A stretch of DNA of 64,000 nucleotides from Leptotrichia wadei (GCF_007990545.2 NZ_AP019829.2:372001-436000); one strand, 5' to 3'. Positions 1 to 64,000 are shown, counted from the stretch's first letter. A program made the numbers and translations. Notes: a model not told the origin generated them from the letters alone.

Positions 1-239
1 AGGAAAATTTTGTGCTTGTTAAATTGACAGACAGATTTAATGGAATTATACCAAAAAGAGAATTGACAGAGGAATTTTTGAAGGATATTTCTGAAAAATT
101 CTCAGTTGGAGATAAAGTTGAAGCTGTTATTACAGATATTAATGAAAAGAGAAAATCTATCGCATTGTCTATAAAAAAAGTTCAAGAAATGGAAGAAAAG
201 AAAGAAATGGATGAACTTATGAAAGTTTATGGAGTTTAA
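1..239 (+). CDS. S1 RNA-binding domain protein, C-terminal fragment
   Basis: Only the last ~79 codons are in the window; the frame is open to the left edge from base 3. The residues form the end of an S1 OB-fold: a NFVLVKLTDRFNGIIPKREL stretch followed by VGDKVEAVITDINEKRKSIALSIK, then a charged tail ending in MKVYGV. This matches the last S1 repeat of ribosomal protein S1-type proteins. In Fusobacteria, S1 repeats are often fused behind IspH, so the missing part could carry an IspH domain; that cannot be seen here. Expected role: mRNA binding on the ribosome. No other gene follows closely, and a terminator-like hairpin lies 38 bases downstream. Confidence 0.8.
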   Translation, partial: ENFVLVKLTDRFNGIIPKRELTEEFLKDISEKFSVGDKVEAVITDINEKRKSIALSIKKVQEMEEKKEMDELMKVYGV

Positions 240-276
240 TTTTAGTAAATTATTGTATAATTTAAATATTATTTTA

Positions 277-308
277 CAAGAGGTTTGTAGTTCCCTTGCC
301 ATTTTTTA
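277..308 (+). terminator. Intrinsic terminator after the S1-domain gene
   Basis: A short stem (CAAG-A-GG paired with CCCTTG, one bulged A) is followed by a T-rich stretch. It is 38 bases past the S1 stop and before the aminotransferase promoter. Confidence 0.5.
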
Positions 309-375
309 AACATATATAAAATATATAATTGAGTTAAAAAAATAAATTTTACATAATTTAAAAAAAGTGCTAAAA

Positions 376-381
376 TATAAT
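376..381 (+). promoter_or_regulatory. Putative -10 box for ilvE
   Basis: TATAAT lies 42 bases before the chosen ilvE start. No convincing -35 box sits at 16-18 bases; TTTACA at 348-353 is too far (22 bases). Confidence 0.4.
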
Positions 382-422
382 AGTAAATATTAGAACATTG
401 AAATTATATGGAGGTAAATTTA

Positions 423-1364
423 ATGGCAGGTAAAACTGAATTTATGAAATACGCATATTTCAATAAAGAAATAGTGGAATTTGAAAAGGCGACAGTAAGT
501 ATTGCGACTCACAGTTTACAATATGGAACAACTTGTTTCGGTGGAGTTAGAGGATACTACAGAAATGGGAAAGTTGCAATTTTTAGATTGGAAGACCATT
601 ATAAAAGACTTATGACAGCTTCAAAAATGTTAGGTTTTGAATTTTTCATGGGATGGGATGAATTTAAAAATATCGTAACTGAATTAGTTAAAAAGAACGA
701 TATTAAAGAAGATTTTTACATGAGACCATTCATTTTCTGTAAAGAACCAAGATTATCACCAAAAAAAGCAGGACTTGATTTTGATTTAGCAATTTATATG
801 TTACCTCTTGCAGATTATGTAAGCACAAAAGGCGGATTAAAATTAATGAGTTCAACTTATAGAAAATACAATGATTCGTCTATTCCAACTAAAGCAAAAG
901 CAGGTGGTTCTTACATTAATTCATTCCTAGCAACAAGTGATGCACAAAGAAATGGTTATGATGATGCGTTAATGTTTGATGACACAGGAAATGTAGTAGA
1001 AGTTTCTGTTGCAAATATTGTATTAATTTACAGAGACCAAGTAATTATCCCTGATACAGGAAATGCAGCTCTTGAAGGAATCACAGTAAGATCAGCATTA
1101 GAATTATTGGAATACAATGGATATAAAGTTAATCGTGGAAAAATTGACCGTTCAATGGTATTCACAGCAGATGAGTTGTTGGTAACAGGAACAGCAATGA
1201 AAATCACTTATGCTGAATCATTAGACCAAAGACCAATCGGACAATTGGATTTCCATGCTGAACCAAAACCTGGTAAATTCTATGAATTGTTAAAAGGGGA
1301 ATATGAAAAAGTTATTAATGGAGATCACGAATTATCTAAAGAATGGTTATTTGTTGTAGAATAA
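423..1364 (+). CDS. ilvE: Branched-chain amino acid aminotransferase (class IV PLP)
   Basis: Reversible transamination of leucine, isoleucine and valine with 2-oxoglutarate in the cytoplasm. The 313-residue protein has fold-type IV features: SIATHSLQYGTTCFGGVRGY near the N-terminus, the PLP lysine in TKAKAGGSYINS (about residue 159), and the phosphate-binding EGITVRSALELL and TGTAMKIT segments near the C-terminus. Length fits the bacterial IlvE family. An in-frame ATG at 408 exists, but its own bases supply the GGAGG Shine-Dalgarno, which sits 8 bases before the ATG at 423, so I start there. It stands alone as a single-gene unit between a -10-like box and a terminator. The family is certain; D-amino-acid or ADC-lyase relatives are less likely because of the length and motifs. 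Confidence 0.93.
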   Translation: MAGKTEFMKYAYFNKEIVEFEKATVSIATHSLQYGTTCFGGVRGYYRNGKVAIFRLEDHYKRLMTASKMLGFEFFMGWDEFKNIVTELVKKNDIKEDFYMRPFIFCKEPRLSPKKAGLDFDLAIYMLPLADYVSTKGGLKLMSSTYRKYNDSSIPTKAKAGGSYINSFLATSDAQRNGYDDALMFDDTGNVVEVSVANIVLIYRDQVIIPDTGNAALEGITVRSALELLEYNGYKVNRGKIDRSMVFTADELLVTGTAMKITYAESLDQRPIGQLDFHAEPKPGKFYELLKGEYEKVINGDHELSKEWLFVVE

Positions 1365-1465
1365 ATTAATAAATTTTTTTAAATTTTTAGCTAAAATAAA
1401 AACAAATATTTTAAAACAAGGGATTTATCCATTTTTCAAAATAAAAAATAGAATAGAAGGGAATA

Positions 1466-1512
1466 AAAATACACTGAAAGTGTTAAAAAAAGCATTAAAG
1501 GTGTATTTTTTT
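1466..1512 (+). terminator. Intrinsic terminator of ilvE
   Basis: Nine-base arms AAAATACAC and GTGTATTTT enclose 26 bases, and the right arm runs into a T tract. It lies about 100 bases after the ilvE stop. Confidence 0.65.
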
Positions 1513-1570
1513 ATTTGTTAAATTACTATAAACCATCTTAATTATCTTGTAAAAATAAATTAGGCAAAAA

Positions 1571-1635
1571 TAAGATTTGAGAAAAATAACCATAATTTTT
1601 GAAGATTGTTTTTAAAGAAATCTTTATTATAAACT
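1571..1635. repeat. Dispersed repeat family 2, degenerate copy
   Basis: This stretch aligns with the copies at 28276, 46250 and 47325. It shares the AACCATAATTTTTGA-type core and the run up to TTATTATAAA, with several substitutions. No gene overlaps it. Confidence 0.5.
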
Positions 1636-1800
1636 TATTTTTTTTATTTCAAAAAAAACTTGTAATTGAGAGAAATTAGGAGTACAATACAATTGAAATA
1701 GGGAGAAAATAATAGTTTAAATAAATCTGAGTGATAATTGGAGATGGATAAAGAGAATATAATAATTATTGGGAAATTAAATAGTAATGTAAAATTTGGG

Positions 1801-1836
1801 AAGAGAGATGGTTGATTATAATCATCTCTCTTTTGA
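1801..1836 (+). terminator. Strong terminator-like hairpin in the licT upstream gap
   Basis: Perfect 10-base arms AAGAGAGATG and CATCTCTCTT (1801-1810 and 1823-1832), then TTT. The loop itself holds the palindrome GATTATAATC. No recognisable gene ends here, so it may end an unannotated short transcript or stop read-through before licT. The rest of 1365-1924 shows no convincing gene. Confidence 0.55.
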
Positions 1837-1924
1837 AATCATGAAGATTTTTTAAATTTAAAAAATTTTTAATTTTTTAGTTATTGACAAATCTAAAAAA
1901 AGGTAGTATACTTATTTTATAAGT

Positions 1925-2002
1925 GGATTGTTACTGTTAGGCAGGCAGAACCTTGGTTAATAAATATGATTATTTTTTCGTATTTAATAATCAAGGTTTT
2001 TT
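1925..2002 (+). promoter_or_regulatory. RAT antiterminator site overlapping a terminator, upstream of licT
   Basis: Bases 1925-1952 match the ribonucleic antiterminator bound by LicT/SacY/BglG proteins, beginning GGATTGTTACTG and ending GGCAGAACC. The 3' end of the RAT is the left arm of a long terminator stem (AACCTTGG with TCAAGGTT, closing at about 1999) followed by a T run. Folding as RAT therefore excludes the terminator. A TTGACA-like box (1884-1889) and TATACTTAT lie just upstream. This implies licT autoregulation by sugar-dependent antitermination. Confidence 0.85.
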
Positions 2003-2041
2003 CTATCTAAAAATGATGACTGTTAATGGGAGTTTGAAAAA

Positions 2042-2878
2042 ATGAAGATAAAAAAAATTTTGAATAATAATGCTATCATTTCAGAAAATGACCAGAAGGA
2101 AGAAATTATCATAACAGGCAAAGGTGTAGCATTTGGGAAAAAGGCTGGAGATTTGATAGATAATGATAAAATTGAAAAGACATTTATTTTAAAGCATAAT
2201 GAAACATCAGAAAAATTTAAGCTCCTTTTAGAAGACATACCTGTGAATTATGTTTCAATTTCCTATGACATTATTGAATATGCAAAAAATATACTGAATG
2301 TTCAATTTAATGATTTTATTTATGTAACATTGACAGATCATTTGAATTTTGCAATTCAAAGGCACAAGGAAAATATAAGTTATGTGAATGCTCTTCAGTG
2401 GGAAATAAAAAAATTTTATCCAAAAGAATATGGAGTTGGATTAAAAGCTCTGGAATTTATAGATGATGAGCTAGGAATAAAGTTTTCTGAAGATGAGGCG
2501 GCAAATATTGCTCTGCATCTTGTTAATGCCAAGATTAACAATAAAAATGAAATTAGGGAAACGATGCAGCTTGTAAAAATGACACAGGATATTCTGAACA
2601 TTATAAAATATACATTTGGAATTGAACTGGATGAAAGCAGCCTTAGTTATGAAAGATTTATGACACATTTGAAATTTTTCTTTCAAAGAATTATGAAAAA
2701 TACCCAGATAAATGATGATAATGACTTTATTTATCAGGAAGTAAGGAAAAAATACATCAAAGCTTATCAATGTGCTGAAAAAATTGAGAATTATTTTTTT
2801 AAAATATATAAAAGAAAATTATCAGAAGAAGAGAAAACATATTTAGCGATACATATTCAAAGAATAACACAAAAATAA
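2042..2878 (+). CDS. licT: BglG/LicT-family transcription antiterminator
   Basis: RNA-binding antiterminator controlled by PTS phosphorylation. The 278 residues give an N-terminal CAT RNA-binding domain (about 1-55, MKIKKILNNNAIIS with GKGVAFGKKAGD), then PRD1 and PRD2. The phospho-accepting histidines are in place: TLTDHLNFAI and ANIALHLVNA in PRD1, MTHLKFFFQR and YLAIHIQRIT in PRD2. Full length for the family. It is flanked by two RAT/terminator elements, one before itself and one before the adjacent PTS gene, the classic layout for beta-glucoside uptake. Its target transporter is truncated (next CDS), so this regulator may now control only itself or distant genes. Confidence 0.93.
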   Translation: MKIKKILNNNAIISENDQKEEIIITGKGVAFGKKAGDLIDNDKIEKTFILKHNETSEKFKLLLEDIPVNYVSISYDIIEYAKNILNVQFNDFIYVTLTDHLNFAIQRHKENISYVNALQWEIKKFYPKEYGVGLKALEFIDDELGIKFSEDEAANIALHLVNAKINNKNEIRETMQLVKMTQDILNIIKYTFGIELDESSLSYERFMTHLKFFFQRIMKNTQINDDNDFIYQEVRKKYIKAYQCAEKIENYFFKIYKRKLSEEEKTYLAIHIQRITQK

Positions 2879-2888
2879 TAAATATAAA

Positions 2889-3050
2889 GGATTGTGACTA
2901 TTAAATTAGGCAAGACCGAGAATAAAAAAGTTTATTTTTATAATAGAATGACTTTAAAATTGAAATTATAAATTATAAAAAAGTTCAATTTTAAGGGGTT
3001 TTAGTATAAAAAATTAAATCAACTTTTTATTGTCGAGTTTTGCCTTTTTA
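2889..3050 (+). promoter_or_regulatory. Second RAT/terminator switch, upstream of truncated PTS gene
   Basis: Bases 2889-2917 form a second RAT (GGATTGTGACTA to GGCAAGACC). Its 3' part pairs with 3021-3045 (AACTTTTTATTGTCGAG to TTTTGCC), followed by T-rich sequence, making a long terminator arm around an inner hairpin. Control by the neighbouring LicT protein is inferred from proximity and site similarity. Confidence 0.8.
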
Positions 3051-3099
3051 TTTTGAAAAAATTAATAAATAAAAAAATATTTGTTTAGGAGGTTGTCGT

Positions 3100-3654
3100 G
3101 TGAAGAAATACGAAAAATTATCGAAAGATATTGTGGAAGCAGTGGGAGGAAAAGAAAATGTTATTAGCTTGCATCATTGTGTAACAAGGTTGAGATTTAA
3201 ACTGAAAAGCAATGATAAGGCTGCTATGGAAAGATTGAAAAAGATGGATGGGGTAGCTACTGCTTTAATAAGTGGAGAGCAATTTCAAGTTGTAATTGGG
3301 AATCATGTTGCTGATGTATTTGATGAAGTTTTGCCACTTCTGGGGTTAAGTGGGAATGAAAAAAAGGAAGAGCCTAAAAGAGAAATAAAAAGTATCAAGG
3401 ATGTTTTAAATATTCTAATTGATGTGCTTAGTAAATTATTTCAACCAATATTAGGAACAATGGCTGCGGCTGGGATGTTAAAGGGTATTGCAGCAATTTT
3501 AATATCATTAGGTGTATCAAATACGGATGGTACATATTTAACAATACAGGCTGCAGGAGATGGATTATTTCAGTTACTTCCTGTATTTCTAGCTTGGACT
3601 TCAGCTGACTGGTATAAAAAGGTAATTGCAAGTAATGGAGAAAATTTGGATTAA
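3100..3654 (+). pseudogene. bglP: Truncated beta-glucoside PTS EIIBC component
   Basis: The intact part covers a full EIIB domain with the phosphorylated cysteine in LHHCVTRLRF (about residue 28) and only the first two or so EIIC helices (FQPILGTMAAAGMLKGI, then GDGLFQLLPVFLAWTSA). Family members are about 600 residues or more; this one stops at 184 after an unrelated tail (DWYKKVIASNGENLD). No EIIC continuation is seen in any frame downstream, and no phospho-beta-glucosidase follows, so the 3' part of the operon looks deleted rather than frameshifted. The GTG start has AGGAGG 7 bases upstream. EIIB could still be phosphorylated, but transport is not possible with this EIIC. Confidence 0.8.
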
Positions 3655-3680
3655 TATTTTTTGAGTAATTTTATATTATT

Positions 3681-3703
3681 TTCCATTTGAATGGAAGCTT
3701 TTT
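3681..3703 (+). terminator. Terminator after the truncated PTS gene
   Basis: Perfect 7-base arms TTCCATT and AATGGAA with a 2-base loop, then GCTTTTTT. It sits 27 bases past the premature stop and may be the original operon terminator brought close by the deletion. Confidence 0.7.
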
Positions 3704-3778
3704 TACAAGAAATCAAGATTCCTTATTGATAAATAAAAAATTTTTTAAATAGGTTTTAGTATTAATAAAAATAAAAAT

Positions 3779-3821
3779 GGTGCTATTTATTTTTTGAAAA
3801 ATTAACAAATATTTAGCACCA
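3779..3821. terminator. Terminator for the Sir2 gene
   Basis: Arms GGTGCTA and TAGCACC enclose 29 bases. On the minus strand it is followed by ATTTTTATTTTTATT, so it suits the Sir2 gene, which ends at 3839; T-rich sequence on the plus side too could make it bidirectional. Confidence 0.6.
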
Positions 3822-3838
3822 AATATTTTTTATTTAAC

Positions 3839-4582
3839 TCAAATTATTTTTTTTAATTTTTTAAAAACTTCTCCAATATTTTCATGTATAACTAAATTTG
3901 CAAAATGATCCTGTTCGGTTTTAGATTTATTTATTAAAACAAGATTTTTTCCTTGAAAGTATTGAACTAAAGAAGCAGCTGGATATACAACAAGCGAAGT
4001 TCCGCCTATAATTAGTGTATCGGCTCTTGATATTTCATTTATTGCATTTCTAAAAGTATCTGGATCTGGCACTTCTTCATATAAAGTAACATCTGGTTTT
4101 ATAGTTCCTTTACATTTTGGACAATGTGGAATACTTTCAGTTTTGCAGATTTCTAAAAATTCTTCTAAATTATATTTATTGCCACAAATGACACAAGTAT
4201 TTTTATCAATTGTTCCATGCAGTTTTAAGACATTTTTACTGCCAGCCATTTCGTGAAGGCAATCAATATTTTGAGTTACTATAGCCGTTAATTTTCCATT
4301 TTCTTCTAATTTTGCCAAGTATTTATGGGTAAAGTTGGGTTTTGCTTCTGGATAAACAAGATGTTTTTTGTAAAAGTCGTAAAATTCTTCTGGGTATTTT
4401 TCGTACATTGTGTGGGAAACAAGCTCTTCTGGAGAAAAATTTCTGTCTAATTTTAAATTATAAACTCCATTTGCACTTCTAAAATCGGGAATTCCTGATT
4501 CTGTAGAAACTCCCGCACCTCCAAAAAAAACGATTCTTTTACTTTCATCAATTATTTTTTGAAGTAAGTTTATTTTATCCAT
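3839..4582 (-). CDS. cobB: Sir2-family NAD-dependent protein deacylase
   Basis: Removes acetyl or other acyl groups from lysines using NAD+, in the cytoplasm. At 247 residues it is a typical bacterial sirtuin: GAGVSTESGIPDFRSANGVY for NAD binding, TQNIDCLHE with the catalytic HG in LHGTIDKNTC, a zinc site of four cysteines (CVICG and CPKC), and GGTSLVVYPAASLV near the C-terminus. The Tyr/Arg pair that marks Sirt5-like desuccinylases is not evident to me, so substrate preference is open. It ends 58 bases before the upstream pyrD start region on the same strand, so the two may be cotranscribed. Confidence 0.93.
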   Translation of the reverse strand: MDKINLLQKIIDESKRIVFFGGAGVSTESGIPDFRSANGVYNLKLDRNFSPEELVSHTMYEKYPEEFYDFYKKHLVYPEAKPNFTHKYLAKLEENGKLTAIVTQNIDCLHEMAGSKNVLKLHGTIDKNTCVICGNKYNLEEFLEICKTESIPHCPKCKGTIKPDVTLYEEVPDPDTFRNAINEISRADTLIIGGTSLVVYPAASLVQYFQGKNLVLINKSKTEQDHFANLVIHENIGEVFKKLKKII

Positions 4583-4640
4583 TTTTTTATCACCTTGCTT
4601 TTTATTTTTTGCTTTATTTTTATTATTTTAATTTAAAAAA

Positions 4641-5573
4641 TTATAAATATTTCAATTTTCCTTTAAAATCCTCAATAGTTTTATATCCCTTTTTATCCAT
4701 AATAGCCTTTAATTCATTAGTTATTCTTTCAAAGGCAGAAGGGCCTTCCTTGTGTAAAGTAGTTCCGAGCTGAACCATGCTTGCTCCACATAAAATATGT
4801 TCAAAAGCATCCTGACCTGTAAGAACTCCTCCTGTTCCAATAATTTGAATAGATGGATTTAATCTTTTATAAAATGCGTGAACATTGGCAAGAGCTGTGG
4901 GCTTTATGTATTCTCCTCCGATTCCTCCAAATCCATTTTTAGGCTTTATTACAACACTTTCATCTTCAATTACAAGTCCATTTCCAATGCTGTTTACACA
5001 ATTTATAAATGTCAATGGAAATTTGTTAAATACTGTGGCCGCCTGGTCAAAATGAACTATGTCAAAATATGGAGGCAATTTTACTCCAAGTGATTTTTTA
5101 AAGTATGAGAAAATATCTGTCAGTAAATTTTCTGTAGTTTCCATATCGTAGGCAATTTGTGGCTTTCCTGGAACATTTGGACAAGATAAGTTAAGTTCTG
5201 TAATTCCGTTAAAATCACTTTCCTGAACTTTTTTCAATAATGTGTGGGTATCTTCAGTCGACATTCCCACAAGTGAGAAAAAGAAAGTTCTATCTGGATG
5301 TGTTTTTTGTAATTCTAATAGATAATCTAAATAATAATCGAATCCTAAATTTGGAAGTCCCATTGAATTTATGCTTCCTAGAGCCGTGTCATGATATCTA
5401 GGTTCAGGGTTTCCTGGTCTTGATTGCAATGTAGCAGTTTTAGTAACAAATGTTCCAGCTGCGGAATTTATCACTTGTTCAAGTTCATTTTTATCGTAAC
5501 AGTAAACACCAGCTGCATTCATAAAGCAGTTTCTAAATTCAGAGTTACCTATTTTTGTTTTTGTAGTTGCCAT
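4641..5573 (-). CDS. pyrD: Dihydroorotate dehydrogenase, class 1A (fumarate-dependent)
   Basis: Oxidises dihydroorotate to orotate in pyrimidine synthesis. The 310-residue protein has the class 1A catalytic cysteine in [14 protein letters not shown] (about residue 131), the FMN-binding [22 protein letters not shown] and [10 protein letters not shown] segments, and no N-terminal membrane helix. Class 1A enzymes are soluble homodimers using fumarate and need no PyrK partner; none is seen nearby. The start follows a TAGGAGG Shine-Dalgarno (minus strand, around 5580). It is isolated from other pyr genes in this window. Confidence 0.92.
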
Positions 5574-5620
5574 TTTTCCTCCTAAATTATTTTTATTGTG
5601 AAATTATTTTTTGCTTATAA

Positions 5621-5715
5621 AATTTTATTAATAGATTTGTTCAATAAATTAGTCTTTACTGACAAGGGGTCTTGACCCCTTGTTTCATAATATTTATTTT
5701 ATAAAGTTTTAGATA
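5621..5715 (-). repeat. Dispersed palindromic repeat family 1, copy A
   Basis: The core at 5663-5682 is a perfect hairpin with 9-base arms (CAAGGGGTC, 2-base loop, GACCCCTTG). The flanks match other copies, for example TAAAATAAATATT-type sequence on one side and an AATAGAT/TCTATTA-type end on the other. It lies between pyrD and the TPR gene. Confidence 0.75.
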
Positions 5716-5829
5716 TATGTAGTTTTGAATACTAATATAGCATTTTAATTTTTTAAAAAATATTTAAAATATATTATTGTTATTACTTGATTTTTATTTT
5801 TGCATTTCATATTTAAATTTTTATTGAAA

Positions 5830-6864
5830 TTATACATGTAAAGCTGATTTATAGTATTGGATAGCTATTTTTAGTTGTTCAGCTTCTTCGTAAAGTTTTG
5901 CAACTTCAATAATATTATCTGAAATTTTTAAGTAACTGTTTTCTTTTAGATTTTGTTCAGCCTTCTCAAATTTACCTAATTTTATACAGCATTTTCCAAA
6001 ATTAAATTTAAGTTTTTCCTCATCAATTTTTTTCATATCAATTTTTGTATTTGTACGTTTTCTTCCTTCAAAGAAGTGAGAATAATTTGTATAAGCAAGA
6101 TTATAGTTTTTTTCATCAGCAAATATATTTCCCAGCAATACAAATGATTCTAGATGATTTTCATCTGCAAGTAAAGTTAAATAGTGCTTTGTAAGTGTTT
6201 GATTTTGTTTGTCTGCATAAAGTTTGTAAAGTACTTCCTGGGCTTTTTTACTGTCGTAGGTATCGGCTGCTGTTTTTAGGTGTTTTTCAGCAGTTTCGAT
6301 ATCCTGTTTTTCTCCGTATAGTTTTCCAAGTAGATAATAGGCTTCTCCGTTATCTTTGGCTTTATGTAAGTATTCTTCTGCTAATTCAATTTGTCCGTTA
6401 TCATAATAAATTTTAGAAAGTAGCACTTGGGCTTCTTGATCTCTTTCATCTGCTGCAGGCTTTAAATAATCCAATGCAAGATCTTTTTTATTATATTGGT
6501 AATACAAGTTTCCAAGATTATAACGAGATTTCTGATTACCATTATTTATAGCTTGTTTATAGTAATATTCTGCCAATTCAAAATTCGCTTTTCTCTTATA
6601 AACCGTTCCAAGTTTATCTTGTAGCTGAAAATCTCCACCATCGGCAATCTTTTTTAAATATTTTTCTGCCAAATTTAATTTGTCATATTTTAAATAAATG
6701 TCAGCAAGAATAAAAACTGCATTTCTATTTCCACTTTTAGCAGCTTCTTTTAAATATTTTTCCGCCAATGTGTCGGAACCGTTATCATAATAATTTTTTC
6801 CCATTTGATACAGTCGTTCAGAGTCATTGTTGTCATTAAAATTATCAAATTCCAAGTTTTCCAT
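5830..6864 (-). CDS. TPR/Sel1-like repeat protein
   Basis: A 344-residue soluble protein made almost wholly of 34-36-residue helical repeats such as LAEKYLKEAAKSGNRNAVF, FELAEYYYKQAINNGNQKS and LALDYLKPAADERDQEAQ. About eight to nine repeats run from residue 15 to the end. No signal peptide or membrane segment is seen. Such repeats bind proteins; no enzymatic domain is present, and the partner is unknown. A TAGGAGGCTT Shine-Dalgarno precedes the start. It is a single gene, divergent from the EF-G-like gene across a 316-base gap. Confidence 0.85.
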   Translation of the reverse strand: MENLEFDNFNDNNDSERLYQMGKNYYDNGSDTLAEKYLKEAAKSGNRNAVFILADIYLKYDKLNLAEKYLKKIADGGDFQLQDKLGTVYKRKANFELAEYYYKQAINNGNQKSRYNLGNLYYQYNKKDLALDYLKPAADERDQEAQVLLSKIYYDNGQIELAEEYLHKAKDNGEAYYLLGKLYGEKQDIETAEKHLKTAADTYDSKKAQEVLYKLYADKQNQTLTKHYLTLLADENHLESFVLLGNIFADEKNYNLAYTNYSHFFEGRKRTNTKIDMKKIDEEKLKFNFGKCCIKLGKFEKAEQNLKENSYLKISDNIIEVAKLYEEAEQLKIAIQYYKSALHV

Positions 6865-7092
6865 AAAAATAAGCCTCCTATATTTTTGTTATTTTATTTT
6901 TATTTTTTCAAATATTTCAATTTTAAAAAATTAAATCATCATTACATTATACTATATTTTTTTATATTTGTCATAATATTTTAAAAAAACAGCAAAATTT
7001 TTATATTAATTAATTTTAAAAATAATTTTAACAGAATTTATCAATAAATTATGTATTTATTTTTTTGTATATTAATAATTTTTTTTATTAAC

Positions 7093-7120
7093 TTGATTTT
7101 TTCAAATTTCAAGTTAAAAT
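7093..7120 (+). promoter_or_regulatory. Promoter of the EF-G-like gene with embedded inverted repeat
   Basis: TTGATT (7093-7098), a 16-base spacer and TAAAAT (7115-7120). AACTTGA and TCAAGTT form an inverted repeat (about 7090-7115) across the spacer, so a regulator could bind between the boxes. The rest of the gap 6865-7092 is A/T-rich with no gene. Confidence 0.5.
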
Positions 7121-7180
7121 TTAGTATAGGAGAAGTTTAAAAAGTACAAAAAAGTAGAAATATATAGGGAGGAAACTGTT

Positions 7181-9175
7181 ATGAGAATATATGACAGCAG
7201 CAATATTAGAAATATTGGAATTCTAGGACATAGTGGGTCTGGAAAGAGTAATATGGTAGAAGGATTGGAATTTACTGCAGGGATTACTAACCGAATTGTG
7301 GGAAATGAAAATGATACTAAAATTACAAGCTCTTTAAGTCTCCATGCGGTGGAATATCAAGGGGCCAAGTATAATTTTGTGGATATTCCTGGGTATGGCG
7401 ATTTTTTTGGAGAAGTTGAATCGGGGCTCGCGGCAGTTGATGGAGCAATTATTATTGTTGATGGAACTACAGATTTGACAGTCGGGACTGAAACGGCTTT
7501 GGAATTGACTGATAGTAGAAATATTCCGAGAATTATTTTTGTGAATAAAATTGATAATGAAAAGGCTGATTATGAAAAAATTCTTTCACAATTGAGGGAA
7601 AAATATGGGAAACGGATTGCACCGTTTCATGTTCCTTGGGGAAGTGGAGAAAACTTTAGGGGACATGTTAATGTAGTTGATATGTTTGCAAGAGAATTTG
7701 ATAAAGGGAAAAATGAATGTCAGACTGTAGAAATGCCGACTGATATGGATGATGAAATAAATTCTGTACGTGAAATGCTTTTAGAAGCAGTTGCAGAAAC
7801 TGATGAAGAATTAATGGATAAATACTTTAGTGGAGTTGAGTTTACGACTGCTGAAATTCATCGTGGACTTAGACAAGGAGTACTTGATTGTTCGGTAATT
7901 CCAGTAATCTGTGGTTCAACTTTAAAAAATATTGGGCTTCATACGACTTTTGATGTAGTAAAAGATTTCTTGCCATCGCCTGATGATAATGAAAAAGTAC
8001 AGCCAGAAAAAGACGAATTTGTATGCCAAATTTTTAAAACAACAATTGATTCTTTTTTAGGAAAAGTTTCTTATGCCAAAATTTACTCTGGTGAAATTAA
8101 ACAAGATAGTGAAGTTTTTAACTTGAATAGAAAAACGAAGGAAAAAATTGGGAAAATTAATACGTTTGTGAATAATAAAATGGATGAGATTCAAAAGGGA
8201 ATTGCAGGAGATATTGTGGTATTTTCAAAATTTAATAGTACAAAAACTTCTGATACGCTTTCAACTAATGAAAAAAAAGTGCCGTTAAGAGATATAACTT
8301 TTCCTAAACCACAATTATTTGTGGCAATAGAGCCATTGAATAAAAATGATGATGAAAAAATGTCATCTGGATTGAATCGTTTGATGGAAGAAGATCCGTC
8401 ATTTATTTGGCATAGAAATCTTGAAACAAGTCAAACGGTTCTTGGAGTACAAGGAGAACTTCATTGTGCGACAGTTATAGAAAAATTGAAGGCAAAATTT
8501 GGAATAACGATAAAAACTGTGGAATTGAAAGTGCCTTACAGGGAAACAATTAAAGGAACTTCTGATGTTCAAGGAAAATACAAGAAACAATCTGGAGGAC
8601 ACGGACAATATGGGGATGTTTTGATTAAATTTTCATATGCAGATGAAGATTTTGTATTTGAAGAAACAATTACAGGTGGAAGTGTTCCAAAATCATATAT
8701 TCCAGCTGTTGAAAAAGGATTGAGAGAATCATTAAAAGAAGGAGTTCTTGCAGGATATCCAGTGACTAATGTAAAGGCTGTTTTATACGATGGTTCTTAT
8801 CACGATGTGGATTCTTCTGAATTAGCATTCAAAATTGCAGCAAATTTAGCTTTCAAAAAAGGAATGCTTGAGGCAAAACCAATATTGCTTGAACCAATCA
8901 TGGAACTTATAATTATTGTTCCAGAAGAATATATTGGGGATATAATGGGAGATATTAATAAAAAGCGTGGACGTGTTTTAGGAATGGAAGCTCACAAAGG
9001 TACAAAACAAAAAATTATTGCTGAAGCTCCAATGTCTGAAACTTTCAAATATGCGAATGAATTGAAGGCAATTACGCAAGGTCGTGGATATTTTGAAATG
9101 AAACTTGTGAGATATGAAGAATTGATGGGAGATTTAGCACAAAAAGTAATTGAAAAGAGACAAAAGAAAAAATAG
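7181..9175 (+). CDS. EF-G-like translational GTPase (EF-G2/FusA2 type)
   Basis: A 664-residue ribosome-type GTPase with the EF-G domain order: G domain (1-260), domain II, then domains III-V. G1 is GHSGSGKS, G4 is NKID, and G3 is DIPGYGDF. Canonical EF-G has DTPGH at G3 with the catalytic histidine; here it is tyrosine, as in actinobacterial FusA2-like proteins. The RGITI switch I motif of EF-G is also missing. It is therefore an EF-G paralogue of uncertain function, not the housekeeping translocase. The C-terminal GGSVPKSYIPAVEKGLRESL and HDVDSSELAFKIAANLAF match EF-G domains IV-V. GGGAGGAAAC precedes the ATG. It stands as a single gene. Confidence 0.87.
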   Translation: MRIYDSSNIRNIGILGHSGSGKSNMVEGLEFTAGITNRIVGNENDTKITSSLSLHAVEYQGAKYNFVDIPGYGDFFGEVESGLAAVDGAIIIVDGTTDLTVGTETALELTDSRNIPRIIFVNKIDNEKADYEKILSQLREKYGKRIAPFHVPWGSGENFRGHVNVVDMFAREFDKGKNECQTVEMPTDMDDEINSVREMLLEAVAETDEELMDKYFSGVEFTTAEIHRGLRQGVLDCSVIPVICGSTLKNIGLHTTFDVVKDFLPSPDDNEKVQPEKDEFVCQIFKTTIDSFLGKVSYAKIYSGEIKQDSEVFNLNRKTKEKIGKINTFVNNKMDEIQKGIAGDIVVFSKFNSTKTSDTLSTNEKKVPLRDITFPKPQLFVAIEPLNKNDDEKMSSGLNRLMEEDPSFIWHRNLETSQTVLGVQGELHCATVIEKLKAKFGITIKTVELKVPYRETIKGTSDVQGKYKKQSGGHGQYGDVLIKFSYADEDFVFEETITGGSVPKSYIPAVEKGLRESLKEGVLAGYPVTNVKAVLYDGSYHDVDSSELAFKIAANLAFKKGMLEAKPILLEPIMELIIIVPEEYIGDIMGDINKKRGRVLGMEAHKGTKQKIIAEAPMSETFKYANELKAITQGRGYFEMKLVRYEELMGDLAQKVIEKRQKKK

Positions 9176-9259
9176 TTTTAAAAAATTTTTGAATGAAGTT
9201 TAACATAAATAGGAATTCCTGATAAGTAATAATTATTGGGAATTTTTTTATAAAAAATA

Positions 9260-9295
9260 CAAGGAGCTTAAAATTAATTAGCTCCTTGAAATAAA
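9260..9295. terminator. Terminator between EF-G-like gene and glycyl-radical operon
   Basis: Perfect 9-base arms CAAGGAGCT (9260-9268) and AGCTCCTTG (9280-9288). On the minus strand the right arm runs into TATTTTTT, fitting the end of the glycyl-radical operon. A weaker AATTCC/GGGAATT hairpin followed by T7 (about 9212-9249) serves the plus-strand gene. Confidence 0.7.
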
Positions 9296-9336
9296 GAAAA
9301 AATTTATTTTAAAAGTTTATCAAAAATAATAAGGGC

Positions 9337-11739
9337 TTATATTCTTTGTTCAGTTCTTGAAATAATATCATTTTGTGTAGTTCTGTCAAGTGTAACAAAT
9401 TGAGCACAGTATCCAGCAACTCTTACGATAATATCCCTGTGTTTTTCAGGTTCAATTTGAGCCTGTTTCAATGTTTTTCCTGAAATAATGTTAAATTGAA
9501 TATGCCATCCTTTTGAACTTATAAATGATTTTATTATATTTACAAATTTTTCAAACTGTTCTGGAGTATTTACCAATTCTGGTGAATATTTCTGATTTAA
9601 TAACTGTCCACCTGTGATCATCAAAGTTGGCAATTTATTTACAGAATTTAATACTGCTGTAGGACCGTTTGTGTCAGTTCCTTGAGTTGGAGAACCTCCT
9701 TCAGCTGCAGGAGTATAAGCGTATCTTCCGTCTGGAGTTGCACCGCTCACTGTTCCCATTGGCACATTTGAAGAGATTCCAGATGTTGAAACTCCATAAC
9801 CACCGTTGATTGGTCCTCTTCCGTATCTTGTATTATGGTATTTCTGAATTTCATCAATGTATGTCCAATAGATGTTTGTAGCAAATTCATCCACTTCATC
9901 AATATCATTTCCGTATTTAGGAACTTCTAACAATATTTTTCTGATTCTTTCTCCATTTTCACCTTCATAATTTGTCTGAAGTGCATTGTAAACTTCTTCT
10001 TTTGTCAAGATTTTTTTATCAAAAACAGTTGTTTTTAGAGCATATAGTGAATTTGCAGCATTTGCAATTCCAACTTGAAGTCCTGAAATAATGTCGTAAA
10101 CAGCTCCACCCTCTTTTGCTGAAAGTCCTCTTCCAATACAGTCATCAACTAAACTTGATAATAAAATATCAGGAAAATCTTCCAAATGTGTATCAGCCAG
10201 CACATCAAGAGCAACTGATAATTTTGTATAATGTTTCATATATTTTTTCCAAGCTTCCCATAAATCTTCGTAAGTTTCATAGTCAGTCAATTTCCCAGCT
10301 TTTAATAATTGAAGTCCAGTTCTAGCATCATAACCATCATTTAATACAAGTTCAGTAGCCTTTACAAAGTTTAAAAATGTCATTCCAGTACATCTATATC
10401 CCCATTTTCCAGGAACAGCCACTTCAACACATCCAACCATTGAGTAATTATAGGCATCTTCGATTTTTACGCCTTTATTTAATAATGCAGGAACTATTAT
10501 TTCATCTGTGTGCATTGCAGGCATTCCATAACCTGTTGCAGCCACTTCAGCACATTTTCTAATAAATTTTTCTGGAGAATTTATATGAAATCTTGCAGAT
10601 AAATTTGGCTGTGTAAGCTTGTTTTCTGCAACACTTTCTAAAATTAAGTAGCTCAATTCATTTGTAGAATCTTTTCCACTTGGAGTTGATCCTCCAATTG
10701 TAACATTCTGATAAGTCGGATAACCTGCACCATAACCGGAATGTGAAGTTGAACGGACTTTTATTACAGAGTAAAGTTTTACCCATAGACATTGAAGCAT
10801 TTCTTTTGCAAATTCTCTGTCTAAATCTCCTTCCAGCACATCTTTTTTATAAAGTGGATACAAATATTGATCTACCCTTCCAAGAGAAGCTGAATGTCCG
10901 TTGCTTTCAATCTGAATTACTAAATGAATAAACCAGATTGCCTGTACTCCTTCCCAAAATGTTTGAGCAGGATTTTCAGGTACATTTAGGCAATTTTTGT
11001 GAATTTGAAGTAATTCTTCTTTTCTCTGAGAATCTGTTTCCTTTTCAGCAAGTTCTTTTGCCAAATTTGCAAATCTATGAGCAAAATCAATAGTTGCCTG
11101 AGCCACAATTTGTACAGCCTTTAGAAAGTCAATTTTATTGTATCCTCCATAAACTGTAATATCCACTTTTTCCATAGAAGCTTTAGCTTCTTCGATTACA
11201 CCCTTCAGACCTTTTGTCAGAACTTTTTTGAAGTCAGGAACAATGTGTCCGTCACCAGAAGTCATGTTTCCTTCCCCATGAATAATTTTCACAATTCCAG
11301 CTTCTTTTATTTCCTGTGGCATCTGAGCGTGAGCTTTATCTTTTAGTGTTTTTCCTCGCCACCATTCACATATTTCCAAAAGTTCAGGAATTTCTTCTTC
11401 AGGAATTCTAAATTTATCTCCATCACGGTGATCAAAGTTTCCTTTTGTATTAATTTCATCTATAATCCAGTCTACTGCATATTCTGGGAAAAGAGGCGCT
11501 GTTCTTTCATCTACGGACTGATTTCCTGCAATAAGTTCCCCATCTTTTATGTAAATTGTCATATTTTCCAGAATTTCTTTAACTGCATAAGCACGAACCA
11601 TATATTTTGATTCCCCTTCATGTTCCTTATATGCCTTTGTTAAAAGCCTACCTCTTTCGACACTGACACCAGGGAATTTTGATAAAGCCGATTCTCTTAA
11701 TTTTTTCACTCTTTCACTTTTTAAAACAAATTCTCTCAT
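9337..11739 (-). CDS. Glycyl-radical enzyme, PFL2/glycerol-dehydratase family
   Basis: An 800-residue oxygen-sensitive radical enzyme. It has the catalytic cysteine and base of the dehydratase/lyase type in MVGCVEVAVPGKWGY (Cys about 437, Glu about 439) and the glycyl-radical loop RVAGYCAQF (Gly about 776) near the C-terminus. Pyruvate formate-lyase proper has two adjacent cysteines, which are absent, so 'formate acetyltransferase' would be a misleading name. The substrate is unknown; relatives act on glycerol, propanediol, choline, hydroxyproline and sugar derivatives. A TTG at 11754 is in frame, but GGAGGG lies 7 bases before the ATG at 11739. The activase is 46 bases upstream in the same operon, and a fructose-6-phosphate-aldolase-like gene is divergent, as around E. 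coli ybiW/fsaA. Confidence 0.9.
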   Translation of the reverse strand: MREFVLKSERVKKLRESALSKFPGVSVERGRLLTKAYKEHEGESKYMVRAYAVKEILENMTIYIKDGELIAGNQSVDERTAPLFPEYAVDWIIDEINTKGNFDHRDGDKFRIPEEEIPELLEICEWWRGKTLKDKAHAQMPQEIKEAGIVKIIHGEGNMTSGDGHIVPDFKKVLTKGLKGVIEEAKASMEKVDITVYGGYNKIDFLKAVQIVAQATIDFAHRFANLAKELAEKETDSQRKEELLQIHKNCLNVPENPAQTFWEGVQAIWFIHLVIQIESNGHSASLGRVDQYLYPLYKKDVLEGDLDREFAKEMLQCLWVKLYSVIKVRSTSHSGYGAGYPTYQNVTIGGSTPSGKDSTNELSYLILESVAENKLTQPNLSARFHINSPEKFIRKCAEVAATGYGMPAMHTDEIIVPALLNKGVKIEDAYNYSMVGCVEVAVPGKWGYRCTGMTFLNFVKATELVLNDGYDARTGLQLLKAGKLTDYETYEDLWEAWKKYMKHYTKLSVALDVLADTHLEDFPDILLSSLVDDCIGRGLSAKEGGAVYDIISGLQVGIANAANSLYALKTTVFDKKILTKEEVYNALQTNYEGENGERIRKILLEVPKYGNDIDEVDEFATNIYWTYIDEIQKYHNTRYGRGPINGGYGVSTSGISSNVPMGTVSGATPDGRYAYTPAAEGGSPTQGTDTNGPTAVLNSVNKLPTLMITGGQLLNQKYSPELVNTPEQFEKFVNIIKSFISSKGWHIQFNIISGKTLKQAQIEPEKHRDIIVRVAGYCAQFVTLDRTTQNDIISRTEQRI

Positions 11740-11785
11740 TGCTTTTCCCTCCAATATATTTTATTATTTATCTTTAATTTTTGTG

Positions 11786-12604
11786 TTATCCATTCAGTTT
11801 TGCCTTTAAACCATAACTTTTCATTATTTGTAAAGCATTATCAAGTTCTTCCTGTGTATGTTTTTCAAGTGTTTTCATCGGATACGGCATTCTTAGTTTT
11901 CTATATTTTTCAAGTCCCATTGTATGATAAGGAAGAATATTTATTTCCAGCAAATTTAATTTTTTCAAGAACTTTGCTGTTTCATGAATATTTTTTTCAT
12001 CATCATTTATCCCTTTTATAAATGGGAATCTCATAATGATTTTTTTATGCCATTTGGAAAGTTTTGTAAGATTTTCTAAAATTATTTCATTTGAAACAGC
12101 GGTATATTTTTTATGTTTTCCACTATCCATATGCTTTATGTCAAATAAAATTGTATCTGTCAATTTTGCCAATTTTTCAAGCTCTCTGTAACTTCCATAT
12201 CCAGTAGTTTCTATCGCTGTATTAACATACTCTTCTTTTAATTTTTCAAAGAGTTTTATCGCAAATGCCGAATTTACAAGCACTTCTCCGCCACTTAATG
12301 TAACTCCTCCTCCAGAATTTCTATAAAAATTTTCATCCTTCATCACAATTGTAAAAACTTCTTCCAGAGTCATGTCTTTTGCAACTTTTTTTAATGTACT
12401 TGTAGTGAGGCAGTCAGAACATGAAGTTCTGTTTCCTTTATAAAGAGAGCCGTCATAATCCCAAAATTCATTTTCCAGCTTCTGTGTTTCAGGATTGGAA
12501 CACCACAGACATCTAAGCAGACATCCTTTAAAATACACGACTGTTCTGATCCCAGGCCCATCAAATGTAGCTCCTCTTTCAATGTCTGTAACTAATGCTC
12601 TCAT
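11786..12604 (-). CDS. Glycyl-radical enzyme activating enzyme (radical SAM)
   Basis: Uses S-adenosylmethionine and a 4Fe-4S cluster to install the glycyl radical on its partner, encoded 46 bases downstream. Of 272 residues, the N-terminus carries the CX3CX2C cluster motif (KGCLLRCLWCSNPE, about residues 29-36) after GPGIRTVVYF, and the SAM-binding GGVTLSGGE near residue 100. The usual extra ferredoxin-like cluster insert of PFL2-type activases is reduced to a short segment with one CSDC pair. I prefer the ATG at 12604, with AAGGGTGA 5-6 bases upstream, over the GTG at 12613. Confidence 0.9.
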   Translation of the reverse strand: MRALVTDIERGATFDGPGIRTVVYFKGCLLRCLWCSNPETQKLENEFWDYDGSLYKGNRTSCSDCLTTSTLKKVAKDMTLEEVFTIVMKDENFYRNSGGGVTLSGGEVLVNSAFAIKLFEKLKEEYVNTAIETTGYGSYRELEKLAKLTDTILFDIKHMDSGKHKKYTAVSNEIILENLTKLSKWHKKIIMRFPFIKGINDDEKNIHETAKFLKKLNLLEINILPYHTMGLEKYRKLRMPYPMKTLEKHTQEELDNALQIMKSYGLKAKLNG

Positions 12605-12730
12605 ACGTTTCACCCTTCTTTTTTTCTTTAAAAATATCTTTTTATTTCATTTTATTTCTTTATATTTCGATTTTATCCTGTTTTTGAAAATTTGTCAATA
12701 GTTTTATTTAATTTTCTAAAAAAATTTATA

Positions 12731-12759
12731 AAAAACCTGCAATAAATAATAATTGCAGG
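12731..12759 (-). terminator. Terminator of toxin mRNA (TA locus 1)
   Basis: On the minus strand, CCTGCAAT and ATTGCAGG (8-base arms, 8-base loop) are followed by TTTTTT. It closes the transcript of the 22-residue peptide. Confidence 0.8.
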
Positions 12760-12787
12760 GAAAAAATTATTTTTTCATTTTGGGGTG

Positions 12788-12856
12788 TTATCTTCTACTT
12801 AGGATGTAGTAAATAACCACAAGTTGAACTAATATAAAAACTATATCCCGTTCCAT
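12788..12856 (-). CDS. Putative type I toxin, 22-residue hydrophobic peptide (TA locus 1)
   Basis: The ORF has 22 codons: it begins MERDIVFILV, is hydrophobic through the middle and ends YYILSRR, so a single membrane helix with a basic tail is predicted. A GGGGGTG Shine-Dalgarno sits 8 bases before the ATG. Upstream on the same strand are a TGCTATAAT extended -10 (12907-12912) and a leader starting near TGGGTTCG that can form a 5' stem-loop. The same plan, peptide length and leader recur at 61824-61892. The 3' end carries CACCCC that can pair with the Shine-Dalgarno, a known way to keep toxin mRNA silent until processed. Toxicity is inferred from architecture; no named family is claimed. Confidence 0.7.
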   Translation of the reverse strand: MERDIVFILVQLVVIYYILSRR

Positions 12857-12865
12857 TTGGACATC

Positions 12866-12912
12866 ACCCCCAATCATAATATGAATTAGGCAACGAACCC
12901 AAAAATATTATA
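12866..12912 (-). promoter_or_regulatory. Promoter and structured leader of toxin 1
   Basis: The extended -10 TGCTATAAT is at 12907-12915 (minus strand). The leader begins with a TGGGTTCG stem-loop shared with the second locus. Bases 12871-12885, immediately upstream of the Shine-Dalgarno, are the exact complement of a 15-base segment of the adjacent small RNA (12969-12983). Confidence 0.65.
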
Positions 12913-12926
12913 GCAAAACTTAATAC

Positions 12927-12993
12927 AAAAAGCTAGTTCAAATTGAACTAGCCCTTGTCGTTGTTTTTTTCATATTATGATTGTTTCTTTGCA
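12927..12993 (-). ncRNA. Putative antitoxin RNA of TA locus 1
   Basis: On the minus strand a promoter (TTGAAT, 17-base spacer, TGTTATAAT; -10 at 12999-13004) drives a predicted ~66-nt RNA ending at a perfect hairpin (GCTAGTTCAA and its complement, 12932-12952) followed by TTTTT. Its bases 12969-12983 are perfectly complementary over 15 nt to the leader just before the toxin Shine-Dalgarno. It lies upstream of the toxin promoter on the same strand, so pairing would be in trans between two RNAs. Confidence 0.65.
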
Positions 12994-13161
12994 TGTTAAT
13001 TATAACATAAAGAAAGTAATTATTCAATCAAAATTTTTAGAAAAGTTGAAAAAAAGCATTGACTTTTCTTAAATTATGTATTAAAATAACATCGAAATAA
13101 AACGAAACTAATTAAAATATTAAATTATTATTTCAATAAAAAAAGAGAGAGGATGATGAGA

Positions 13162-13878
13162 GTGCAATATTTTATTGATACAGCGAATTTGGAGAGTATA
13201 AAAAAAATTAGTGATATTTTTCCGATAGCAGGGGTTACTACAAATCCTACTATTATTGCGAAGGAAAAAAGAGATTTTAAAGAGATTATAAATGATATTT
13301 TTGATATTATTGGAAGAGACAAGATTGTGCATGCACAGGCTGTGGGAAGTACAGCTGAAATAATGGTAAAGGAAGTGCAGCTTTTACGTGATACGTTCGG
13401 AGAAAATTTTTATACAAAAATTCCTGTAACACCTGAAGGGATAAAAGCCATGAAGATTTTATCAAAAGATGGTCATAAAATAACTGCAACAGGGATTTTG
13501 TCACCACAACAGATAATTATGGCGGCAGAAGCAGGGGCAGAATACATGGCTCCATATATTAACCGTTCTGACAATATTGGGGAAAATGGAATTGAAATTG
13601 TAAAAGATGCTTATAAAATTCTTGAGATGAATAAAAAAACGGATGAAGAAAAATTGGCGCAGTATAAAAGAATTTTTGAGCCTAAAATATTAGGTGCTTC
13701 GTTTAAAAACGTAAGACAAGTTCACGAAACAATTCTAGCTGGTGCAAAATCAGTAACTGTAGCTCCAGATGTTTTTGAAAAGTTAATTTACCATCCTTAT
13801 ACAGACTGGAGCATGGATACTTTTAATTCAGATTGGGAAAAAGTTTATGGAGATAAGACATTGCTTGATTTATTATAG
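13162..13878 (+). CDS. fsa: Fructose-6-phosphate aldolase / transaldolase-like protein (FSA/TalC family)
   Basis: A small TIM-barrel class I aldolase (239 residues). Motifs are QYFIDTANLESI, AGVTTNPTIIAKE, the Schiff-base lysine in YTKIPVTPEGIKA, TATGILSPQQ and GAEYMAPYINR. Family members cleave fructose 6-phosphate to dihydroxyacetone and glyceraldehyde 3-phosphate, or use hydroxyacetone as donor; some are transaldolases. Starts are ambiguous: ATG at 13153 and 13156 overlap or abut the Shine-Dalgarno (GAGAGAGG, ending 13152), while GTG at 13162 has good spacing and gives the family's usual M-x-x-FIDTAN start. It is divergent from the activase/glycyl-radical operon and followed by a DeoR regulator, hinting at a shared pathway. 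Confidence 0.88.
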   Translation: MQYFIDTANLESIKKISDIFPIAGVTTNPTIIAKEKRDFKEIINDIFDIIGRDKIVHAQAVGSTAEIMVKEVQLLRDTFGENFYTKIPVTPEGIKAMKILSKDGHKITATGILSPQQIIMAAEAGAEYMAPYINRSDNIGENGIEIVKDAYKILEMNKKTDEEKLAQYKRIFEPKILGASFKNVRQVHETILAGAKSVTVAPDVFEKLIYHPYTDWSMDTFNSDWEKVYGDKTLLDLL

Positions 13879-13926
13879 TTCTGGCTTCTTGAACTTTTCA
13901 AGACTTAGTTCTGGCATAATTAATAG

Positions 13927-13961
13927 ACTTGCTCAGAAACTATATTTATTTGAAATTTAAC
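13927..13961 (+). repeat. Left part of repeat family 1 copy B, split by the TnpB element
   Basis: The run ACTTGCTCAGAAACTATA and what follows matches the outer end of copies C (21557) and E (26942, opposite strand). The right part of the same copy begins at 15332. Confidence 0.65.
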
Positions 13962-15331
13962 AAAAAGACAGCAAGAAGTCTCCGACTTCTATAAGTGGGA
14001 GATGAATTGCTTTTTTTGTAAAAAAATTGAAAAAAGGATACACCTATGATACAATTTTTGTGTAAAATATTGAAGAGAAGTCATTAAAAATAATATTCAA
14101 AATTAAAAGGAGGTGTAATTTTGTGAAATATAATTTAGCATTCAAATACAGGATTTATCCAAATAAGGAACAAGAATTGTTGATAAACAAGACTTTTGGA
14201 TGTGTTCGTTTTATTTACAATACAATTTTGTATACTGCGAATAAAATTTATGAAGAAACTGGAAAAAATAAAATAATTACACCTGCCAGTTTGAAAAGTG
14301 AAAATCAATTTTTAAAAGAAGTGGACAGTCTAGCACTTTCAAATACTCAATTGAATGTAAAACGATCGTTTACAAATTTTTTTCAGAAGAGAGCGAAGTT
14401 CCCAAGGTTCAAATCTAAAAAGAATAATGTTAAAAGTTATACGACAAATTGTGTGAATAATTCAATACGAATTGAGGAAACAAAATATTTGGTTTTGCCA
14501 AAATTGAAAAGAGTAAAATTAAAATATCATAGAGAAATACCGAAGGATTACAAGATAAAGTCAGTAACATTGACAAACAGTAATGGAAATTACTATGTTT
14601 CTGTTTTGACAGAATTTGAAAAAGAAATTCAAAAAATACCAAGTAATGATAAAGTGATTGGACTTGATTTTTCAATGTCTAAATTATTTGTCAGTTCTGA
14701 AAACCAAAGGGCTGATTATCCGAAATATTTTAGGATATTGGAAGAAAATTTAAAGAAATTACAGAAATCATTATCAAGAAAAGTGAAATTTTCTAAAAAT
14801 TGGTATAAGCAAAAAGTGAAAATATCAAAATTGCATGAATATATCAAAAATTGTCGAAGAGATTTTCTACATAAATTATCGAAAAAATTATCTGAAGCGT
14901 ATAATGCTGTGGTTGTTGAGGATTTGAATATGAAAGGGATGAGCCAGGCATTAAATTTTGGGAAAAGTGTAGGAGATAATGGATGGGGAATATTTTTGAG
15001 GATGCTTGAGTATAAACTGATGTTTTTAGGGAAACAATTTTTGAAGATAGATAAATGGTTTCCGTCATCGAAAACTTGTAGTAGATGTGGAAATGTTAAA
15101 GAGGAACTGAAATTATCAGAAAGAAGTTATAAATGTGAGTGCTGTGGAATTGAAATTGATAGAGATTACAATGCGGCACTGAATATAAGAGATGTTGGAA
15201 AAGAAATGTTGAAATATTAAGAAATAAAAAAACAGGGCAGGGACTGCCCGAAGAGCTTGGTAAATATATTTGACTAGCAAAAGCAGATACTTCCCAAGAA
15301 GCTCCCGCTTCTAAAAGCGGGAGTAGTTCAC
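13962..15331 (+). mobile_element. Solo tnpB IS605-type (IS1341-like) insertion element
   Basis: About 1.37 kb. The left end has an imperfect hairpin (CTCCGACTT / AAGTGGGAG, 13978-14002) and the right end a perfect hairpin GCTCCCGCTT / AAGCGGGAG (15300-15322) followed by TAGTTCAC. Single-strand hairpin ends, no terminal inverted repeats and no target duplication are typical of the IS200/IS605 group. No tnpA transposase is present, so movement would need TnpA in trans. Joining the flanks at 13961 and 15332 restores a nearly full-length copy of repeat family 1, which fixes the borders to within one or two bases. Confidence 0.8.
14123..15220 (+). CDS. tnpB: TnpB RNA-guided nuclease (IS605 OrfB family)
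   Basis: A 365-residue protein with the RuvC-like active site complete: Asp in GLDFSMSK (about 182), Glu in VVVEDLNMKGM (about 266) and Asp in DRDYNAALNI (about 348). The four-cysteine zinc finger is CSRCG and CECCG (about 319-341). The N-terminal helix-turn-helix segment reads YRIYPNKEQELLINKTFG. GTG start with AGGAGG 9 bases upstream. TnpB proteins bind an RNA from the element's right end and cut DNA next to a short motif; being intact, it may be active. It separates the aldolase gene from the DeoR gene. Confidence 0.93.
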   Translation: MKYNLAFKYRIYPNKEQELLINKTFGCVRFIYNTILYTANKIYEETGKNKIITPASLKSENQFLKEVDSLALSNTQLNVKRSFTNFFQKRAKFPRFKSKKNNVKSYTTNCVNNSIRIEETKYLVLPKLKRVKLKYHREIPKDYKIKSVTLTNSNGNYYVSVLTEFEKEIQKIPSNDKVIGLDFSMSKLFVSSENQRADYPKYFRILEENLKKLQKSLSRKVKFSKNWYKQKVKISKLHEYIKNCRRDFLHKLSKKLSEAYNAVVVEDLNMKGMSQALNFGKSVGDNGWGIFLRMLEYKLMFLGKQFLKIDKWFPSSKTCSRCGNVKEELKLSERSYKCECCGIEIDRDYNAALNIRDVGKEMLKY

Positions 15332-15351
15332 TAAAACAAACATTCTGAAGC
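15150..15351 (+). ncRNA. Candidate omega/reRNA scaffold and guide of TnpB
   Basis: By analogy with characterised TnpB elements, the RNA overlaps the 3' end of tnpB and the right end, and the guide is the sequence just outside. Hairpins GGGCAGGGACTGCCC (about 15235-15250) and the terminal GCTCCCGCTT stem are present. The guide would begin at 15332 (TAAAACAAACATTCTGAAGC), which lies in repeat family 1. The 5' boundary is a guess. Confidence 0.45.
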
Positions 15352-15412
15352 AAGGGGCTTGACTCCTTGTTAAATAAAAAAATTAAGTTAGCGAATAGAT
15401 CTAATAAAGTTT
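15332..15412 (+). repeat. Right part of repeat family 1 copy B
   Basis: Includes the palindromic core at 15351-15369 (CAAGGGGCTTGACTCCTTG) and a tail with TAAATAAAAAAATTAAGTTA and AATAGATCTAATA, as in copy F at 30262. The TnpB element interrupts it on the left. Confidence 0.75.
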
Positions 15413-15463
15413 TGAAAATTTTGCTGTAATTTGGATAATTATAAAGAGTATTGGAGATTTGGT

Positions 15464-16234
15464 ATGTTTTTGGATGAAAGACTGGAAAAAATATTAGAAA
15501 TTTTAGAAAATGAAAAGAAAGTAAAAGTTACTGATTTGGCAGAAAAATTTAATGTTTCAGAAGTTATTATAAGAAAAAATTTGAAAAGGCTAGAGCAGGA
15601 AGGGAAATTGAAAAGAACTCATGGAGGTGCGATTTTACTAAAGGAACTGGTACATTCAAGTACTCTTGAGGAAAGAATTATAAATAGAACAAAGCAAAAG
15701 GAAATCGTTGCAAGAAAAATTATAGAAAATATTGAAAATGGAGAAACAATCTTTTTTGACATTACAAGTATAAATTATATTGCGTCAGAATATCTTGCAA
15801 ATTCTGAAAAGGAAATAACTCTTATTACAAATATGCCTAGTATTACCACACATTTTAATAAAAATTCTAAAGTGGACATTATAATGATAGGCGGGGAGTA
15901 TAATAAAAAAGTAGGTGGCAATGTTGGAAGTGAAGCGATTAATTATATAAAAAGATATAATGTTGACAAGGCTTTTATCGGAAGTGCCGGGATAGATCTG
16001 GAAGCTGAAAAAGTTATGAATTTTGAATTAAATGATGGAAATACAAAAAAAGAAATAATGAAAATTTCTAAAAAAATATTTTTAGTGACTGAATATAAGA
16101 AATTAGGAATATTAGGAAGTTATAAATTCAGTAATTTGTCTGATTTTGATATTTTTATTTGTGAAAAAAATAAAAAGGATTATTTGGAAAACTATAAAAA
16201 AATTTTTGATGAATGTGAAGTTGAAATTATATAG
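15464..16234 (+). CDS. DeoR-family transcriptional regulator
   Basis: A sugar-metabolism repressor of 256 residues. The N-terminal DeoR HTH (EKKVKVTDLAEKFNVSEVIIRKNLKRLEQEGKLKRTHGGA, about residues 20-60) is followed by a DeoRC effector domain that binds phosphorylated sugars (ERIINRTKQKEIVARKI, IMIGGEYNKKVGGNVGSEA, KAFIGSAGID). A TTG at 15431 is in frame, but the ATG at 15464 has GGAG 8 bases upstream and gives the usual M-x-x-ERLEKIL start. It most likely regulated the aldolase/glycyl-radical locus upstream, from which it is now separated by the TnpB element. Confidence 0.88.
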   Translation: MFLDERLEKILEILENEKKVKVTDLAEKFNVSEVIIRKNLKRLEQEGKLKRTHGGAILLKELVHSSTLEERIINRTKQKEIVARKIIENIENGETIFFDITSINYIASEYLANSEKEITLITNMPSITTHFNKNSKVDIIMIGGEYNKKVGGNVGSEAINYIKRYNVDKAFIGSAGIDLEAEKVMNFELNDGNTKKEIMKISKKIFLVTEYKKLGILGSYKFSNLSDFDIFICEKNKKDYLENYKKIFDECEVEII

Positions 16235-16297
16235 ACTTAGGGTTTGAGTAAAATAGTCATACTTTTTGAGTTCGGCTTTAAATCAGTTTTACTATAA
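16225..16297 (+). repeat. Dispersed repeat family 2, copy a
   Basis: Shares GGGTTTGAGTAAAATAGTCA and the closing CAGTTTTACTATAA with copies at 28276 and 47325. It begins inside the last codons of the DeoR gene or just after them. Confidence 0.75.
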
Positions 16298-16326
16298 AAT
16301 AAATTATGAAATTATAAAATAAAAAG

Positions 16327-16365
16327 TGTACCAATAGACTTTAATGTTTAAAGGTACATTTTTTT
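16327..16365 (+). terminator. Terminator after the DeoR gene
   Basis: Arms TGTACC and GGTACA enclose 20 bases and are followed by a T tract. A very similar terminator sits at 46148. Confidence 0.7.
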
Positions 16366-16400
16366 AAAAAGAGAATTTAGTTTAAATTGAATAAATTTAG

Positions 16401-16538
16401 CTAATATCTCAAATAATTTATAATAACCATAAAAATAACAATTATAAAAATTAGAAAAATAATTTTTTTTGTAATATTTATAAGAATTTTAAATAATAAT
16501 ATGAATATAATTAATGCGATTAAAAATTTTAGATCCAT
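16401..16538 (-). CDS. Small hydrophobic membrane protein (45 residues)
   Basis: An intact ORF immediately downstream of rel on the same strand, with a GGGGGC Shine-Dalgarno 6-7 bases before its ATG. It starts MDLKFLIALIIFILLFKI, then a short polar turn (NITKK), then a second hydrophobic run ending INYLRY, so two membrane helices are likely. The gap to the rel stop is 31 bases, suggesting cotranscription. No family is recognised. The Shine-Dalgarno and the lack of any other reason for an open frame support it, but A/T-rich sequence easily produces hydrophobic codons, so confidence is moderate. Confidence 0.55.
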   Translation of the reverse strand: MDLKFLIALIIFILLFKILINITKKIIFLIFIIVIFMVIINYLRY

Positions 16539-16569
16539 TTATAACGCCCCCTTTTTATAAAAGAATAAT

Positions 16570-18834
16570 TTATTTTTTTATTATTTCAATTACTTCTGAC
16601 ATTGATTTTAAATTATTTGCCAATCTTTCAAAATCTTCACGGCTTCTTATTGTTATTCTTAAATGTATAAGTATTCGTCTGTTTCCATTTTCTTTAAAAG
16701 AGTTTGTATTTACATTTAAAAGGCTCATTTTATATTCATTTAAAATTCGGATTATATCTAGAAGCAATCCATTTCGATCTGAAGCTTTTATTGTAAAGTT
16801 AAATTCGTATGTTGTATTGGCAGATATTGCAGATTTATCCCAGTAAACGTCAACTTCCCTTTCAGGTTCCCTTTCCATAAGGGAAATAAAGTTTTCACAG
16901 TCAGAGCGATGTATTGCAATTCCACGTCCTCGTGTTACATAACCTCTTATTTCATCGCCTGGAAGCGGACTGCAGCATTTTGCAAAACGGTACATTGTGT
17001 TTTCAGTTCCAGATATTTTAATACCGCCGTTATTTTTTTCCTTTTGTTTATTCGCCTTTTCTGTTTCTTCCTCAAGAACCTTTTCCAGGGCCTTTTCTTC
17101 CTTTTTCTCAAATTTATTTAAAAATCCGTCAAGTGACAAATCTCCAATGGCGAATCTGTAAAATAACGTCTTGTTATCAGGAATATTGAATTTTTTCATA
17201 TAAAGGAAAACCCGCTCATCCTCAAGCATATCCTTTAATTTCAATCCAAGCCGTTCAAATTCCTTTTCTAAAATTTGTTCCCCTTCTTTAGACTTTTCTT
17301 CAAATTCCTTATCTTTGAACCATTTTCTAATTTTTACACGTGAACTATGGTTATTTACCATTTCTATCCAGTCTTTTCCAGGTCCTTTATTAATGCTTTT
17401 AGAAGTCATAATTTCAACTTTATCTCCATTTTTGAGCACCTGATTAAGCTGTGTAATTCTTCCATTTACCTTTACTCCAATTGTTCTATACCCAATTTGT
17501 GTATGAACTTGGAATGCAAAGTCAAGGGCAGTCGAATTTCTAGGCATTTCCACAACATCATCTTTAGGTGTAAATACAAATATTGTCTGTTTGAGCACAT
17601 CTCCAGTAATCTCTTGGGCAAATCCTTTTTGCTCTTTTTCATCCATTTTTCTTTGAACAGAATCTGTTAATTTTTTTGCATCTGCATAAAATTTTTCATT
17701 TTTAGATTTTGATTTTTTTTCTTTATATTTCCAATGGGCTGCGACCCCTTCTTCTGCAATTTCGTGCATCTTTCTTGTTCTAATTTGGATTTCTACATTT
17801 TGGTCATTTGGACCTTTTACTGTTGTGTGAATAGATTGATATCCATTTGGTTTTGGCTGTGAAACATAATCCTTGAAACGTTTAAATACTGGAATAAATA
17901 AATCATGAATTATTCCAAGTACATTATAACACTCATTTTTCTTCTCAACGATAATTCTTATTGCGATTAAATCATGCAAATCTACAAATCTTTTTTCTTT
18001 TTCGTGCATTTTTCGGTAAATGCTGTATAAATGCTTTGGTCGCCCTGTAACTTCTCCCTTTATGTGATTTTTCTCAAGTTCTTCTTTTATTTTTTCAATG
18101 AATTTTGCCGTGTATTCCTCACGTTCTTTTCTTTTGGAATTAACAAGCTCTTTAATTTCATAATAGTCATCTGGATACAGAAATCTAAAACTTATGTCCT
18201 CCAGTTCCCATTTTATTCTAGCCATCCCGATTCTATGGGCAATTGGTGCGTAAATCTCAAGAGTTTCTTTAGATTTTTCCAGCTGTTTTTCAGGTGTCAT
18301 ATATTTTAGTGTTCTCATATTGTGAAGTCTGTCTGCCAATTTTATAACTACAACCCGAATATCTTCTGACATTGCAACAACCATTTTTCTTATATTTTCC
18401 AATTTTTTACTATTTGTTCTAGGCAAATTTCTAAGTTTTGTGACACCATCCACAAGTTTTCTAACATTTACTCCAAAATTATACTCTATATCCGCCAAAG
18501 ATATAAGCGTATCTTCAACTACATCATGAAGTAACCCAGCCACAATCGTGTCTGTATCCATTCGCATATCAGCCAGTATTTCCGCCACTTCCACAGGATG
18601 TAAAATATAATCTTCTCCACTCTTTCTCTTTTGTCCCATATGTGATTCATAAGCAAGTGTAAAAGCCTCTGAAATTTTAATCATATCTACATCTAGTCCA
18701 TTTTTTTTAATTGTATCTGTCAATTGCTGAAGTAGTTCATTATAAGTTTTATTTATTATTACAGGAACATTTGTATTTCCCATTTCCTCATCTGTCATTT
18801 TCCAGTCGTTTTTTAATTTACTTTTTTCATCCAT
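16570..18834 (-). CDS. rel: Bifunctional (p)ppGpp synthetase/hydrolase (Rel)
   Basis: Makes and degrades the stringent-response alarmone. The 754 residues show an HD hydrolase domain (HMGQKRKSGEDYILHP with GLLHDVVEDT), a synthetase domain (GRPKHLYSIYRKM, DLIAIRIIV, KPNGYQSIHTTV), TGS (FTPKDDVVEMPRNSTALDFAF), a conserved-cysteine segment (RFAKCCSPLPGDEI) and a C-terminal ACT domain. Both catalytic halves keep their key residues, so it looks bifunctional. An upstream ATG at 18870 is in frame, but AAGGAG lies 11 bases before the ATG at 18834. A tiny membrane protein follows. Confidence 0.93.
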   Translation of the reverse strand: MDEKSKLKNDWKMTDEEMGNTNVPVIINKTYNELLQQLTDTIKKNGLDVDMIKISEAFTLAYESHMGQKRKSGEDYILHPVEVAEILADMRMDTDTIVAGLLHDVVEDTLISLADIEYNFGVNVRKLVDGVTKLRNLPRTNSKKLENIRKMVVAMSEDIRVVVIKLADRLHNMRTLKYMTPEKQLEKSKETLEIYAPIAHRIGMARIKWELEDISFRFLYPDDYYEIKELVNSKRKEREEYTAKFIEKIKEELEKNHIKGEVTGRPKHLYSIYRKMHEKEKRFVDLHDLIAIRIIVEKKNECYNVLGIIHDLFIPVFKRFKDYVSQPKPNGYQSIHTTVKGPNDQNVEIQIRTRKMHEIAEEGVAAHWKYKEKKSKSKNEKFYADAKKLTDSVQRKMDEKEQKGFAQEITGDVLKQTIFVFTPKDDVVEMPRNSTALDFAFQVHTQIGYRTIGVKVNGRITQLNQVLKNGDKVEIMTSKSINKGPGKDWIEMVNNHSSRVKIRKWFKDKEFEEKSKEGEQILEKEFERLGLKLKDMLEDERVFLYMKKFNIPDNKTLFYRFAIGDLSLDGFLNKFEKKEEKALEKVLEEETEKANKQKEKNNGGIKISGTENTMYRFAKCCSPLPGDEIRGYVTRGRGIAIHRSDCENFISLMEREPEREVDVYWDKSAISANTTYEFNFTIKASDRNGLLLDIIRILNEYKMSLLNVNTNSFKENGNRRILIHLRITIRSREDFERLANNLKSMSEVIEIIKK

Positions 18835-19347
18835 TTCGTATTCATCTCCTTGTATCAAAAAACTTTTCAATAATTTATTTTTTTTATATCAAGTTTCATA
18901 AAAAATAGAATAATATTTTATTTATTTAGTAACAAGAGTTTTAACTGCTCGCTGAAAAGAATCTATAAAAAATATACTGTTTAAATTGTGAAATATATTG
19001 TATAATTTTTATTGAAACGGTAAGTTTGTTATAAATTTGAATATCTATTATTTATTACGTTCTTCTTGAAATTATTTTACTATATATTTAAAAAAAAATC
19101 CATTATAAAGTTTTATATTGTCAATTATTTTTTGTTTTGAAAGTCTAAATTATTGAAAAAATGTAAAAAATTAATATTTGTAAAGATATTTAATTTGATA
19201 AACAAATAAATTTATGATAAAATTAGTTTAAGAACTAAACATAAAAATTAAATATGTTCTATTTAATATATTTTATTCAAATTTTTCAGTTTATAAAATT
19301 TTTGAGAATTTGAATATATTCATAAAATTTTTGGAGGTAAAATTAAC
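18835..19347. promoter_or_regulatory. Rel-suf intergenic region with suf promoter
   Basis: The suf promoter is at 19195-19223 (TTGATA, 17-base spacer, TAAAAT). Just downstream, TTAGTT-TAAG-AACTAA is a short inverted repeat at the likely start site and could be an operator. A 9-base inverted repeat (ATTCAAATT / AATTTGAAT, about 19277-19316) sits in the leader before GGAGG. I see no gene in the remaining A/T-rich sequence. Confidence 0.5.
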
Positions 19348-20094
19348 ATGAGTTTATTAGAATTAAAAAATGTGAAATCGGAAGTAGAAGGGAAAGAAAT
19401 CCTAAAAGGATTAAATTTAACTATAAATAAAGGGGAAGTTCACGTAATTATGGGACCTAATGGAGCTGGGAAGTCTACACTTGCAAGTATTCTTGTGGGG
19501 CATCCGAAACATGAACTGGTCTCTGGGGATGTTATTTTGGATGGAGAAAATATCAATGATGCTACTGTGGATGAAAGGGCTAAAAAGGGAATTTTTTTAT
19601 CATTCCAATATCCTGAAGAAATACCGGGGCTTACTGTTGAGGATTTTTTGAGAACAGCAAAAGAAGCTGTTACTGGAGAAAAACAATATTTAATGCAATT
19701 CCATAATGAATTAGTAGAAAAAATGGAAAAACTTCACATTAATCCTGAATATGCAGATAGACACTTGAATGTTGGGTTTTCTGGTGGAGAAAAGAAAAAG
19801 AATGAAATCTTGCAAATGGCAATTTTAGAGCCAAAATTGGCTATTTTGGATGAAACTGATTCTGGACTTGACATTGATGCTACAAAGATTGTATTTGAAG
19901 GAGTTCAAAAATTGAAGACTAAGGATACAGCTTTGCTTATAATTACTCACTATGATAAAGTTCTTGACTATTTGAAGCCTGATTTTGTTCATATTTTAAT
20001 GAATGGAAAGATTGTAAAGACAGGCGGACAAGAATTAGTGGAAAGAATTGAAAAAGAAGGTTATGCTAAAATAAAAGAAGAATTAGGATTATAA
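19348..20094 (+). CDS. sufC: SUF system ATPase SufC
   Basis: ABC-type ATPase of the SufBCD scaffold that assembles Fe-S clusters in the cytoplasm. Its 248 residues hold Walker A GPNGAGKST, the SufC-specific signature LNVGFSGGEKKKNEILQ, Walker B LAILDETDSGLD and the H-loop LLIITHYDK. TGGAGG precedes the ATG. It is first in a five-gene operon, C-B-D-S-U. Confidence 0.95.
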   Translation: MSLLELKNVKSEVEGKEILKGLNLTINKGEVHVIMGPNGAGKSTLASILVGHPKHELVSGDVILDGENINDATVDERAKKGIFLSFQYPEEIPGLTVEDFLRTAKEAVTGEKQYLMQFHNELVEKMEKLHINPEYADRHLNVGFSGGEKKKNEILQMAILEPKLAILDETDSGLDIDATKIVFEGVQKLKTKDTALLIITHYDKVLDYLKPDFVHILMNGKIVKTGGQELVERIEKEGYAKIKEELGL

Positions 20095-20126
20095 AATTTG
20101 ATTACAGAATGGAAAGTGTGGGAATA

Positions 20127-21539
20127 ATGGAAAATAGAAAAAAAACATATATTGCGGATATTGAGCGTGGTGTTTATGATATAAAGGATGAAGAGCATTA
20201 TAGATATAAAGTTGAAAAAGGGCTTACTCCAGAAATTATTAAAAAAATTTCAGAAAGAAAAAATGAGCCTGAATGGATGAGGGAATTTAGATTAAAGGCA
20301 TTGGAAGTTTATAATTCAAAGCCAATGACTGATTGGGGTCCAGATTTATCAGACCTTGACATGAATGACATTGTACATTATTTAGAGCCTGATTCGGCAC
20401 CAATGAATGAAAATTGGGATGATGTGCCAAGCTATATAAGGGATACATTTGACAGGCTTGGTATTCCAGAAGCTGAAAAGCAGTCACTTGCGGGAGTAGG
20501 AGCACAGTATGACTCTGAAGTGGTTTATCACAGCGTTCATAAGGAACTGGAAGAACAAGGAGTGATTTATACAGATATTGAAACAGCAATTGTAAAATAT
20601 GGAGATATGCTAAAGGAATATTTTATGACATTAATTACAGTCAATGACCATAAATTCGCAGCATTGCACGGAGCAGTATGGTCTGGAGGATCATTTATTT
20701 ATGTTCCAAAAGGAGTAAAGGTAAAAATGCCATTGCAGTCATATTTTAGGCTAAATGCACCAGAAGCTGGACAATTTGAACATACCCTTATAATTGTTGA
20801 TGAAGGGGCAGATTTACATTTTATCGAAGGATGTTCAGCACCTAAATATCAAAAAAATGCATTACATGCAGGAGCAGTGGAACTTTTTGTCAGAAAAGGG
20901 GCAAGATTAAGATATTCTACGATTGAAAATTGGTCAAGAAATATGTATAACTTAAATACAAAAAGAGCATTGGTGGAAGAAGACGGAGTAATAGAATGGG
21001 TGTCAGGATCATTTGGATCAAGAGTTTCTATGCTTTATCCAATGAGTATTTTAAAGGGAGATCGTTCAAGATGTGAATTTACAGGAGTTACATTTGCTGC
21101 AGCTGGGCAATATTTAGACACAGGATGTAAAATTATCCACCAAGGGAAGAATACAAGCTCTACGGTTCATTCAAAATCTATTTCAAAAAATGGAGGAACT
21201 GCTTTTTACAGAGGACTTTTAAAAGTCTTGCCAGAAGCGACAGGAACAAGATCAACTGTAGAATGTGAATCATTAATGCTAGATAATGAGTCGGCTTCAG
21301 ATACAATACCAATAATTGATATAAATAACGATAGTGTGGATATTGGTCATGAGGCAAAAATTGGAAGAATAAGTGACGAAGCAATATTCTACTTGATGTC
21401 AAGAGGTATTAGCGAAGATGAGGCGAAGGCGATGATTGTAAGAGGATTTGTTGAGCCGATTTCAAAGGAATTGCCGCTTGAATATGCAGTTGAATTGAAT
21501 AAGCTGATTGAATTGGAACTAGAAGGGACAATTGGATAA
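20127..21539 (+). CDS. sufB: Fe-S cluster scaffold protein SufB
   Basis: Core of the SufBC2D complex (470 residues). It shows the SufB N-terminal region (ADIERGVYDIKDEEHYRYKV), VGAQYDSEVVYHS, the GGSFIYVPKGVKV strand and the C-terminal EAKIGRISDEAIFYLMSRG shared with SufD. An in-frame ATG at 20109 would add six residues; the start at 20127 gives the familiar MENRKKTY-type N-terminus with a weak GTGGGA site. The gap to sufC is 32 bases. A copy of repeat family 1 separates it from sufD. Confidence 0.95.
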   Translation: MENRKKTYIADIERGVYDIKDEEHYRYKVEKGLTPEIIKKISERKNEPEWMREFRLKALEVYNSKPMTDWGPDLSDLDMNDIVHYLEPDSAPMNENWDDVPSYIRDTFDRLGIPEAEKQSLAGVGAQYDSEVVYHSVHKELEEQGVIYTDIETAIVKYGDMLKEYFMTLITVNDHKFAALHGAVWSGGSFIYVPKGVKVKMPLQSYFRLNAPEAGQFEHTLIIVDEGADLHFIEGCSAPKYQKNALHAGAVELFVRKGARLRYSTIENWSRNMYNLNTKRALVEEDGVIEWVSGSFGSRVSMLYPMSILKGDRSRCEFTGVTFAAAGQYLDTGCKIIHQGKNTSSTVHSKSISKNGGTAFYRGLLKVLPEATGTRSTVECESLMLDNESASDTIPIIDINNDSVDIGHEAKIGRISDEAIFYLMSRGISEDEAKAMIVRGFVEPISKELPLEYAVELNKLIELELEGTIG

Positions 21540-21556
21540 TTAAAAGACTTTAGATC

Positions 21557-21630
21557 TGTTTGATAACTATATGGATTTAAAATTGTATAAAATGGATATT
21601 ATCTAGCAAGGGGTCTTGACCCCTTTTCAA
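21557..21630 (+). repeat. Dispersed palindromic repeat family 1, copy C
   Basis: The core CAAGGGGTCTTGACCCCTT is at 21607-21625, preceded by TTGATAACTATA, as in copies B and E. It lies inside the suf operon between sufB and sufD, where the hairpin followed by TTTTC could reduce read-through. Confidence 0.75.
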
Positions 21631-21676
21631 AAAAATTACAAATACATTTATTGCTTAAAAAATGAGAGGAGAGAAA

Positions 21677-22804
21677 ATGTTAGAAAAATCAAGCATACAG
21701 AATCTTGATAACAGCGATTACAGATTAAAAATCTTTGAAGAATATAAAACGCTTGAAAAGGTTAATTGGAAAAGAGTAGGCTACCAGTATGAAGAACCTG
21801 AAGCATTTAAAGAATTTAATAATTTGGAAATAAAAAATGAAAATCAGGATGGAGTTGTTATAAAAAATATAAATGAGTCGTTAGAAGAACTGAAAAAATT
21901 GAAAAATGACAATGATTATGGATTAGGAGATTTTTTCAAAAAACAAAATTTTGCTTTTTATAACGAAGGGAAATATTTGAAAATTGGAGAAAGAAAAAAA
22001 ATTGATAAGCCAATTTATTTAAATTATCATACAAATAAGGAAAATAACTTTTTAGTTGACTATAATGTAATTGAAGTGGCAGATTTTGCAAAAGTTACAG
22101 TAATTATTAATTATGATTCACTAGATGAAACACCAGTTTATCATAATGGAATTATCAAAGTGGTTACTGGAAGAAATTCAGAAGTAAAAATTATAAAAAT
22201 ACAGACATTAAATACAAAAAGCTCTAACTTTGAATCATCGAAAATTGAAACATTGGGACAAGGAAAAACTGAATACTATAGTGTGGAATTAGGTGGGAAA
22301 ATTAATGCGATAAGTCATAAATCATATCTTGAAGAAGATTCATCAGAAGTTTATGTATGGCCTGCATATCTTGCTGATGAAGACAGAAAGCTGGACTTGG
22401 AATATTCGGTAGTATTTCGTGGACGTAGAACGATTGGGGAGCTTCAGGCAAGGGGAGCTGTAAAGGATACTGCTAAAAAGGTATTTCGTGGAAATCTTTA
22501 CTTTAAGCAAGGTTCTAGCAAGTCTGAAGGGCGTGAAGGAGAATTTGCGATTTTGTTAAATGATGAAATTAAAGCTGATTCGATTCCAACGTTATTTTGC
22601 AGTGAAGATGACGTTATTGGAGAACATGCCGCTTCTGTTGGGAAAGTTGACGAGGCTAAATTATTTTATTTAATGAGCCGTGGACTCTCTGAAAGCAGGG
22701 CAAAAAAATTAATAGTCGAATCTTCATTCCGTCCAATAATGGATAACATTGATGATGAAAAATTGAGAGATAAATTATTTGATGAATTGGAAAGAAGAAT
22801 TTAA
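21677..22804 (+). CDS. sufD: Fe-S cluster assembly protein SufD
   Basis: Partner of SufB in the scaffold complex (375 residues). The C-terminal half has the SufB/D beta-helix pattern, with VVFRGRRTIGELQARGAVKDT, IKADSIPTLFCSEDDVIGEHAASVGKVDEAKLFYLMSRGLSE. Weaker conservation in the N-terminal half is normal for SufD. The ATG at 21662 overlaps GAGAGGAGAG, which serves as ribosome site for the ATG at 21677. Confidence 0.92.
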   Translation: MLEKSSIQNLDNSDYRLKIFEEYKTLEKVNWKRVGYQYEEPEAFKEFNNLEIKNENQDGVVIKNINESLEELKKLKNDNDYGLGDFFKKQNFAFYNEGKYLKIGERKKIDKPIYLNYHTNKENNFLVDYNVIEVADFAKVTVIINYDSLDETPVYHNGIIKVVTGRNSEVKIIKIQTLNTKSSNFESSKIETLGQGKTEYYSVELGGKINAISHKSYLEEDSSEVYVWPAYLADEDRKLDLEYSVVFRGRRTIGELQARGAVKDTAKKVFRGNLYFKQGSSKSEGREGEFAILLNDEIKADSIPTLFCSEDDVIGEHAASVGKVDEAKLFYLMSRGLSESRAKKLIVESSFRPIMDNIDDEKLRDKLFDELERRI

Positions 22805-22842
22805 AAAGGAAGTTAAGAAATAATAATATAAGTTTGAAAAAA

Positions 22843-22882
22843 TACCCGCAAAGTGATATAATTTTGTATTACTTGTGGGTAA
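22843..22882 (+). other. Hairpin between sufD and sufS
   Basis: TACCCGCAAAGT pairs imperfectly with ACTTGTGGGTA (22843-22882). No T tract follows, so it is more likely an mRNA processing or stability hairpin than a terminator. Confidence 0.4.
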
Positions 22883-22906
22883 AATTGTAATTACAAGGAG
22901 GGAAAA

Positions 22907-24112
22907 ATGGATTATAGAAAAGAATTTCCAATATTTAAAAATAGAGATAGCCATTATCTAGATACAGCAGCAACTTCACAAAAGCCAAAAAGAGTCCTAG
23001 ATAAAATAATGGAATATTATGAAAAATATAATGGAAATCCAGGACGTGGTTCACATACATTGTCTATGGAAGCCTCAAATTTGATGGCAAATGCACGTAA
23101 AACTGTACAAAAGTTTATTAATGCAAAATATCCTGAAGAAGTGATTTTTACAAAAAATACGACAGAATCAATTAATTTAATAGCTTATTCCTATGGAATG
23201 GAATTTATAAATGAAAATGATGAAATAATACTGGGAGTTTCCAACCATCATGCAAATATCGTGCCATGGCAATTTGTGGCTAAAAAGAAAAATGCTAAGA
23301 TAAAATTTGTTTATCTTACTGAAAATGGGCAGTTTGATATTGAAGATTTTAAAAGTAAATTGTCTGATAAGACAAAACTTGTGGCGATTTCTGCTGTGGT
23401 AAATGTTACAGGAGTTATTCAGCCAATAAAAGAGATTATCGAAATTACACGTAATAAAAATAAAAATGCACTTGTTCTTGTGGATGCTGCACAGTCAATG
23501 CTGCACTTTAGACACGATGTTCAAGATTTAGATGCAGATTTTCTCGTATTTTCAGGGCATAAACTGTTTACACCGATGGGAATTGGAGTTATGTATGGGA
23601 AAAAGGAGCTTCTTGAGAAAATGCCGCCTTTTTTGTATGGTGGAGATATGATTGAGTTTGTAACAGAGCAAAAATCAACATTTGCACAGCTTCCTAATAA
23701 GTTTGAAGGTGGGACTCAAAATGTGGAAGGAGCTGTAACTTTGGAGGAAGCGATTAATTTTATTGAGGAAATAAGTTATGAGAAAATCAATGAAATTGAA
23801 AATTCACTTACAAAAAATGCTTTGGAGAAATTGAAAAAATTGGATTTTGTCGAAACATATTTTACAAAGGATGTTGAACATACTGGAATTATTGCCTTTA
23901 ACGTGAAAAATGTACATTCCCACGATGTGGCATTTATATTGGATTCTTATGATGTGGCAGTTCGTTCAGGGCATCATTGCGCTCAGCCTTTGATGAACTA
24001 CTTGGGAATACCATCGTGCTGCCGTGCCAGTTTTAGCATTTACAATAACGAAGAGGATATTGATAAATTGATAGAAGGACTTTTAAAAGTAAAAGAAGTT
24101 TTTGAATTGTAG
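22907..24112 (+). CDS. sufS: Cysteine desulfurase SufS
   Basis: PLP enzyme (401 residues) that takes sulfur from cysteine for cluster assembly. YLDTAATSQKP at the N-terminus, the PLP lysine in VFSGHKLFTPMGIGVMYG, and the catalytic cysteine loop RSGHHCAQPLM are all present, with the group II (SufS/CsdA) pattern. AAGGAGGG precedes the ATG. It is followed 38 bases later by sufU, its usual sulfur acceptor partner in this operon type. Confidence 0.95.
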   Translation: MDYRKEFPIFKNRDSHYLDTAATSQKPKRVLDKIMEYYEKYNGNPGRGSHTLSMEASNLMANARKTVQKFINAKYPEEVIFTKNTTESINLIAYSYGMEFINENDEIILGVSNHHANIVPWQFVAKKKNAKIKFVYLTENGQFDIEDFKSKLSDKTKLVAISAVVNVTGVIQPIKEIIEITRNKNKNALVLVDAAQSMLHFRHDVQDLDADFLVFSGHKLFTPMGIGVMYGKKELLEKMPPFLYGGDMIEFVTEQKSTFAQLPNKFEGGTQNVEGAVTLEEAINFIEEISYEKINEIENSLTKNALEKLKKLDFVETYFTKDVEHTGIIAFNVKNVHSHDVAFILDSYDVAVRSGHHCAQPLMNYLGIPSCCRASFSIYNNEEDIDKLIEGLLKVKEVFEL

Positions 24113-24150
24113 AGAAAAATAAAAAATAAAAATTGGAAAAGGAGGTTGTT

Positions 24151-24594
24151 ATGAATTTAGAGAAAATTTATCAGCAGACAATATTAGAATACAGCAGACG
24201 TAGAGAATTAAACCGTGAAATTGAAAATCCAACATTTGCTGAAAGAGGGCATAATCCAAACTGTGGAGATGACTTAACTTTGGAAATAAAAACTGATGAA
24301 AATGATATAATAGCAGATGCTGCATTTATCGGGAGTGGATGTGCTATTTCAACAGCTTCTATGGCTATGCTGATTGACTTGATAAAAGGGAAATCAATGG
24401 AAGAGGCAAAGGAAAAAGTTGATTTGTTTTTTAAAATGATGAAGCAGGAGGAAAAGCTGACAAGGGAAGAAAGTAAAAAATTAGGAGATGCGGTACTTAT
24501 GGAGTATGTAGCTCAAATGCCTGCGAGAGTTAAATGTGCTACGTTAAGTTGGCATTCCCTAAAAGTAATTGTGGAAAAAGACAGAAAGTATTAA
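24151..24594 (+). CDS. sufU: SufU-type sulfur transfer / Fe-S scaffold protein
   Basis: A 147-residue IscU-like protein with the three conserved cysteines in NPNCGDDLTLE, GSGCAISTASMAML and ARVKCATLSW. The extra spacing between the second and third cysteine (about 60 residues) marks SufU rather than IscU. It accepts sulfur from SufS by zinc-ligand exchange. AGGAGG is 6 bases upstream of the ATG, so the TTG at 24133 is not used. Last gene of the operon. Confidence 0.93.
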   Translation: MNLEKIYQQTILEYSRRRELNREIENPTFAERGHNPNCGDDLTLEIKTDENDIIADAAFIGSGCAISTASMAMLIDLIKGKSMEEAKEKVDLFFKMMKQEEKLTREESKKLGDAVLMEYVAQMPARVKCATLSWHSLKVIVEKDRKY

Positions 24595-24609
24595 AATTTA
24601 CTATAAATT

Positions 24610-24640
24610 CTTAGCAAGGGGGAAGACCCCTTGTTATCAG
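24610..24640 (+). repeat. Repeat family 1 core, copy D (possible suf terminator)
   Basis: CAAGGGGGAAGACCCCTTG at 24615-24633 follows the sufU stop. The longer flanks of the repeat are barely recognisable, so it may act simply as a terminator between convergent genes. Confidence 0.55.
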
Positions 24641-24660
24641 ATAATTAAAATTTAACTATA

Positions 24661-25974
24661 TTAAACATCTAATTTTTTACCCAAATCAAATTTAAAGTCT
24701 CCAAATTTATTTATTTCTTTTGAAGGATTTATAGTAATCTCTTCTAAAATATTATATCCAACGTTAAGATAAGAAAGAAATATATCAGTTTCACAATGAG
24801 AACTTAGAAGACTCCAGAGATCAAGACTTGAAATTTTGAGATTTCCATTAATATTGTATTTTTTAGGTGAAATAAATGGTTGCAATTCAAAATTATCCTT
24901 AGTTATATTTTCTGCAATTTTTTCAGATATAGGATTTTCTAAATTATCAAAATTTGAAATTACATCTGTGTTTTTCATTATTGATTGCTCAGATAAACTG
25001 TTTTTTACATCTGAAAGAGTTTCAAGTCTAGGAGCGTTTATCGACATTATTAGATTTTTAAAATTTTGTGGCAAATTTCCAGGGATATTTGGAACATTAG
25101 TTGCTATCATTAGAAAGCCTGCATTTCGCTCTTTTGACAGTTTTAATAAAGTTTCATATTGTTCAGGTGTTGCAGAATGGATGACATGAACAATACGGTT
25201 TGCATTTTCAGGATTACTTTCAAAATTATAGGTTCTTGGTGTCCAATGGTTAATATAGTTGTCAGCAGATTGTTCGCTTGTTAGCCATAAATCAGAATAT
25301 TTAGACATTTCATCGGTTATTGTGCCACCTGGGTTTGCAACTACAATTGAGTCAGGATATTTATCTTTTATATAATTATATATTTGTGCCATATAATCGA
25401 CTTCTAGTGGATTTACCCCTGATGAAATTTCATCAATAAAAATTCCAGAAATATTGTCAGAACCGTAAAATTGTATATATTTATCAATTTCAGAAGTTAT
25501 CATTTTAATACTTTTTGTATATTCATTTGTTGTAATATATCCTAAATTTTTGATTCCCATTTCTTTATTTTTTCTAATTTGTACAATGTATTCGTATTCT
25601 ACTTTGTCAGAAGGTCCATTTTCAGGATTAATAATAACATAAGGAATTGTTATTCCAGTTTCAGAAGAATTTTTTAAGTTATTTTTTTTTTCAGATTCCG
25701 AAAAGGAATCATTAATTCGACTTTTATGAAAACCATTTGTATATTCAAAATCCACTTTAAATTCATCTTCATTTTTTAAATTATTTTTTATAATATCGTA
25801 AATTTCTTCATTTTTTGAAAATTCAGTATTCCTTTTATTCCTAGATAAGTTACCATTTGAAATATTTACAGATGGAGCATTATTTGATCCTATTTTTTCT
25901 CCAAATCCTAAACCTGTTACTCCTACTAAAAAAGATGGGATTAAATAATTATTATTTTTCAACTTTTTCTTCAT
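24661..25974 (-). CDS. Spherulation-specific family 4 (Spherulin-4) protein, probably secreted
   Basis: A 437-residue protein with a basic, hydrophobic N-terminus (MKKKLKNNNYLIPSFLVGVTGLGFG) that may be a signal peptide. Residues about 110-310 match the Spherulin-4 barrel: IPYVIINPENGPS, LGYITTNEYTKS, GIFIDEISSG (acidic pair at a likely active site), VVANPGGTI and LWLTSEQSADNY. The fold relates to GH114-like glycosidases of secreted galactosamine polymers; actual substrate is unknown. The last ~100 residues are not recognised. AGGAGG precedes the start. A palindromic leader element lies upstream at 26047. Confidence 0.8.
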   Translation of the reverse strand: MKKKLKNNNYLIPSFLVGVTGLGFGEKIGSNNAPSVNISNGNLSRNKRNTEFSKNEEIYDIIKNNLKNEDEFKVDFEYTNGFHKSRINDSFSESEKKNNLKNSSETGITIPYVIINPENGPSDKVEYEYIVQIRKNKEMGIKNLGYITTNEYTKSIKMITSEIDKYIQFYGSDNISGIFIDEISSGVNPLEVDYMAQIYNYIKDKYPDSIVVANPGGTITDEMSKYSDLWLTSEQSADNYINHWTPRTYNFESNPENANRIVHVIHSATPEQYETLLKLSKERNAGFLMIATNVPNIPGNLPQNFKNLIMSINAPRLETLSDVKNSLSEQSIMKNTDVISNFDNLENPISEKIAENITKDNFELQPFISPKKYNINGNLKISSLDLWSLLSSHCETDIFLSYLNVGYNILEEITINPSKEINKFGDFKFDLGKKLDV

Positions 25975-26046
25975 ATAAAACCTCCTTTTTAAAATTTTAT
26001 CTCCTTTAAAAAATTCTTTTGACCAATAAAAAATTTTAAAATAATA

Positions 26047-26083
26047 AATTCGGACTGATTAAATTTAGGTTGTAGTCCGAATT
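26047..26083 (-). promoter_or_regulatory. Terminator-like leader hairpin upstream of the Spherulin-4 gene
   Basis: Perfect 10-base arms AATTCGGACT and AGTCCGAATT with a 17-base loop. On the minus strand the stem is followed by TATTATTTT, about 70 bases before the gene start, a position that suits attenuation. No gene ends just upstream. Confidence 0.45.
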
Positions 26084-26249
26084 AGATATAACCAAGTCCC
26101 ATTAATATTGTGTTAGATAAAAATGAATAAATTTTTTAGGGGAATATTGCAGGATATTTTTTTATTTAAATATTTTATTTATTTTAGCAATATATATTAT
26201 CATTTTTTTTTTATAATTTCAAGGAAATTTTTTTAAATTTTTCTAAAAA

Positions 26250-26828
26250 TTAGATAACTTCATTTTCATTAATAATAAAATCTAAAGTTATATCATGTTT
26301 TTCAGTTGGCACTTCTTCAACCATTTGGAAATCATAGCAAACACCGATAAATAAAGCCTTCTTATTTTGTTTTCTAACGTTATTCAAAAAAGTGTCATAA
26401 TACCCGCCACCAAATCCAATTCGATTTTTCTTATAATCAAAGGCGAGTGCTGGAACAATAACAATATCCAATATTTTTTCATCATAAAAATCATTGGAAG
26501 AAGACTCATAATATCCAAATTTATGCAAGATAAGTTCATTTTCATTATATTTATTAATTTTCATTTCCCTGTTTTTACTATTTACAATTTTTGAAATAAA
26601 AAAATTTTTTTTAGGGTAAAGTTCTATCAATTTTGTAATTCTCACTTCATTTTTCATATCCATAAAAATCATTATATTTTGAGCATTCTTTAAATATGGA
26701 GCTAAATTTTTTATAATTAATTCACTTTTTTTATCTACTTCTTTACTAGAAAGATTATTTCTTTTTTCTAAAATTTGTCTTCTAATTTCATCTTTTTTTA
26801 TTTGTAAATCTGTTTTTTGTTTTCTCAT
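26250..26828 (-). CDS. 5-formyltetrahydrofolate cyclo-ligase
   Basis: Converts 5-formyl-THF to 5,10-methenyl-THF with ATP. The 192 residues carry KKDEIRRQILEKRNNLS at the N-terminus, the central VPALAFDYKKNRIGFGGGYYDTFL motif (substrate and nucleotide binding) and the C-terminal VEEVPTEKHDITLDFIIN. Length is normal. Its upstream side holds a repeat family 1 copy, separating it from cobU on the same strand. Confidence 0.92.
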   Translation of the reverse strand: MRKQKTDLQIKKDEIRRQILEKRNNLSSKEVDKKSELIIKNLAPYLKNAQNIMIFMDMKNEVRITKLIELYPKKNFFISKIVNSKNREMKINKYNENELILHKFGYYESSSNDFYDEKILDIVIVPALAFDYKKNRIGFGGGYYDTFLNNVRKQNKKALFIGVCYDFQMVEEVPTEKHDITLDFIINENEVI

Positions 26829-26867
26829 ATTAAAATTATTCTCCTTTGTTTTGATTTATTTTTTATT

Positions 26868-26942
26868 GTGAAGGGTCAAGATCCCTTGCTTTAGGATATT
26901 TATTTTATCAAATTCTGAGTTTGTATAGTTATCGAACAAGTG
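26868..26942 (-). repeat. Dispersed palindromic repeat family 1, copy E
   Basis: The core AAGGGTCAAGATCCCTTGC is at 26871-26889. The flank read on the minus strand, TTCGATAACTATAC through TAAAATAAATATCCTAAAGC, is among the fullest matches to copies B and C. Confidence 0.75.
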
Positions 26943-26950
26943 ATTATTAT

Positions 26951-27538
26951 TTATTTTATTTTCATTGAAATTCCAGAAACTACAAAATACACTTCATCTG
27001 CCTTTTCTGCCACAATCTGATTCATTTTCCCAGCAATTTCACGAAAATACCTTCCAAGTGGATAACTTGGGACAAGCCCCATTCCCAGCTCATTTGACAC
27101 AATTACAGTATTTTCAAATTGATTTGTAATATTTAAAAGCTCATCTACAGAGTTTTCCACATTTTTATTTAATTTTTTTAAAGTTTGAATATACAATTTT
27201 CTCTCAAAATTGTTCCAGTCAATATTTTGATTTTCAAAAATTATGTTAGTAATCATATTTGTAAGGCAGTCTACAAGCAGATTATTTTTTATTTTATCAT
27301 TATTTTCAAAAAAATTGTTTAATTCGTTTTCAAAATTTTTATAAGTTTCAACTGTAAACCAGTCATTTTTTCGTCTTTTTTTGTGCAATCGTATTTTTTC
27401 TTTCATTTCTTCATCAAATATAAGCGATGTTGCCAAATATATATTTTTTTGCTTCCCATTATTTAATTTTAAAAGCATTTCTTCTGCAAATTTGCTTTTC
27501 CCGCTTTTAGCTCCGCCAGTAACAAAAATTAGTCCCAT
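26951..27538 (-). CDS. cobU: CobU-type adenosylcobinamide kinase/guanylyltransferase
   Basis: Bifunctional enzyme of late cobalamin nucleotide-loop assembly. The 195 residues have the P-loop FVTGGAKSGKSKFAEE, the guanylylation region HKKRRKNDWFTVET, and the C-terminal VSNELGMGLVPSYPLGRYFREIAG signature. No other cobalamin gene lies in the window, so either the remaining salvage genes are elsewhere or this copy is a relic. Full length with intact motifs. It starts 39 bases after the ArsR-rhodanese gene on the same strand. Confidence 0.9.
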   Translation of the reverse strand: MGLIFVTGGAKSGKSKFAEEMLLKLNNGKQKNIYLATSLIFDEEMKEKIRLHKKRRKNDWFTVETYKNFENELNNFFENNDKIKNNLLVDCLTNMITNIIFENQNIDWNNFERKLYIQTLKKLNKNVENSVDELLNITNQFENTVIVSNELGMGLVPSYPLGRYFREIAGKMNQIVAEKADEVYFVVSGISMKIK

Positions 27539-27577
27539 TTTTCTCCTATTTTATATCTTTTTTTTAATTCAATAAAG

Positions 27578-28234
27578 CTAAAAATTTTTATTTTTCTGCC
27601 AGTCATAATAGCTTTGATTTAGGCTATATGCTTGAAAGCCGTTATCATTTAATAATTTAGAAGCCAAATTTGCATAAGCACAGTTTCTTCCACGGCAGTA
27701 AACAATGATTTTCTTGTTTTTTGGTAGATTTGTAATATTTTTTTCAAGTTCCTTCATTGGAATATTAATTGCATTTTCTATATGACTTGAATTAAATTCA
27801 TCTTGAGGACGTAAATCTATTATCAGTGTCTCACTTTTTTTTGCCATTTCATAAGCCTGTTCTAATGTAATCGGGCGGATTTTCATACAGCTGTCATTAA
27901 ATTCATTGTGTATTCGCTGAATATCTGCTAATTGTTTTTCTCCCACGCCAATTAAAAGATACACCAGGTCAATTATCTGAGTATTTGCAATTTCGTAGAC
28001 AACATAATTTCCCTTTTTTTCATTAATAACTAGATTACCGTCTTTTAAAATCTGTAAATGTCTAGAAGTATTTGCAATGCTCATTCCAGTTTCGTTTGAA
28101 ATACTTTCTACAGTTTTTGACCCTTGTACAAGGAGATCTAGTATTTCAATTCTTTTTTCACTAGACAGGCATTTTCCAATTTTTGATAATCCTGAATACA
28201 GGCTATTTTTGTAATTTTCACATATTTTATCCAT
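27578..28234 (-). CDS. ArsR-family HTH regulator fused to a rhodanese domain
   Basis: The 218 residues combine an N-terminal winged helix of the ArsR/SmtB type (LSSEKRIEILDLLVQGSKTVESISNETGMSIANTSRHLQIL, about residues 22-62) with a C-terminal rhodanese domain (LIIDLRPQDEFNSSHIENAINIP and the loop VYCRGRNCAYA, catalytic Cys about 183). Such fusions sense sulfur or redox signals through the rhodanese cysteine. It is divergent, across 475 bases, from thioredoxin; a palindromic operator overlaps the thioredoxin promoter. I infer that it represses trxA and possibly itself. Confidence 0.88.
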   Translation of the reverse strand: MDKICENYKNSLYSGLSKIGKCLSSEKRIEILDLLVQGSKTVESISNETGMSIANTSRHLQILKDGNLVINEKKGNYVVYEIANTQIIDLVYLLIGVGEKQLADIQRIHNEFNDSCMKIRPITLEQAYEMAKKSETLIIDLRPQDEFNSSHIENAINIPMKELEKNITNLPKNKKIIVYCRGRNCAYANLASKLLNDNGFQAYSLNQSYYDWQKNKNF

Positions 28235-28275
28235 TTATTTATCTTCCTTTTCAATTATATACTTGAACTCGTAAA

Positions 28276-28362
28276 AATTAAACTGTTAAAAATCATATAA
28301 ACTTAGGGCTTGGGTAAAATAGTCATAATTTTTGAGTTCAGTTTTAAATTGGTTTTACTGTA
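28276..28362 (+). repeat. Dispersed repeat family 2, copy b
   Basis: Shares AAACTGTTAAAAATCATATAA, GGGTAAAATAGTCATAATTT and GGTTTTACTGTAA with copies at 46250 and 47325. It lies in the divergent regulatory gap of the ArsR-rhodanese and thioredoxin genes. Confidence 0.75.
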
Positions 28363-28555
28363 ATAGTAAAATTTTTTTAAAGTCAAACTTAAATTTTACT
28401 TAAACTTCTAGCTCTGTATAATTTATACTATTTTCAATTTAAATTTTATATCGAATAAATGTGATATAATTTCTGTTTTTTAAATGAAATTTAGTTCAAA
28501 TTAATTTAAATATTGATAAAGTTCAAGCATAATTTTAAAATTTTAAATAAAAGTA

Positions 28556-28605
28556 TTGACAATTTTTTTTAAATATGATACTATTCAATTACTTGATTGA
28601 ATAGT
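28556..28605 (+). promoter_or_regulatory. trxA promoter with ArsR-type palindromic operator
   Basis: TTGACA (28556-28561), 17-base spacer and TACTAT (28579-28584). A perfect palindrome with 10-base arms ACTATTCAAT (28580-28589) and ATTGAATAGT (28596-28605), 6-base spacer, overlaps the -10 box. Size and symmetry fit ArsR-family operators, and the adjacent divergent gene is an ArsR-rhodanese protein. Confidence 0.7.
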
Positions 28606-28709
28606 TGATTTTATAAAAATAGTATAACACAAATTTTTTAAAAAATAAACTATAAATTTACTAACTTAAATAAAGAAGAAAAATAAAAAAAGAGAGAGGA
28701 TGATGTAAA

Positions 28710-29021
28710 ATGGCATTAAATTTAAATAAAGATAATTTTGAACAAAGTATTGCAAATGGAGTGGCTTTAGTTGACTTTTGGGCTAGCTGGTGCGGACCTT
28801 GTAAAATGCAGCTTCCTATTATTGAAGAATTTTCAGGAGAAATGGAAGGAAAAGCTACAGTTGGAAAAGTAAATGTAGATGAAGAATTGGAATTGGCACA
28901 ATCTTTTGGAATCCAAAGCATTCCTACATTAATTTTATTCAAAGATGGGAAACCTGTTAAAAAATTAGTTGGATTACATTCAAAAGAAGCGCTTTATGAA
29001 GAAGTAAATCAAGTATTATAA
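28710..29021 (+). CDS. trxA: Thioredoxin
   Basis: A small disulfide reductase of 103 residues with the active site ASWCGPCKMQLP, the cis-proline segment SIPTLILFKDGK, and normal length. The lysine after the second cysteine and the QLP segment are usual variants. GAGAGAGGATGATG precedes the ATG. It has its own promoter with an operator and its own terminator, and thioredoxin reductase follows 215 bases later. Confidence 0.95.
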   Translation: MALNLNKDNFEQSIANGVALVDFWASWCGPCKMQLPIIEEFSGEMEGKATVGKVNVDEELELAQSFGIQSIPTLILFKDGKPVKKLVGLHSKEALYEEVNQVL

Positions 29022-29070
29022 TTGTAAATCAGGTAAAATAGGTTGTTAAAGAAATATTTATTTATAGGAC

Positions 29071-29105
29071 AAGTCTAGTGGTTATTTTTTCTGCTAGACT
29101 TTAAT
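29071..29105 (+). terminator. Terminator of trxA
   Basis: AAGTCTAG and CTAGACTT (8-base arms) close a 15-base loop and run into TTAATT. Confidence 0.65.
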
Positions 29106-29236
29106 TATAGTATTTAATTTCATAAAAAAAACAGAGTAATGTTTTATTCATTTAACAGTAAATTTTAAAAAAGCATTTATACAGATTGTTATTTGAATAA
29201 AAATGATATAAAAAATAAAAAAGGAATGGTGAAAAT

Positions 29237-30172
29237 ATGTACGATTCAGTAATTATCGGATCAGGACCGGCAGGACTTACAGCTGCAATTTATTTAAGCC
29301 GTGCTGGATTAAAAAATATAGTTATAAATGGAATGGAACCAGGCGGACAGCTTACAACAACAACAGAAGTTGAAAACTTTCCAGGATTTCCACAAGGAAT
29401 TTCTGGACCGCAATTAATGGAAGATATAAAGTCTCAATCTCAAAATTTTGGAACTGAATTTTTGCAAGCTGTGGTAAAGGATATTAAAGATGTTGAAAAT
29501 AATGGGAAAAAGACGTTTGAATTACATTTGGATAATGGGAATATTGTAGAAACAAAGACAATAATTTTATCAACAGGAGCAAGTGCAAAATATCTTGGAA
29601 TTGAAAATGAAAGGGAAAATATTGGAAAAGGTGTTAGTGCCTGTGCGACTTGTGATGGATTTTTTTATCGTGGAAAAGAAGTAGTTGTAATTGGCGGGGG
29701 AGATACTGCAATGGAAGAGGCTTTATTTTTAACAAAATTTGTAAATAAAGTTACTATTATTAATAGAAGGGAATTTTTACGTGCTTCTGCAATTATGCAA
29801 AAAAGAGCGAAAGATAATGATAAAATCGAATGGAAATTGGATTACACGCCTAAAAAAGTATTGGCAGATGAAAAAGTTACAGGAATTGAACTTATAAATA
29901 ACAAAACGGGTAAAACTGAAACTTTGGCAACAGATGGAATTTTTGTGGCAATTGGAAGAACTCCAAATACAAAATTCCTTGAAGGAAAAGTCGAAATTGA
30001 TGATAGAGGCTATATTGTAACAAAAGGAAAATCTTCTAAAACAAGTACTTCTGGAATTTTTGCGGCTGGAGATGTTCAAGATAGTAAATACCAGCAGGCG
30101 ATTGTTGCAGCGGGAAGTGGAGCAATTGCGGCACTTGATGTAGAAGAATATTTGAGGGAAAATAATTTGTAA
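29237..30172 (+). CDS. trxB: Thioredoxin reductase
   Basis: NADPH:thioredoxin flavoprotein of 311 residues. FAD site IIGSGPAGLTAAIYLSRAG, redox-active CATC in VSACATCDGFFYRG (about residues 137-140), NADPH site VIGGGDTAMEEALFL, and the C-terminal FAD segment TSGIFAAGDVQD. Full length. It has a separate terminator (about 30198-30240: GAAACTGTC with a matching right arm, then a T tract). Together with trxA it forms the window's main thiol-redox system. Confidence 0.95.
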   Translation: MYDSVIIGSGPAGLTAAIYLSRAGLKNIVINGMEPGGQLTTTTEVENFPGFPQGISGPQLMEDIKSQSQNFGTEFLQAVVKDIKDVENNGKKTFELHLDNGNIVETKTIILSTGASAKYLGIENERENIGKGVSACATCDGFFYRGKEVVVIGGGDTAMEEALFLTKFVNKVTIINRREFLRASAIMQKRAKDNDKIEWKLDYTPKKVLADEKVTGIELINNKTGKTETLATDGIFVAIGRTPNTKFLEGKVEIDDRGYIVTKGKSSKTSTSGIFAAGDVQDSKYQQAIVAAGSGAIAALDVEEYLRENNL

Positions 30173-30197
30173 TTTTTTAGATTGAAATATATTTGAA

Positions 30198-30240
30198 GAA
30201 ACTGTCTTAAATTTAGATAGTTTCTTTTTTTGTTTTTTTT
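30198..30240 (+). terminator. Terminator of trxB
   Basis: GAAACTgTC pairs with GAtAGTTTC around a short A/T loop, followed by TTTTTTTG and more T. Confidence 0.7.
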
Positions 30241-30261
30241 AATATAAAGTGTGTGTTTAGA

Positions 30262-30345
30262 ATTTAATAAAATAAATATTCTGAAACAAGAAGTTTTGAA
30301 CCTTTGTGAAATAAAAAATTAAGTTGTCGAATAGGTCTATTATAA
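30262..30345 (+). repeat. Dispersed palindromic repeat family 1, copy F (degenerate core)
   Basis: TAATAAAATAAATATTCTGA then a weakened core and TAAAAAATTAAGTT plus AATAGGTCTATTATA. The flanks match copy B well, but the hairpin arms carry mismatches. A partial family 2 match lies on the opposite strand at about 30436-30470. The rest of 30173-30550 holds no gene. Confidence 0.7.
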
Positions 30346-30550
30346 AAAGTGAAAATTAAGAATTGAAAAAAATATTTATCATTGAAGTTTTAGTGGCGAT
30401 ATGATAAAATTTTAGATGAAATTATAATGAAATAACTTTATTTAAAGTTATGGCTATTTTACTCAGATTCTGATTTTATTTAGTTTAAATAACTTGATAT
30501 TTATAAAGATTTGAGTATAAAAGAAAAAAAATGAAAACAGAGGTAAATTG

Positions 30551-31963
30551 ATGAAAAGAAATAATTTTATAAAGGAAGATAAAATTGGATTTTTAATATT
30601 TCATATGTTTGTTATTGCATTTGTGCTATTTTTAAAAAGTATGGTGACTTTTCCAAATGATGCATTGAAAATGAAATTTTTAGAATGTCTGCTTATGGGA
30701 GTGTATATTTATACATTTTTTACGGCAAAAATTTATTTGGAGTGGTTAAATTCGTATATGATTTTTTTGTATACGCTATTTTTGTTTAATTTTACAAGGA
30801 TATTTCTAGATATTGTGAATTATAAGGAATTTGGATGGGCTACGAAATTTGCTAATTTTTATTTTTATTATGATGTGAGAAATGAGATAATAACAGTTTT
30901 TTTACTTGTCTTATTGTTTACACATTTGGGATTTTTTATTGGAATTTCAAATGAAAAAATTAGTGAAATAAGAAGCAGCATTACACTTGAAAGCAGAAGA
31001 ATGTTTACAGATATTGGAATGGCTTTATTTATAATCTCATTGCCTGCTTTAGCCTACAAAATGTTCATACAGTTAAGAGTAATATTACATGCTGGATATG
31101 AGGCTTATTATACTGGGATTTTAAAGGGCGTCGATTATCCTGCATTTACAAAAGGTTCTGGAACAGTAATGACAATTGGATTTTTGATATTTTTAATTTC
31201 AATTCCATCCAAAAGAAAATTTTTGACAATTTCTTCACTTTATCTTATGGTAAAACTGCTGGATTCGTTCAAGGGGGCAAGAGCAATATTTTTGACACAG
31301 CTGCTTTTTATAATGTGGTATTATGCAAAAGTTTATGGAATCAGGATAAAAGCCAAGACAATGGTAAAATTGGTAGGATTTACAGTGATTTTCTCACAAA
31401 TTCTAGTATCTATCCGAAGTAAAAAAATATTCAGTTTAGATTTAATAAACACAATTTACAATTTTCTGTTTTCTCAAGGTGTAAGCTACCTTGTCCTAGG
31501 CTATACAATTAACTTCAAGCATAACATTGTCGGACATGGAAGTTATCCGTACATTTTACAGGGACTGTTAGGCTTCCAACCACAGTCACTTGAAACTCTT
31601 GAAACAACAAATTCACTTGCAGACAGATTAACATATTACCTAAATTCAGGAGCTTATTTAAAAGGTGAAGGAATTGGTTCAAATTACATCGCTGAAATGT
31701 ATGATTTAGGATATATCTGGTTAATTATAATTTCAATTTTACTTGGAATTGCAATTATAAAGTATGAAAAATATGTTGTAAAAAATAGATTTTTATTATT
31801 GACAAGTTATTACTTTATTCCAAATTTATTTTACATCCCAAGAGGTTCATTCTTTGGAGAAGGATTAATAAAAAATATGGCAATGCTAATTGCAGTTTAC
31901 GTTCTAGTCTTTAGCTTTGACTATATGTACAGGAAGATTGAGGAAAAGAAGGAACTGATTTGA
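30551..31963 (+). CDS. Wzy-like oligosaccharide repeat-unit polymerase
   Basis: A polytopic inner-membrane protein (470 residues) with about ten or more hydrophobic helices and a large loop before the C-terminal helices. Segments such as KLLDSFKGARAIFLTQLLF, YYLNSGAYLKGEGIGSNYIAE and MYDLGYIWLIIISILLG resemble O-antigen/oligosaccharide repeat-unit polymerases, which join undecaprenyl-linked units on the periplasmic side. The start is the ATG at 30551 with AGAGG upstream; an adjacent TTG is ignored. It opens a cluster of glycosyltransferase genes on the same strand, supporting the role. Exact polymer unknown. Confidence 0.75.
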   Translation: MKRNNFIKEDKIGFLIFHMFVIAFVLFLKSMVTFPNDALKMKFLECLLMGVYIYTFFTAKIYLEWLNSYMIFLYTLFLFNFTRIFLDIVNYKEFGWATKFANFYFYYDVRNEIITVFLLVLLFTHLGFFIGISNEKISEIRSSITLESRRMFTDIGMALFIISLPALAYKMFIQLRVILHAGYEAYYTGILKGVDYPAFTKGSGTVMTIGFLIFLISIPSKRKFLTISSLYLMVKLLDSFKGARAIFLTQLLFIMWYYAKVYGIRIKAKTMVKLVGFTVIFSQILVSIRSKKIFSLDLINTIYNFLFSQGVSYLVLGYTINFKHNIVGHGSYPYILQGLLGFQPQSLETLETTNSLADRLTYYLNSGAYLKGEGIGSNYIAEMYDLGYIWLIIISILLGIAIIKYEKYVVKNRFLLLTSYYFIPNLFYIPRGSFFGEGLIKNMAMLIAVYVLVFSFDYMYRKIEEKKELI

Positions 31964-31979
31964 TTTTTTAGGGAGTTGA

Positions 31980-32909
31980 GTGAAGTTGGGCGAAAAAGAA
32001 CAAGTATTTAAAGTTCATTGGGTAGAGAAGTTGAAAATGGTGTTTAATCTGATTTATATTCCAGTATTGTTTTTTTATGGGTGGAGATTTTCTTTGGATT
32101 TTTCAATAAATGAAATATTTTTTAAATGCTTTTTGACTGTTCTGCTTTCAATCATAATATTTTTAATTTTATCTATTTTTGTTTTTAACAAAAAAATTGA
32201 AGTTCTTGAAAATATTTTGACGTATTATGAAAGAGGAAAAGAAGTTTTGTGTGTGAGAATAGAAAAAGACAATATTAGGATACTTTATGAAAAACATTGG
32301 AGTAGTGAATTAAAACATTTATCAGTAGATTATTATGATGTTCCAATTTATTTGTTTGGAAAGAAAAATTGCTTAAAACTTGAAAAAATTATTTGTAAAT
32401 TTCAACTTGAAAAAAAGGAAATTGAAAATATAGTATTTGAAATTTCAAAAAAAGAATTATTTATAGAAAAATACAAAGATATTTTTAAAAATGCTATTAT
32501 TATAATAATTTTTATCTTCATAGTAGTTAAATATTCTGATAATATTTTTTTGAATTACTTTTTGATAATTATTATTTTGGGAGTTATTATTTTAGAGATT
32601 ATTTCTTTAATTAGAATGAAAATTTGTACACCGAAAATTATAAAAATATTTAATAATTTTATAAGTATTGATGATGAAAAATACAGTAAGTATGATATAA
32701 AAAAGTTGATGTTTACAAGTCCGAATACAAAAAGTGGAACAATAGATTTTGGATACAGAATATTAAAAATTTTTGGAAATGATGAAAAAAAGTTTTTTAC
32801 ACTAATTACTTCTAAAAATTCAGAGTTTAAAAATGAGGATTACGAAACTTTTTATGGAGAAATAGTGAAATTTTGTATTGTTAATGGAATTGAGTATGAG
32901 TTGGTGTAG
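31980..32909 (+). CDS. Membrane protein of unknown function with duplicated layout
   Basis: Not recognised. The 309 residues show a repeated plan: a pair of helices (about 18-70), a soluble beta-rich stretch (to about 155), a second pair of helices (about 163-205) and a second soluble stretch (210 to end). The soluble parts could be PH-like domains, but that is a guess. GTG start at 31980 is close (4 bases) to GGGAG; TTG at 31986 is an alternative. It sits 16 bases after the polymerase gene, so it belongs to the polysaccharide operon. Confidence 0.65.
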   Translation: MKLGEKEQVFKVHWVEKLKMVFNLIYIPVLFFYGWRFSLDFSINEIFFKCFLTVLLSIIIFLILSIFVFNKKIEVLENILTYYERGKEVLCVRIEKDNIRILYEKHWSSELKHLSVDYYDVPIYLFGKKNCLKLEKIICKFQLEKKEIENIVFEISKKELFIEKYKDIFKNAIIIIIFIFIVVKYSDNIFLNYFLIIIILGVIILEIISLIRMKICTPKIIKIFNNFISIDDEKYSKYDIKKLMFTSPNTKSGTIDFGYRILKIFGNDEKKFFTLITSKNSEFKNEDYETFYGEIVKFCIVNGIEYELV

Positions 32910-32930
32910 AAAAATAGGAGTTTAACGTTG

Positions 32931-33404
32931 ATGGAAGTAGAAAATATAAAAATAATAAACGGAATAAATGACAATAATAAAAATGATATAGTCAAATGGA
33001 CTAATGAAAAGGGAAAGGATTTTCTTGAGCAATGGGCTGGAAAAAGCCTTGATTTTCCGCTTACAGAAAGCCAAATTGATGATTTGAAGGATATTTACTC
33101 GATTTTTTGTGAAAATGAATTTGTGGGGATTATTCAGAAAATACGAAAAGAAATGAATAATATCCATATTGGGCGATTTTTGATTAATCCTGAACTTACT
33201 GGAAAAGGGCTTGGAAAAAGGGCTTTGATAGAGTTTATAAATTTAATTTTTCAAGATGAGGGTGTGAATTCGATTACGTTAAATGTGTTTGATTATAATG
33301 TGGGAGCTAAGAAATTATATGAAAAAGTTGGGTTTATAGTTGTAAATGTTGTTGAAAATCCGATGAAAAAGTATATGATGATTATGAAAAAAGGTGAAAA
33401 ATAG
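32931..33404 (+). CDS. GNAT-family N-acetyltransferase
   Basis: A 157-residue acetyl-CoA-dependent acyltransferase. The acetyl-CoA-binding motif A is IGRFLINPELTGKGLGKRAL, followed by the usual LNVFDYNVGAKKLYEKVGF motif B. Substrate unknown; in this cluster it could acetylate an amino sugar or be unrelated. The ATG at 32931 has AGGAG about 10 bases upstream. Ends 9 bases before the next gene. Confidence 0.88.
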   Translation: MEVENIKIINGINDNNKNDIVKWTNEKGKDFLEQWAGKSLDFPLTESQIDDLKDIYSIFCENEFVGIIQKIRKEMNNIHIGRFLINPELTGKGLGKRALIEFINLIFQDEGVNSITLNVFDYNVGAKKLYEKVGFIVVNVVENPMKKYMMIMKKGEK

Positions 33405-33413
33405 GAGAAAATA

Positions 33414-34202
33414 ATGATAGAAAAAAAAATATATTATGTCTGGGTTGGAAATGCCAAAAAACCTGATATTTTTTATAAATGTCTGGAATCTTGGAAAAAG
33501 AATTTGCCTGATTTTGAAATAATAGAGATAAATGAAAAGAATTTTGATATGGAAACACATCTTGCGAAAAATAGATTTTTCCGTGAATGTTATGAAAGAA
33601 GGCTTTGGGCGTATGTTTCGGATTATATGAGAGTGCATTTTATGTATGAAAATTCTGGAATTTATGTTGATACGGATATGGAAATAATTAAAAATTTGAC
33701 ACCAATTTTAGAAGAAAAAGATTCTTTTTTTAAAAATCCAAAAAATGAGAAATTAAAAAAAATGGATTTTTTTATAGGTTATGAAGATGAAAAGCACATA
33801 AGCGTAGGAATTTTTGGAACATCAAAACACAATGAAGTGCTGAAGGATATTAAAGAGTTTTATGAAAAAGAGATTTGGGAAAAGCCAGTTTGGACGATTC
33901 CAAAAATATTTACGTATGTTTTTGAGAAAAAGTATAATTTGAGCGGGAAAAGGGAAAATTTGTTGAAAGATGGAGAAATAGTGATTTTTCCAAAAGAATA
34001 TTTTTATCCTTACGGGTTTCATGAAAAATATACAGATGACTGTATAAAGCCTGAAACTTATGGAATACATTGGTGGAATGACAGCTGGAGCAGCTTGAAG
34101 GCTAGGTTATTTTTGGAAGCGAAGCATTTATCAGGGATAAAAAAATTGGTGAAAAAGACTAGAATAATTGCTAGATATTATTTGAAGGAAAAACATAAAT
34201 AA
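33414..34202 (+). CDS. GT32-type glycosyltransferase (capsular/surface polysaccharide)
   Basis: A 262-residue sugar transferase with a DxD motif in GIYVDTDMEIIKNL (about residues 84-97) preceded by WAYVSDYMRVHFMYENSG, the hallmark of glycosyltransferases with the 'DXD sugar-binding' region. Starts KIYYVWVGNAKKP, as in capsular polysaccharide synthesis proteins. The C-terminus has YGIHWWNDSW, common in this family. Cytoplasmic. TAGGAG is 7 bases upstream. Confidence 0.9.
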   Translation: MIEKKIYYVWVGNAKKPDIFYKCLESWKKNLPDFEIIEINEKNFDMETHLAKNRFFRECYERRLWAYVSDYMRVHFMYENSGIYVDTDMEIIKNLTPILEEKDSFFKNPKNEKLKKMDFFIGYEDEKHISVGIFGTSKHNEVLKDIKEFYEKEIWEKPVWTIPKIFTYVFEKKYNLSGKRENLLKDGEIVIFPKEYFYPYGFHEKYTDDCIKPETYGIHWWNDSWSSLKARLFLEAKHLSGIKKLVKKTRIIARYYLKEKHK

Positions 34203-34223
34203 AAGACAAAGGAAAAAATAAAG

Positions 34224-34252
34224 TTGGTAGATACTTAAAAAAGTGATATAAT
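34224..34252 (+). promoter_or_regulatory. Promoter of the EEP-family gene
   Basis: TTGGTA (34224-34229), 17-base spacer, TATAAT (34247-34252). It rules out the ATG at 34256 as a start, because that lies at the expected transcription start. Confidence 0.6.
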
Positions 34253-34303
34253 GGAATGAAATATTTATATAATAAACAAAGGATTAGGAGAAACAAGAGA
34301 AAA

Positions 34304-35077
34304 ATGAGCAAATTAAAAAAAGTATTATTGTCGCTTATGATTTGTGGGGCGACTGTTAGCTGGGCAAAGGAATTTAAGATGATGACGTATAATATTTATG
34401 GGGCAAGGCTTACAAACGGACAGAAATTGGGAGAAAGCATAAAGCCGTATGCACCTGATTTTGTATCACTTCAGGAAGTTGATAAATTTACAAAGAGAAG
34501 CAATTTTAGGGATGTAACGTCTGATATTGCAAAAGTCTTGGGATATGATTATTATTTTTTCAAAAAATCGAGAGATTATGATGGCGGGGAATATGGAATT
34601 TCATTTATCTCAAAATATCCGCTTGAGAAAATATACACTTATGAATTGCCCTCAGAAGGTGAGGAAAGAAGACAGCTTGTAGTTGCAGAACTTTCTAAAA
34701 AGACTTTTGGTAAAAAGGTTTTAGTTATGAATACACATTTAGACTTTAAGCCAAGTATAAAACCTGAGGAAATGGAATCACTTGATTTACTTACAAAATT
34801 TTTTGATAAAGATGATATAAAATTTATAAGCGGAGATTTTAATTTTTTGCCATCAACAAAATATTATGGACAAATGACAAAGGACTGGAGAGATACATAT
34901 ATGGAAGCTAATTTTAGTGGAGCAAGATCACTTTCAGATCCAAGAATTGACTATATTTTTGGAAGTCAGTCAAAAAAATGGAAGGTGAAGTCAAGTTATT
35001 TTATCAATGATGCAACTCAAGACTGGACAAAATTGTCGGATCATCTTCCATATATAACAACTGTGGATATAAAATAA
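34304..35077 (+). CDS. Secreted endonuclease/exonuclease/phosphatase-family protein
   Basis: 257 residues with a signal peptide (MSKLKKVLLSLMICGATVSWA then KEF) followed by an EEP-fold domain: MMTYNIYGA, SLQEVDKFT (metal-binding Glu), MNTHLDFKP, ISGDFNFLPSTK and a closing LSDHLPYITTV (catalytic His). Family members cleave phosphodiesters in DNA, sphingomyelin or phosphoinositides; the substrate is open. It acts in the periplasm or outside. An upstream ATG at 34256 is unlikely because the promoter overlaps it. Confidence 0.87.
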   Translation: MSKLKKVLLSLMICGATVSWAKEFKMMTYNIYGARLTNGQKLGESIKPYAPDFVSLQEVDKFTKRSNFRDVTSDIAKVLGYDYYFFKKSRDYDGGEYGISFISKYPLEKIYTYELPSEGEERRQLVVAELSKKTFGKKVLVMNTHLDFKPSIKPEEMESLDLLTKFFDKDDIKFISGDFNFLPSTKYYGQMTKDWRDTYMEANFSGARSLSDPRIDYIFGSQSKKWKVKSSYFINDATQDWTKLSDHLPYITTVDIK

Positions 35078-35117
35078 AAAAATTGGGATAGAAAAAAAAT
35101 AAAAGGAGGTATGAAGT

Positions 35118-35951
35118 ATGAAGGTTTCCCTTGTAATGCCAACAATTAATGTTACAACTGAACTTGAATTATTTTTGAAAAGTTTGAGAACACAGACTTA
35201 TAAAGATTTTGAGTTAATTGTAGTGGATCAGAATGAAGGAAATGAAGCTTTTGAAATTGTGAAAGATTACGAAGAGGAATTTAAGATAAAATATGCAAAA
35301 AGCGATGAAAAGGGGCTGAGTTTAAACAGAAATAGAGGGCTTGTACTTATGGAAGGGGAAATTGTGGGATTTCCCGATGATGACTGTGAGTATCAGCCTG
35401 ATACGTTGGAAAAAGTTGTTGCTTTTTTTGAAAGAAAAAAAAATTATCGGATTTATTCGTGTCGTACACTTGAACGTGGGAAAACTTATGGAACAGGTGT
35501 TATGGAAAAAAAAGACATGGAAATAACTAAAGATAATGTAGATAAAACAGTGAAATCTATAACTTTTTTTGTAAATTATAAAAAAGATGATATTATTTTA
35601 TTTGATGAAAATTTGGGAGTTGGTGCGACTTTTGGAAGTGGAGAAGAAACTGACTATGTGCTTACATTACTTCATAAAGGCTACAAGGGAAGATATTTTG
35701 CAAACGACATAATTTTTCATCCAGCTAAAAAAGGAAACTACAGCGATTTGGATCGTGCATATAAATATGCTTTGGGATTTGGAGCATTAGTAAAAAAGGA
35801 AGTTAAGGGTAGAAAAAACAGATTTTATATTCTGAAATACTGGAAGCGGCAATTTAGAAGTTTTGTTGGAATGATTGTTACAAGAAACAGGGCATATCAT
35901 AGAGTTGTGATGAAGGGTAGAAAAATTGGATATACAAAATATAAAATTTAA
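35118..35951 (+). CDS. Glycosyltransferase family 2
   Basis: A 277-residue GT-A enzyme beginning VSLVMPTINVTTELELFLKSL, with FELIVVDQNEG, the donor-binding region SLNRNRGLVLMEGEIVGFPDDDCEY (DDD at about 94) and a C-terminal basic helix. Cytosolic transferase using nucleotide sugars; acceptor unknown. AGGAGG precedes the ATG. Sits between the EEP-family and CDP-glycerol transferase genes. Confidence 0.92.
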   Translation: MKVSLVMPTINVTTELELFLKSLRTQTYKDFELIVVDQNEGNEAFEIVKDYEEEFKIKYAKSDEKGLSLNRNRGLVLMEGEIVGFPDDDCEYQPDTLEKVVAFFERKKNYRIYSCRTLERGKTYGTGVMEKKDMEITKDNVDKTVKSITFFVNYKKDDIILFDENLGVGATFGSGEETDYVLTLLHKGYKGRYFANDIIFHPAKKGNYSDLDRAYKYALGFGALVKKEVKGRKNRFYILKYWKRQFRSFVGMIVTRNRAYHRVVMKGRKIGYTKYKI

Positions 35952-35967
35952 AAAATAGGAGAAAAAT

Positions 35968-37161
35968 ATGGATAAGATAAAATGTTTGATAAATATGATA
36001 ATAGCTTATCTAATTTATCCATTTAACAAAGGGAACTTTAAAAATAGAAATATTTGGCTTGTGGGAGGAAATGCAGGAGAGCTTTTTGTGGATAATGGAC
36101 GTGCAATGTATGAATATTTACGGTCAAAACAGCAGGAGGAAGTATACTGGGTGATAAACAGAAATGCCAAAATTGCTAAAAAAATTCCGGGAGAAAAGCT
36201 GATAAAAGGAAGTGTAAAAAGCTATCTGTATTTTATGAATGCAAAAGTTGCATTATTTTCCCACTCAATTTCTGCGGACATTGTTCCATACCTGTTTGTA
36301 GTGCCATTAATAAACAAATTTCACAAAAAAGTATTCAAAGTATTCCTAAATCACGGAACAGTAGGCTTTAAAGTCCGACAGGCAATGAATCCAAAAACGG
36401 CAAAAGTTGCAGAAGCCCTTGTAAAATCCTATGATTTAAACATCTGCGATTCAGAATTTGAAAGAAAAGTGAAAACAGAAACTTGGTGGGAAGTGCCAAA
36501 GGAAACAGCAGTTATAACAGGCTACCCAAGATATGATAAATTATACAATCTAAAAATTACGGAAAAACAAATATTCTTTATGCCGACGTGGCGAAACTGG
36601 CTAAAGTCAGAAAACTCAGAAAATCAAAAATTTGAAGATACAAAATATTTTCAGAATATCTCAAATTTAATTACAGATAAAAAATTAAATGATTATCTGG
36701 AAAAAAATAATATTAAATTGAATGTCTACATTCATCAATTAATGCAGGATCATTTAAAAAATTTTGGAAATATAAAACTTGGAAAAAATATAAGAATACT
36801 TCCGAAAGAAGTAAATATAACTGAGGAACTGCAAAAATCAAAATTATTAATAACAGACTATTCAAGCGTAGCCTACGACTTTTATTATCTAAACAAGCCA
36901 ATTATCTTCTTTCAGTTTGATAAACGTGAATATGAAGAAAAAGTTGGATCTTATGTGGATTTAGATAAGGATTTGTTTGGAAAGCAGGCTAAAACTGTGG
37001 AAAAATGTGTAGAGGAAATTATTGAGATTTCTGAAAATAATTTTCATTATGATAAGGATATGAAGCAGAAATCTGATAAGTTGAGAGAAAAGTTTTTGAA
37101 GTATGTAGATAAGGGGAATTGTGAAAGGGTTTACGATGAAATTTTAAAAAGAATAAATTAA
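35968..37161 (+). CDS. CDP-glycerol glycerophosphotransferase family protein
   Basis: 397 residues of the TagF/TagB type that transfers glycerol phosphate (or related units) from CDP-glycerol to a lipid-linked acceptor at the inner face of the membrane. Motifs include FLNHGTVGFK, SEFERKVKTE, GYPRYDKL, FMPTWRNW and LLITDYSSVAYDFYYLNKPIIFF. In a diderm genome it probably decorates a surface glycan with phosphoglycerol rather than builds teichoic acid. The gap from the GT2 gene is 16 bases. Last gene of the cluster. Confidence 0.9.
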   Translation: MDKIKCLINMIIAYLIYPFNKGNFKNRNIWLVGGNAGELFVDNGRAMYEYLRSKQQEEVYWVINRNAKIAKKIPGEKLIKGSVKSYLYFMNAKVALFSHSISADIVPYLFVVPLINKFHKKVFKVFLNHGTVGFKVRQAMNPKTAKVAEALVKSYDLNICDSEFERKVKTETWWEVPKETAVITGYPRYDKLYNLKITEKQIFFMPTWRNWLKSENSENQKFEDTKYFQNISNLITDKKLNDYLEKNNIKLNVYIHQLMQDHLKNFGNIKLGKNIRILPKEVNITEELQKSKLLITDYSSVAYDFYYLNKPIIFFQFDKREYEEKVGSYVDLDKDLFGKQAKTVEKCVEEIIEISENNFHYDKDMKQKSDKLREKFLKYVDKGNCERVYDEILKRIN

Positions 37162-37248
37162 AACTTGATTTTTTACTAAGGATTTATAACATGTGTTGTT
37201 ATTAATAAATATTTTCTTTGCATTATTAAGTTTTTTTTATTTATTTTT

Positions 37249-37364
37249 GCAGGATTGCTCATTGCCGCAAATCCTGCACCTATGGCTAGACTACGACTTT
37301 TATTTGCCCAACTCCAAAACTCCTCCTTTTAGTTGTCAAACAGTCGTAGTTGAACAAATAAAAG
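37249..37364. other. Nested and interleaved inverted repeats (structured element)
   Basis: Three paired motifs lie within 116 bases: GCAGGATT/AATCCTGC (37249-37256, 37270-37277), ACTACGACT/AGTCGTAGT (37290-37298, 37342-37350) and CTTTTATTTG/CAAATAAAAG (37297-37306, 37355-37364). The last two overlap and interleave, so they are alternative folds or a pseudoknot. No protein is supported here. Confidence 0.6.
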
Positions 37365-37792
37365 CTCCGTCAATTTTTAAAATTTATTTTGTTAAAGAAA
37401 AATATTTATTATAAATTTCCGAGATTTTAATTTTTCGGTAAAATACAACTTGTTTGAGCTTTTCTATTTTATTTGAATTGATAACAAGTTCATGAGATTA
37501 AAATAACTTTTATTAAAAGTGAGTTTTGTCTTTTGCTGTGAAATTAAAATTTGAGAGCGGGAGTGCAGAGGTATGGTGATTGATCCCCTTTACGTATACA
37601 AAAAGAAAAAATATAAAATATAGAAAAAATGTTTATTAACAAAAATTTATTTTCTATAATTTATTTTCTATAATTTAATAAGAAATAAGTAGGGGATAAT
37701 TTTTATTAATTTTTTAAAAAATTGAAAAAGAAAATAAACTATGATAAAATTTAAGAACGAAAAAATAAAGATAGAACAGAGGTAAAATAACG
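37365..37792. other. Intergenic region before mutS
   Basis: A/T-rich, with a tandem duplication of TTATTTTCTATAA-type sequence near 37650-37680. No convincing gene. TATGATAAAATT near 37740 may be the mutS -10 region. Confidence 0.4.
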
Positions 37793-40468
37793 ATGGCAGA
37801 TACACCGCTTATGAAGCAATATAAGGAGATAAAATCAAATTTTGAGGATTCTATATTGTTTTTTAGATTGGGTGATTTTTATGAAATGTTTTTTGAGGAT
37901 GCGGTGAAAGCGTCACGGGAGCTGGGACTTACGCTTACTTCGAGAAATAAGGAAAAAAATGTAGATGTACCGCTTGCAGGAGTTCCGTTTCATTCGGCAG
38001 ATTCATATATAACAAAACTTGTTTCAAAAGGGTATAAAGTTGCGATTTGTGAGCAGACAGAAGATCCGAAGATGGCAAAGGGAATTGTAAAACGGGAAGT
38101 TGTGAAGATTATAACGCCAGGGACAGTTGTGGATGTAGAGGCACTTGATGCCAAGAGCAATAATTACTTGATGAGTATTTTGAAAATTGAGAATAAACTT
38201 GGAATTGCGTATATTGATATAACTACTGGAGAGTTTAAGGTAACAGAAGTTGAAAAGGATGATGATTTTGTAAAATTATTTAATGAGATTAATAAGATTG
38301 AGCCTAAGGAAGTGCTTGTTACAGAGGATTTTTATGGAGAAATAAAGGAAAAGTTAGATGATTTTTTACAAAAGAATGATTCAGTTGTAACTTTTGTGAA
38401 TAAGGTTCGGGATAGTGCAAAATATCTTATGGATTATTTTGAGATTGTGTCGCTTGAAAGTTATGGGATTAAAGATAAAAAGGCGATAATTGGAGCTGCA
38501 GCCATGGCACTTGATTATGCTGCTACTATGCAGGTTGAACATGAGCTGACTGTGGAAAAAATTGAGTTTGTGAATATTTCCAATTATGCTGAAATAAATG
38601 CGATTACGAGCAGAAATCTGGAACTTTTGAAAAATCAGAGGGAAAAAACTGTTTATGGCTCGCTTCTGTGGGTGCTGGACGAGTGTAAAACTTCGATGGG
38701 AACACGGCTTTTAAAAAGATTTATAAATAATCCGCTTTTAAATATTGAAAAAATACAGAAAAGACAGGAAGATGTACAGTATTTTATTGATAATATCTTG
38801 ATTCGTGAGGATTTGAGGGAAAAACTTGAGAATATTTACGATTTAGAGCGGCTTTTGGGGAAAATAATCTTTGGAAGTGAAAATGGAAAAGATTTGACAG
38901 CATTGAAAAAAACGATAAAATCGGCTGTTGAAATAATGAAAATTTTGGAAAATACGGATTTTTTTAAGGATATTGATGCAAATATTTTGTTTGAGTGTTA
39001 TAAAATAATTGACGACAGTATAAATGAAGATGCGCCATTTTCAGTACGTGAAGGCGGAATTATAAAATCTGGATACAATGCGGAACTGGATGAAATTAGA
39101 AATATTATGAATTCTGGGAAGGACTTTTTGCTGGATATTGAACAGCGTGAAAGGGAAGCAACTGGAATTCGAAATATGAAAATAAAATTTAACAAGGTTT
39201 TTGGTTATTTTATTGAAATTACAAAAGCAAATCTGGATATGGTGCCAGAACATTACATAAGAAAACAGACTCTTTCAAACTCAGAAAGGTATATTACGCC
39301 TGAGCTGAAAAAATACGAAGATACAATAATAAATTCCAAAGCAAAAATCGAAGATTTGGAATATCATTTGTTCAAGGAAATTAGCGGGAAACTCAAGGAA
39401 CATCGAAAAATTTTGTCAGAACTTGCAGAAAGGCTGGCATACATTGATGTAATGGTATCTTTTGCTGTAAGTGCCATTGAAAATGATTATGCAAAACCTG
39501 AAATGAACGAGGAATATTCCTTTGAAATTGAGGGCGGAAGGCATCCAGTTGTGGAAAAGCTGATTGGAAGGACGGATTATGTTTCAAATGATACAGTCTT
39601 TACTGAAAAGGAAAGTTTTGTTGTGCTAACAGGACCTAATATGTCGGGAAAATCAACGTATATGAAGCAAATCGCATTAATTTCCATAATGGCTCAGATT
39701 GGTTCTTTTGTCCCTGCGAAAAAAGCAAATTTATCAATTATAGACAAATATTTGACACGGATTGGGGCTTCTGATGATATTTTGACTGGGCAAAGTACAT
39801 TTATGGTGGAAATGAGTGAAGTTTCCAACATTCTGAACAATGCGACTGAAAAAAGTCTGATAATACTTGATGAAGTTGGACGTGGAACTTCCACAACCGA
39901 TGGAGTCTCCATTGCAACTGCCATTTCAATGTATATTCATGATAAAATCGGTGCTAAGACAGTATTTGCAACACATTATCACGAACTTACTGATTTAGAA
40001 AATAAATTTGCACATATTGTAAATTATCGGATAGAAGTGGATGAAAAGCAGGGAAAAGTGATGTTTTTGCGAAATATTGTAAAAGGTGGAGCTGATAAGT
40101 CTTATGGAATTGAAGTAGCGAAATTGGCGGGGCTTCCGAAGGAAATACTTGTTGAAAGCAAGAAAGTTTTAAAACGGCTGGAACAGAAAAAGGAGCTTAT
40201 TGAGAAAACGGTGGATGTTCATCAGCTCTCGCTTTTTGGAGGAAATTTAGAATTTGAAGATAATTTTGACGAAGCTGAAAAAGATTTTAAAAATGTTGAA
40301 AATAATCAGCTTTATGAGGAAAAATTAGCACAAATTGAAGAAGAAAAGGAAAAATTACGAAAAATTATGAATAAGATAGAAGATTACGATATAAATAATA
40401 TTACACCAATGGATGCAATGAAATTTTTGTTTGAATTGAAGGAAAATATGAAAAAAGATAATAAATAG
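37793..40468 (+). CDS. mutS: DNA mismatch repair protein MutS
   Basis: Mismatch recognition ATPase (891 residues). The N-terminal mismatch-binding motif GDFYEMFFEDA, the connector and lever domains, Walker A GPNMSGKSTYMKQ, LIILDEVGRGTSTTDGVSIA and FATHYHELTDLE are all intact. Full length for MutS1. AGAGGTAAAA precedes the ATG. MutL is not adjacent; instead the gene overlaps the reading block of an envelope protein gene 11 bases downstream. Confidence 0.96.
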   Translation: MADTPLMKQYKEIKSNFEDSILFFRLGDFYEMFFEDAVKASRELGLTLTSRNKEKNVDVPLAGVPFHSADSYITKLVSKGYKVAICEQTEDPKMAKGIVKREVVKIITPGTVVDVEALDAKSNNYLMSILKIENKLGIAYIDITTGEFKVTEVEKDDDFVKLFNEINKIEPKEVLVTEDFYGEIKEKLDDFLQKNDSVVTFVNKVRDSAKYLMDYFEIVSLESYGIKDKKAIIGAAAMALDYAATMQVEHELTVEKIEFVNISNYAEINAITSRNLELLKNQREKTVYGSLLWVLDECKTSMGTRLLKRFINNPLLNIEKIQKRQEDVQYFIDNILIREDLREKLENIYDLERLLGKIIFGSENGKDLTALKKTIKSAVEIMKILENTDFFKDIDANILFECYKIIDDSINEDAPFSVREGGIIKSGYNAELDEIRNIMNSGKDFLLDIEQREREATGIRNMKIKFNKVFGYFIEITKANLDMVPEHYIRKQTLSNSERYITPELKKYEDTIINSKAKIEDLEYHLFKEISGKLKEHRKILSELAERLAYIDVMVSFAVSAIENDYAKPEMNEEYSFEIEGGRHPVVEKLIGRTDYVSNDTVFTEKESFVVLTGPNMSGKSTYMKQIALISIMAQIGSFVPAKKANLSIIDKYLTRIGASDDILTGQSTFMVEMSEVSNILNNATEKSLIILDEVGRGTSTTDGVSIATAISMYIHDKIGAKTVFATHYHELTDLENKFAHIVNYRIEVDEKQGKVMFLRNIVKGGADKSYGIEVAKLAGLPKEILVESKKVLKRLEQKKELIEKTVDVHQLSLFGGNLEFEDNFDEAEKDFKNVENNQLYEEKLAQIEEEKEKLRKIMNKIEDYDINNITPMDAMKFLFELKENMKKDNK

Positions 40469-40479
40469 GAGAAAAAATA

Positions 40480-42921
40480 ATGTGGAAGAGAATAGGTTAT
40501 GGAGGACTTGTATTAATACTGATATATTTTATATATGCTGTATTTTTTAAAAAAATTCCGGCACCGCTTGATCAGATGCAAAAGGATATGAAGGCTAAAA
40601 AAGTTGTGTACAGATTAAAAGATGAGGCAATCGTTTATGCAGATGAGCAAATCGGATCTGAAGGAGATGAAGTCATTAAATTTAAAAATGTGATTATAGA
40701 TCTTGTAAAAAAACAGATGGTAATTTCTGGAAAAGAAGGGATTGTAAATACTAAGACGCTTGATGTTTCATTGATGAAAAAAGTTGTTGGAACAACGAAG
40801 GATAGAAAGTGGGAAATTTATACAGAACGGGTAGATTATAAAAAACAGGGAGATCAGCTAATTTCGCCAGTAAAAACAAAACTGGTAAATACTTTTGATG
40901 ACACTTTTTCTGAAGCGGATAAAGTTGAAACAACGACGAAGTTTGAAACGATTGTAGCTACAGGACATGCAAAATATAATAATAAAAAAGATAAAAAAAC
41001 TATGACTGCAGATAAGATTACATATAATGATCCGACAAAGGTAAGTTTTGCAGAAGGTCATGTTGTCTATAAGGAAGAAAAAACTAAAAGAATGCTTACA
41101 GCAGATAAAATGCGATATGATGACATTAATAAAATAGGAAATGCAGAAGGTCATGTGCATTACACTTCTCCTGAAAGCAAGCTGGATGCTCAAAAGGCAG
41201 ATTATTATATGAATGGTGATGATGAAAGAGTAGAAGGTTTTGGGAATGTTGTTTATATAGGGAAAGAAAGTGTAATTACAGCAGACAGTGCTGTGTATTT
41301 CATCAAGAAAAAACAAATTAATGGAAATGGACATGTTGTTTATAAGAGTAAAGAAAGTGTAATTACAGGAGACAGTGCTGTTTATCTTGTTGATAAGAAA
41401 CAAGTTGATGGAAGAGGGCATGTAAGATATACAGGAAAAACTATGATAATTACAGGAGATCATGTCTTTTATGATAAAATTGCCAATATAATAACTGGTG
41501 ATGGAAATGGTACGTATAATTATTTGCCGAGAAGAACGACAGGAACTTATAGAAGTGGAGTTTATGATTTGAAAACACACACTATGACAACAAGTGATTA
41601 TTATACTGCTAATTACGATGATTATAAAATGGATGGAACAGGGCTTGTGTATGTTTTTCCTACAGGAAATGCTACTATGAATGGACCTTTTAATGTAAAA
41701 AAACAAAACTTTAATGTTCATGGTGCAAATGGAAAAATGAATACAATTTCAAAAGATATTTTTGCAAATAAAATGGAAATGACAAGTATTCAAGGGGATA
41801 AAATTTCATCTGATATTGGACAGGGAAGTTTTGAGAAAAAGGAATTTAGATTTGACGGGCATGTTAAAGGTAAGATTCGTGGAAATGTAAAAGATCTGGT
41901 AAATGATCCAAGACCACTTGTAGAATCAGAAGCAGTCCATTTTATTGGAAATACAGCAAAAGTTTATTTTGTTTCTCATAAAAATGGAAGCAATATGAGT
42001 ATTACACGTAGTGAGATTAAAGAGAATGTTCACATGACCTATAAGGATATTACATTAGATTCTCAATATAATGAAATGGATTCAAGAAGAAACCTTATAC
42101 TTGCAAGGGATAAGGTTATGGTTGACTTTAAAAATAACACTAAGATGACTGCAAATTATTTGTATATGGATATGAATAAGCAGGAAGGATATGCTAGAAA
42201 TAACATAAAAATCGTAAGTACATTGCCACAGTTTAGAGCGATTAATACAAGTGCTGACAAGGCTATAATTTATCTAAAGGATAAAAAAATAAAATTAAAT
42301 GGAAATGTAGTAACTTACCAAGGTAAAAATCAAATTTCATCTAAAAGTGCAATATATGACATGGATAAAAAAATTCTTGAAAATGAAGGAAATATTCAAA
42401 TGCGGTATGAAGTTCAGAATAATGGTGATAATAACGGAAGTAACGAAATTCAAGGAAAATCAGATCCTAGAAATTCTGCAGCGGTTCAAGAAGTAATAGG
42501 CAAGTTGTCAGTTTCTGAAGGAGGACATCTTCCGAAATCAATGACTGCCTCAAACGGAGTTCCAGTTACAATAAGATGGCATTCTTCAAATTCAAGCTTA
42601 TATTCAGTATCTGGAAGAGTTAATAAGCAGTTTTACGGTGGCGGAAGTAAAGGTGCAACATTGACTGCAACTGCAAAGGCTGGAGTAGATACTGCAGAAA
42701 GAACCTTTAGTGTAAGCGTTCCGACAGAATCGGCTCACGAAATGCTAGTAAGGGCAGCAAGTAATATTTATGTTCCAGAAGATGGAGAAAATCTGCCTTC
42801 ATCAGTTAGAGTAAATGTAAATAAAGGGACAATAGATATACCAATATCTTGGAGTAAAAATGGAGATAGAAATGTAGCAACATTAAGATATGGCGGTGCT
42901 TCTTATCGTCAACAATTTTAA
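40480..42921 (+). CDS. Large LptA/OstA-like envelope protein with C-terminal Ig-like domains
   Basis: An 813-residue protein with one N-terminal membrane anchor (YGGLVLILIYFIYAVFF) and an LptC-like first periplasmic domain. Many OstA/LptA-type strand repeats of about 29 residues follow (for example VVYIGKESVITADSAVYF, VVYKSKESVITGDSAVYL, VRYTGKTMIITGDHVFY), to about residue 640. Residues about 665-813 look like bacterial Ig-like (aBig-type) domains, with HLPKSMTASNGVPVTIRWHS. LptA is normally about 180 residues. This looks like an LptC-LptA bridge built into one chain, possibly carrying lipopolysaccharide across the periplasm. Function is inferred from repeats only. Confidence 0.75.
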   Translation: MWKRIGYGGLVLILIYFIYAVFFKKIPAPLDQMQKDMKAKKVVYRLKDEAIVYADEQIGSEGDEVIKFKNVIIDLVKKQMVISGKEGIVNTKTLDVSLMKKVVGTTKDRKWEIYTERVDYKKQGDQLISPVKTKLVNTFDDTFSEADKVETTTKFETIVATGHAKYNNKKDKKTMTADKITYNDPTKVSFAEGHVVYKEEKTKRMLTADKMRYDDINKIGNAEGHVHYTSPESKLDAQKADYYMNGDDERVEGFGNVVYIGKESVITADSAVYFIKKKQINGNGHVVYKSKESVITGDSAVYLVDKKQVDGRGHVRYTGKTMIITGDHVFYDKIANIITGDGNGTYNYLPRRTTGTYRSGVYDLKTHTMTTSDYYTANYDDYKMDGTGLVYVFPTGNATMNGPFNVKKQNFNVHGANGKMNTISKDIFANKMEMTSIQGDKISSDIGQGSFEKKEFRFDGHVKGKIRGNVKDLVNDPRPLVESEAVHFIGNTAKVYFVSHKNGSNMSITRSEIKENVHMTYKDITLDSQYNEMDSRRNLILARDKVMVDFKNNTKMTANYLYMDMNKQEGYARNNIKIVSTLPQFRAINTSADKAIIYLKDKKIKLNGNVVTYQGKNQISSKSAIYDMDKKILENEGNIQMRYEVQNNGDNNGSNEIQGKSDPRNSAAVQEVIGKLSVSEGGHLPKSMTASNGVPVTIRWHSSNSSLYSVSGRVNKQFYGGGSKGATLTATAKAGVDTAERTFSVSVPTESAHEMLVRAASNIYVPEDGENLPSSVRVNVNKGTIDIPISWSKNGDRNVATLRYGGASYRQQF

Positions 42922-42990
42922 ATAGTTTTTATTTTTTATAAGAAAATCAAATTTATATTTTAGTATATCATTGGTATATTTGATAATTTT

Positions 42991-43018
42991 AAAAGGGGCT
43001 GATGCCTCTTTTTCTTTT
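42991..43018 (+). terminator. Terminator after the LptA-like gene
   Basis: AAAAGGGGC and GCCTCTTTTT pair around TGAT, and the right arm ends in a T tract. Confidence 0.65.
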
Positions 43019-43206
43019 ATTGTTAAAAATAATATATTATATAATATTTAATCTAGTTAGATTTAAAGAAATATTAATAATACTTTTTGAGAGGTATGTG
43101 TCTGTAATGATAAAATAAGTTGAAAATAAGTTTGATGTTGTAATGGAATTATGATATAATATTCTTTAGAAAAATTATTAGATATAGAAAGAGGAAAGAA
43201 AAGGAA

Positions 43207-44508
43207 ATGAGAAAAAAAGTAAAAATTGGCATTAAAAGTAAAAAAATGGTGTTGTCTATGGCATTTTTGGCTATATCGGCATTTTCATTTGCTGATGGTG
43301 AAAACTACCATGATTATAAGGCACTGTTAATTGGAGATGTAAATGGAAATATTATAAAGGAAGATAATAGTTTAGCTGTTCGACCTTTGGCATCAGTTAC
43401 GAAAATTATGACATCAATATTGACATTAGATAAAATAAAGACAGGGCAAATTTCCTATGATGATAAAGTAACAATTTCGTCAAAGGCTGCTTCAGTTCCT
43501 TACGGGGTGAAATTAACAGCTGGGAAACAGTATACGGTAAGGGATTTATTAAAGGCAACAATTATCAAATCATCAAATAATGCTGCTTATGCACTTGCTG
43601 AATATGTGGGAGGAGATGTACCGAGTTTTGTACATTCGATGAACGAAAAAGCAAAAAGTTATGGGTTAGATTCACTTAGATATTGTTCTCCAAATGGGTT
43701 GCCGCCTAGTTATACAGGTTCTTGCATGGATCAAGGAAATGCACGTGATTTGTATAAATTGGCTCAAATAACACTAAAAGATTATAGTGAATATTTAAAT
43801 TTTTCAAAAAATAAAGTAGAATACATTGACAATGGAAATACAAAAGTGACTTCTACAAATACTCTTTTGGGAAATGTGCAAGGAGTAGATGGATTAAAGA
43901 CAGGTTATCACGATGCCGCAGGTTCAAATATCGTATTGACTGCAAGTAGAGGTGATGATAGAATGATAGCTGTTATTTTAGGTTCAAATCATGCGAAGGA
44001 TAGAAATGCAATTGGAGCAAGAGAAATAAATGATTACTATATAAATGGCTATGCAAAGAAAAATGGTGGAAATAGTTATGCTTATGCAGGTGATAATAGC
44101 AATAAGAATAGACGTAATTACAACAATAATCAAAATAGTAATAGAAATAGTAACAATAACGGCAATGAATTTAATAACAATAATGCTGAAAATAATAATG
44201 CTCAAAAGGGAAATAAAATAGAGCAATTCTTTAATTCAATTTTTGGTAAAAATAATAATAATAATTCAGCAAAGAAAATGAAAATTATAAGTAAAAATGA
44301 TATAGTGGCAGTAGCAGAAATAGGTGAAAAAAAATATAACTTGTATCCTACAAAAGATGTGGAAATAACAGCGACTCAACGACCAAATTTGACTTATACG
44401 GTAAATTTAAATTCAGGAGTGAACAAAAATAGCAGGGGAAAAATTGTTGGAACTTATATTGCAACCGACGGAACGTTGACTTATAGTGGAGAATTGATTA
44501 TGAAATAA
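43207..44508 (+). CDS. dacA: D-alanyl-D-alanine carboxypeptidase (PBP5/DacA-like)
   Basis: Penicillin-binding peptidase that trims peptidoglycan stems in the periplasm. A long basic signal peptide precedes the S11 domain: SVTKIMTS (SxxK), KSSNNAAYALAEY (SxN) and DGLKTGYHDAAGSN (KTG). The central linker (about residues 290-355) is dominated by asparagine (NYNNNQNSNRNSNNNGNE), which is unusual. A C-terminal domain of about 75 residues resembles the PBP5 beta domain. 433 residues in total. GAGGAAAG precedes the ATG. Confidence 0.9.
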   Translation: MRKKVKIGIKSKKMVLSMAFLAISAFSFADGENYHDYKALLIGDVNGNIIKEDNSLAVRPLASVTKIMTSILTLDKIKTGQISYDDKVTISSKAASVPYGVKLTAGKQYTVRDLLKATIIKSSNNAAYALAEYVGGDVPSFVHSMNEKAKSYGLDSLRYCSPNGLPPSYTGSCMDQGNARDLYKLAQITLKDYSEYLNFSKNKVEYIDNGNTKVTSTNTLLGNVQGVDGLKTGYHDAAGSNIVLTASRGDDRMIAVILGSNHAKDRNAIGAREINDYYINGYAKKNGGNSYAYAGDNSNKNRRNYNNNQNSNRNSNNNGNEFNNNNAENNNAQKGNKIEQFFNSIFGKNNNNNSAKKMKIISKNDIVAVAEIGEKKYNLYPTKDVEITATQRPNLTYTVNLNSGVNKNSRGKIVGTYIATDGTLTYSGELIMK

Positions 44509-44515
44509 TAAAAAA

Positions 44516-44545
44516 GAGCTGTTTTTATAACGGCTCAATTTTATT
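44516..44545 (+). terminator. Terminator after dacA
   Basis: GAGCTGTT and AACGGCTC pair across a short A/T loop, followed by AATTTTATTTT. Confidence 0.55.
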
Positions 44546-44584
44546 TTATAAAAATAAAAAATAAATAACAGAAAGGAAAATAAC

Positions 44585-45370
44585 ATGTCTATCGGAGTAT
44601 TTGATTCGGGAATCGGAGGGCTTACTGTATTAAAGGAAATTAGAAAAGTTTTGCCAGATGAAAAAATATATTATCTTGGAGATACGGCAAGAGTTCCGTA
44701 TGGAGAAAAGACAAAAGAGCTGATTATAAGATATTCAAAGGAAATCGTTGAATTTTTGCTGGAAAAAAATGTGAGTGCTATTGTAGTAGCTTGTAATACA
44801 GCCACTGCACTTGCATTAAAGGAATTGAAGGAAACTTTTAAGATTCCGATTATTGGAGTAATTGAAGCTGGGGCGAGAACGGCAATAGAAGCAACAAAAA
44901 GTGGTAAAATCGGTGTAATCGGAACGAAGGCGACTATACAATCTGGAAAATATGAAGAGGAAATAAAACTTTTTAATAAAAAAGTGGAAGTGCTTCAAAA
45001 AGCTTGCCCACTTTTTGTTCCAGCGGTGGAAGAAGGAATTTTAAGTGGAAAGCTGGTAAATCAGATAATAAAAACATATCTTGATGATTTTAAGGGGAAA
45101 GTAGATACTTTGATATTGGGATGTACTCATTATCCTTTGTTAAAAGATGCCATAAGTAAAATTTATCCAGATATAAAAATAGTAGATCCAGCCAAGGAAA
45201 CAGCTTTAGATTTAAAGGAAATTTTGGAGCAAAATGAATTTTTAAAAAATGATGCGAAAAAAGATGAAGAAGTAAAATATTATGTGACAGATGGGCAGGA
45301 AAAATTTAAGGAAATTGGAATTATGTTTTTGGAGGAAGATATTCCAAAAGTTGAATTGGTAAAATTATAA
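44585..45370 (+). CDS. murI: Glutamate racemase
   Basis: Makes D-glutamate for peptidoglycan. 261 residues with GVFDSGIGGLTVLKEI, the paired catalytic cysteines in VVACNTATALAL and LGCTHYPLL, and IGVIGTKATI. AGAAAGGA precedes the ATG. Follows dacA, so two cell-wall genes are neighbours. Confidence 0.95.
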   Translation: MSIGVFDSGIGGLTVLKEIRKVLPDEKIYYLGDTARVPYGEKTKELIIRYSKEIVEFLLEKNVSAIVVACNTATALALKELKETFKIPIIGVIEAGARTAIEATKSGKIGVIGTKATIQSGKYEEEIKLFNKKVEVLQKACPLFVPAVEEGILSGKLVNQIIKTYLDDFKGKVDTLILGCTHYPLLKDAISKIYPDIKIVDPAKETALDLKEILEQNEFLKNDAKKDEEVKYYVTDGQEKFKEIGIMFLEEDIPKVELVKL

Positions 45371-45451
45371 ATTAATGTTAGAGTAAAATTTTATATTATT
45401 TCAAATAAAAAAACTTTATCATAAATAAAATATAATAAAGAAAGGGCATAG

Positions 45452-46093
45452 ATGTTTGAATATATTTTAGGAAAGTTAGCAGTAAAGAAAATAGATTATG
45501 TTGCTTTGGAAATAAACGGATTGGCATATAAAATTCATATATCATTGAAAACATTTGAAAAAATAGGTAATATTGGGAATGATGAAAAATTATATATTTT
45601 TACAAATGTGAAGGAAGATGATATTTCCCTTTATGGATTTAAAACGCAAAATGAAAGGGAACTTTTTAAGGCTTTGATAAGTATAAGTGGAGTAGGTCCA
45701 AAACTTGCGATTGCAATATTATCGACTTTTAATATGAGGGAAATTATTGAAATTGTTACGGAAGATGAGTCTAAAATTTTTACAAGAGTTCCAGGGCTTG
45801 GAATAAAAAAGGCTCAAAAAATAATACTGGATCTGAAGGATAAAGTAAAAAAAATAGATATATCGGAAATGCTTGAAGAAACTAGCAATCTATCGAACGG
45901 AAAACTGATAACTTCAGAATCTTTTGATCCTAAAATTTCACTAATGAAGGAAGATCTAAAATTAGCCTTAGAATCTTTAGGATATACAAATACTGATATT
46001 TCCAAATGGATAAAAGATAGTGAATTGGCTCAATTAAAGGATATTAGCGAGGCTATAAAAATAGTTTTGCAAAAGATTCAAAATAAAAAATAG
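45452..46093 (+). CDS. ruvA: Holliday junction helicase subunit RuvA
   Basis: Tetrameric Holliday-junction binding protein (213 residues). The N-terminal OB-fold (FEYILGKLAVKKIDYVALEINGLAYKIHIS), tandem HhH motifs (LISISGVGPKLAIAILS and FTRVPGLGIKKAQKIILDL), and a C-terminal domain (LKLALESLGYTNTDISKWI) that contacts RuvB. RuvB and RuvC are not in the window. Confidence 0.94.
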   Translation: MFEYILGKLAVKKIDYVALEINGLAYKIHISLKTFEKIGNIGNDEKLYIFTNVKEDDISLYGFKTQNERELFKALISISGVGPKLAIAILSTFNMREIIEIVTEDESKIFTRVPGLGIKKAQKIILDLKDKVKKIDISEMLEETSNLSNGKLITSESFDPKISLMKEDLKLALESLGYTNTDISKWIKDSELAQLKDISEAIKIVLQKIQNKK

Positions 46094-46147
46094 TTTTGTA
46101 AAAATGTTAGTCCTTTTATTTTTACAAATAAATATGATATATAAAAA

Positions 46148-46201
46148 ATGTACCTTTAAACTTTTTACTTTAAAATTAAGTTTTTAGGTACATATTTTTT
46201 T
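46148..46201 (+). terminator. Terminator after ruvA
   Basis: Outer arms ATGTACCT and AGGTACAT, inner AAACTT/AAGTTT, then ATTTTTTT. Resembles the terminator at 16327. Confidence 0.75.
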
Positions 46202-46249
46202 GCTAAAAAAATCTTTCTAATCTTATCATTTATAGTGAACCCTATTTAA

Positions 46250-46322
46250 GATTAAACTGCTAAAAATTATATAAATTTAGGGTTTGAGTAAAATAGTCAT
46301 AATTTTTGAGTTCAGTTTATAA
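46250..46322 (+). repeat. Dispersed repeat family 2, copy c
   Basis: Shares AAAAATTATATAAATTTAGG and GTAAAATAGTCATAATTTTT with copies b and d. The 3' part is shorter than in other copies. Confidence 0.75.
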
Positions 46323-46347
46323 AATCAGGAAATAGATTTAGTATTAA

Positions 46348-46575
46348 TTATTTACCATGTTTTTTTACCATAGTCTTTTTATTATTTCTTTTTTCTTGAA
46401 AATTTACAGTTCGTTTCTTTTCTAGTATTTTATTAGTTTTTTTTCTTTCTGGTTGAACGATCATTGGTTTCGGCTTTGGATTTTTGGGCTTGGGCGGCAT
46501 AGCGAGAGATACTATTGATATTCCTGTAATTCCCAAAATTGCAACCATTTTTTTAAAAGTATTTTTCATATTCAT
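46348..46575 (-). CDS. Small secreted basic protein, Lys/Pro-rich
   Basis: A 75-residue protein with a signal peptide (MNMKNTFKKMVAILGITGISIVSLA) followed by a Pro/Lys repeat (PPKPKNPKPKP) and a lysine-rich tail ending KKHGK. No family is recognised; it could be a periplasmic or exported peptide that binds acidic polymers. GGGGA lies 8 bases before the ATG at 46575, so the longer frame from 46590 is not used. Single gene, divergent from the DnaJ-domain gene. Confidence 0.7.
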   Translation of the reverse strand: MNMKNTFKKMVAILGITGISIVSLAMPPKPKNPKPKPMIVQPERKKTNKILEKKRTVNFQEKRNNKKTMVKKHGK

Positions 46576-46736
46576 ATTAATCATCCCCATTCAGATCTAT
46601 CTTTATTTTTTTATTTTGTTCATATCTTTTCTTGAACAAATATATAATATCATTTAATTTTGACAAAAATATGTAAAATTTATGACTTTTTTGTGAAATT
46701 TTGAATTATTTATTTTAAAATTTAATTAAAAATATA

Positions 46737-46765
46737 TTGACAAAAATATAAAAATATAGTATTAT
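46737..46765 (+). promoter_or_regulatory. Promoter of the DnaJ-FHA-kinase cassette
   Basis: TTGACA, 17-base spacer and TATTAT, about 40 bases before the DnaJ-domain start. It is one of the closest matches to consensus in the window. Confidence 0.7.
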
Positions 46766-46806
46766 TTAATAAACATTAAATATTAATTAATAAAAAAGGA
46801 AGAAAA

Positions 46807-47256
46807 ATGAATTATTATGAATTATTAGGTGTGTCTGAAAATGCTGATATTTCAGAAATAAAGAAAAAATATAGGAAATTGGCGATGAAATATCATCCAG
46901 ACAGGAATTCGGGGGATGAAAATGCTACTAAAAAATTTCGGGAGGTAACAGAGGCTTATGAGGTTCTTGGGGATGAAAAGAAAAGGGAAGAGTATGACTG
47001 TAAAAGAAAAAATGTTCAGAGTCAAAGAAGAAATAAGAATAAAAAGGAAAATGTCAAGGATGAATTTTCTCAAAACGATTTTACTTTCGGAAGGGATTTT
47101 TTTAAAAGTGCTAAGGAAATGAAAGGAATGTTTGAAAATAGTTTTAGGATGGATAAAATGGGAGAGAAAAGGGCAAGGTCGGAAAAAGAGAATATTAAGA
47201 GTAGGTTTGATCAGTTTTTTGATGTAAAGAAAAAAAATAATGATAATTTTAGGTAA
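46807..47256 (+). CDS. Short DnaJ-domain protein
   Basis: 149 residues. The J domain is at the N-terminus ([20 protein letters not shown], the HPD motif in [30 protein letters not shown]). The rest is a basic, low-complexity tail without the Gly/Phe region or zinc fingers of DnaJ. J domains stimulate Hsp70 ATPases; a large Hsp70/actin-fold protein lies in the same cassette (54137), which is a plausible partner. First gene of the cassette, behind a good promoter. Confidence 0.88.
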
Positions 47257-47324
47257 CTTTATAAATTTTTATAAGAAATTTAGGGTTTCTGATAATAAAT
47301 AGAATATTATTTTAAAAAAATAAT

Positions 47325-47427
47325 CGAACCTGTTTAAAATCAAATTGTTGAAAATTATATAAATTTATGTTTTAAGTAAAATAGTCATAGTTTTTGAGTT
47401 CAGTTTTAAGGCAGTTTTACTATAAAA
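47325..47427 (+). repeat. Dispersed repeat family 2, copy d
   Basis: The longest copy, from GAACCTGTTTAAAATCAAATT to CAGTTTTACTATAAA. It sits between the DnaJ and FHA genes, inside the cassette. Confidence 0.75.
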
Positions 47428-47456
47428 AAGATAAATTGAGGGAAGGAAAAAAGGAA

Positions 47457-48275
47457 ATGTTATGGGGAATTAGAAGATTGTTGTCAAATTTTAGAAGTAT
47501 TTTTAGACAGCCGTTTGGACGAGGCAGTATTTATCGGCTGGAAAGACTTAAAAGTGTTGTACGAATGAAGGAAAATGGAGAAAATAGAAGTGAAAAAAAT
47601 GGTTTAGGAGTGGATAAGGGAATTAGAAAATATGAAAAACGGAAATTAAATGCGAGAAGCCAAAAAGCTTATAAATTTTTTAATGTGAAAAATATTTTAA
47701 TAATTCTGATTTTGATATTTACATTTATTTTTGTACATTTTTCGGGATATTCTACAAAAAGTCTTTATTTTTCGATTTTTATTTATATTGGAGTTACACT
47801 TTATTTGCTTATTTTGGAAAGATTTTTTGAAAAGGTGGAAGTTCAAGAGGAAATTAAAAATATAAAAAATGATAGAGAAAGGGAACATAATGTTTTTTTA
47901 GAAAGAGTAAAGGAAATAGAGGATTTAGAGAAAAATCAGATTGAGCATATATTTTTGAAGGATTCAGAAGATTATGACATGAAAATATGGAAAGTTGGAA
48001 GGGCAACTTCACTTTTAATTGGAAAACAATCGCCTAGAAATCGGGTGGATATTGATGTAAGTGAGGGGATTTATTCTAATTTAGTTAGTAGGGCTCATGG
48101 TATTTTAAATCGTGTTAATGGAATTTGGTACTATGAGGATTTAGGCTCACAAAATGGGAGTGGAATTGAAAAAAGTCTGGATAAGCGGAAAATGAAACTA
48201 AAAAAAAATATACCTGTAAAAGTAGAATCAGGTGATATTATTTATTTGGCAACTACAAAAATATTATTAAAATAA
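47457..48275 (+). CDS. Membrane-anchored FHA-domain protein
   Basis: 272 residues. A basic cytosolic N-terminus, two membrane helices (about 79-97 and 104-124), a coiled-coil region and a C-terminal FHA domain (about 178-272). It has the phosphothreonine-binding signatures VGRATSLLIGK, LVSRAHGIL and GSQNGSGIEKS. FHA domains bind phosphothreonine made by Ser/Thr kinases such as the one encoded at 53074. An open frame extends upstream to 47394 within a repeat; GGAAGG before the ATG at 47457 decides the start. Confidence 0.85.
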   Translation: MLWGIRRLLSNFRSIFRQPFGRGSIYRLERLKSVVRMKENGENRSEKNGLGVDKGIRKYEKRKLNARSQKAYKFFNVKNILIILILIFTFIFVHFSGYSTKSLYFSIFIYIGVTLYLLILERFFEKVEVQEEIKNIKNDREREHNVFLERVKEIEDLEKNQIEHIFLKDSEDYDMKIWKVGRATSLLIGKQSPRNRVDIDVSEGIYSNLVSRAHGILNRVNGIWYYEDLGSQNGSGIEKSLDKRKMKLKKNIPVKVESGDIIYLATTKILLK

Positions 48276-48446
48276 AAAAGGGAAATTACAAGAGTAAAAT
48301 TTGTAAAAATTAATAAATAATATTTGTGAGAGCAAAGAATTAAAATTTTTGTTAGATAAAAAAAGTAAAATTTATGTTTTTTAGTGAAGCTTAGTATTAC
48401 AGAATTTTATAAATAGATAAAATAAAAAATGGAGGAATATTTTAAA

Positions 48447-49106
48447 ATGAAATTAGATAGATGTAAAAATGGGCATATATACGATGTTTCAAGATACAGT
48501 TCGTGTCCCTACTGTAAATCGGAAGGATTGGAAACGGAAGTTCAAGATGATAAAATTAATTTAGTTGAGCAAATGGAAGATGAAGATAGAACTACTGCCT
48601 ACTGGTCAAAGGATAGCACTGTAGATCCTGTTGTTGGGTGGCTTACGTGTATTGAAGGACATGACAAGGGGAAGGATTACAGAATTGTGAGTGAGCGGAA
48701 CTTCATTGGGCGTGGAGAAAATATGGATATTCAAATTTTAGGAGATACTATGATTTCTAGAAAAAACCATTGTTCAATAAGTTATAATCCAAAACAGCGA
48801 AAGTTTATGCTAACTCCTGGAGATTCCAATGGATTGATTTATTTAAATGGAGAGGCTGTTTATAATACAGTGGAATTGAGAGCTTATTCGGTTGTGGAAA
48901 TGGGAGAAAGTAAATTTGTGTTTGTAAATCTTTGTGGGGATTATTTTGATTGGGAGAAAGAAAAGGCTAGAGATGAGAATGTGAAAAGAAAATATGAAAA
49001 AAATTTAGATAATAAAAAAATAGATGAAAATATAAATTTTGTGAATAGAAATAGTAGAAATGGAGATTTAGAAGTAAAAATTGAAGATTATGAGGAAAAT
49101 TTATAA
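48447..49106 (+). CDS. Zinc-ribbon plus FHA-domain protein
   Basis: 219 residues, soluble. The N-terminus has a four-ligand metal site (CKNGHIYDVSRYSSCPYC), a typical zinc ribbon; an FHA domain follows (about 70-165) with FIGRGENMDIQILGDTMISRKNHCSI and SNGLIYLNGEAV. The C-terminal 50 residues are charged. GGAGG is 11 bases before the ATG at 48447. Zinc-ribbon-FHA proteins with this plan occur beside kinase/PP2C genes; here it probably reads phosphorylation by the kinase at 53074. Confidence 0.87.
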   Translation: MKLDRCKNGHIYDVSRYSSCPYCKSEGLETEVQDDKINLVEQMEDEDRTTAYWSKDSTVDPVVGWLTCIEGHDKGKDYRIVSERNFIGRGENMDIQILGDTMISRKNHCSISYNPKQRKFMLTPGDSNGLIYLNGEAVYNTVELRAYSVVEMGESKFVFVNLCGDYFDWEKEKARDENVKRKYEKNLDNKKIDENINFVNRNSRNGDLEVKIEDYEENL

Positions 49107-49159
49107 TTTAATGAAATTAAAGAATTATAAATAAAGATAAGATAGTGAGGATAAAGGTT

Positions 49160-49200
49160 GGATAGTTGTTATAGCAAGGGGTTAAGAATTCTTGTTAAGA
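49160..49200 (+). repeat. Repeat family 1, copy G (partial)
   Basis: TAGCAAGGGGTTAAGAATTCTTG at about 49172-49194 carries half-preserved arms with a GGATAGTTGTTA flank. Between the second FHA gene and the PP2C-like gene. Confidence 0.5.
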
Positions 49201-49274
49201 TAAGAAAAAATTAAAAATTTTTTTATAGTTGTAGAAATAATAAATTTAATGAAATTAAAGGGAGAAATGGGAAG

Positions 49275-51677
49275 ATGAGGAAGGATGAGGCAAAATTTAT
49301 TACGGAATTTTTAAGCGAGGCTGGAACGAAGACTGAAAATAGTGATTATTTTGGATATGTTTTGCTGGATAATTATGCAATTTGGGCTGTGGCAGATGGA
49401 TTTGATGAGGAAGAAGGAGCAAAAGTTGCGGCAAGGATTGCTGTAGAATCTGTAATTGAATATTTTATGCTATGTCCACGATTTAATTATGATGTTATTA
49501 AGGAAATGATGGATTATGCCAATTTGAAAGTTAAAGAAAAACAGGAGGAAGCCCAAAAATATTCTCTTATGCACACTTCTCTTTTAATCGTTATAAGCAA
49601 TTATAATTCAATTTTATATGGAAATGTTGGGAATACAAGATTTTACCATATTAGAGGTGGATATATTGTTTCCCAAAGTAAAGATGATACGATAGCACAG
49701 CTTTTGGTGGATGAAGAAGCGTTAAATGTATCGGATATAAGATTCCATAGACAAAGGAATGATTTACTGCAGGCAATTGGAGATTTTGGGAAAATTAATC
49801 CCAATATTATAAGAAGCCCTGTGGAGCTTATGGAAAAAGATATTTTTTGCTTGACAACTGTGGGATTTTGGGAAAATATTGATGAACACGATATGGAAAA
49901 TGATTTGTCCAGATTTGAGGATAAAAAGCAATGGCTAAATTCATTGGAAAAAAGGATACTTGCTTCGCTTAGGGACAATATTGAAAATTATACGATTGCA
50001 CAGGTGGAAGTTCAGGCGGTGGCGAGTCCAGAGCCGATGGAAAAGGATAGAAGTAAAATTATAAAAAAAATATTATTGATAATAATGATTGTTGTTGTGA
50101 TTATTTTATTTATTGTAATTTGGAATGTAAAAAGAAGAAATGGAATTTTACAGGCGGCAACGCAATATGAAAAGCTAGCAGATGAGGAAATTTTGAAAAA
50201 GAACTTTAATAATTCAATTGATGATTTGAAATTGGAAATTGGAGAATATGAGAAATTAAAACCGAAAAGCAGGGGGATTATTGGGTTTTTTACAAATGCC
50301 GAGAAAAAAAGGAATGATGCAGATAAAAAAATTGATGAGATAAATAAAAAAATTGGAGAAATCGAAAAAATTAAAGAGGCATTTACAGATATTGATGAAG
50401 GAAATGAACTATTTAATAATGGAAATTATGATGAGGCGAATGTGAAATATCAGCAGGCTAAATATAATCTGAACGATAATACTTATAAACGTGATGAATT
50501 GAATACAGAAGAGATTTTGACAACGTTGGATTCACGTATAAATTCGGCTGTGAAGTTGAAGGAGGCGAAGGCTTTGGAAATGGCTGGAGATAATGCGGTT
50601 AATGAAGGAAGTTTTAATTTGGCGAAAGTTAGTTATAAAAATGCGATGGATATATATCTAGCAAATGGTAAAGCGGATTATGTTTCACAAATCGAGAAAA
50701 AGATAGAGGAAATATCGGATAAGGAAAAAACTGCATATAATGGGGCAATGCTTGCAGAAAATAAGGGAGATTCATTGGCACAGAGCAATATTAATTCTTC
50801 TAGGGAGGCATATTATCAGGCACGACAAATGTACCAGGTGCTTGGGGATACTGTAAAAGTGGGAGAGGTTGACAATAAAATACAGGAGCTTAATTCTCAG
50901 CAAAATGCTGATTTACAAACTGCTAATAATCTTGTGCAAGAAGGACTTTCTCAAATAACAGCTAACAATCCAGCTCAAGCAATAAGCATTTTAACACAGG
51001 CTAAAAATATTTATCAAAAAATGAAGGATACAAATAATGTGAATATTGTTGGAAAGTATATAAATCAGGCACAGGAATTTATCAAATTTGAAAGCCAAAA
51101 TGTTGAAAAATTGAAGGCACAGAAATTGGAATATTCAGAAAAATTAAAATCACAAGAAACAGAATATTCAGAAAAGCTAAAACAGCAGGAAATTCAGCTG
51201 CAACAGCAACTGCAAGCAAAAGAAATGGAAATAAAGGTACAACAGGAGCAAATGGAGCAGGAAAGGCAAAAACGGGAAGAAATATCAAGAAAAATAGAAA
51301 ATGCCTTAAATCTGGAAATGCAAGCGGATCAACTGGCGATAGATGAAAAATTTGAGGAAAGTATAGCAAAGTATGAAGAAACTAAGAAGATTTTGGAAGA
51401 GGTAAATACAGATGGAAATTTTGGCAATCAAGTGGCTAAAATTGAAGGTTTAAATAAGAAAATTGAGAAAATTGAAGGGTATTTGCTGAAGAAAAATGGA
51501 GAAGAAGATCTTAAAAATAAAAGATGGAAGGATGCTGTTGAAAAACTTACACAGGCAAAGGAAAAATTGGAAAAAAGCGGCACAAAACAAAATGAAATAG
51601 CCGAAATTGAGAAAAAGCTGAAAAAGGCTGAGAAAAAAGCAAATAAAAAATGGTGGCAATTTTGGAAAATTTTTTAA
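49275..51677 (+). CDS. PP2C-like membrane protein with TPR/coiled-coil extracytoplasmic part, probably inactive
   Basis: 800 residues. An N-terminal PP2C fold (about 1-245) has TENSDYFGYV and WAVADGFDEEEGA, but the late metal-binding aspartates are lost: LTTVGFWENI replaces the usual SDGLW and IENYTIAQV replaces DNxT. A membrane helix (about 257-282: KKILLIIMIVVVIILFIVIW) is followed by TPR-like repeats (ELFNNGNYDEANVKYQQAK, QGLSQITANNPAQAISILTQAK type) and a long Gln/Glu/Lys coiled coil (about 610-680), ending WWQFWKIF. The topology suggests signalling across the membrane. Function inferred; a pseudophosphatase is likely. Confidence 0.75.
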   Translation: MRKDEAKFITEFLSEAGTKTENSDYFGYVLLDNYAIWAVADGFDEEEGAKVAARIAVESVIEYFMLCPRFNYDVIKEMMDYANLKVKEKQEEAQKYSLMHTSLLIVISNYNSILYGNVGNTRFYHIRGGYIVSQSKDDTIAQLLVDEEALNVSDIRFHRQRNDLLQAIGDFGKINPNIIRSPVELMEKDIFCLTTVGFWENIDEHDMENDLSRFEDKKQWLNSLEKRILASLRDNIENYTIAQVEVQAVASPEPMEKDRSKIIKKILLIIMIVVVIILFIVIWNVKRRNGILQAATQYEKLADEEILKKNFNNSIDDLKLEIGEYEKLKPKSRGIIGFFTNAEKKRNDADKKIDEINKKIGEIEKIKEAFTDIDEGNELFNNGNYDEANVKYQQAKYNLNDNTYKRDELNTEEILTTLDSRINSAVKLKEAKALEMAGDNAVNEGSFNLAKVSYKNAMDIYLANGKADYVSQIEKKIEEISDKEKTAYNGAMLAENKGDSLAQSNINSSREAYYQARQMYQVLGDTVKVGEVDNKIQELNSQQNADLQTANNLVQEGLSQITANNPAQAISILTQAKNIYQKMKDTNNVNIVGKYINQAQEFIKFESQNVEKLKAQKLEYSEKLKSQETEYSEKLKQQEIQLQQQLQAKEMEIKVQQEQMEQERQKREEISRKIENALNLEMQADQLAIDEKFEESIAKYEETKKILEEVNTDGNFGNQVAKIEGLNKKIEKIEGYLLKKNGEEDLKNKRWKDAVEKLTQAKEKLEKSGTKQNEIAEIEKKLKKAEKKANKKWWQFWKIF

Positions 51678-51692
51678 GATAGGAGGGAAAAA

Positions 51693-53108
51693 ATGATAAA
51701 AAATATAAAATTAAATACTTTCTTTTTTAAGGAATATGCACAAATTGCCGAAAAAAATACATATTCGGCATATATTCCAAATGGGAACAGAGGGATTTGG
51801 TGTATTGCTGATTTTGAGGAAAAAATATATGTTCAAGAAGATATAGAGATAAATCAAAAAATAGAGAATAATGACATTAGAAGTAAAAAAATTAAAAAGA
51901 ATATTAAAAGAAAAAATTTGGCAAAAATTGGAGTTTATAAAATTATTGAAAAGTATTTGGAAAATAGTAGTTTTTCAATTGAAAATATGAAAAAAATGAT
52001 TCAATCTTCCAAAGATAAAGTAATTTTTGAAAAAAGTAAATTACTTAAAATTGAAAAAGATAATGAAAAAAATTTTGATTTAAAAAATTTTTATTCGCAA
52101 ATTGTTGTTATTATTGAAAAAAATAATATGATTGTTGGAAATATGGGGAAAACTGAATTTGTTTTGTATAGGGAAAATAGAATTGTGGAAAAGATAAGTG
52201 GAGAGCAATTCAAAAAAATAAGACTGAAAAAACATGATTATTTGCTGGCTGGGAGTCCTGAATTTTGGAAAGTTGTTAATGAGAGTGAAATTGAGGAAGT
52301 GTATGTTGACAAGAAAAGTAAAGAAAATATTGAGCAAAGTTTAAGCGAACAGATAAAACTTGCTGAGAAAAAATTGGGTAAAGTGATACCATTTTTGTCG
52401 ATTTTTGTTGAAGATATTGAAGTGGAAAAGAATTATGAATTATTAGAAAGTGAAGTTAGTAAGAAAAATCAAAAGCGGGAAATGACTGTAAAATATATAT
52501 TTTTATCGGCAATGTTTGCATTTATGCTTGTTTCTGTGGGAAAAAATATTCAAAAAGGTAATTTTGAAAACAGGAAAAACGAAAATGTCAAAAATGTAAT
52601 GGCTAAGAAGATTAGTGAAAAATCAAATTTATTGGAAAATAATTTATATGTAAAAGCAGAAATAGAAAATAATAAAATTGAACAGGGAAATTTGGCAAAT
52701 GTTAAAGTTGAAGTTAAGAAAACTGCTGAAAATGAAAATGCAGTTGAAAATCAAAATGTGGAAACAGGGAATAAAGAAATAGAAAAGAATCATGCAAAAA
52801 ATTTGGAAATTACTCAAAATATTACAAAAAGCAAGGAGAAAGGTGATAAAAAATTAAATAATTCAAGAATAAAAAAGAAAGTTTCTAAAAATAAAAAATA
52901 TAATAGAAAAAATCTGAATGCAGATAATAGAAATTTTAAGAAAAATTATAAGGTAAAAAGTAATGGAATTTCACAACTTGAAAAGGAAATTGAGCAAAAT
53001 TGGGAAGTTCTTGGGCGTGATAGAAATGGGAATAATTTTGTGAAAAATAGAGAATTTAAAAGGGAAAATAAGAATGGATTTTTTGTTAAAGGGAACAATA
53101 TTGAATAG
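51693..53108 (+). CDS. Second, more degenerate PP2C-like membrane protein
   Basis: 471 residues. The N-terminal half follows the PP2C order seen in the preceding gene: RGIWCIADFEEK in place of VADGFDEE, MIVGNMGKTEFVLYRENRIV (normally GDSRxY), and LLAGSPEFWKVV in place of SDGxW. All metal ligands appear lost. One membrane helix (about 267-284), then about 190 residues rich in Lys, Asn and Glu. It begins 15 bases after the first PP2C-like gene, and the kinase gene overlaps its last 35 bases. Confidence 0.65.
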   Translation: MIKNIKLNTFFFKEYAQIAEKNTYSAYIPNGNRGIWCIADFEEKIYVQEDIEINQKIENNDIRSKKIKKNIKRKNLAKIGVYKIIEKYLENSSFSIENMKKMIQSSKDKVIFEKSKLLKIEKDNEKNFDLKNFYSQIVVIIEKNNMIVGNMGKTEFVLYRENRIVEKISGEQFKKIRLKKHDYLLAGSPEFWKVVNESEIEEVYVDKKSKENIEQSLSEQIKLAEKKLGKVIPFLSIFVEDIEVEKNYELLESEVSKKNQKREMTVKYIFLSAMFAFMLVSVGKNIQKGNFENRKNENVKNVMAKKISEKSNLLENNLYVKAEIENNKIEQGNLANVKVEVKKTAENENAVENQNVETGNKEIEKNHAKNLEITQNITKSKEKGDKKLNNSRIKKKVSKNKKYNRKNLNADNRNFKKNYKVKSNGISQLEKEIEQNWEVLGRDRNGNNFVKNREFKRENKNGFFVKGNNIE

Positions 53109-53973
53109 AAAGTATAAAATTTTAAATTATGTAGCTAAAAGTGATTTTTCCAATATTTATATGTGTGAAGATAGACAAGGGGAAAAAGTAATTATTAAGG
53201 AATGTTATCCTTCAGAAATTGTTATGAGAAATAGTAAAGAGGTTTTTACTGAAAAGTACAAGAAAGATTTTGAAAATTTGAAAGAATGTTTTTGGAAAGA
53301 AAAATGTATTTTGGAGAAATTTTTGAAAAAATCTAAAAGAAGAAAACGGAAATTTGTGGATGATGTTATTAAATTTGTGGATTTTTTTAGTGAAAATGGA
53401 ACAAATTATATTGTTACTGAATATTTTTGTGGAGTTACCTTGAAAAAATATATTTTGGAAAATCGGATAAAAAATGGAAAATTGAGGATAAATCATATTT
53501 TGGAAATATTTTTTAAAATTGCCGAAGTAGTTTGTAAAATTCATAAAAAGGGAATTATTCATTGTGATTTGAAGCCTTCAAATATTTTGATTGATATTAG
53601 GGGAAATATCAGAATTATTGATTTTGGAGCGAGCTTAAAAAAGAAGGAAAAGGTTGAGTTTGTTAAGGTTTCAGATGGGTATTCGCCGATTGAGATTTGT
53701 TCAGAAAAAGTTGAGATTGATGAAAGAACCGATGTTTATTCACTTGGGGCACTTTTATATTTTATGCTTTGTGGAGTGAAAGTGGATGGGGCGATTAAGA
53801 GGTTCTATAAGGCTGAACTGGAGTTTGGCAGGGAAGTTATTTTGGGATTTGAGAAGATTGAGATATTTAAGGAAGTGGAAGAAGTTATAAAAAAGGGGCT
53901 GGAGTTTGACAGGCAGAAAAGGTTTGGAAGTGTTAGGGAAATGATTGAAAAATTGAGAAAAATTTTTGCTTAA
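53074..53973 (+). CDS. Ser/Thr protein kinase (Hanks type) with atypical glycine loop
   Basis: 299 residues, all kinase domain. The ATP lysine is in KVIIKECYP (about 42), the catalytic loop is HCDLKPSN (Asp about 165, Asn about 170; Cys replaces the Arg of HRD), DFG is at about 183, and the activation/P+1 region is VSDGYSPIEIC. The glycine-rich loop is VAKSDFSNIYM, lacking all usual glycines, which may reduce ATP binding or alter regulation. No membrane segment. Starts inside the previous gene. Likely phosphorylates the proteins read by the two FHA domains. Confidence 0.85.
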   Translation: MDFLLKGTILNRKYKILNYVAKSDFSNIYMCEDRQGEKVIIKECYPSEIVMRNSKEVFTEKYKKDFENLKECFWKEKCILEKFLKKSKRRKRKFVDDVIKFVDFFSENGTNYIVTEYFCGVTLKKYILENRIKNGKLRINHILEIFFKIAEVVCKIHKKGIIHCDLKPSNILIDIRGNIRIIDFGASLKKKEKVEFVKVSDGYSPIEICSEKVEIDERTDVYSLGALLYFMLCGVKVDGAIKRFYKAELEFGREVILGFEKIEIFKEVEEVIKKGLEFDRQKRFGSVREMIEKLRKIFA

Positions 53974-54136
53974 AATAAAAGCTTTTTAATAGATTTGATT
54001 TTATAACAAGCTAGAGAAATTTCAATAAAATCTATGTTTATAGCTTTTTATTTGGATTTTAAATTAATAAATCAAAACTAAAACTTGAATTTAAAGAAAA
54101 TATTCATTATTAATGACAAAAGGGGACAAGGTAAAA

Positions 54137-56800
54137 ATGAGATTATTTTATGAAGAGGAATTGCGAAGAAAATCTTACTATGAGATGTATCAGATTGCAA
54201 TTGAGGAACATTTGGTAAATGTACATGTGGAAACGCCCACGAGAGAGGAGCTTATCTCACTTTTGATGAAATATAGGGGAGTCAAGGAAAATTACTGTAT
54301 TGACAAGTATAATAAAAACGGGCTTGTGAATGTTCAGGAACTTTTTGATAATAAACTTGGCGAGAGAATTCATCACGAGAATAAGATACGAGTGCCACAC
54401 AAGATTATTTTATACAAGGAGCTTGATTTGATGAGGGAAGACAATTATAAAATTGAAATTCCTGAAAATGTGAGCAGTGCAAATGTTTTTCTTATAAATG
54501 CAAATAATTACCTGTGTGGGATTTTCCAGCTGGAAAAGGATTTGAATAGCAGGAATAAGTATTTTCTAATTAGTAAAAAGGAATTTTTTAGAGTTGAAAC
54601 TTTAAGAAATAATAAGTTCTCTTTTTTATTTTTCAAGGAAAATGACTTAAAATTTATTCATAAGTTTTATAATTTAAAAGAAGATGAAACGACACCACTT
54701 TACCCATACCAGATGGATTATTACAAAGTTGAAATTGAAAATTTTGTTGTGAAAAATCTGGAAACTACGAATACGCCACTTTGTATTGATTTTGGGACAG
54801 TAAATACGGCTCTTGGGGCATATCTGGATAAAAATTATGTGAAGGATTTGCCTACTAATGATATTTTGAATGGAAATGTCGTGATAGATGCTATAAATTA
54901 TGTAAAATTTGACGATGGAGAGAGACGTTACCGTGAGATTTTTCCAACATTAGTTTATGTTGATGATTGCAGCGATGCTAATAATATTAAGTATTCATTT
55001 GGGTATGATGTGATAAGAAAGTTGGAGAGAAATGACTATATTGTCAATGGCTCGATTTTTTACAGCTTGAAAAGGTGGGTTCATGAGCATAATAAACTTG
55101 AGAAAATTAATGATGAGTTTGGAAATATTCTGTATGTGAAAAGAAAGGATATAATAAAGGCGTACTTAAAATATGTTGTAAATCGTGCTGAATACATGTT
55201 TAAATGCAAATTTAAAAAAATTCATGCTTCAAGTCCTGTAAAATTAAAGGAGCAGTTTTTGACGATGTTTCAGGAAATTTTCATGGTGGAAAATAAATTT
55301 AATAAAAATCAGAATTCTGAAATTTCTGAAAAAAATATAATTTCAAGTGAAAAAAATTATGAATATGAGATTATTCGTGAAAATGCGATGGATGAAGCGA
55401 TTGCAGTGTTGTATAATACAATTGAGATACAGATAAGGAAAGAGAGATATAAGGAGAATGAAGAATATAGTGCATTAATTATTGATTGTGGTGGCGGAAC
55501 GACGGATTTGGCGGCTTGCAAGTATGTGATTAGCAAGGACAAAATTTCATATTATCTAGATATAAGGACAAGCTTTGAAAACGGGGATGAGAATTTTGGT
55601 GGAAATGACTTGACTTACAGGATTATGCAGTTTTTGAAAATTGTGCTTGGGGCAAAATATTCTGAAAATAGGGTCGTTTCTATTAATGATTTGATAAAAT
55701 ATGATAACGATATAATTTACAAGGTAATTGATGACAGCGGTGTTGAGAAGATTTTTGAAAATATGAATTTGGAATATGAAAAGTATGAAAATGTAATTCC
55801 CACAAAATATTCGCAGTTTGAGAATAAAATGAGTGAAGAGTATCAGAAAATACGGAATAACTTTTATATGTTATGGGAAGCAGCTGAAAATCTTAAAAAG
55901 GAATTTTTTACATCCGATGGAAGACTGCGGACACGTTTTGATGTACCTAGAAATTATGAAAAACGGAATGATATTCATATAACGCAGTTAAAAAGCTGGA
56001 AAATTCATACTTATGAAAATGGAATATTTACCACAATAACAGATTATCCAAGACATATTTTTACGATAAAAGAAATTGAAAAAATCGTAAAAGCTGATAT
56101 TTACGGAATGCTCAGAAAATTTTTGAATACGTATTACAAGGAAGGGCTGCTTTTTGAGTATTCATTAATAAAATTAAGTGGGCAGTCAACGAAAATCAGT
56201 ACATTTCAGGAAGTACTAAAGGAATTTGTGCCGGGAAAGATGATTGAATACAAGGAACTGAGCCATCGTGATGATTACGAGCTGAAACTGAACTGTCTGG
56301 ATGGAGCTATAAAATATCTGGATTATAAGCGTTTTGGGCATATAGATGTGGAAATTGTGAATGAAGTTCCGCTTGTGCCGTATTCTGTGTGGGTGGAAAA
56401 ATACGATGGGGAAAAAGTGGAAATGATACAGACTTCACGAAAGGCTGATATTCTAATTGGACAGATTGATAAAAAGATTTCTGCTGAAGAACTAAAAATT
56501 TATGTTTATACTGCAGAAGGCGAATTGAAAAAAGAGATGATCTATAAAAATGAGGATAATTATGAAGAAATGGATGCACAGGAAATTTTGCCTGAATTTA
56601 CAAATATAATTTCTCAAAATGATACCGATACAATTCAAAACAACACAGTAAGATTTTTTATTTATACTGATTTAAACAACTGGGGATTTTTTGTCGTTCC
56701 AATTCAAAGGAAATCGGATCAGCTTTATCTTGGACGAAAGGAATATTCTCCTTATGAAGATAATTTAAGTGAAAATTCCTATTTTGACGGAAACCACTAA
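54137..56800 (+). CDS. Large Hsp70/actin-fold (ASKHA) ATPase
   Basis: 887 residues. About 210 N-terminal residues are not recognised. An ASKHA domain follows: phosphate 1 CIDFGTVNTALGAYL (about 216), phosphate 2 LIIDCGGGTTDLAACKY (about 448), and adenosine motif LIKLSGQSTKISTFQEVL (about 695). Gly and Asp residues for ATP are present, so it is probably active. The C-terminal 150 residues are not a normal Hsp70 substrate domain. It may be the partner of the DnaJ protein of the cassette. GGGG and AAGG precede the ATG at 54137; an ATG at 54113 overlaps them. Confidence 0.75.
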   Translation: MRLFYEEELRRKSYYEMYQIAIEEHLVNVHVETPTREELISLLMKYRGVKENYCIDKYNKNGLVNVQELFDNKLGERIHHENKIRVPHKIILYKELDLMREDNYKIEIPENVSSANVFLINANNYLCGIFQLEKDLNSRNKYFLISKKEFFRVETLRNNKFSFLFFKENDLKFIHKFYNLKEDETTPLYPYQMDYYKVEIENFVVKNLETTNTPLCIDFGTVNTALGAYLDKNYVKDLPTNDILNGNVVIDAINYVKFDDGERRYREIFPTLVYVDDCSDANNIKYSFGYDVIRKLERNDYIVNGSIFYSLKRWVHEHNKLEKINDEFGNILYVKRKDIIKAYLKYVVNRAEYMFKCKFKKIHASSPVKLKEQFLTMFQEIFMVENKFNKNQNSEISEKNIISSEKNYEYEIIRENAMDEAIAVLYNTIEIQIRKERYKENEEYSALIIDCGGGTTDLAACKYVISKDKISYYLDIRTSFENGDENFGGNDLTYRIMQFLKIVLGAKYSENRVVSINDLIKYDNDIIYKVIDDSGVEKIFENMNLEYEKYENVIPTKYSQFENKMSEEYQKIRNNFYMLWEAAENLKKEFFTSDGRLRTRFDVPRNYEKRNDIHITQLKSWKIHTYENGIFTTITDYPRHIFTIKEIEKIVKADIYGMLRKFLNTYYKEGLLFEYSLIKLSGQSTKISTFQEVLKEFVPGKMIEYKELSHRDDYELKLNCLDGAIKYLDYKRFGHIDVEIVNEVPLVPYSVWVEKYDGEKVEMIQTSRKADILIGQIDKKISAEELKIYVYTAEGELKKEMIYKNEDNYEEMDAQEILPEFTNIISQNDTDTIQNNTVRFFIYTDLNNWGFFVVPIQRKSDQLYLGRKEYSPYEDNLSENSYFDGNH

Positions 56801-56814
56801 AAAGGAAGAGAATA

Positions 56815-58074
56815 TTGAGAAAAAAAGATGAAATAATTTGGATAATGCCCGCAATTTTTATTTTTATCATTCTTTTTATGATAAAATTCTGTACTCCCAA
56901 AATTAATCAGAAATATGTTATTGAAAAAATAACACTTGAAAATCTTGAATTTTTTGTGGATATGAAAGGAACTGTTGTTGCAAATAATGTTACTAAAATT
57001 GGACTAGATGTGAATTTATCCGTTGATGATGTTTACTACAAGGCTGGAGATTTTGTAAAAAAGGGCGATGTAATAGTGAAATTTAGCGATTATCAGAAAA
57101 ATGGATTGAATGAAAAACGTACGTTATTAGTGATTAAAAATCGGGAATTACGAAATTTGGAAAAACAAAGGGAATTGGGATCTGATGTTAGTCAGAAAAT
57201 TCAGGAATTACGTGGAGAAATATCAGGATTGGAAATTGAAATTAAAGATGAAATGAGAAATACAAGATTGGTTCAGAGAAGTGTAAGAAGTCCATTTGAT
57301 GCTTACATTGTGAAAATTAATGCAGTGAAAGGTGGAATTACAAACAAAAATGAGCCTATTTTGATTCTTTCCAAAAGGGAAGATTTAAAAATAGTTAGTG
57401 AAAACGTGAAAAGTGAGAAAGTTAAAAATCTAAATATTGGAAATGTTGCCAAAATTAGTATTTTTAGGAGAGAAAATAAAAAAATTGGAGAAGAAAAAAT
57501 ACTTGAAGAATTAATTGAAATGAAAAATGATAAAAATAAGGAAATTTTGCAAGATAAGGATAAAATAAAAGAGAATTCAGATTTATTTTCTGAAAAAAAG
57601 GTTATTGAAGCAGAATTATTTAAGATTAATAAAATTGGGGATATGAATGTGTTTGAGTTTTTACCAACTTTATTTAAGGATCTGTTTTTAAACGAGCAAG
57701 TGGATATTCGTGTGATTTATAAGAAAAAAGAGAATATTCTGGCTGTTCCAAAAAAGGCTGTTATTTTTAAAAATCAGAAAAGCTATATTTATTTAATTGA
57801 TAAAAATAATTTGGTTAAAGAAAAGAAAGTGTTTATTGGGATGGATAATGGAGAGAAGATTGAAATTTTTGGAATAGATATTGGAGAAGGAATGGAAATT
57901 ATTGGGAATCCTGATGATAAAATTGGGAATAATGTGATTGTGGAACGAAGGAATATTAAGGATGAGGAAATTGAAAATAGGAAAAAATTGGAAAGGTTAG
58001 AGTGGGAAAATGAAAAGCTGGGGAATAGAATGGATGAGAATGAGAGAGAGATTATCAGACTAAAGAGAAAATAA
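56815..58074 (+). CDS. HlyD/RND-type membrane fusion (adaptor) protein, orphan
   Basis: 419 residues with an N-terminal membrane anchor (about 9-26), barrel-sandwich halves (GDFVKKGDVIVKFSD and VRSPFDAYIVKI with a coiled coil between them), a beta-barrel domain and a C-terminal LAVPKKAVIFKNQKSYIYLI segment typical of efflux adaptors. The tail ends with a coiled coil. No transporter, ATPase or outer-membrane factor is next to it. TTG start, with AAAGGAAGAG just upstream; no in-frame ATG is near. It begins 14 bases after the ASKHA gene, so it belongs to the cassette. Confidence 0.83.
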   Translation: MRKKDEIIWIMPAIFIFIILFMIKFCTPKINQKYVIEKITLENLEFFVDMKGTVVANNVTKIGLDVNLSVDDVYYKAGDFVKKGDVIVKFSDYQKNGLNEKRTLLVIKNRELRNLEKQRELGSDVSQKIQELRGEISGLEIEIKDEMRNTRLVQRSVRSPFDAYIVKINAVKGGITNKNEPILILSKREDLKIVSENVKSEKVKNLNIGNVAKISIFRRENKKIGEEKILEELIEMKNDKNKEILQDKDKIKENSDLFSEKKVIEAELFKINKIGDMNVFEFLPTLFKDLFLNEQVDIRVIYKKKENILAVPKKAVIFKNQKSYIYLIDKNNLVKEKKVFIGMDNGEKIEIFGIDIGEGMEIIGNPDDKIGNNVIVERRNIKDEEIENRKKLERLEWENEKLGNRMDENEREIIRLKRK

Positions 58075-58187
58075 TGTATTATGCTGTTTCTCGTTTAAAT
58101 AGCGAATGTTTAATAATTTTTGAATGGTATACTATTTTTAAATGAGATTTAATATAAATTGTCATTGAATTTATGTGGTTTTAAATA

Positions 58188-58213
58188 AAATCAGGATAAA
58201 AACATCCTGATTT
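58188..58213. terminator. Bidirectional terminator between the cassette and capA
   Basis: AAATCAGGAT and ATCCTGATTT pair perfectly around six bases; T-rich sequence lies on both sides. Confidence 0.7.
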
Positions 58214-58257
58214 CTAGCTATATTTTTTAAATTTGTGAAAAATAAAAGAAAAAGTTT

Positions 58258-59430
58258 TTAATTTAGATTATTAGTCTTAGTAATTTTTCCTTCTTCGCTG
58301 ATAGAAAGCCCATTTCCATTTGGAAAGTCAGATTTATTCAAGTAAATTATCTTTTTTATTGCTAATTTTTCTGAATCTATAAAAGGACCTAAACTTTTGT
58401 AAGTTTGTCTTACTGGAATAATTTCTCCAGAAATAAAGTCTCCTTTATTATTTATTTTAATTTTAAAAATAGGTGCAATTCCCATTGAACCAGAAATATT
58501 TATTTTTCCAAAAGTTGCAAAGTTTCCTGCACTATAAGAGATAAATTTATTTTTATAAAGCTCAACTGCTCTTGTGACATGAGGGCCTTGCCCAAAGATT
58601 ATATCGGCTCCATTGTCTATGGCAAAATGGGCAAACTCATAAACATTTCCTCTATCCTCGCCATGAAAAATTTCATGTTTTTTAGTAATGTGTTCAGCAT
58701 TAGCACCTTCAGCTCCACCGTGAAACATAACAATTACAATATCAACTTTTGATTTTAATTCAGAAATAAGTTTTTTTGCATAATTATAGTCATTTAGTTT
58801 TACAGTAGCTGAATTTGGAGAAAATGAAATAAATCCAAATTTTTTTCCATTTTTTTCAAAAATTGCGCTTTCAGCAATATCTTTAATTCCAGAATATTTT
58901 ATTCCTAAATTATCAAGATTTTTAATAGTTTTCTTAACTCCGATTTCTCCAAAATCATTACTGTGATTATTGGCAATGCTCAAATAGTCGAATCCAGCCT
59001 GTTTTAAATATGTTCCATATCTTGAAGGCATACGAAAGACATAGCAAACATTTGGATTATTACAGTTTTTGGGAGTTCCGCTTGTATCAAATAGTGTTCC
59101 TTCCAGATTTCCTGCGGTTATGTCAGCATTTTTTAGTATATTTTGTGTATTTTGAAGAATATTGACATCATTTTTAGGAAGCAGATATTCAAAAGGGTAA
59201 TTTGAGCCAAGCATTATATCTCCTACACCAATAATTGTAAATTCTGATTTTTCATCTTTTTTATTCTTTTCATCATTTCTATTCTTAGAAATATCTATTT
59301 TTTTGTTTCTCAATATTTTTTCTAAATTCATAAATTTATTTCTAAAATCTTTAAAATTAGGACTTGTAATAATTAATGCAAGTGAAAAAGCTAAAATAGC
59401 AAATAAAATTAATAGTATATTTTTTTTCAT
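58258..59430 (-). CDS. CapA-family metallophosphatase-like surface protein
   Basis: 390 residues with an N-terminal signal anchor (NILLILFAILAFSLALIIT) and a calcineurin-like CapA/PgsA domain: IIGVGDIMLGS, AGNLEGTLF, LSIANNHSNDFG, IVMFHGGAEGAN, IIFGQGPHVTRAVELY and SAGNFATF. CapA proteins take part in poly-gamma-glutamate or capsule production, but CapBC are missing here, so the role is uncertain. It lies outside the inner membrane. Single gene. Confidence 0.87.
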   Translation of the reverse strand: MKKNILLILFAILAFSLALIITSPNFKDFRNKFMNLEKILRNKKIDISKNRNDEKNKKDEKSEFTIIGVGDIMLGSNYPFEYLLPKNDVNILQNTQNILKNADITAGNLEGTLFDTSGTPKNCNNPNVCYVFRMPSRYGTYLKQAGFDYLSIANNHSNDFGEIGVKKTIKNLDNLGIKYSGIKDIAESAIFEKNGKKFGFISFSPNSATVKLNDYNYAKKLISELKSKVDIVIVMFHGGAEGANAEHITKKHEIFHGEDRGNVYEFAHFAIDNGADIIFGQGPHVTRAVELYKNKFISYSAGNFATFGKINISGSMGIAPIFKIKINNKGDFISGEIIPVRQTYKSLGPFIDSEKLAIKKIIYLNKSDFPNGNGLSISEEGKITKTNNLN

Positions 59431-59485
59431 TTATTAAATCCTTTCATAAAAAGTAGTTTTTTTATAAATATTAGAATTTTATATT

Positions 59486-59533
59486 ACTAAACAAAATAAC
59501 CGTAATTTTTAAGTTTGATCTTAAAGTAATTTT
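59486..59533. repeat. Dispersed repeat family 2, degenerate copy e
   Basis: AACAAAATAACCGTAATTTTTAAG to TAATTTTGTTA follows the repeat's layout with about one-fifth of positions changed. Confidence 0.55.
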
Positions 59534-59656
59534 GTTAAATTCTAAACTAATATATTTTAAATAAGTTTATTATTTTTTTGATACAATTATTTTACATATA
59601 TTTATCGTAAAAAGCAATATGATTTATAAAAATAATCTTGTAAAGGAAAAATATTC

Positions 59657-59685
59657 TTTACATTTTCTGTTTTTTCTATTATACT
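59657..59685 (+). promoter_or_regulatory. Promoter of the DIP1984-family gene
   Basis: TTTACA (59657-59662), 17-base spacer and TATACT (59680-59685), about 37 bases before the start. Confidence 0.6.
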
Positions 59686-59722
59686 TTAGATATGTAAAAA
59701 TAAAAAATAGGAGGATAAATAA

Positions 59723-60181
59723 ATGAAAATTGCTGAAGCTCTTATTTTGCGTGCTGATATCCAAAAAAGAATTGCACAATTAAAGGTAAGACTTAATAAT
59801 AATGCTAAAGTTCAGGAAAATGAAGAACCTACTGAAGATCCTGAATTTTTATTAGCTGAATTGGAAAATTTGATTTCTCAATTAAATGATTTAATAGTAA
59901 AAATAAATAGAACAAATACACTTTCAAAAGTTGATGGAATTTCATTAGTGGAGTTAATCGCAAAAAAAGATACTCTTTCACAAAAAGCAGGAATTTTGCG
60001 TGAATTTATTGAAATTGCAAGTCAAAAGGTGAATTTGTATTCTACGACAGAAATAAAGGTTTTTAGTACGGTTAATGTGTCTGAATTGCAAAAAAAGCTG
60101 GATAAATTGTCTAAAGAAATTCGTGAAACTGATACAAAATTGCAACAGGCAAACTGGACTATTGACTTAGTTGAAGAATAA
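59723..60181 (+). CDS. DIP1984-family (septicolysin-like) protein
   Basis: 152 residues, helical. MKIAEALILRADIQKRIAQLK at the start, INRTNTLSKVDGISLVELIAKKD in the middle and LQKKLDKLSKEIRETDTKLQQANW at the end match the DIP1984 family. The biochemical role is not established. AGGAGG is 7-8 bases before the ATG. No signal peptide. Its own promoter lies upstream. Confidence 0.85.
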   Translation: MKIAEALILRADIQKRIAQLKVRLNNNAKVQENEEPTEDPEFLLAELENLISQLNDLIVKINRTNTLSKVDGISLVELIAKKDTLSQKAGILREFIEIASQKVNLYSTTEIKVFSTVNVSELQKKLDKLSKEIRETDTKLQQANWTIDLVEE

Positions 60182-60453
60182 AAAATAGTGTATTTAATAT
60201 TGTAATTTATGAAAATAAAAAGATTTTTGGTGTAGATATTTTTAAGGTGAACATAAACCTTTGGATATTAGGGGAAAAATATCCTACAAGAATGAGTAAT
60301 GCGGGGAAGTTACAAAAGTTATGATTAATCCCAGTATTGTTACATCTGTACGAATTATTGTAATTGTTACTACCATATGTTAATTAATAATATTGAGGCT
60401 GGGTTGTGGGATTGGTTTTGCTATGTAAAAATTTATAAGGAGAGAAAAATTTT
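60182..60453 (+). other. Unassigned, possibly structured leader of the symporter gene
   Basis: This less A/T-rich stretch holds short hairpins: AAGGT/ACCTT (about 60243-60258) and GGATATT/AATATCC (about 60257-60281). GTTACA/TGTTAC and GGGG/CCC pairings are also possible to about 60350. No T-box, lysine or glycine riboswitch motif is evident. AAGGAGAG before the ATG is the ribosome site. Confidence 0.35.
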
Positions 60454-61635
60454 ATGAAAAAAATAGGGCTTGTGCCACGTTTGATTATTTCGATTGTGCT
60501 TGGTATTTTACTTGGATTAGTTTTACCAAGTCCGATTATAAGAATTTTTGTCACGTTTTCGTCGTTATTTAGTAAATATTTGTCGTTTATTATTCCATTT
60601 ATGATTATTGGATTTGTTGTAACTGGAATTTCAGATTTACGTCATGGAGCGGGAAAATTACTTGGAATTACGACTTTACTGGCTTATCTTTCTACAATTG
60701 TTGCAGGTACACTTTCGTATCTTATGGCAATTAGTATTTTTCCAAAAATTCTTAACTTTGCTTCGTTTACAACGGTGGAACATCCTGAAAAGAATCTTTT
60801 GACAGCTTATTTTGACATTCCAGTTGCACCAATGTTTGATGTAACTTCAGCAATTATTTTTGCATTCATAATGGGACTTTCGATTAGCTGGCTTAGAAAT
60901 AATGGAGAAGGGCAAACTACATATAACCTTTTTCGAGAATTTTCAAAGATAATTACAAAATTGTTAAGCACATCAATTATTCCATTGCTTCCTGTCTATA
61001 TTTTTGGAACATTTATGAATATGACTTACAGCGGACAAATTTTTGCAACGCTTTCAATATTTTTAAAGGTATTTATTTGTGTAATAATTTTGCATATTTT
61101 ATATACTGCAGGTTTATTCATATTTGCTGGCGGGCTTTCAGGAAAAAATCCATTTGTCTGTATGAAAAATCAGATTCCTGGATATTTTACAGCTCTTGGG
61201 ACACAATCTTCAGCTGCTACAATCCCAATAAATATCGAATGTGCCAAAAGAAATGGAACATCGCCTGAAATCCGTGAATTTGTAGTTCCTTTATGTGCCA
61301 CAATTCATTTGGCTGGAAGTATTATTACAATTACAAGCTGTGTTGTTACTGTACTTATGATGCACAGTATGTCCTACGGAATTTCAACAATTTTTCCGTT
61401 TATAATGGTACTTGGAGTAGCGATGGTAGCTGCGCCTGGAGCACCTGGAGGAGCAATAATGTCTGCACTTCCATTTTTAGGAATGGTTGGAATTGCCTCA
61501 AGCAGCCCAATGGCTTCACTCTTAATCGCACTTTACATAACACAGGATAGCTTTGGAACAGCGGCTAATGTTTCTGGAGATAACGCGATTGCCATTATAG
61601 TTGATTGGATTTATCATAAATTTATAAAAAAATAA
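60454..61635 (+). CDS. Dicarboxylate/amino acid:cation symporter (DAACS family)
   Basis: 393 residues with about eight helices and two re-entrant hairpins. The family motifs are the first hairpin ALGTQSSAATIPINIECAK (the SSSxTLP-type motif), HLAGSIITITSC, VAAPGAPGGAIMSALPFLGM and the substrate/cation site DSFGTAANVSGDNAIAIIVD. Imports glutamate, aspartate, serine or C4-dicarboxylates with Na+ or H+. Substrate cannot be fixed from sequence. The second toxin-antitoxin locus begins 50 bases downstream. Confidence 0.9.
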   Translation: MKKIGLVPRLIISIVLGILLGLVLPSPIIRIFVTFSSLFSKYLSFIIPFMIIGFVVTGISDLRHGAGKLLGITTLLAYLSTIVAGTLSYLMAISIFPKILNFASFTTVEHPEKNLLTAYFDIPVAPMFDVTSAIIFAFIMGLSISWLRNNGEGQTTYNLFREFSKIITKLLSTSIIPLLPVYIFGTFMNMTYSGQIFATLSIFLKVFICVIILHILYTAGLFIFAGGLSGKNPFVCMKNQIPGYFTALGTQSSAATIPINIECAKRNGTSPEIREFVVPLCATIHLAGSIITITSCVVTVLMMHSMSYGISTIFPFIMVLGVAMVAAPGAPGGAIMSALPFLGMVGIASSSPMASLLIALYITQDSFGTAANVSGDNAIAIIVDWIYHKFIKK

Positions 61636-61681
61636 AATTAGTATGATTGAAAAAGTAGAAAATTTATGCTATAATTAACCT

Positions 61682-61766
61682 ATAAAGGTAATGGATATAC
61701 TCCATTTTAAGGTAAAAAATAGCGAAAAAAATATCTTCTTCTTAGTTGAAGGGGGTATTTTTTTTA
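61682..61766 (+). ncRNA. Putative antitoxin RNA of TA locus 2
   Basis: Promoter TTGAAA (61647-61652), 17-base spacer, TGCTATAAT (-10 at 61670-61675), nearly the same as the promoter of locus 1. The ~85-nt RNA ends at the hairpin 61730-61757 and a T tract. Its segment 61700-61713 can pair with the toxin leader 61796-61809 over 14 nt with one G-U pair. Segment 61704-61720 can also pair with the toxin 3' region 61906-61923, with one bulged base. Confidence 0.68.
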
Positions 61767-61769
61767 TGT

Positions 61770-61823
61770 TATAATATTTCTGGGTTCGCTACCCAACCTT
61801 GAAATGGAGGGAGGTGAATAGTA
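61770..61823 (+). promoter_or_regulatory. Promoter and structured leader of toxin 2
   Basis: The extended -10 TGTTATAAT ends at 61775. The leader starts with a TGGGTTCGCTACCCA stem-loop and carries the strong Shine-Dalgarno GGAGGGAGGTG (61806-61816), directly behind the region targeted by the small RNA. Confidence 0.65.
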
Positions 61824-61892
61824 ATGATGAATAGTGATGTTGTTACTTTCATTGTTATGGTTATGATTTTGTATATAATCTTTAACAAATAG
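61824..61892 (+). CDS. Putative type I toxin, 22-residue hydrophobic peptide (TA locus 2)
   Basis: The ORF has 22 codons, begins MMNSDVV and ends ILYIIFNK, with a strongly hydrophobic middle (TFIVMVMILYIIF) that forms one membrane helix. Length, helix position and basic end match the locus 1 peptide, though the sequences differ. The ATG has a strong Shine-Dalgarno; a second ATG at 61827 is in frame. Its mRNA ends at a terminator (61919-61953). Membrane depolarisation is the typical action of such peptides; here it is inferred. Confidence 0.7.
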   Translation: MMNSDVVTFIVMVMILYIIFNK

Positions 61893-61918
61893 ATAACAAA
61901 TTGCCATTTTTTACCTTC

Positions 61919-61953
61919 AAAATCTGCAGAAAATCATAACCTGCAGGTTTTTC
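61919..61953 (+). terminator. Terminator of toxin mRNA (TA locus 2)
   Basis: AAAATCTGCAG pairs with CTGCAGGTTTTT (one mismatch) around an 11-base loop; the T tract follows. Confidence 0.75.
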
Positions 61954-62004
61954 CATAAAAATTATGAATATAATAAATTTTAATGAGGAATAGCAGGAAA
62001 TAAT

Positions 62005-62048
62005 AAAAAAAGTGAATTACTAATTAATTTTAGTTCTTCACTTTTTTT
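62005..62048. terminator. Terminator of asnA
   Basis: AAAAAAGTGAA and TTCACTTTTTT flank a loop of about 20 bases; works in both directions, most naturally for asnA on the minus strand. Confidence 0.7.
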
Positions 62049-62071
62049 ATATTATTTTTTTGTTTTTTATA

Positions 62072-63088
62072 TTAGTACCATAAAAGGTTAATTCCATTTT
62101 CCTTACATGTCTTTACAATTTCAGGTGTCCATACTGAAGCTTGAACTTCACCAATGTGGGCTTTTTGCAATAAAAACATACAGATTCTTGATTGTCCGAT
62201 TCCTCCACCGATTGTTAATGGTAATTCATCATTTAGAAGCATTTTATGGAAATCAAGATTTTTTCTTTCTTCTAGGTTTAATTCTTTTAGTTGACGTTCT
62301 AATGCGTCTTTATCAACACGAATTCCCATTGAAGATAATTCTAATGATCTGTCTAAAACTGGATTCCACATAATTAGATCTCCATTTAGTTCCCAGTCAT
62401 CATAATCTGGGGCACGTCCATCGTGTCTTTTTCCAGAATTTAACACTTTTCCAATTTGCATAATGAAGATTGCCTTGTGTTCTTTTGCAAATTTGTCTTC
62501 TCTTTCGTTTGGAGTTAATTCAGGATATAAATTTTCTAATTCTTGTGAAGTAATAAAAGTAACTTCTTTTGGCAAGAATTTTTCAAATTTTTCAAATTTT
62601 TCAGTCAATTCTTTTTCTGTATTTAAAAAGACTTGATATATTTTTTTTACAGTTGCTTTTAAAAAGTCAATATTTCTATCTTCTTTTGAAATAACTTTTT
62701 CCCAGTCCCATTGGTCAACGTAAATTGAATGCATATTATCTAAATCTTCATCTCTTCTGATGGCATTCATATCTGTATAAATACCTTTCCCATTTTCAAC
62801 ACCATATTGCTTCAATGCAATTCTTTTCCATTTTGCAAGTGAATGCACAATTTCCAATGTTACATCTGGCATTTCTTTCATTTCAAAAGCCACAGGACGT
62901 TCAACGCCATTTAAATTATCATTAATCCCAACAGACTTTCTAACAAACATAGGTGCCGAAATTCTTGTTAAGTCTAATGCTTTTGCAAGTTCTCTCTCAA
63001 AACAGTCTTTTGCAGCTTTTATTGCAATTTCTGTTTCCATGATTCCATATTTTGGATCATAATTTTTTGGAATTATAGTTTTTGACAT
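62072..63088 (-). CDS. asnA: Aspartate--ammonia ligase (asparagine synthetase A)
   Basis: Makes asparagine from aspartate and ammonia with ATP. 338 residues, class II aminoacyl-tRNA-synthetase-like fold: PKNYDPKYGIMETEIAIK, DLTRISAPMFVRKSVGINDNLNGVERPV, IYVDQWDWEKVI, SGKRHDGRAPDYDDWELNGDL, and the motif 3-like LPLTIGGGIGQSRICMFLL. Full length. AAGGAGAG precedes the start. Single gene. Confidence 0.95.
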   Translation of the reverse strand: MSKTIIPKNYDPKYGIMETEIAIKAAKDCFERELAKALDLTRISAPMFVRKSVGINDNLNGVERPVAFEMKEMPDVTLEIVHSLAKWKRIALKQYGVENGKGIYTDMNAIRRDEDLDNMHSIYVDQWDWEKVISKEDRNIDFLKATVKKIYQVFLNTEKELTEKFEKFEKFLPKEVTFITSQELENLYPELTPNEREDKFAKEHKAIFIMQIGKVLNSGKRHDGRAPDYDDWELNGDLIMWNPVLDRSLELSSMGIRVDKDALERQLKELNLEERKNLDFHKMLLNDELPLTIGGGIGQSRICMFLLQKAHIGEVQASVWTPEIVKTCKENGINLLWY

Positions 63089-63494
63089 ATACTCTCCTTC
63101 TTTCTCAATTTTTTATTCTACCTATAGATGTTATCAAAATTATTATTTATTGTCAAATTTTTTTAAATTAAGTCTATTTAAGTTATTTTTTAAAGAAATA
63201 ATCCTTTTTTTATCAGTTTTAAAATAGATCTTTTATAGAAAAGTTAAAAATTATTGGTTATAATAAGTTTATTAAAAATTTTTTATCAATAAATAAAATA
63301 TTACTTTTAAAGAAAGTTTAATATTAATATTGAAATTAATTAGTTATAAATATATATTGTAATGATTATAAAATTATGATAAAATTAAATAAAGAATTTT
63401 GAATAGCAAAATATTAATAGCTTTATACTGAATATGTATATATTTAGAATTATAGAAAAACTTAAAAGTTAAAATATCAAGAATGGAGGAAAAA
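63089..63494. other. Divergent intergenic region asnA / E1 alpha
   Basis: A very A/T-rich stretch of about 400 bases. TTGTAA near 63357 with TAAAAT near 63378 is a possible plus-strand promoter. No gene, RNA or repeat copy is recognised. Confidence 0.35.
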
Positions 63495-64000
63495 ATGGAA
63501 AATATATCTAAAGATAAATTATTAAGTATGTATGAATCAATGTTAGATATTAGAAACTTTGATTTGAAGGTGAATCAGCTTGTGAAAAGAGGGATGGTTC
63601 CAGGAATGACGCATTTGTCAGTTGGAGAAGAAGCGGCGAATGTTGGAGCGATTGCAGCGTTGAATCCTGATGATTTTATCACATCTAATCATAGAGGACA
63701 TGGACAGGTTATTGCTAAAGGAATTGATCTGAATGGAATGATGGCTGAAATTATGGGGAAAGCTACAGGAACTTGTAAAGGTAAAGGTGGTTCAATGCAT
63801 ATTGCCGATTTAGAAAGTGGAAATTTAGGAGCTAACGGAATTGTTGGTGGAGGACACGGAATGGCAGTAGGAGCAGCTTATACTCAAAAAGTTAAGAATA
63901 CTGGAAAAATCGTAATGTGTTGTTTTGGAGATGGAGCTACAAATGAAGGAAGTTTTCATGAAGCAATGAATTTGGCATCAGTTTGGAATGTACCAATTAT
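63495..64000 (+). CDS. Pyruvate/acetoin dehydrogenase E1 component, alpha subunit (partial)
   Basis: The first 168 residues of a thiamine-diphosphate dehydrogenase alpha subunit; the gene runs off the right edge. Seen: LLSMYESMLDIRNFDLKVNQL, VGEEAANVGAIAAL, SNHRGHGQVIAKG, GKGGSMHIADLESG and the TPP motif CFGDGATNEGSFHEAMNLA. GGAGGA is 4-5 bases before the ATG. It decarboxylates pyruvate or acetoin as an alpha2beta2 complex; the beta, E2 and E3 genes are expected further right. AcoA and PdhA cannot be told apart here. Confidence 0.9.
   Translation, partial: MENISKDKLLSMYESMLDIRNFDLKVNQLVKRGMVPGMTHLSVGEEAANVGAIAALNPDDFITSNHRGHGQVIAKGIDLNGMMAEIMGKATGTCKGKGGSMHIADLESGNLGANGIVGGGHGMAVGAAYTQKVKNTGKIVMCCFGDGATNEGSFHEAMNLASVWNVPI

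What the first reader, a model, noticed from the sequence alone, without database searches (positions are those of the whole stretch)
49275..53108. Tandem PP2C-like membrane proteins with lost metal ligands
In the first protein the DG of VADGFDEEE remains, but the SDGLW and DNxT motifs become LTTVGFWENI and IENYTIAQV. In the second, even the DG is gone (IADFEEK). Both keep the order of PP2C strands and a single membrane helix. Retaining fold and topology without catalysis suggests pseudophosphatases used as phosphoprotein sensors or kinase regulators.
Basis: partly seen in the sequence, partly recalled or inferred. Interest (0 to 1): 0.6.

Follow-up and report, generated by a model that had tools for sequence, protein, structure and literature searches.

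The report
Dead-phosphatase membrane anchors of injection machine
Two neighbouring bacterial membrane proteins look like protein phosphatases whose metal-holding residues have been lost, and relatives of the first one sit, always without those residues, in a conserved gene cluster of a syringe-like, type VI-like injection machine in Fusobacteriota and Bacillota, where they probably serve as a docking scaffold instead of an enzyme.

Summary
P1 (49275-51677) has a PP2C domain (model pLDDT 91.8; TM-score 0.83-0.86 to PstP/Stp1/tPphA) followed by one membrane helix. P2 (51693-53108) is its shorter paralogue (profile match 99.2%, E 8e-20). In 70 P1 homologues, mostly Bacillota, the SDG aspartate is absent in 70/70 and the GDSR aspartate in 69/70. 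Position 196 (the lost Asp) varies freely between invariant neighbours, and the domain is under strong constraint (dN/dS 0.07). This is an old, maintained pseudophosphatase, not decay.

The context gives new meaning. P1 sits in a conserved cluster: X716/X144 (sheath- and tube-like, weak evidence), DnaJ, two FHA proteins, a companion PP2C, P1, a Ser/Thr kinase, an Hsp70-like protein, VgrG and PAAR-like DUF4280. All 19 strong-P1 genomes in a 60-genome sample carry X716 and DUF4280. The window genus (Leptotrichia) keeps the kinase but lost the companion phosphatase and has P2. In two Bacillota lineages kinase, companion PP2C and FHA sites have decayed, yet P1 persists.

Best reading: P1 (and P2) is a membrane-anchored docking scaffold of a type VI-like contractile injection system, comparable to the EssB/YukC pseudokinase of T7SSb. 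Binding partners are inferred.

The parts
46807..47256 (+). DnaJ-like J-domain protein of the cluster
   Evidence: conserved position in Fusobacteriota and Bacillota clusters
47394..48275 (+). FHA1: two membrane helices plus FHA domain with intact Arg/Ser/His/Asn-Gly residues
   Evidence: PF00498 E 7e-7; 2 TM; residues
48429..49106 (+). FHA2: soluble FHA protein, phosphothreonine-contacting residues intact
   Evidence: PF16697/PF00498
49275..50024 (+). P1 pseudo-PP2C domain (aa 1-250)
   Evidence: NF033484 E 2e-27; AF2 pLDDT 91.8; Foldseek to PP2C
50064..50126 (+). P1 single transmembrane helix (about aa 264-284)
   Evidence: hydropathy 3.39, one TM in 78 of 81 homologues; helix 257-283 in model
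50127..51674 (+). P1 C-terminal TPR/coiled-coil-like region
   Evidence: weak TPR hits in the Lysinibacillus homologue; dN/dS 0.05-0.08
51693..52442 (+). P2 truncated pseudo-PP2C domain (flap missing, no metal ligand)
   Evidence: hhalign to P1 99.2%, E 8e-20; alignment
52482..52538 (+). P2 transmembrane helix
52539..53108 (+). P2 low-complexity Lys/Asn-rich tail; interrupted by stops in two sister species
53074..53973 (+). Ser/Thr protein kinase, catalytic Lys, HCD, DFG present; reading frame overlaps the end of P2
   Evidence: PF00069 E 4e-29; residues
54113..56800 (+). Hsp70/actin-like protein, strongly conserved
   Evidence: weak DnaK/MreB hits; dN/dS 0.04
56815..58074 (+). HlyD/MFP-like membrane protein, found only in the Leptotrichia-family version of the cluster
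   Evidence: TIGR01730 E 8e-19

Best explanation
P1 is an ancient, membrane-anchored pseudophosphatase that is a core part of a type VI-like contractile injection system shared by Fusobacteriota and Bacillota, and P2 is a more degraded paralogue confined to the Leptotrichia family. The cytosolic pseudo-PP2C domain (shown: fold and loss of ligands) has given up metal-dependent hydrolysis and acts (inferred) as a docking surface for the FHA proteins, the companion PP2C and/or the kinase at the membrane. The TPR/coiled-coil tail on the other side of the one membrane helix (topology inferred) would tie the complex to the envelope or to the machine. Kinase phosphorylation read by FHA proteins then controls assembly or firing, as in the T6SS threonine phosphorylation pathway (inferred), while P1 holds the parts together, as the pseudokinase EssB/YukC does in T7SSb (analogy).
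For: Ligand loss is family-wide: SDG Asp 0/70, GDSR Asp 1/70 (Asn 64/70), ADG Asp 46/70 (Lys in most Lysinibacillus, Arg in Brevibacillus), DN Asp 15/70; the companion PP2C in the same clusters keeps ADG Asp 52/56 and SDG Asp 43/56. P1+P2 form one clade (100/99) apart from the companion PP2C clade (99/93), so the loss predates the split of the two phyla's versions. The fold is kept. Purifying selection: dN/dS 0.07 in the domain; position 196 is at the 88th entropy percentile while T195, G197, W199, E200 are nearly or fully invariant. The cluster is conserved in order with VgrG, X716, X144, FHA1, FHA2, PP2C, kinase and Hsp70-like protein in most of 60 loci. All 19 strong-P1 genomes of 60 have X716 and DUF4280 (hypergeometric about 1e-8 for X716, uncorrected for kinship). 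FHA1 (2 TM), companion PP2C (1 TM), P1 (1 TM) and P2 (1 TM) are all membrane proteins. The kinase and both FHA domains of the window have intact residues. Precedent: the YukC pseudokinase domain binds the FHA domains of YukB (PMC9600267); Fha binds phospho-TssL in a T6SS (PMC3953482).
Against: No interaction or activity data. D41 and the backbone of G42 remain in P1 of the window and the DN Asp is Glu, so weak binding of one metal, or slow activity, is not excluded. The Hcp-like identity of X144 rests on weak hits (TssD E 0.017; Hcp1 E 0.33), and the sheath-like identity of X716 on a poor model (pLDDT 53) whose top structural hit is VipA/VipB but not significant (E 0.21). In the window genome the machine parts are scattered over several loci. 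Membrane topology is by hydropathy only.
Confidence: 0.62

Rival explanations
1. P1 is a phosphate- or phosphopeptide-reading pseudophosphatase: the emptied pocket still binds phosphorylated targets of the neighbouring kinase and reports their state across the membrane.
For: Pocket neighbours N22, D24, G119, R122, G197, Y239 are invariant and N120, N238, T240 nearly so in 40 aligned homologues; D->N at GDSR in 64/70; the kinase in the window looks active.
Against: P1 is retained in Lachnospiraceae and Clostridium loci without a kinase and with decayed FHA Ser residues; some invariant residues may simply hold the fold; the metals that normally bind the phosphate are lost.
Confidence: 0.2
2. P1 is an active phosphatase with an unusual metal site (D41, G42 carbonyl, E237 and waters) and a few ligands supplied from elsewhere.
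For: In the window species D41, D24 and an acidic residue at 237 remain; the Leptotrichia genome has a kinase but no other PP2C by profile search, so some phosphatase may be needed.
Against: The SDG position is anything but Asp in 70/70; D41 itself is Lys or Arg in most Lysinibacillus and Brevibacillus homologues; no new invariant acidic residue is seen at the lost positions.
Confidence: 0.07
3. P1 and P2 are ordinary decaying duplicates with no specific function.
For: P2 evolves faster (dN/dS 0.26-0.34) and its tail carries stops in two species; second-cluster P1 copies carry stops in some genomes.
Against: P1 dN/dS 0.07, conservation across phyla, presence with the machine.
Confidence: 0.05

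Closest known systems
EssB/YukC pseudokinase of T7SSb (PMC3694306, PMC9600267)
   Same: dead signalling-enzyme domain in the cytosol, one membrane helix, further domain outside; integral part of a secretion machine; a system with FHA domains
   Different: the dead enzyme is a PP2C, not a kinase; the machine is VgrG/PAAR-based; no sequence homology is claimed
T6SS threonine phosphorylation pathway: PpkA, PppA, Fha1 (PMC3953482, PMC5995506)
   Same: kinase, PP2C phosphatase and FHA proteins encoded with a contractile injection system; PppA is the best sequence hit in the PDB for the P1 domain
   Different: PppA is an intact PP2C (own knowledge); here a second, dead PP2C with a membrane helix is added and no membrane helix was predicted in the kinase
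Bacterial PP2C phosphatases PstP, Stp1, tPphA
   Same: fold, TM-score 0.83-0.86
   Different: metal ligands at GDSR and SDG missing in P1; all missing in P2
TAB1, a pseudo-PP2C of animals (homologue 2irm)
   Same: PP2C fold without catalysis, used as a binding partner of a kinase (own knowledge)
   Different: no membrane helix, no link to injection machines
DUF4280/PAAR-like non-canonical T6SS (Francisella IglG; PMC5014421, PMC5349215)
   Same: PAAR-like tip protein; the authors raised the possibility of such machines in Gram-positive bacteria
   Different: no FHA/PP2C/kinase/Hsp70 module is described in what was read

Membership tests
PP2C (PPM) fold | PP2C alpha-beta sandwich | tested here: met
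   P1: AF2 pLDDT 91.8 and Foldseek E 4e-18, TMt 0.83. P2: by profile match to P1 only
Active PP2C phosphatase | Asp of ADG, SDG and DN coordinating two metals | tested here: not met
   SDG Asp 0/70, DN Asp 15/70 in P1; none in P2
Active PP2C phosphatase | metal-dependent phosphatase activity | not testable with these tools
   needs assay
T6SS threonine phosphorylation pathway | kinase, FHA and intact PP2C in one contractile-injection cluster | tested here: inconclusive
   met in Bacillaceae/Paenibacillaceae loci and in G026, G027, G034; in the window genus the intact PP2C is missing; phosphorylation itself not testable
Contractile injection system | VgrG/gp27-gp5-like hub and PAAR-like tip | tested here: met
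   Phage_GPD E 7e-7 and Phage_base_V E 3e-5 in L098, DUF2345 E 2e-6 in L143, DUF4280 E 9e-17 in L097; in the own genome a VgrG-family ORF E 1e-136 to the cluster profile and DUF4280 E 1e-15
Contractile injection system | Hcp-like tube and contractile sheath | tested here: inconclusive
   X144: TssD E 0.017, Hcp1 E 0.33; X716: low-confidence model, top hit VipA/VipB E 0.21
Canonical T6SS | TssB/C, TssJLM, TssK, ClpV by sequence | tested here: not met
   cluster proteins searched in Pfam and NCBIfam gave no Tss family over its cut-off; whole genomes were not searched for them
T7SSb EssB | pseudokinase fold | tested here: not met
   P1 is PP2C-fold; EssB is an analogy of design only

The most novel reading that the evidence does not exclude
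A dead PP2C phosphatase is an obligatory membrane component of a so far undescribed class of T6SS-like contractile injection machines of Bacillota and Fusobacteriota, taking the place of the TssJLM anchor; the phospho-signalling shell (kinase, FHA, active PP2C) is optional and is lost repeatedly while the dead phosphatase stays.
Probability: 0.35. Interest if true: 0.85.

Novelty: new variant of a known kind. Interest (0 to 1): 0.68.

Why it matters
It links a conserved family of bacterial pseudophosphatases to an injection machine found in Gram-positive bacteria and fusobacteria, including oral and soil genera, where T6SS is generally held absent. It suggests a common design with T7SSb: a dead signalling enzyme reused as the membrane hub. 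It also gives a direct test of whether the dead domain is needed for assembly without any phosphorylation, using the Lachnospiraceae or Clostridium versions that lack the kinase. In the window genus it raises the question of how kinase phosphorylation is reversed when no intact PP2C was found in the genome.

Tried and rejected
Pfam, NCBIfam and PHROGs found nothing for P2, X716, X259, Y422 and Y237 beyond weak hits. PDB profile searches with X716, Y237 and Y422 gave nothing useful (the Y422 hit to a tail tube connector has E 0.005 over 52 columns). The structure prediction of X716 failed in quality (pLDDT 53), so its sheath hit is only a hint. Literature searches found no description of this cluster; the library lacks most subscription papers and all preprints. 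The honeybee Paenibacillus 'type VI' paper concerns Tc toxins, another thing. The alignment of the motif-1 region with canonical PP2Cs was unreliable, so no claim is made on the phosphate-binding Arg.

Full report
OBSERVATION. P1 residues 19-236 match the Stp1/IreP phosphatase model (E 2e-27). P2 has no library hit, but its profile aligns with that of P1 over 204 columns (99.2%, E 8e-20). The AlphaFold model of the P1 domain is confident (mean pLDDT 91.8) and its closest solved structures are the bacterial PP2Cs tPphA, Stp1 and PstP (TM-score 0.83-0.86 by target length). Each protein has one membrane helix just after the domain.

METAL LIGANDS. In P1 of the window, ADG is kept (D41), GDSR is GNTR, SDG is TVG, and DN is EN. 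In P2 all four are gone and a stretch of about 50 residues (flap region) is missing. Across 70 P1 homologues the SDG Asp is never present, the GDSR Asp once (64 have Asn), the ADG Asp in 46 (Lys in most Lysinibacillus, Arg in Brevibacillus), and the DN Asp in 15. Around the lost SDG Asp (V196, 88th entropy percentile) the residues T195, G197, W199 and E200 are nearly or fully invariant, and the domain has dN/dS of 0.07 between sister species; P2 has 0.26-0.34. This is the pattern of a maintained pseudoenzyme. The model's coordinates could not be read, so the pocket was judged from aligned positions; no new invariant acidic residue appears at the lost ligand positions.

GENOME AND RELATIVES. 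P1 homologues with E below 1e-40 occur in 19 of 60 related genomes, P2 only in the genus and some family members. A scan of 84,980 species genomes returned 60 loci, mostly Lysinibacillus, Brevibacillus, Paenibacillus, Clostridium, Lachnospiraceae, Selenomonadaceae and Halanaerobiales (two weak Campylobacteraceae hits may be something else).

THE CLUSTER. In most of these loci the order is: kinase, X716, X144, DnaJ, FHA1, FHA2, companion PP2C, P1, Y422, Y237, Hsp70-like protein, X259, VgrG-like protein, with DUF4280 PAAR-like proteins nearby in some. (X, Y names are mine: a letter and the length of the G041 protein.) VgrG-like proteins are recognised by Phage_GPD, Phage_base_V and DUF2345, and effector-like proteins carry DUF4280 with HINT and nuclease domains. 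DUF4280 is a PAAR-like spike-tip domain (PMC5014421, PMC5349215). X144 has weak Hcp/TssD similarity (E 0.017; the only PDB hit is Hcp1, E 0.33). X716 is very conserved (49-68% identity of the Lysinibacillus protein to other lineages) but without sequence relatives; its poor model (pLDDT 53) has the VipA/VipB T6SS sheath as first of 350,542 chains, without significance (E 0.21). All 19 strong-P1 genomes have X716 and DUF4280. Twenty-eight of 60 genomes have an intact X716; in three of the nine that lack strong P1 the loci were read and hold a divergent P1-like protein at the same place (L124-L126). In the window's own genome X716 with a 1,300-aa DUF4280 protein lies at C1:732-740 kb, X144 at C1:320 and 1058 kb, and VgrG with Y422 and Y237 at C1:1403-1410 kb. 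So the window holds the signalling and chaperone module of a scattered machine.

COMPANION PHOSPHATASE AND CO-DECAY. Directly upstream of P1 most loci carry a second PP2C with an N-terminal membrane helix; it keeps the ADG Asp in 52/56 and the SDG Asp in 43/56. All 13 companions that lost the SDG Asp lie in Clostridium and Lachnospiraceae loci without a kinase within the held flank; loci with a kinase and a companion have an intact companion. In kinase-less loci the phosphothreonine-contacting Ser of FHA1 is kept in 4/16 and of FHA2 in 7/16, against 30/45 and 40/42 with a kinase. These are few independent events (about two lineages) and flanks were limited to 10 kb. P1 stays in all of them. 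In Leptotrichia the companion is gone (also from the whole genome by profile search) while the kinase and FHA residues are intact. The tree puts P1 and P2 in one clade (100/99) apart from the companions (99/93) (long branches noted by the program).

MECHANISM. Shown: fold, ligand loss, membrane helix, cluster, co-occurrence, selection. Inferred: P1 is a membrane-anchored docking hub. The closest design is YukC/EssB of T7SSb, whose pseudokinase domain binds FHA domains of YukB in E. coli, hence probably without phosphorylation (PMC9600267). The kinase/FHA part resembles the T6SS threonine phosphorylation pathway (PMC3953482), and the best PDB sequence hit of the P1 domain is T6SS PppA (E 6e-8). 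That P1 persists where phosphorylation parts have decayed argues for a structural role over a sensor role. P2 may be a second subunit of the same hub in Leptotrichia; evidence for its function is thin.

NOVELTY. No paper in the searched library describes this cluster or a pseudo-PP2C in an injection system; subscription journals and preprints were not covered. I rate it a new variant of a known kind.

Noticed in passing
G012:C1:1178572-1178751 (L194): A genome of the same genus without P1 or DUF4280 still holds two short fragments of X716: a remnant of a lost machine.
   Followed up: partly
L029, L030, L031 (second P1 copies of G005, G001, G009): Second-cluster P1 copies carry in-frame stops in the search; in G001 the gene is split into 529 and 251 aa.
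   Followed up: no
L039 and L042 (P2 of G007 and G005): P2 tail after the membrane helix is interrupted by stops or frame changes, while its domain stays open.
   Followed up: no
window 53074-53973: The kinase has HCD in place of HRD in the main Leptotrichia clade and in family f4 genomes (non-RD kinase).
   Followed up: partly
L103 and L104 (G001, G006): An intact PP2C next to a kinase-containing protein of about 1,100 aa with many hydrophobic helices: a different kinase/phosphatase system.
   Followed up: no
L191:11864-12640 (own genome C1 about 321.9-322.6 kb): A second copy of X259 appears split into ORFs of 189 and 93 aa; VgrG-like and DnaJ ORFs lie close by.
   Followed up: no
window 46807-47256 and 54113-56800: A J-domain protein and an Hsp70-like protein of about 890 aa travel with the injection cluster almost throughout; role unknown, perhaps an assembly chaperone pair.
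   Followed up: partly
L100:8532-10424, L109:5209-7116, L122:3245-5134: Some genomes of the order have a second P1-like protein beside the VgrG/DUF4280 genes; its ADG motif is further eroded.
   Followed up: partly
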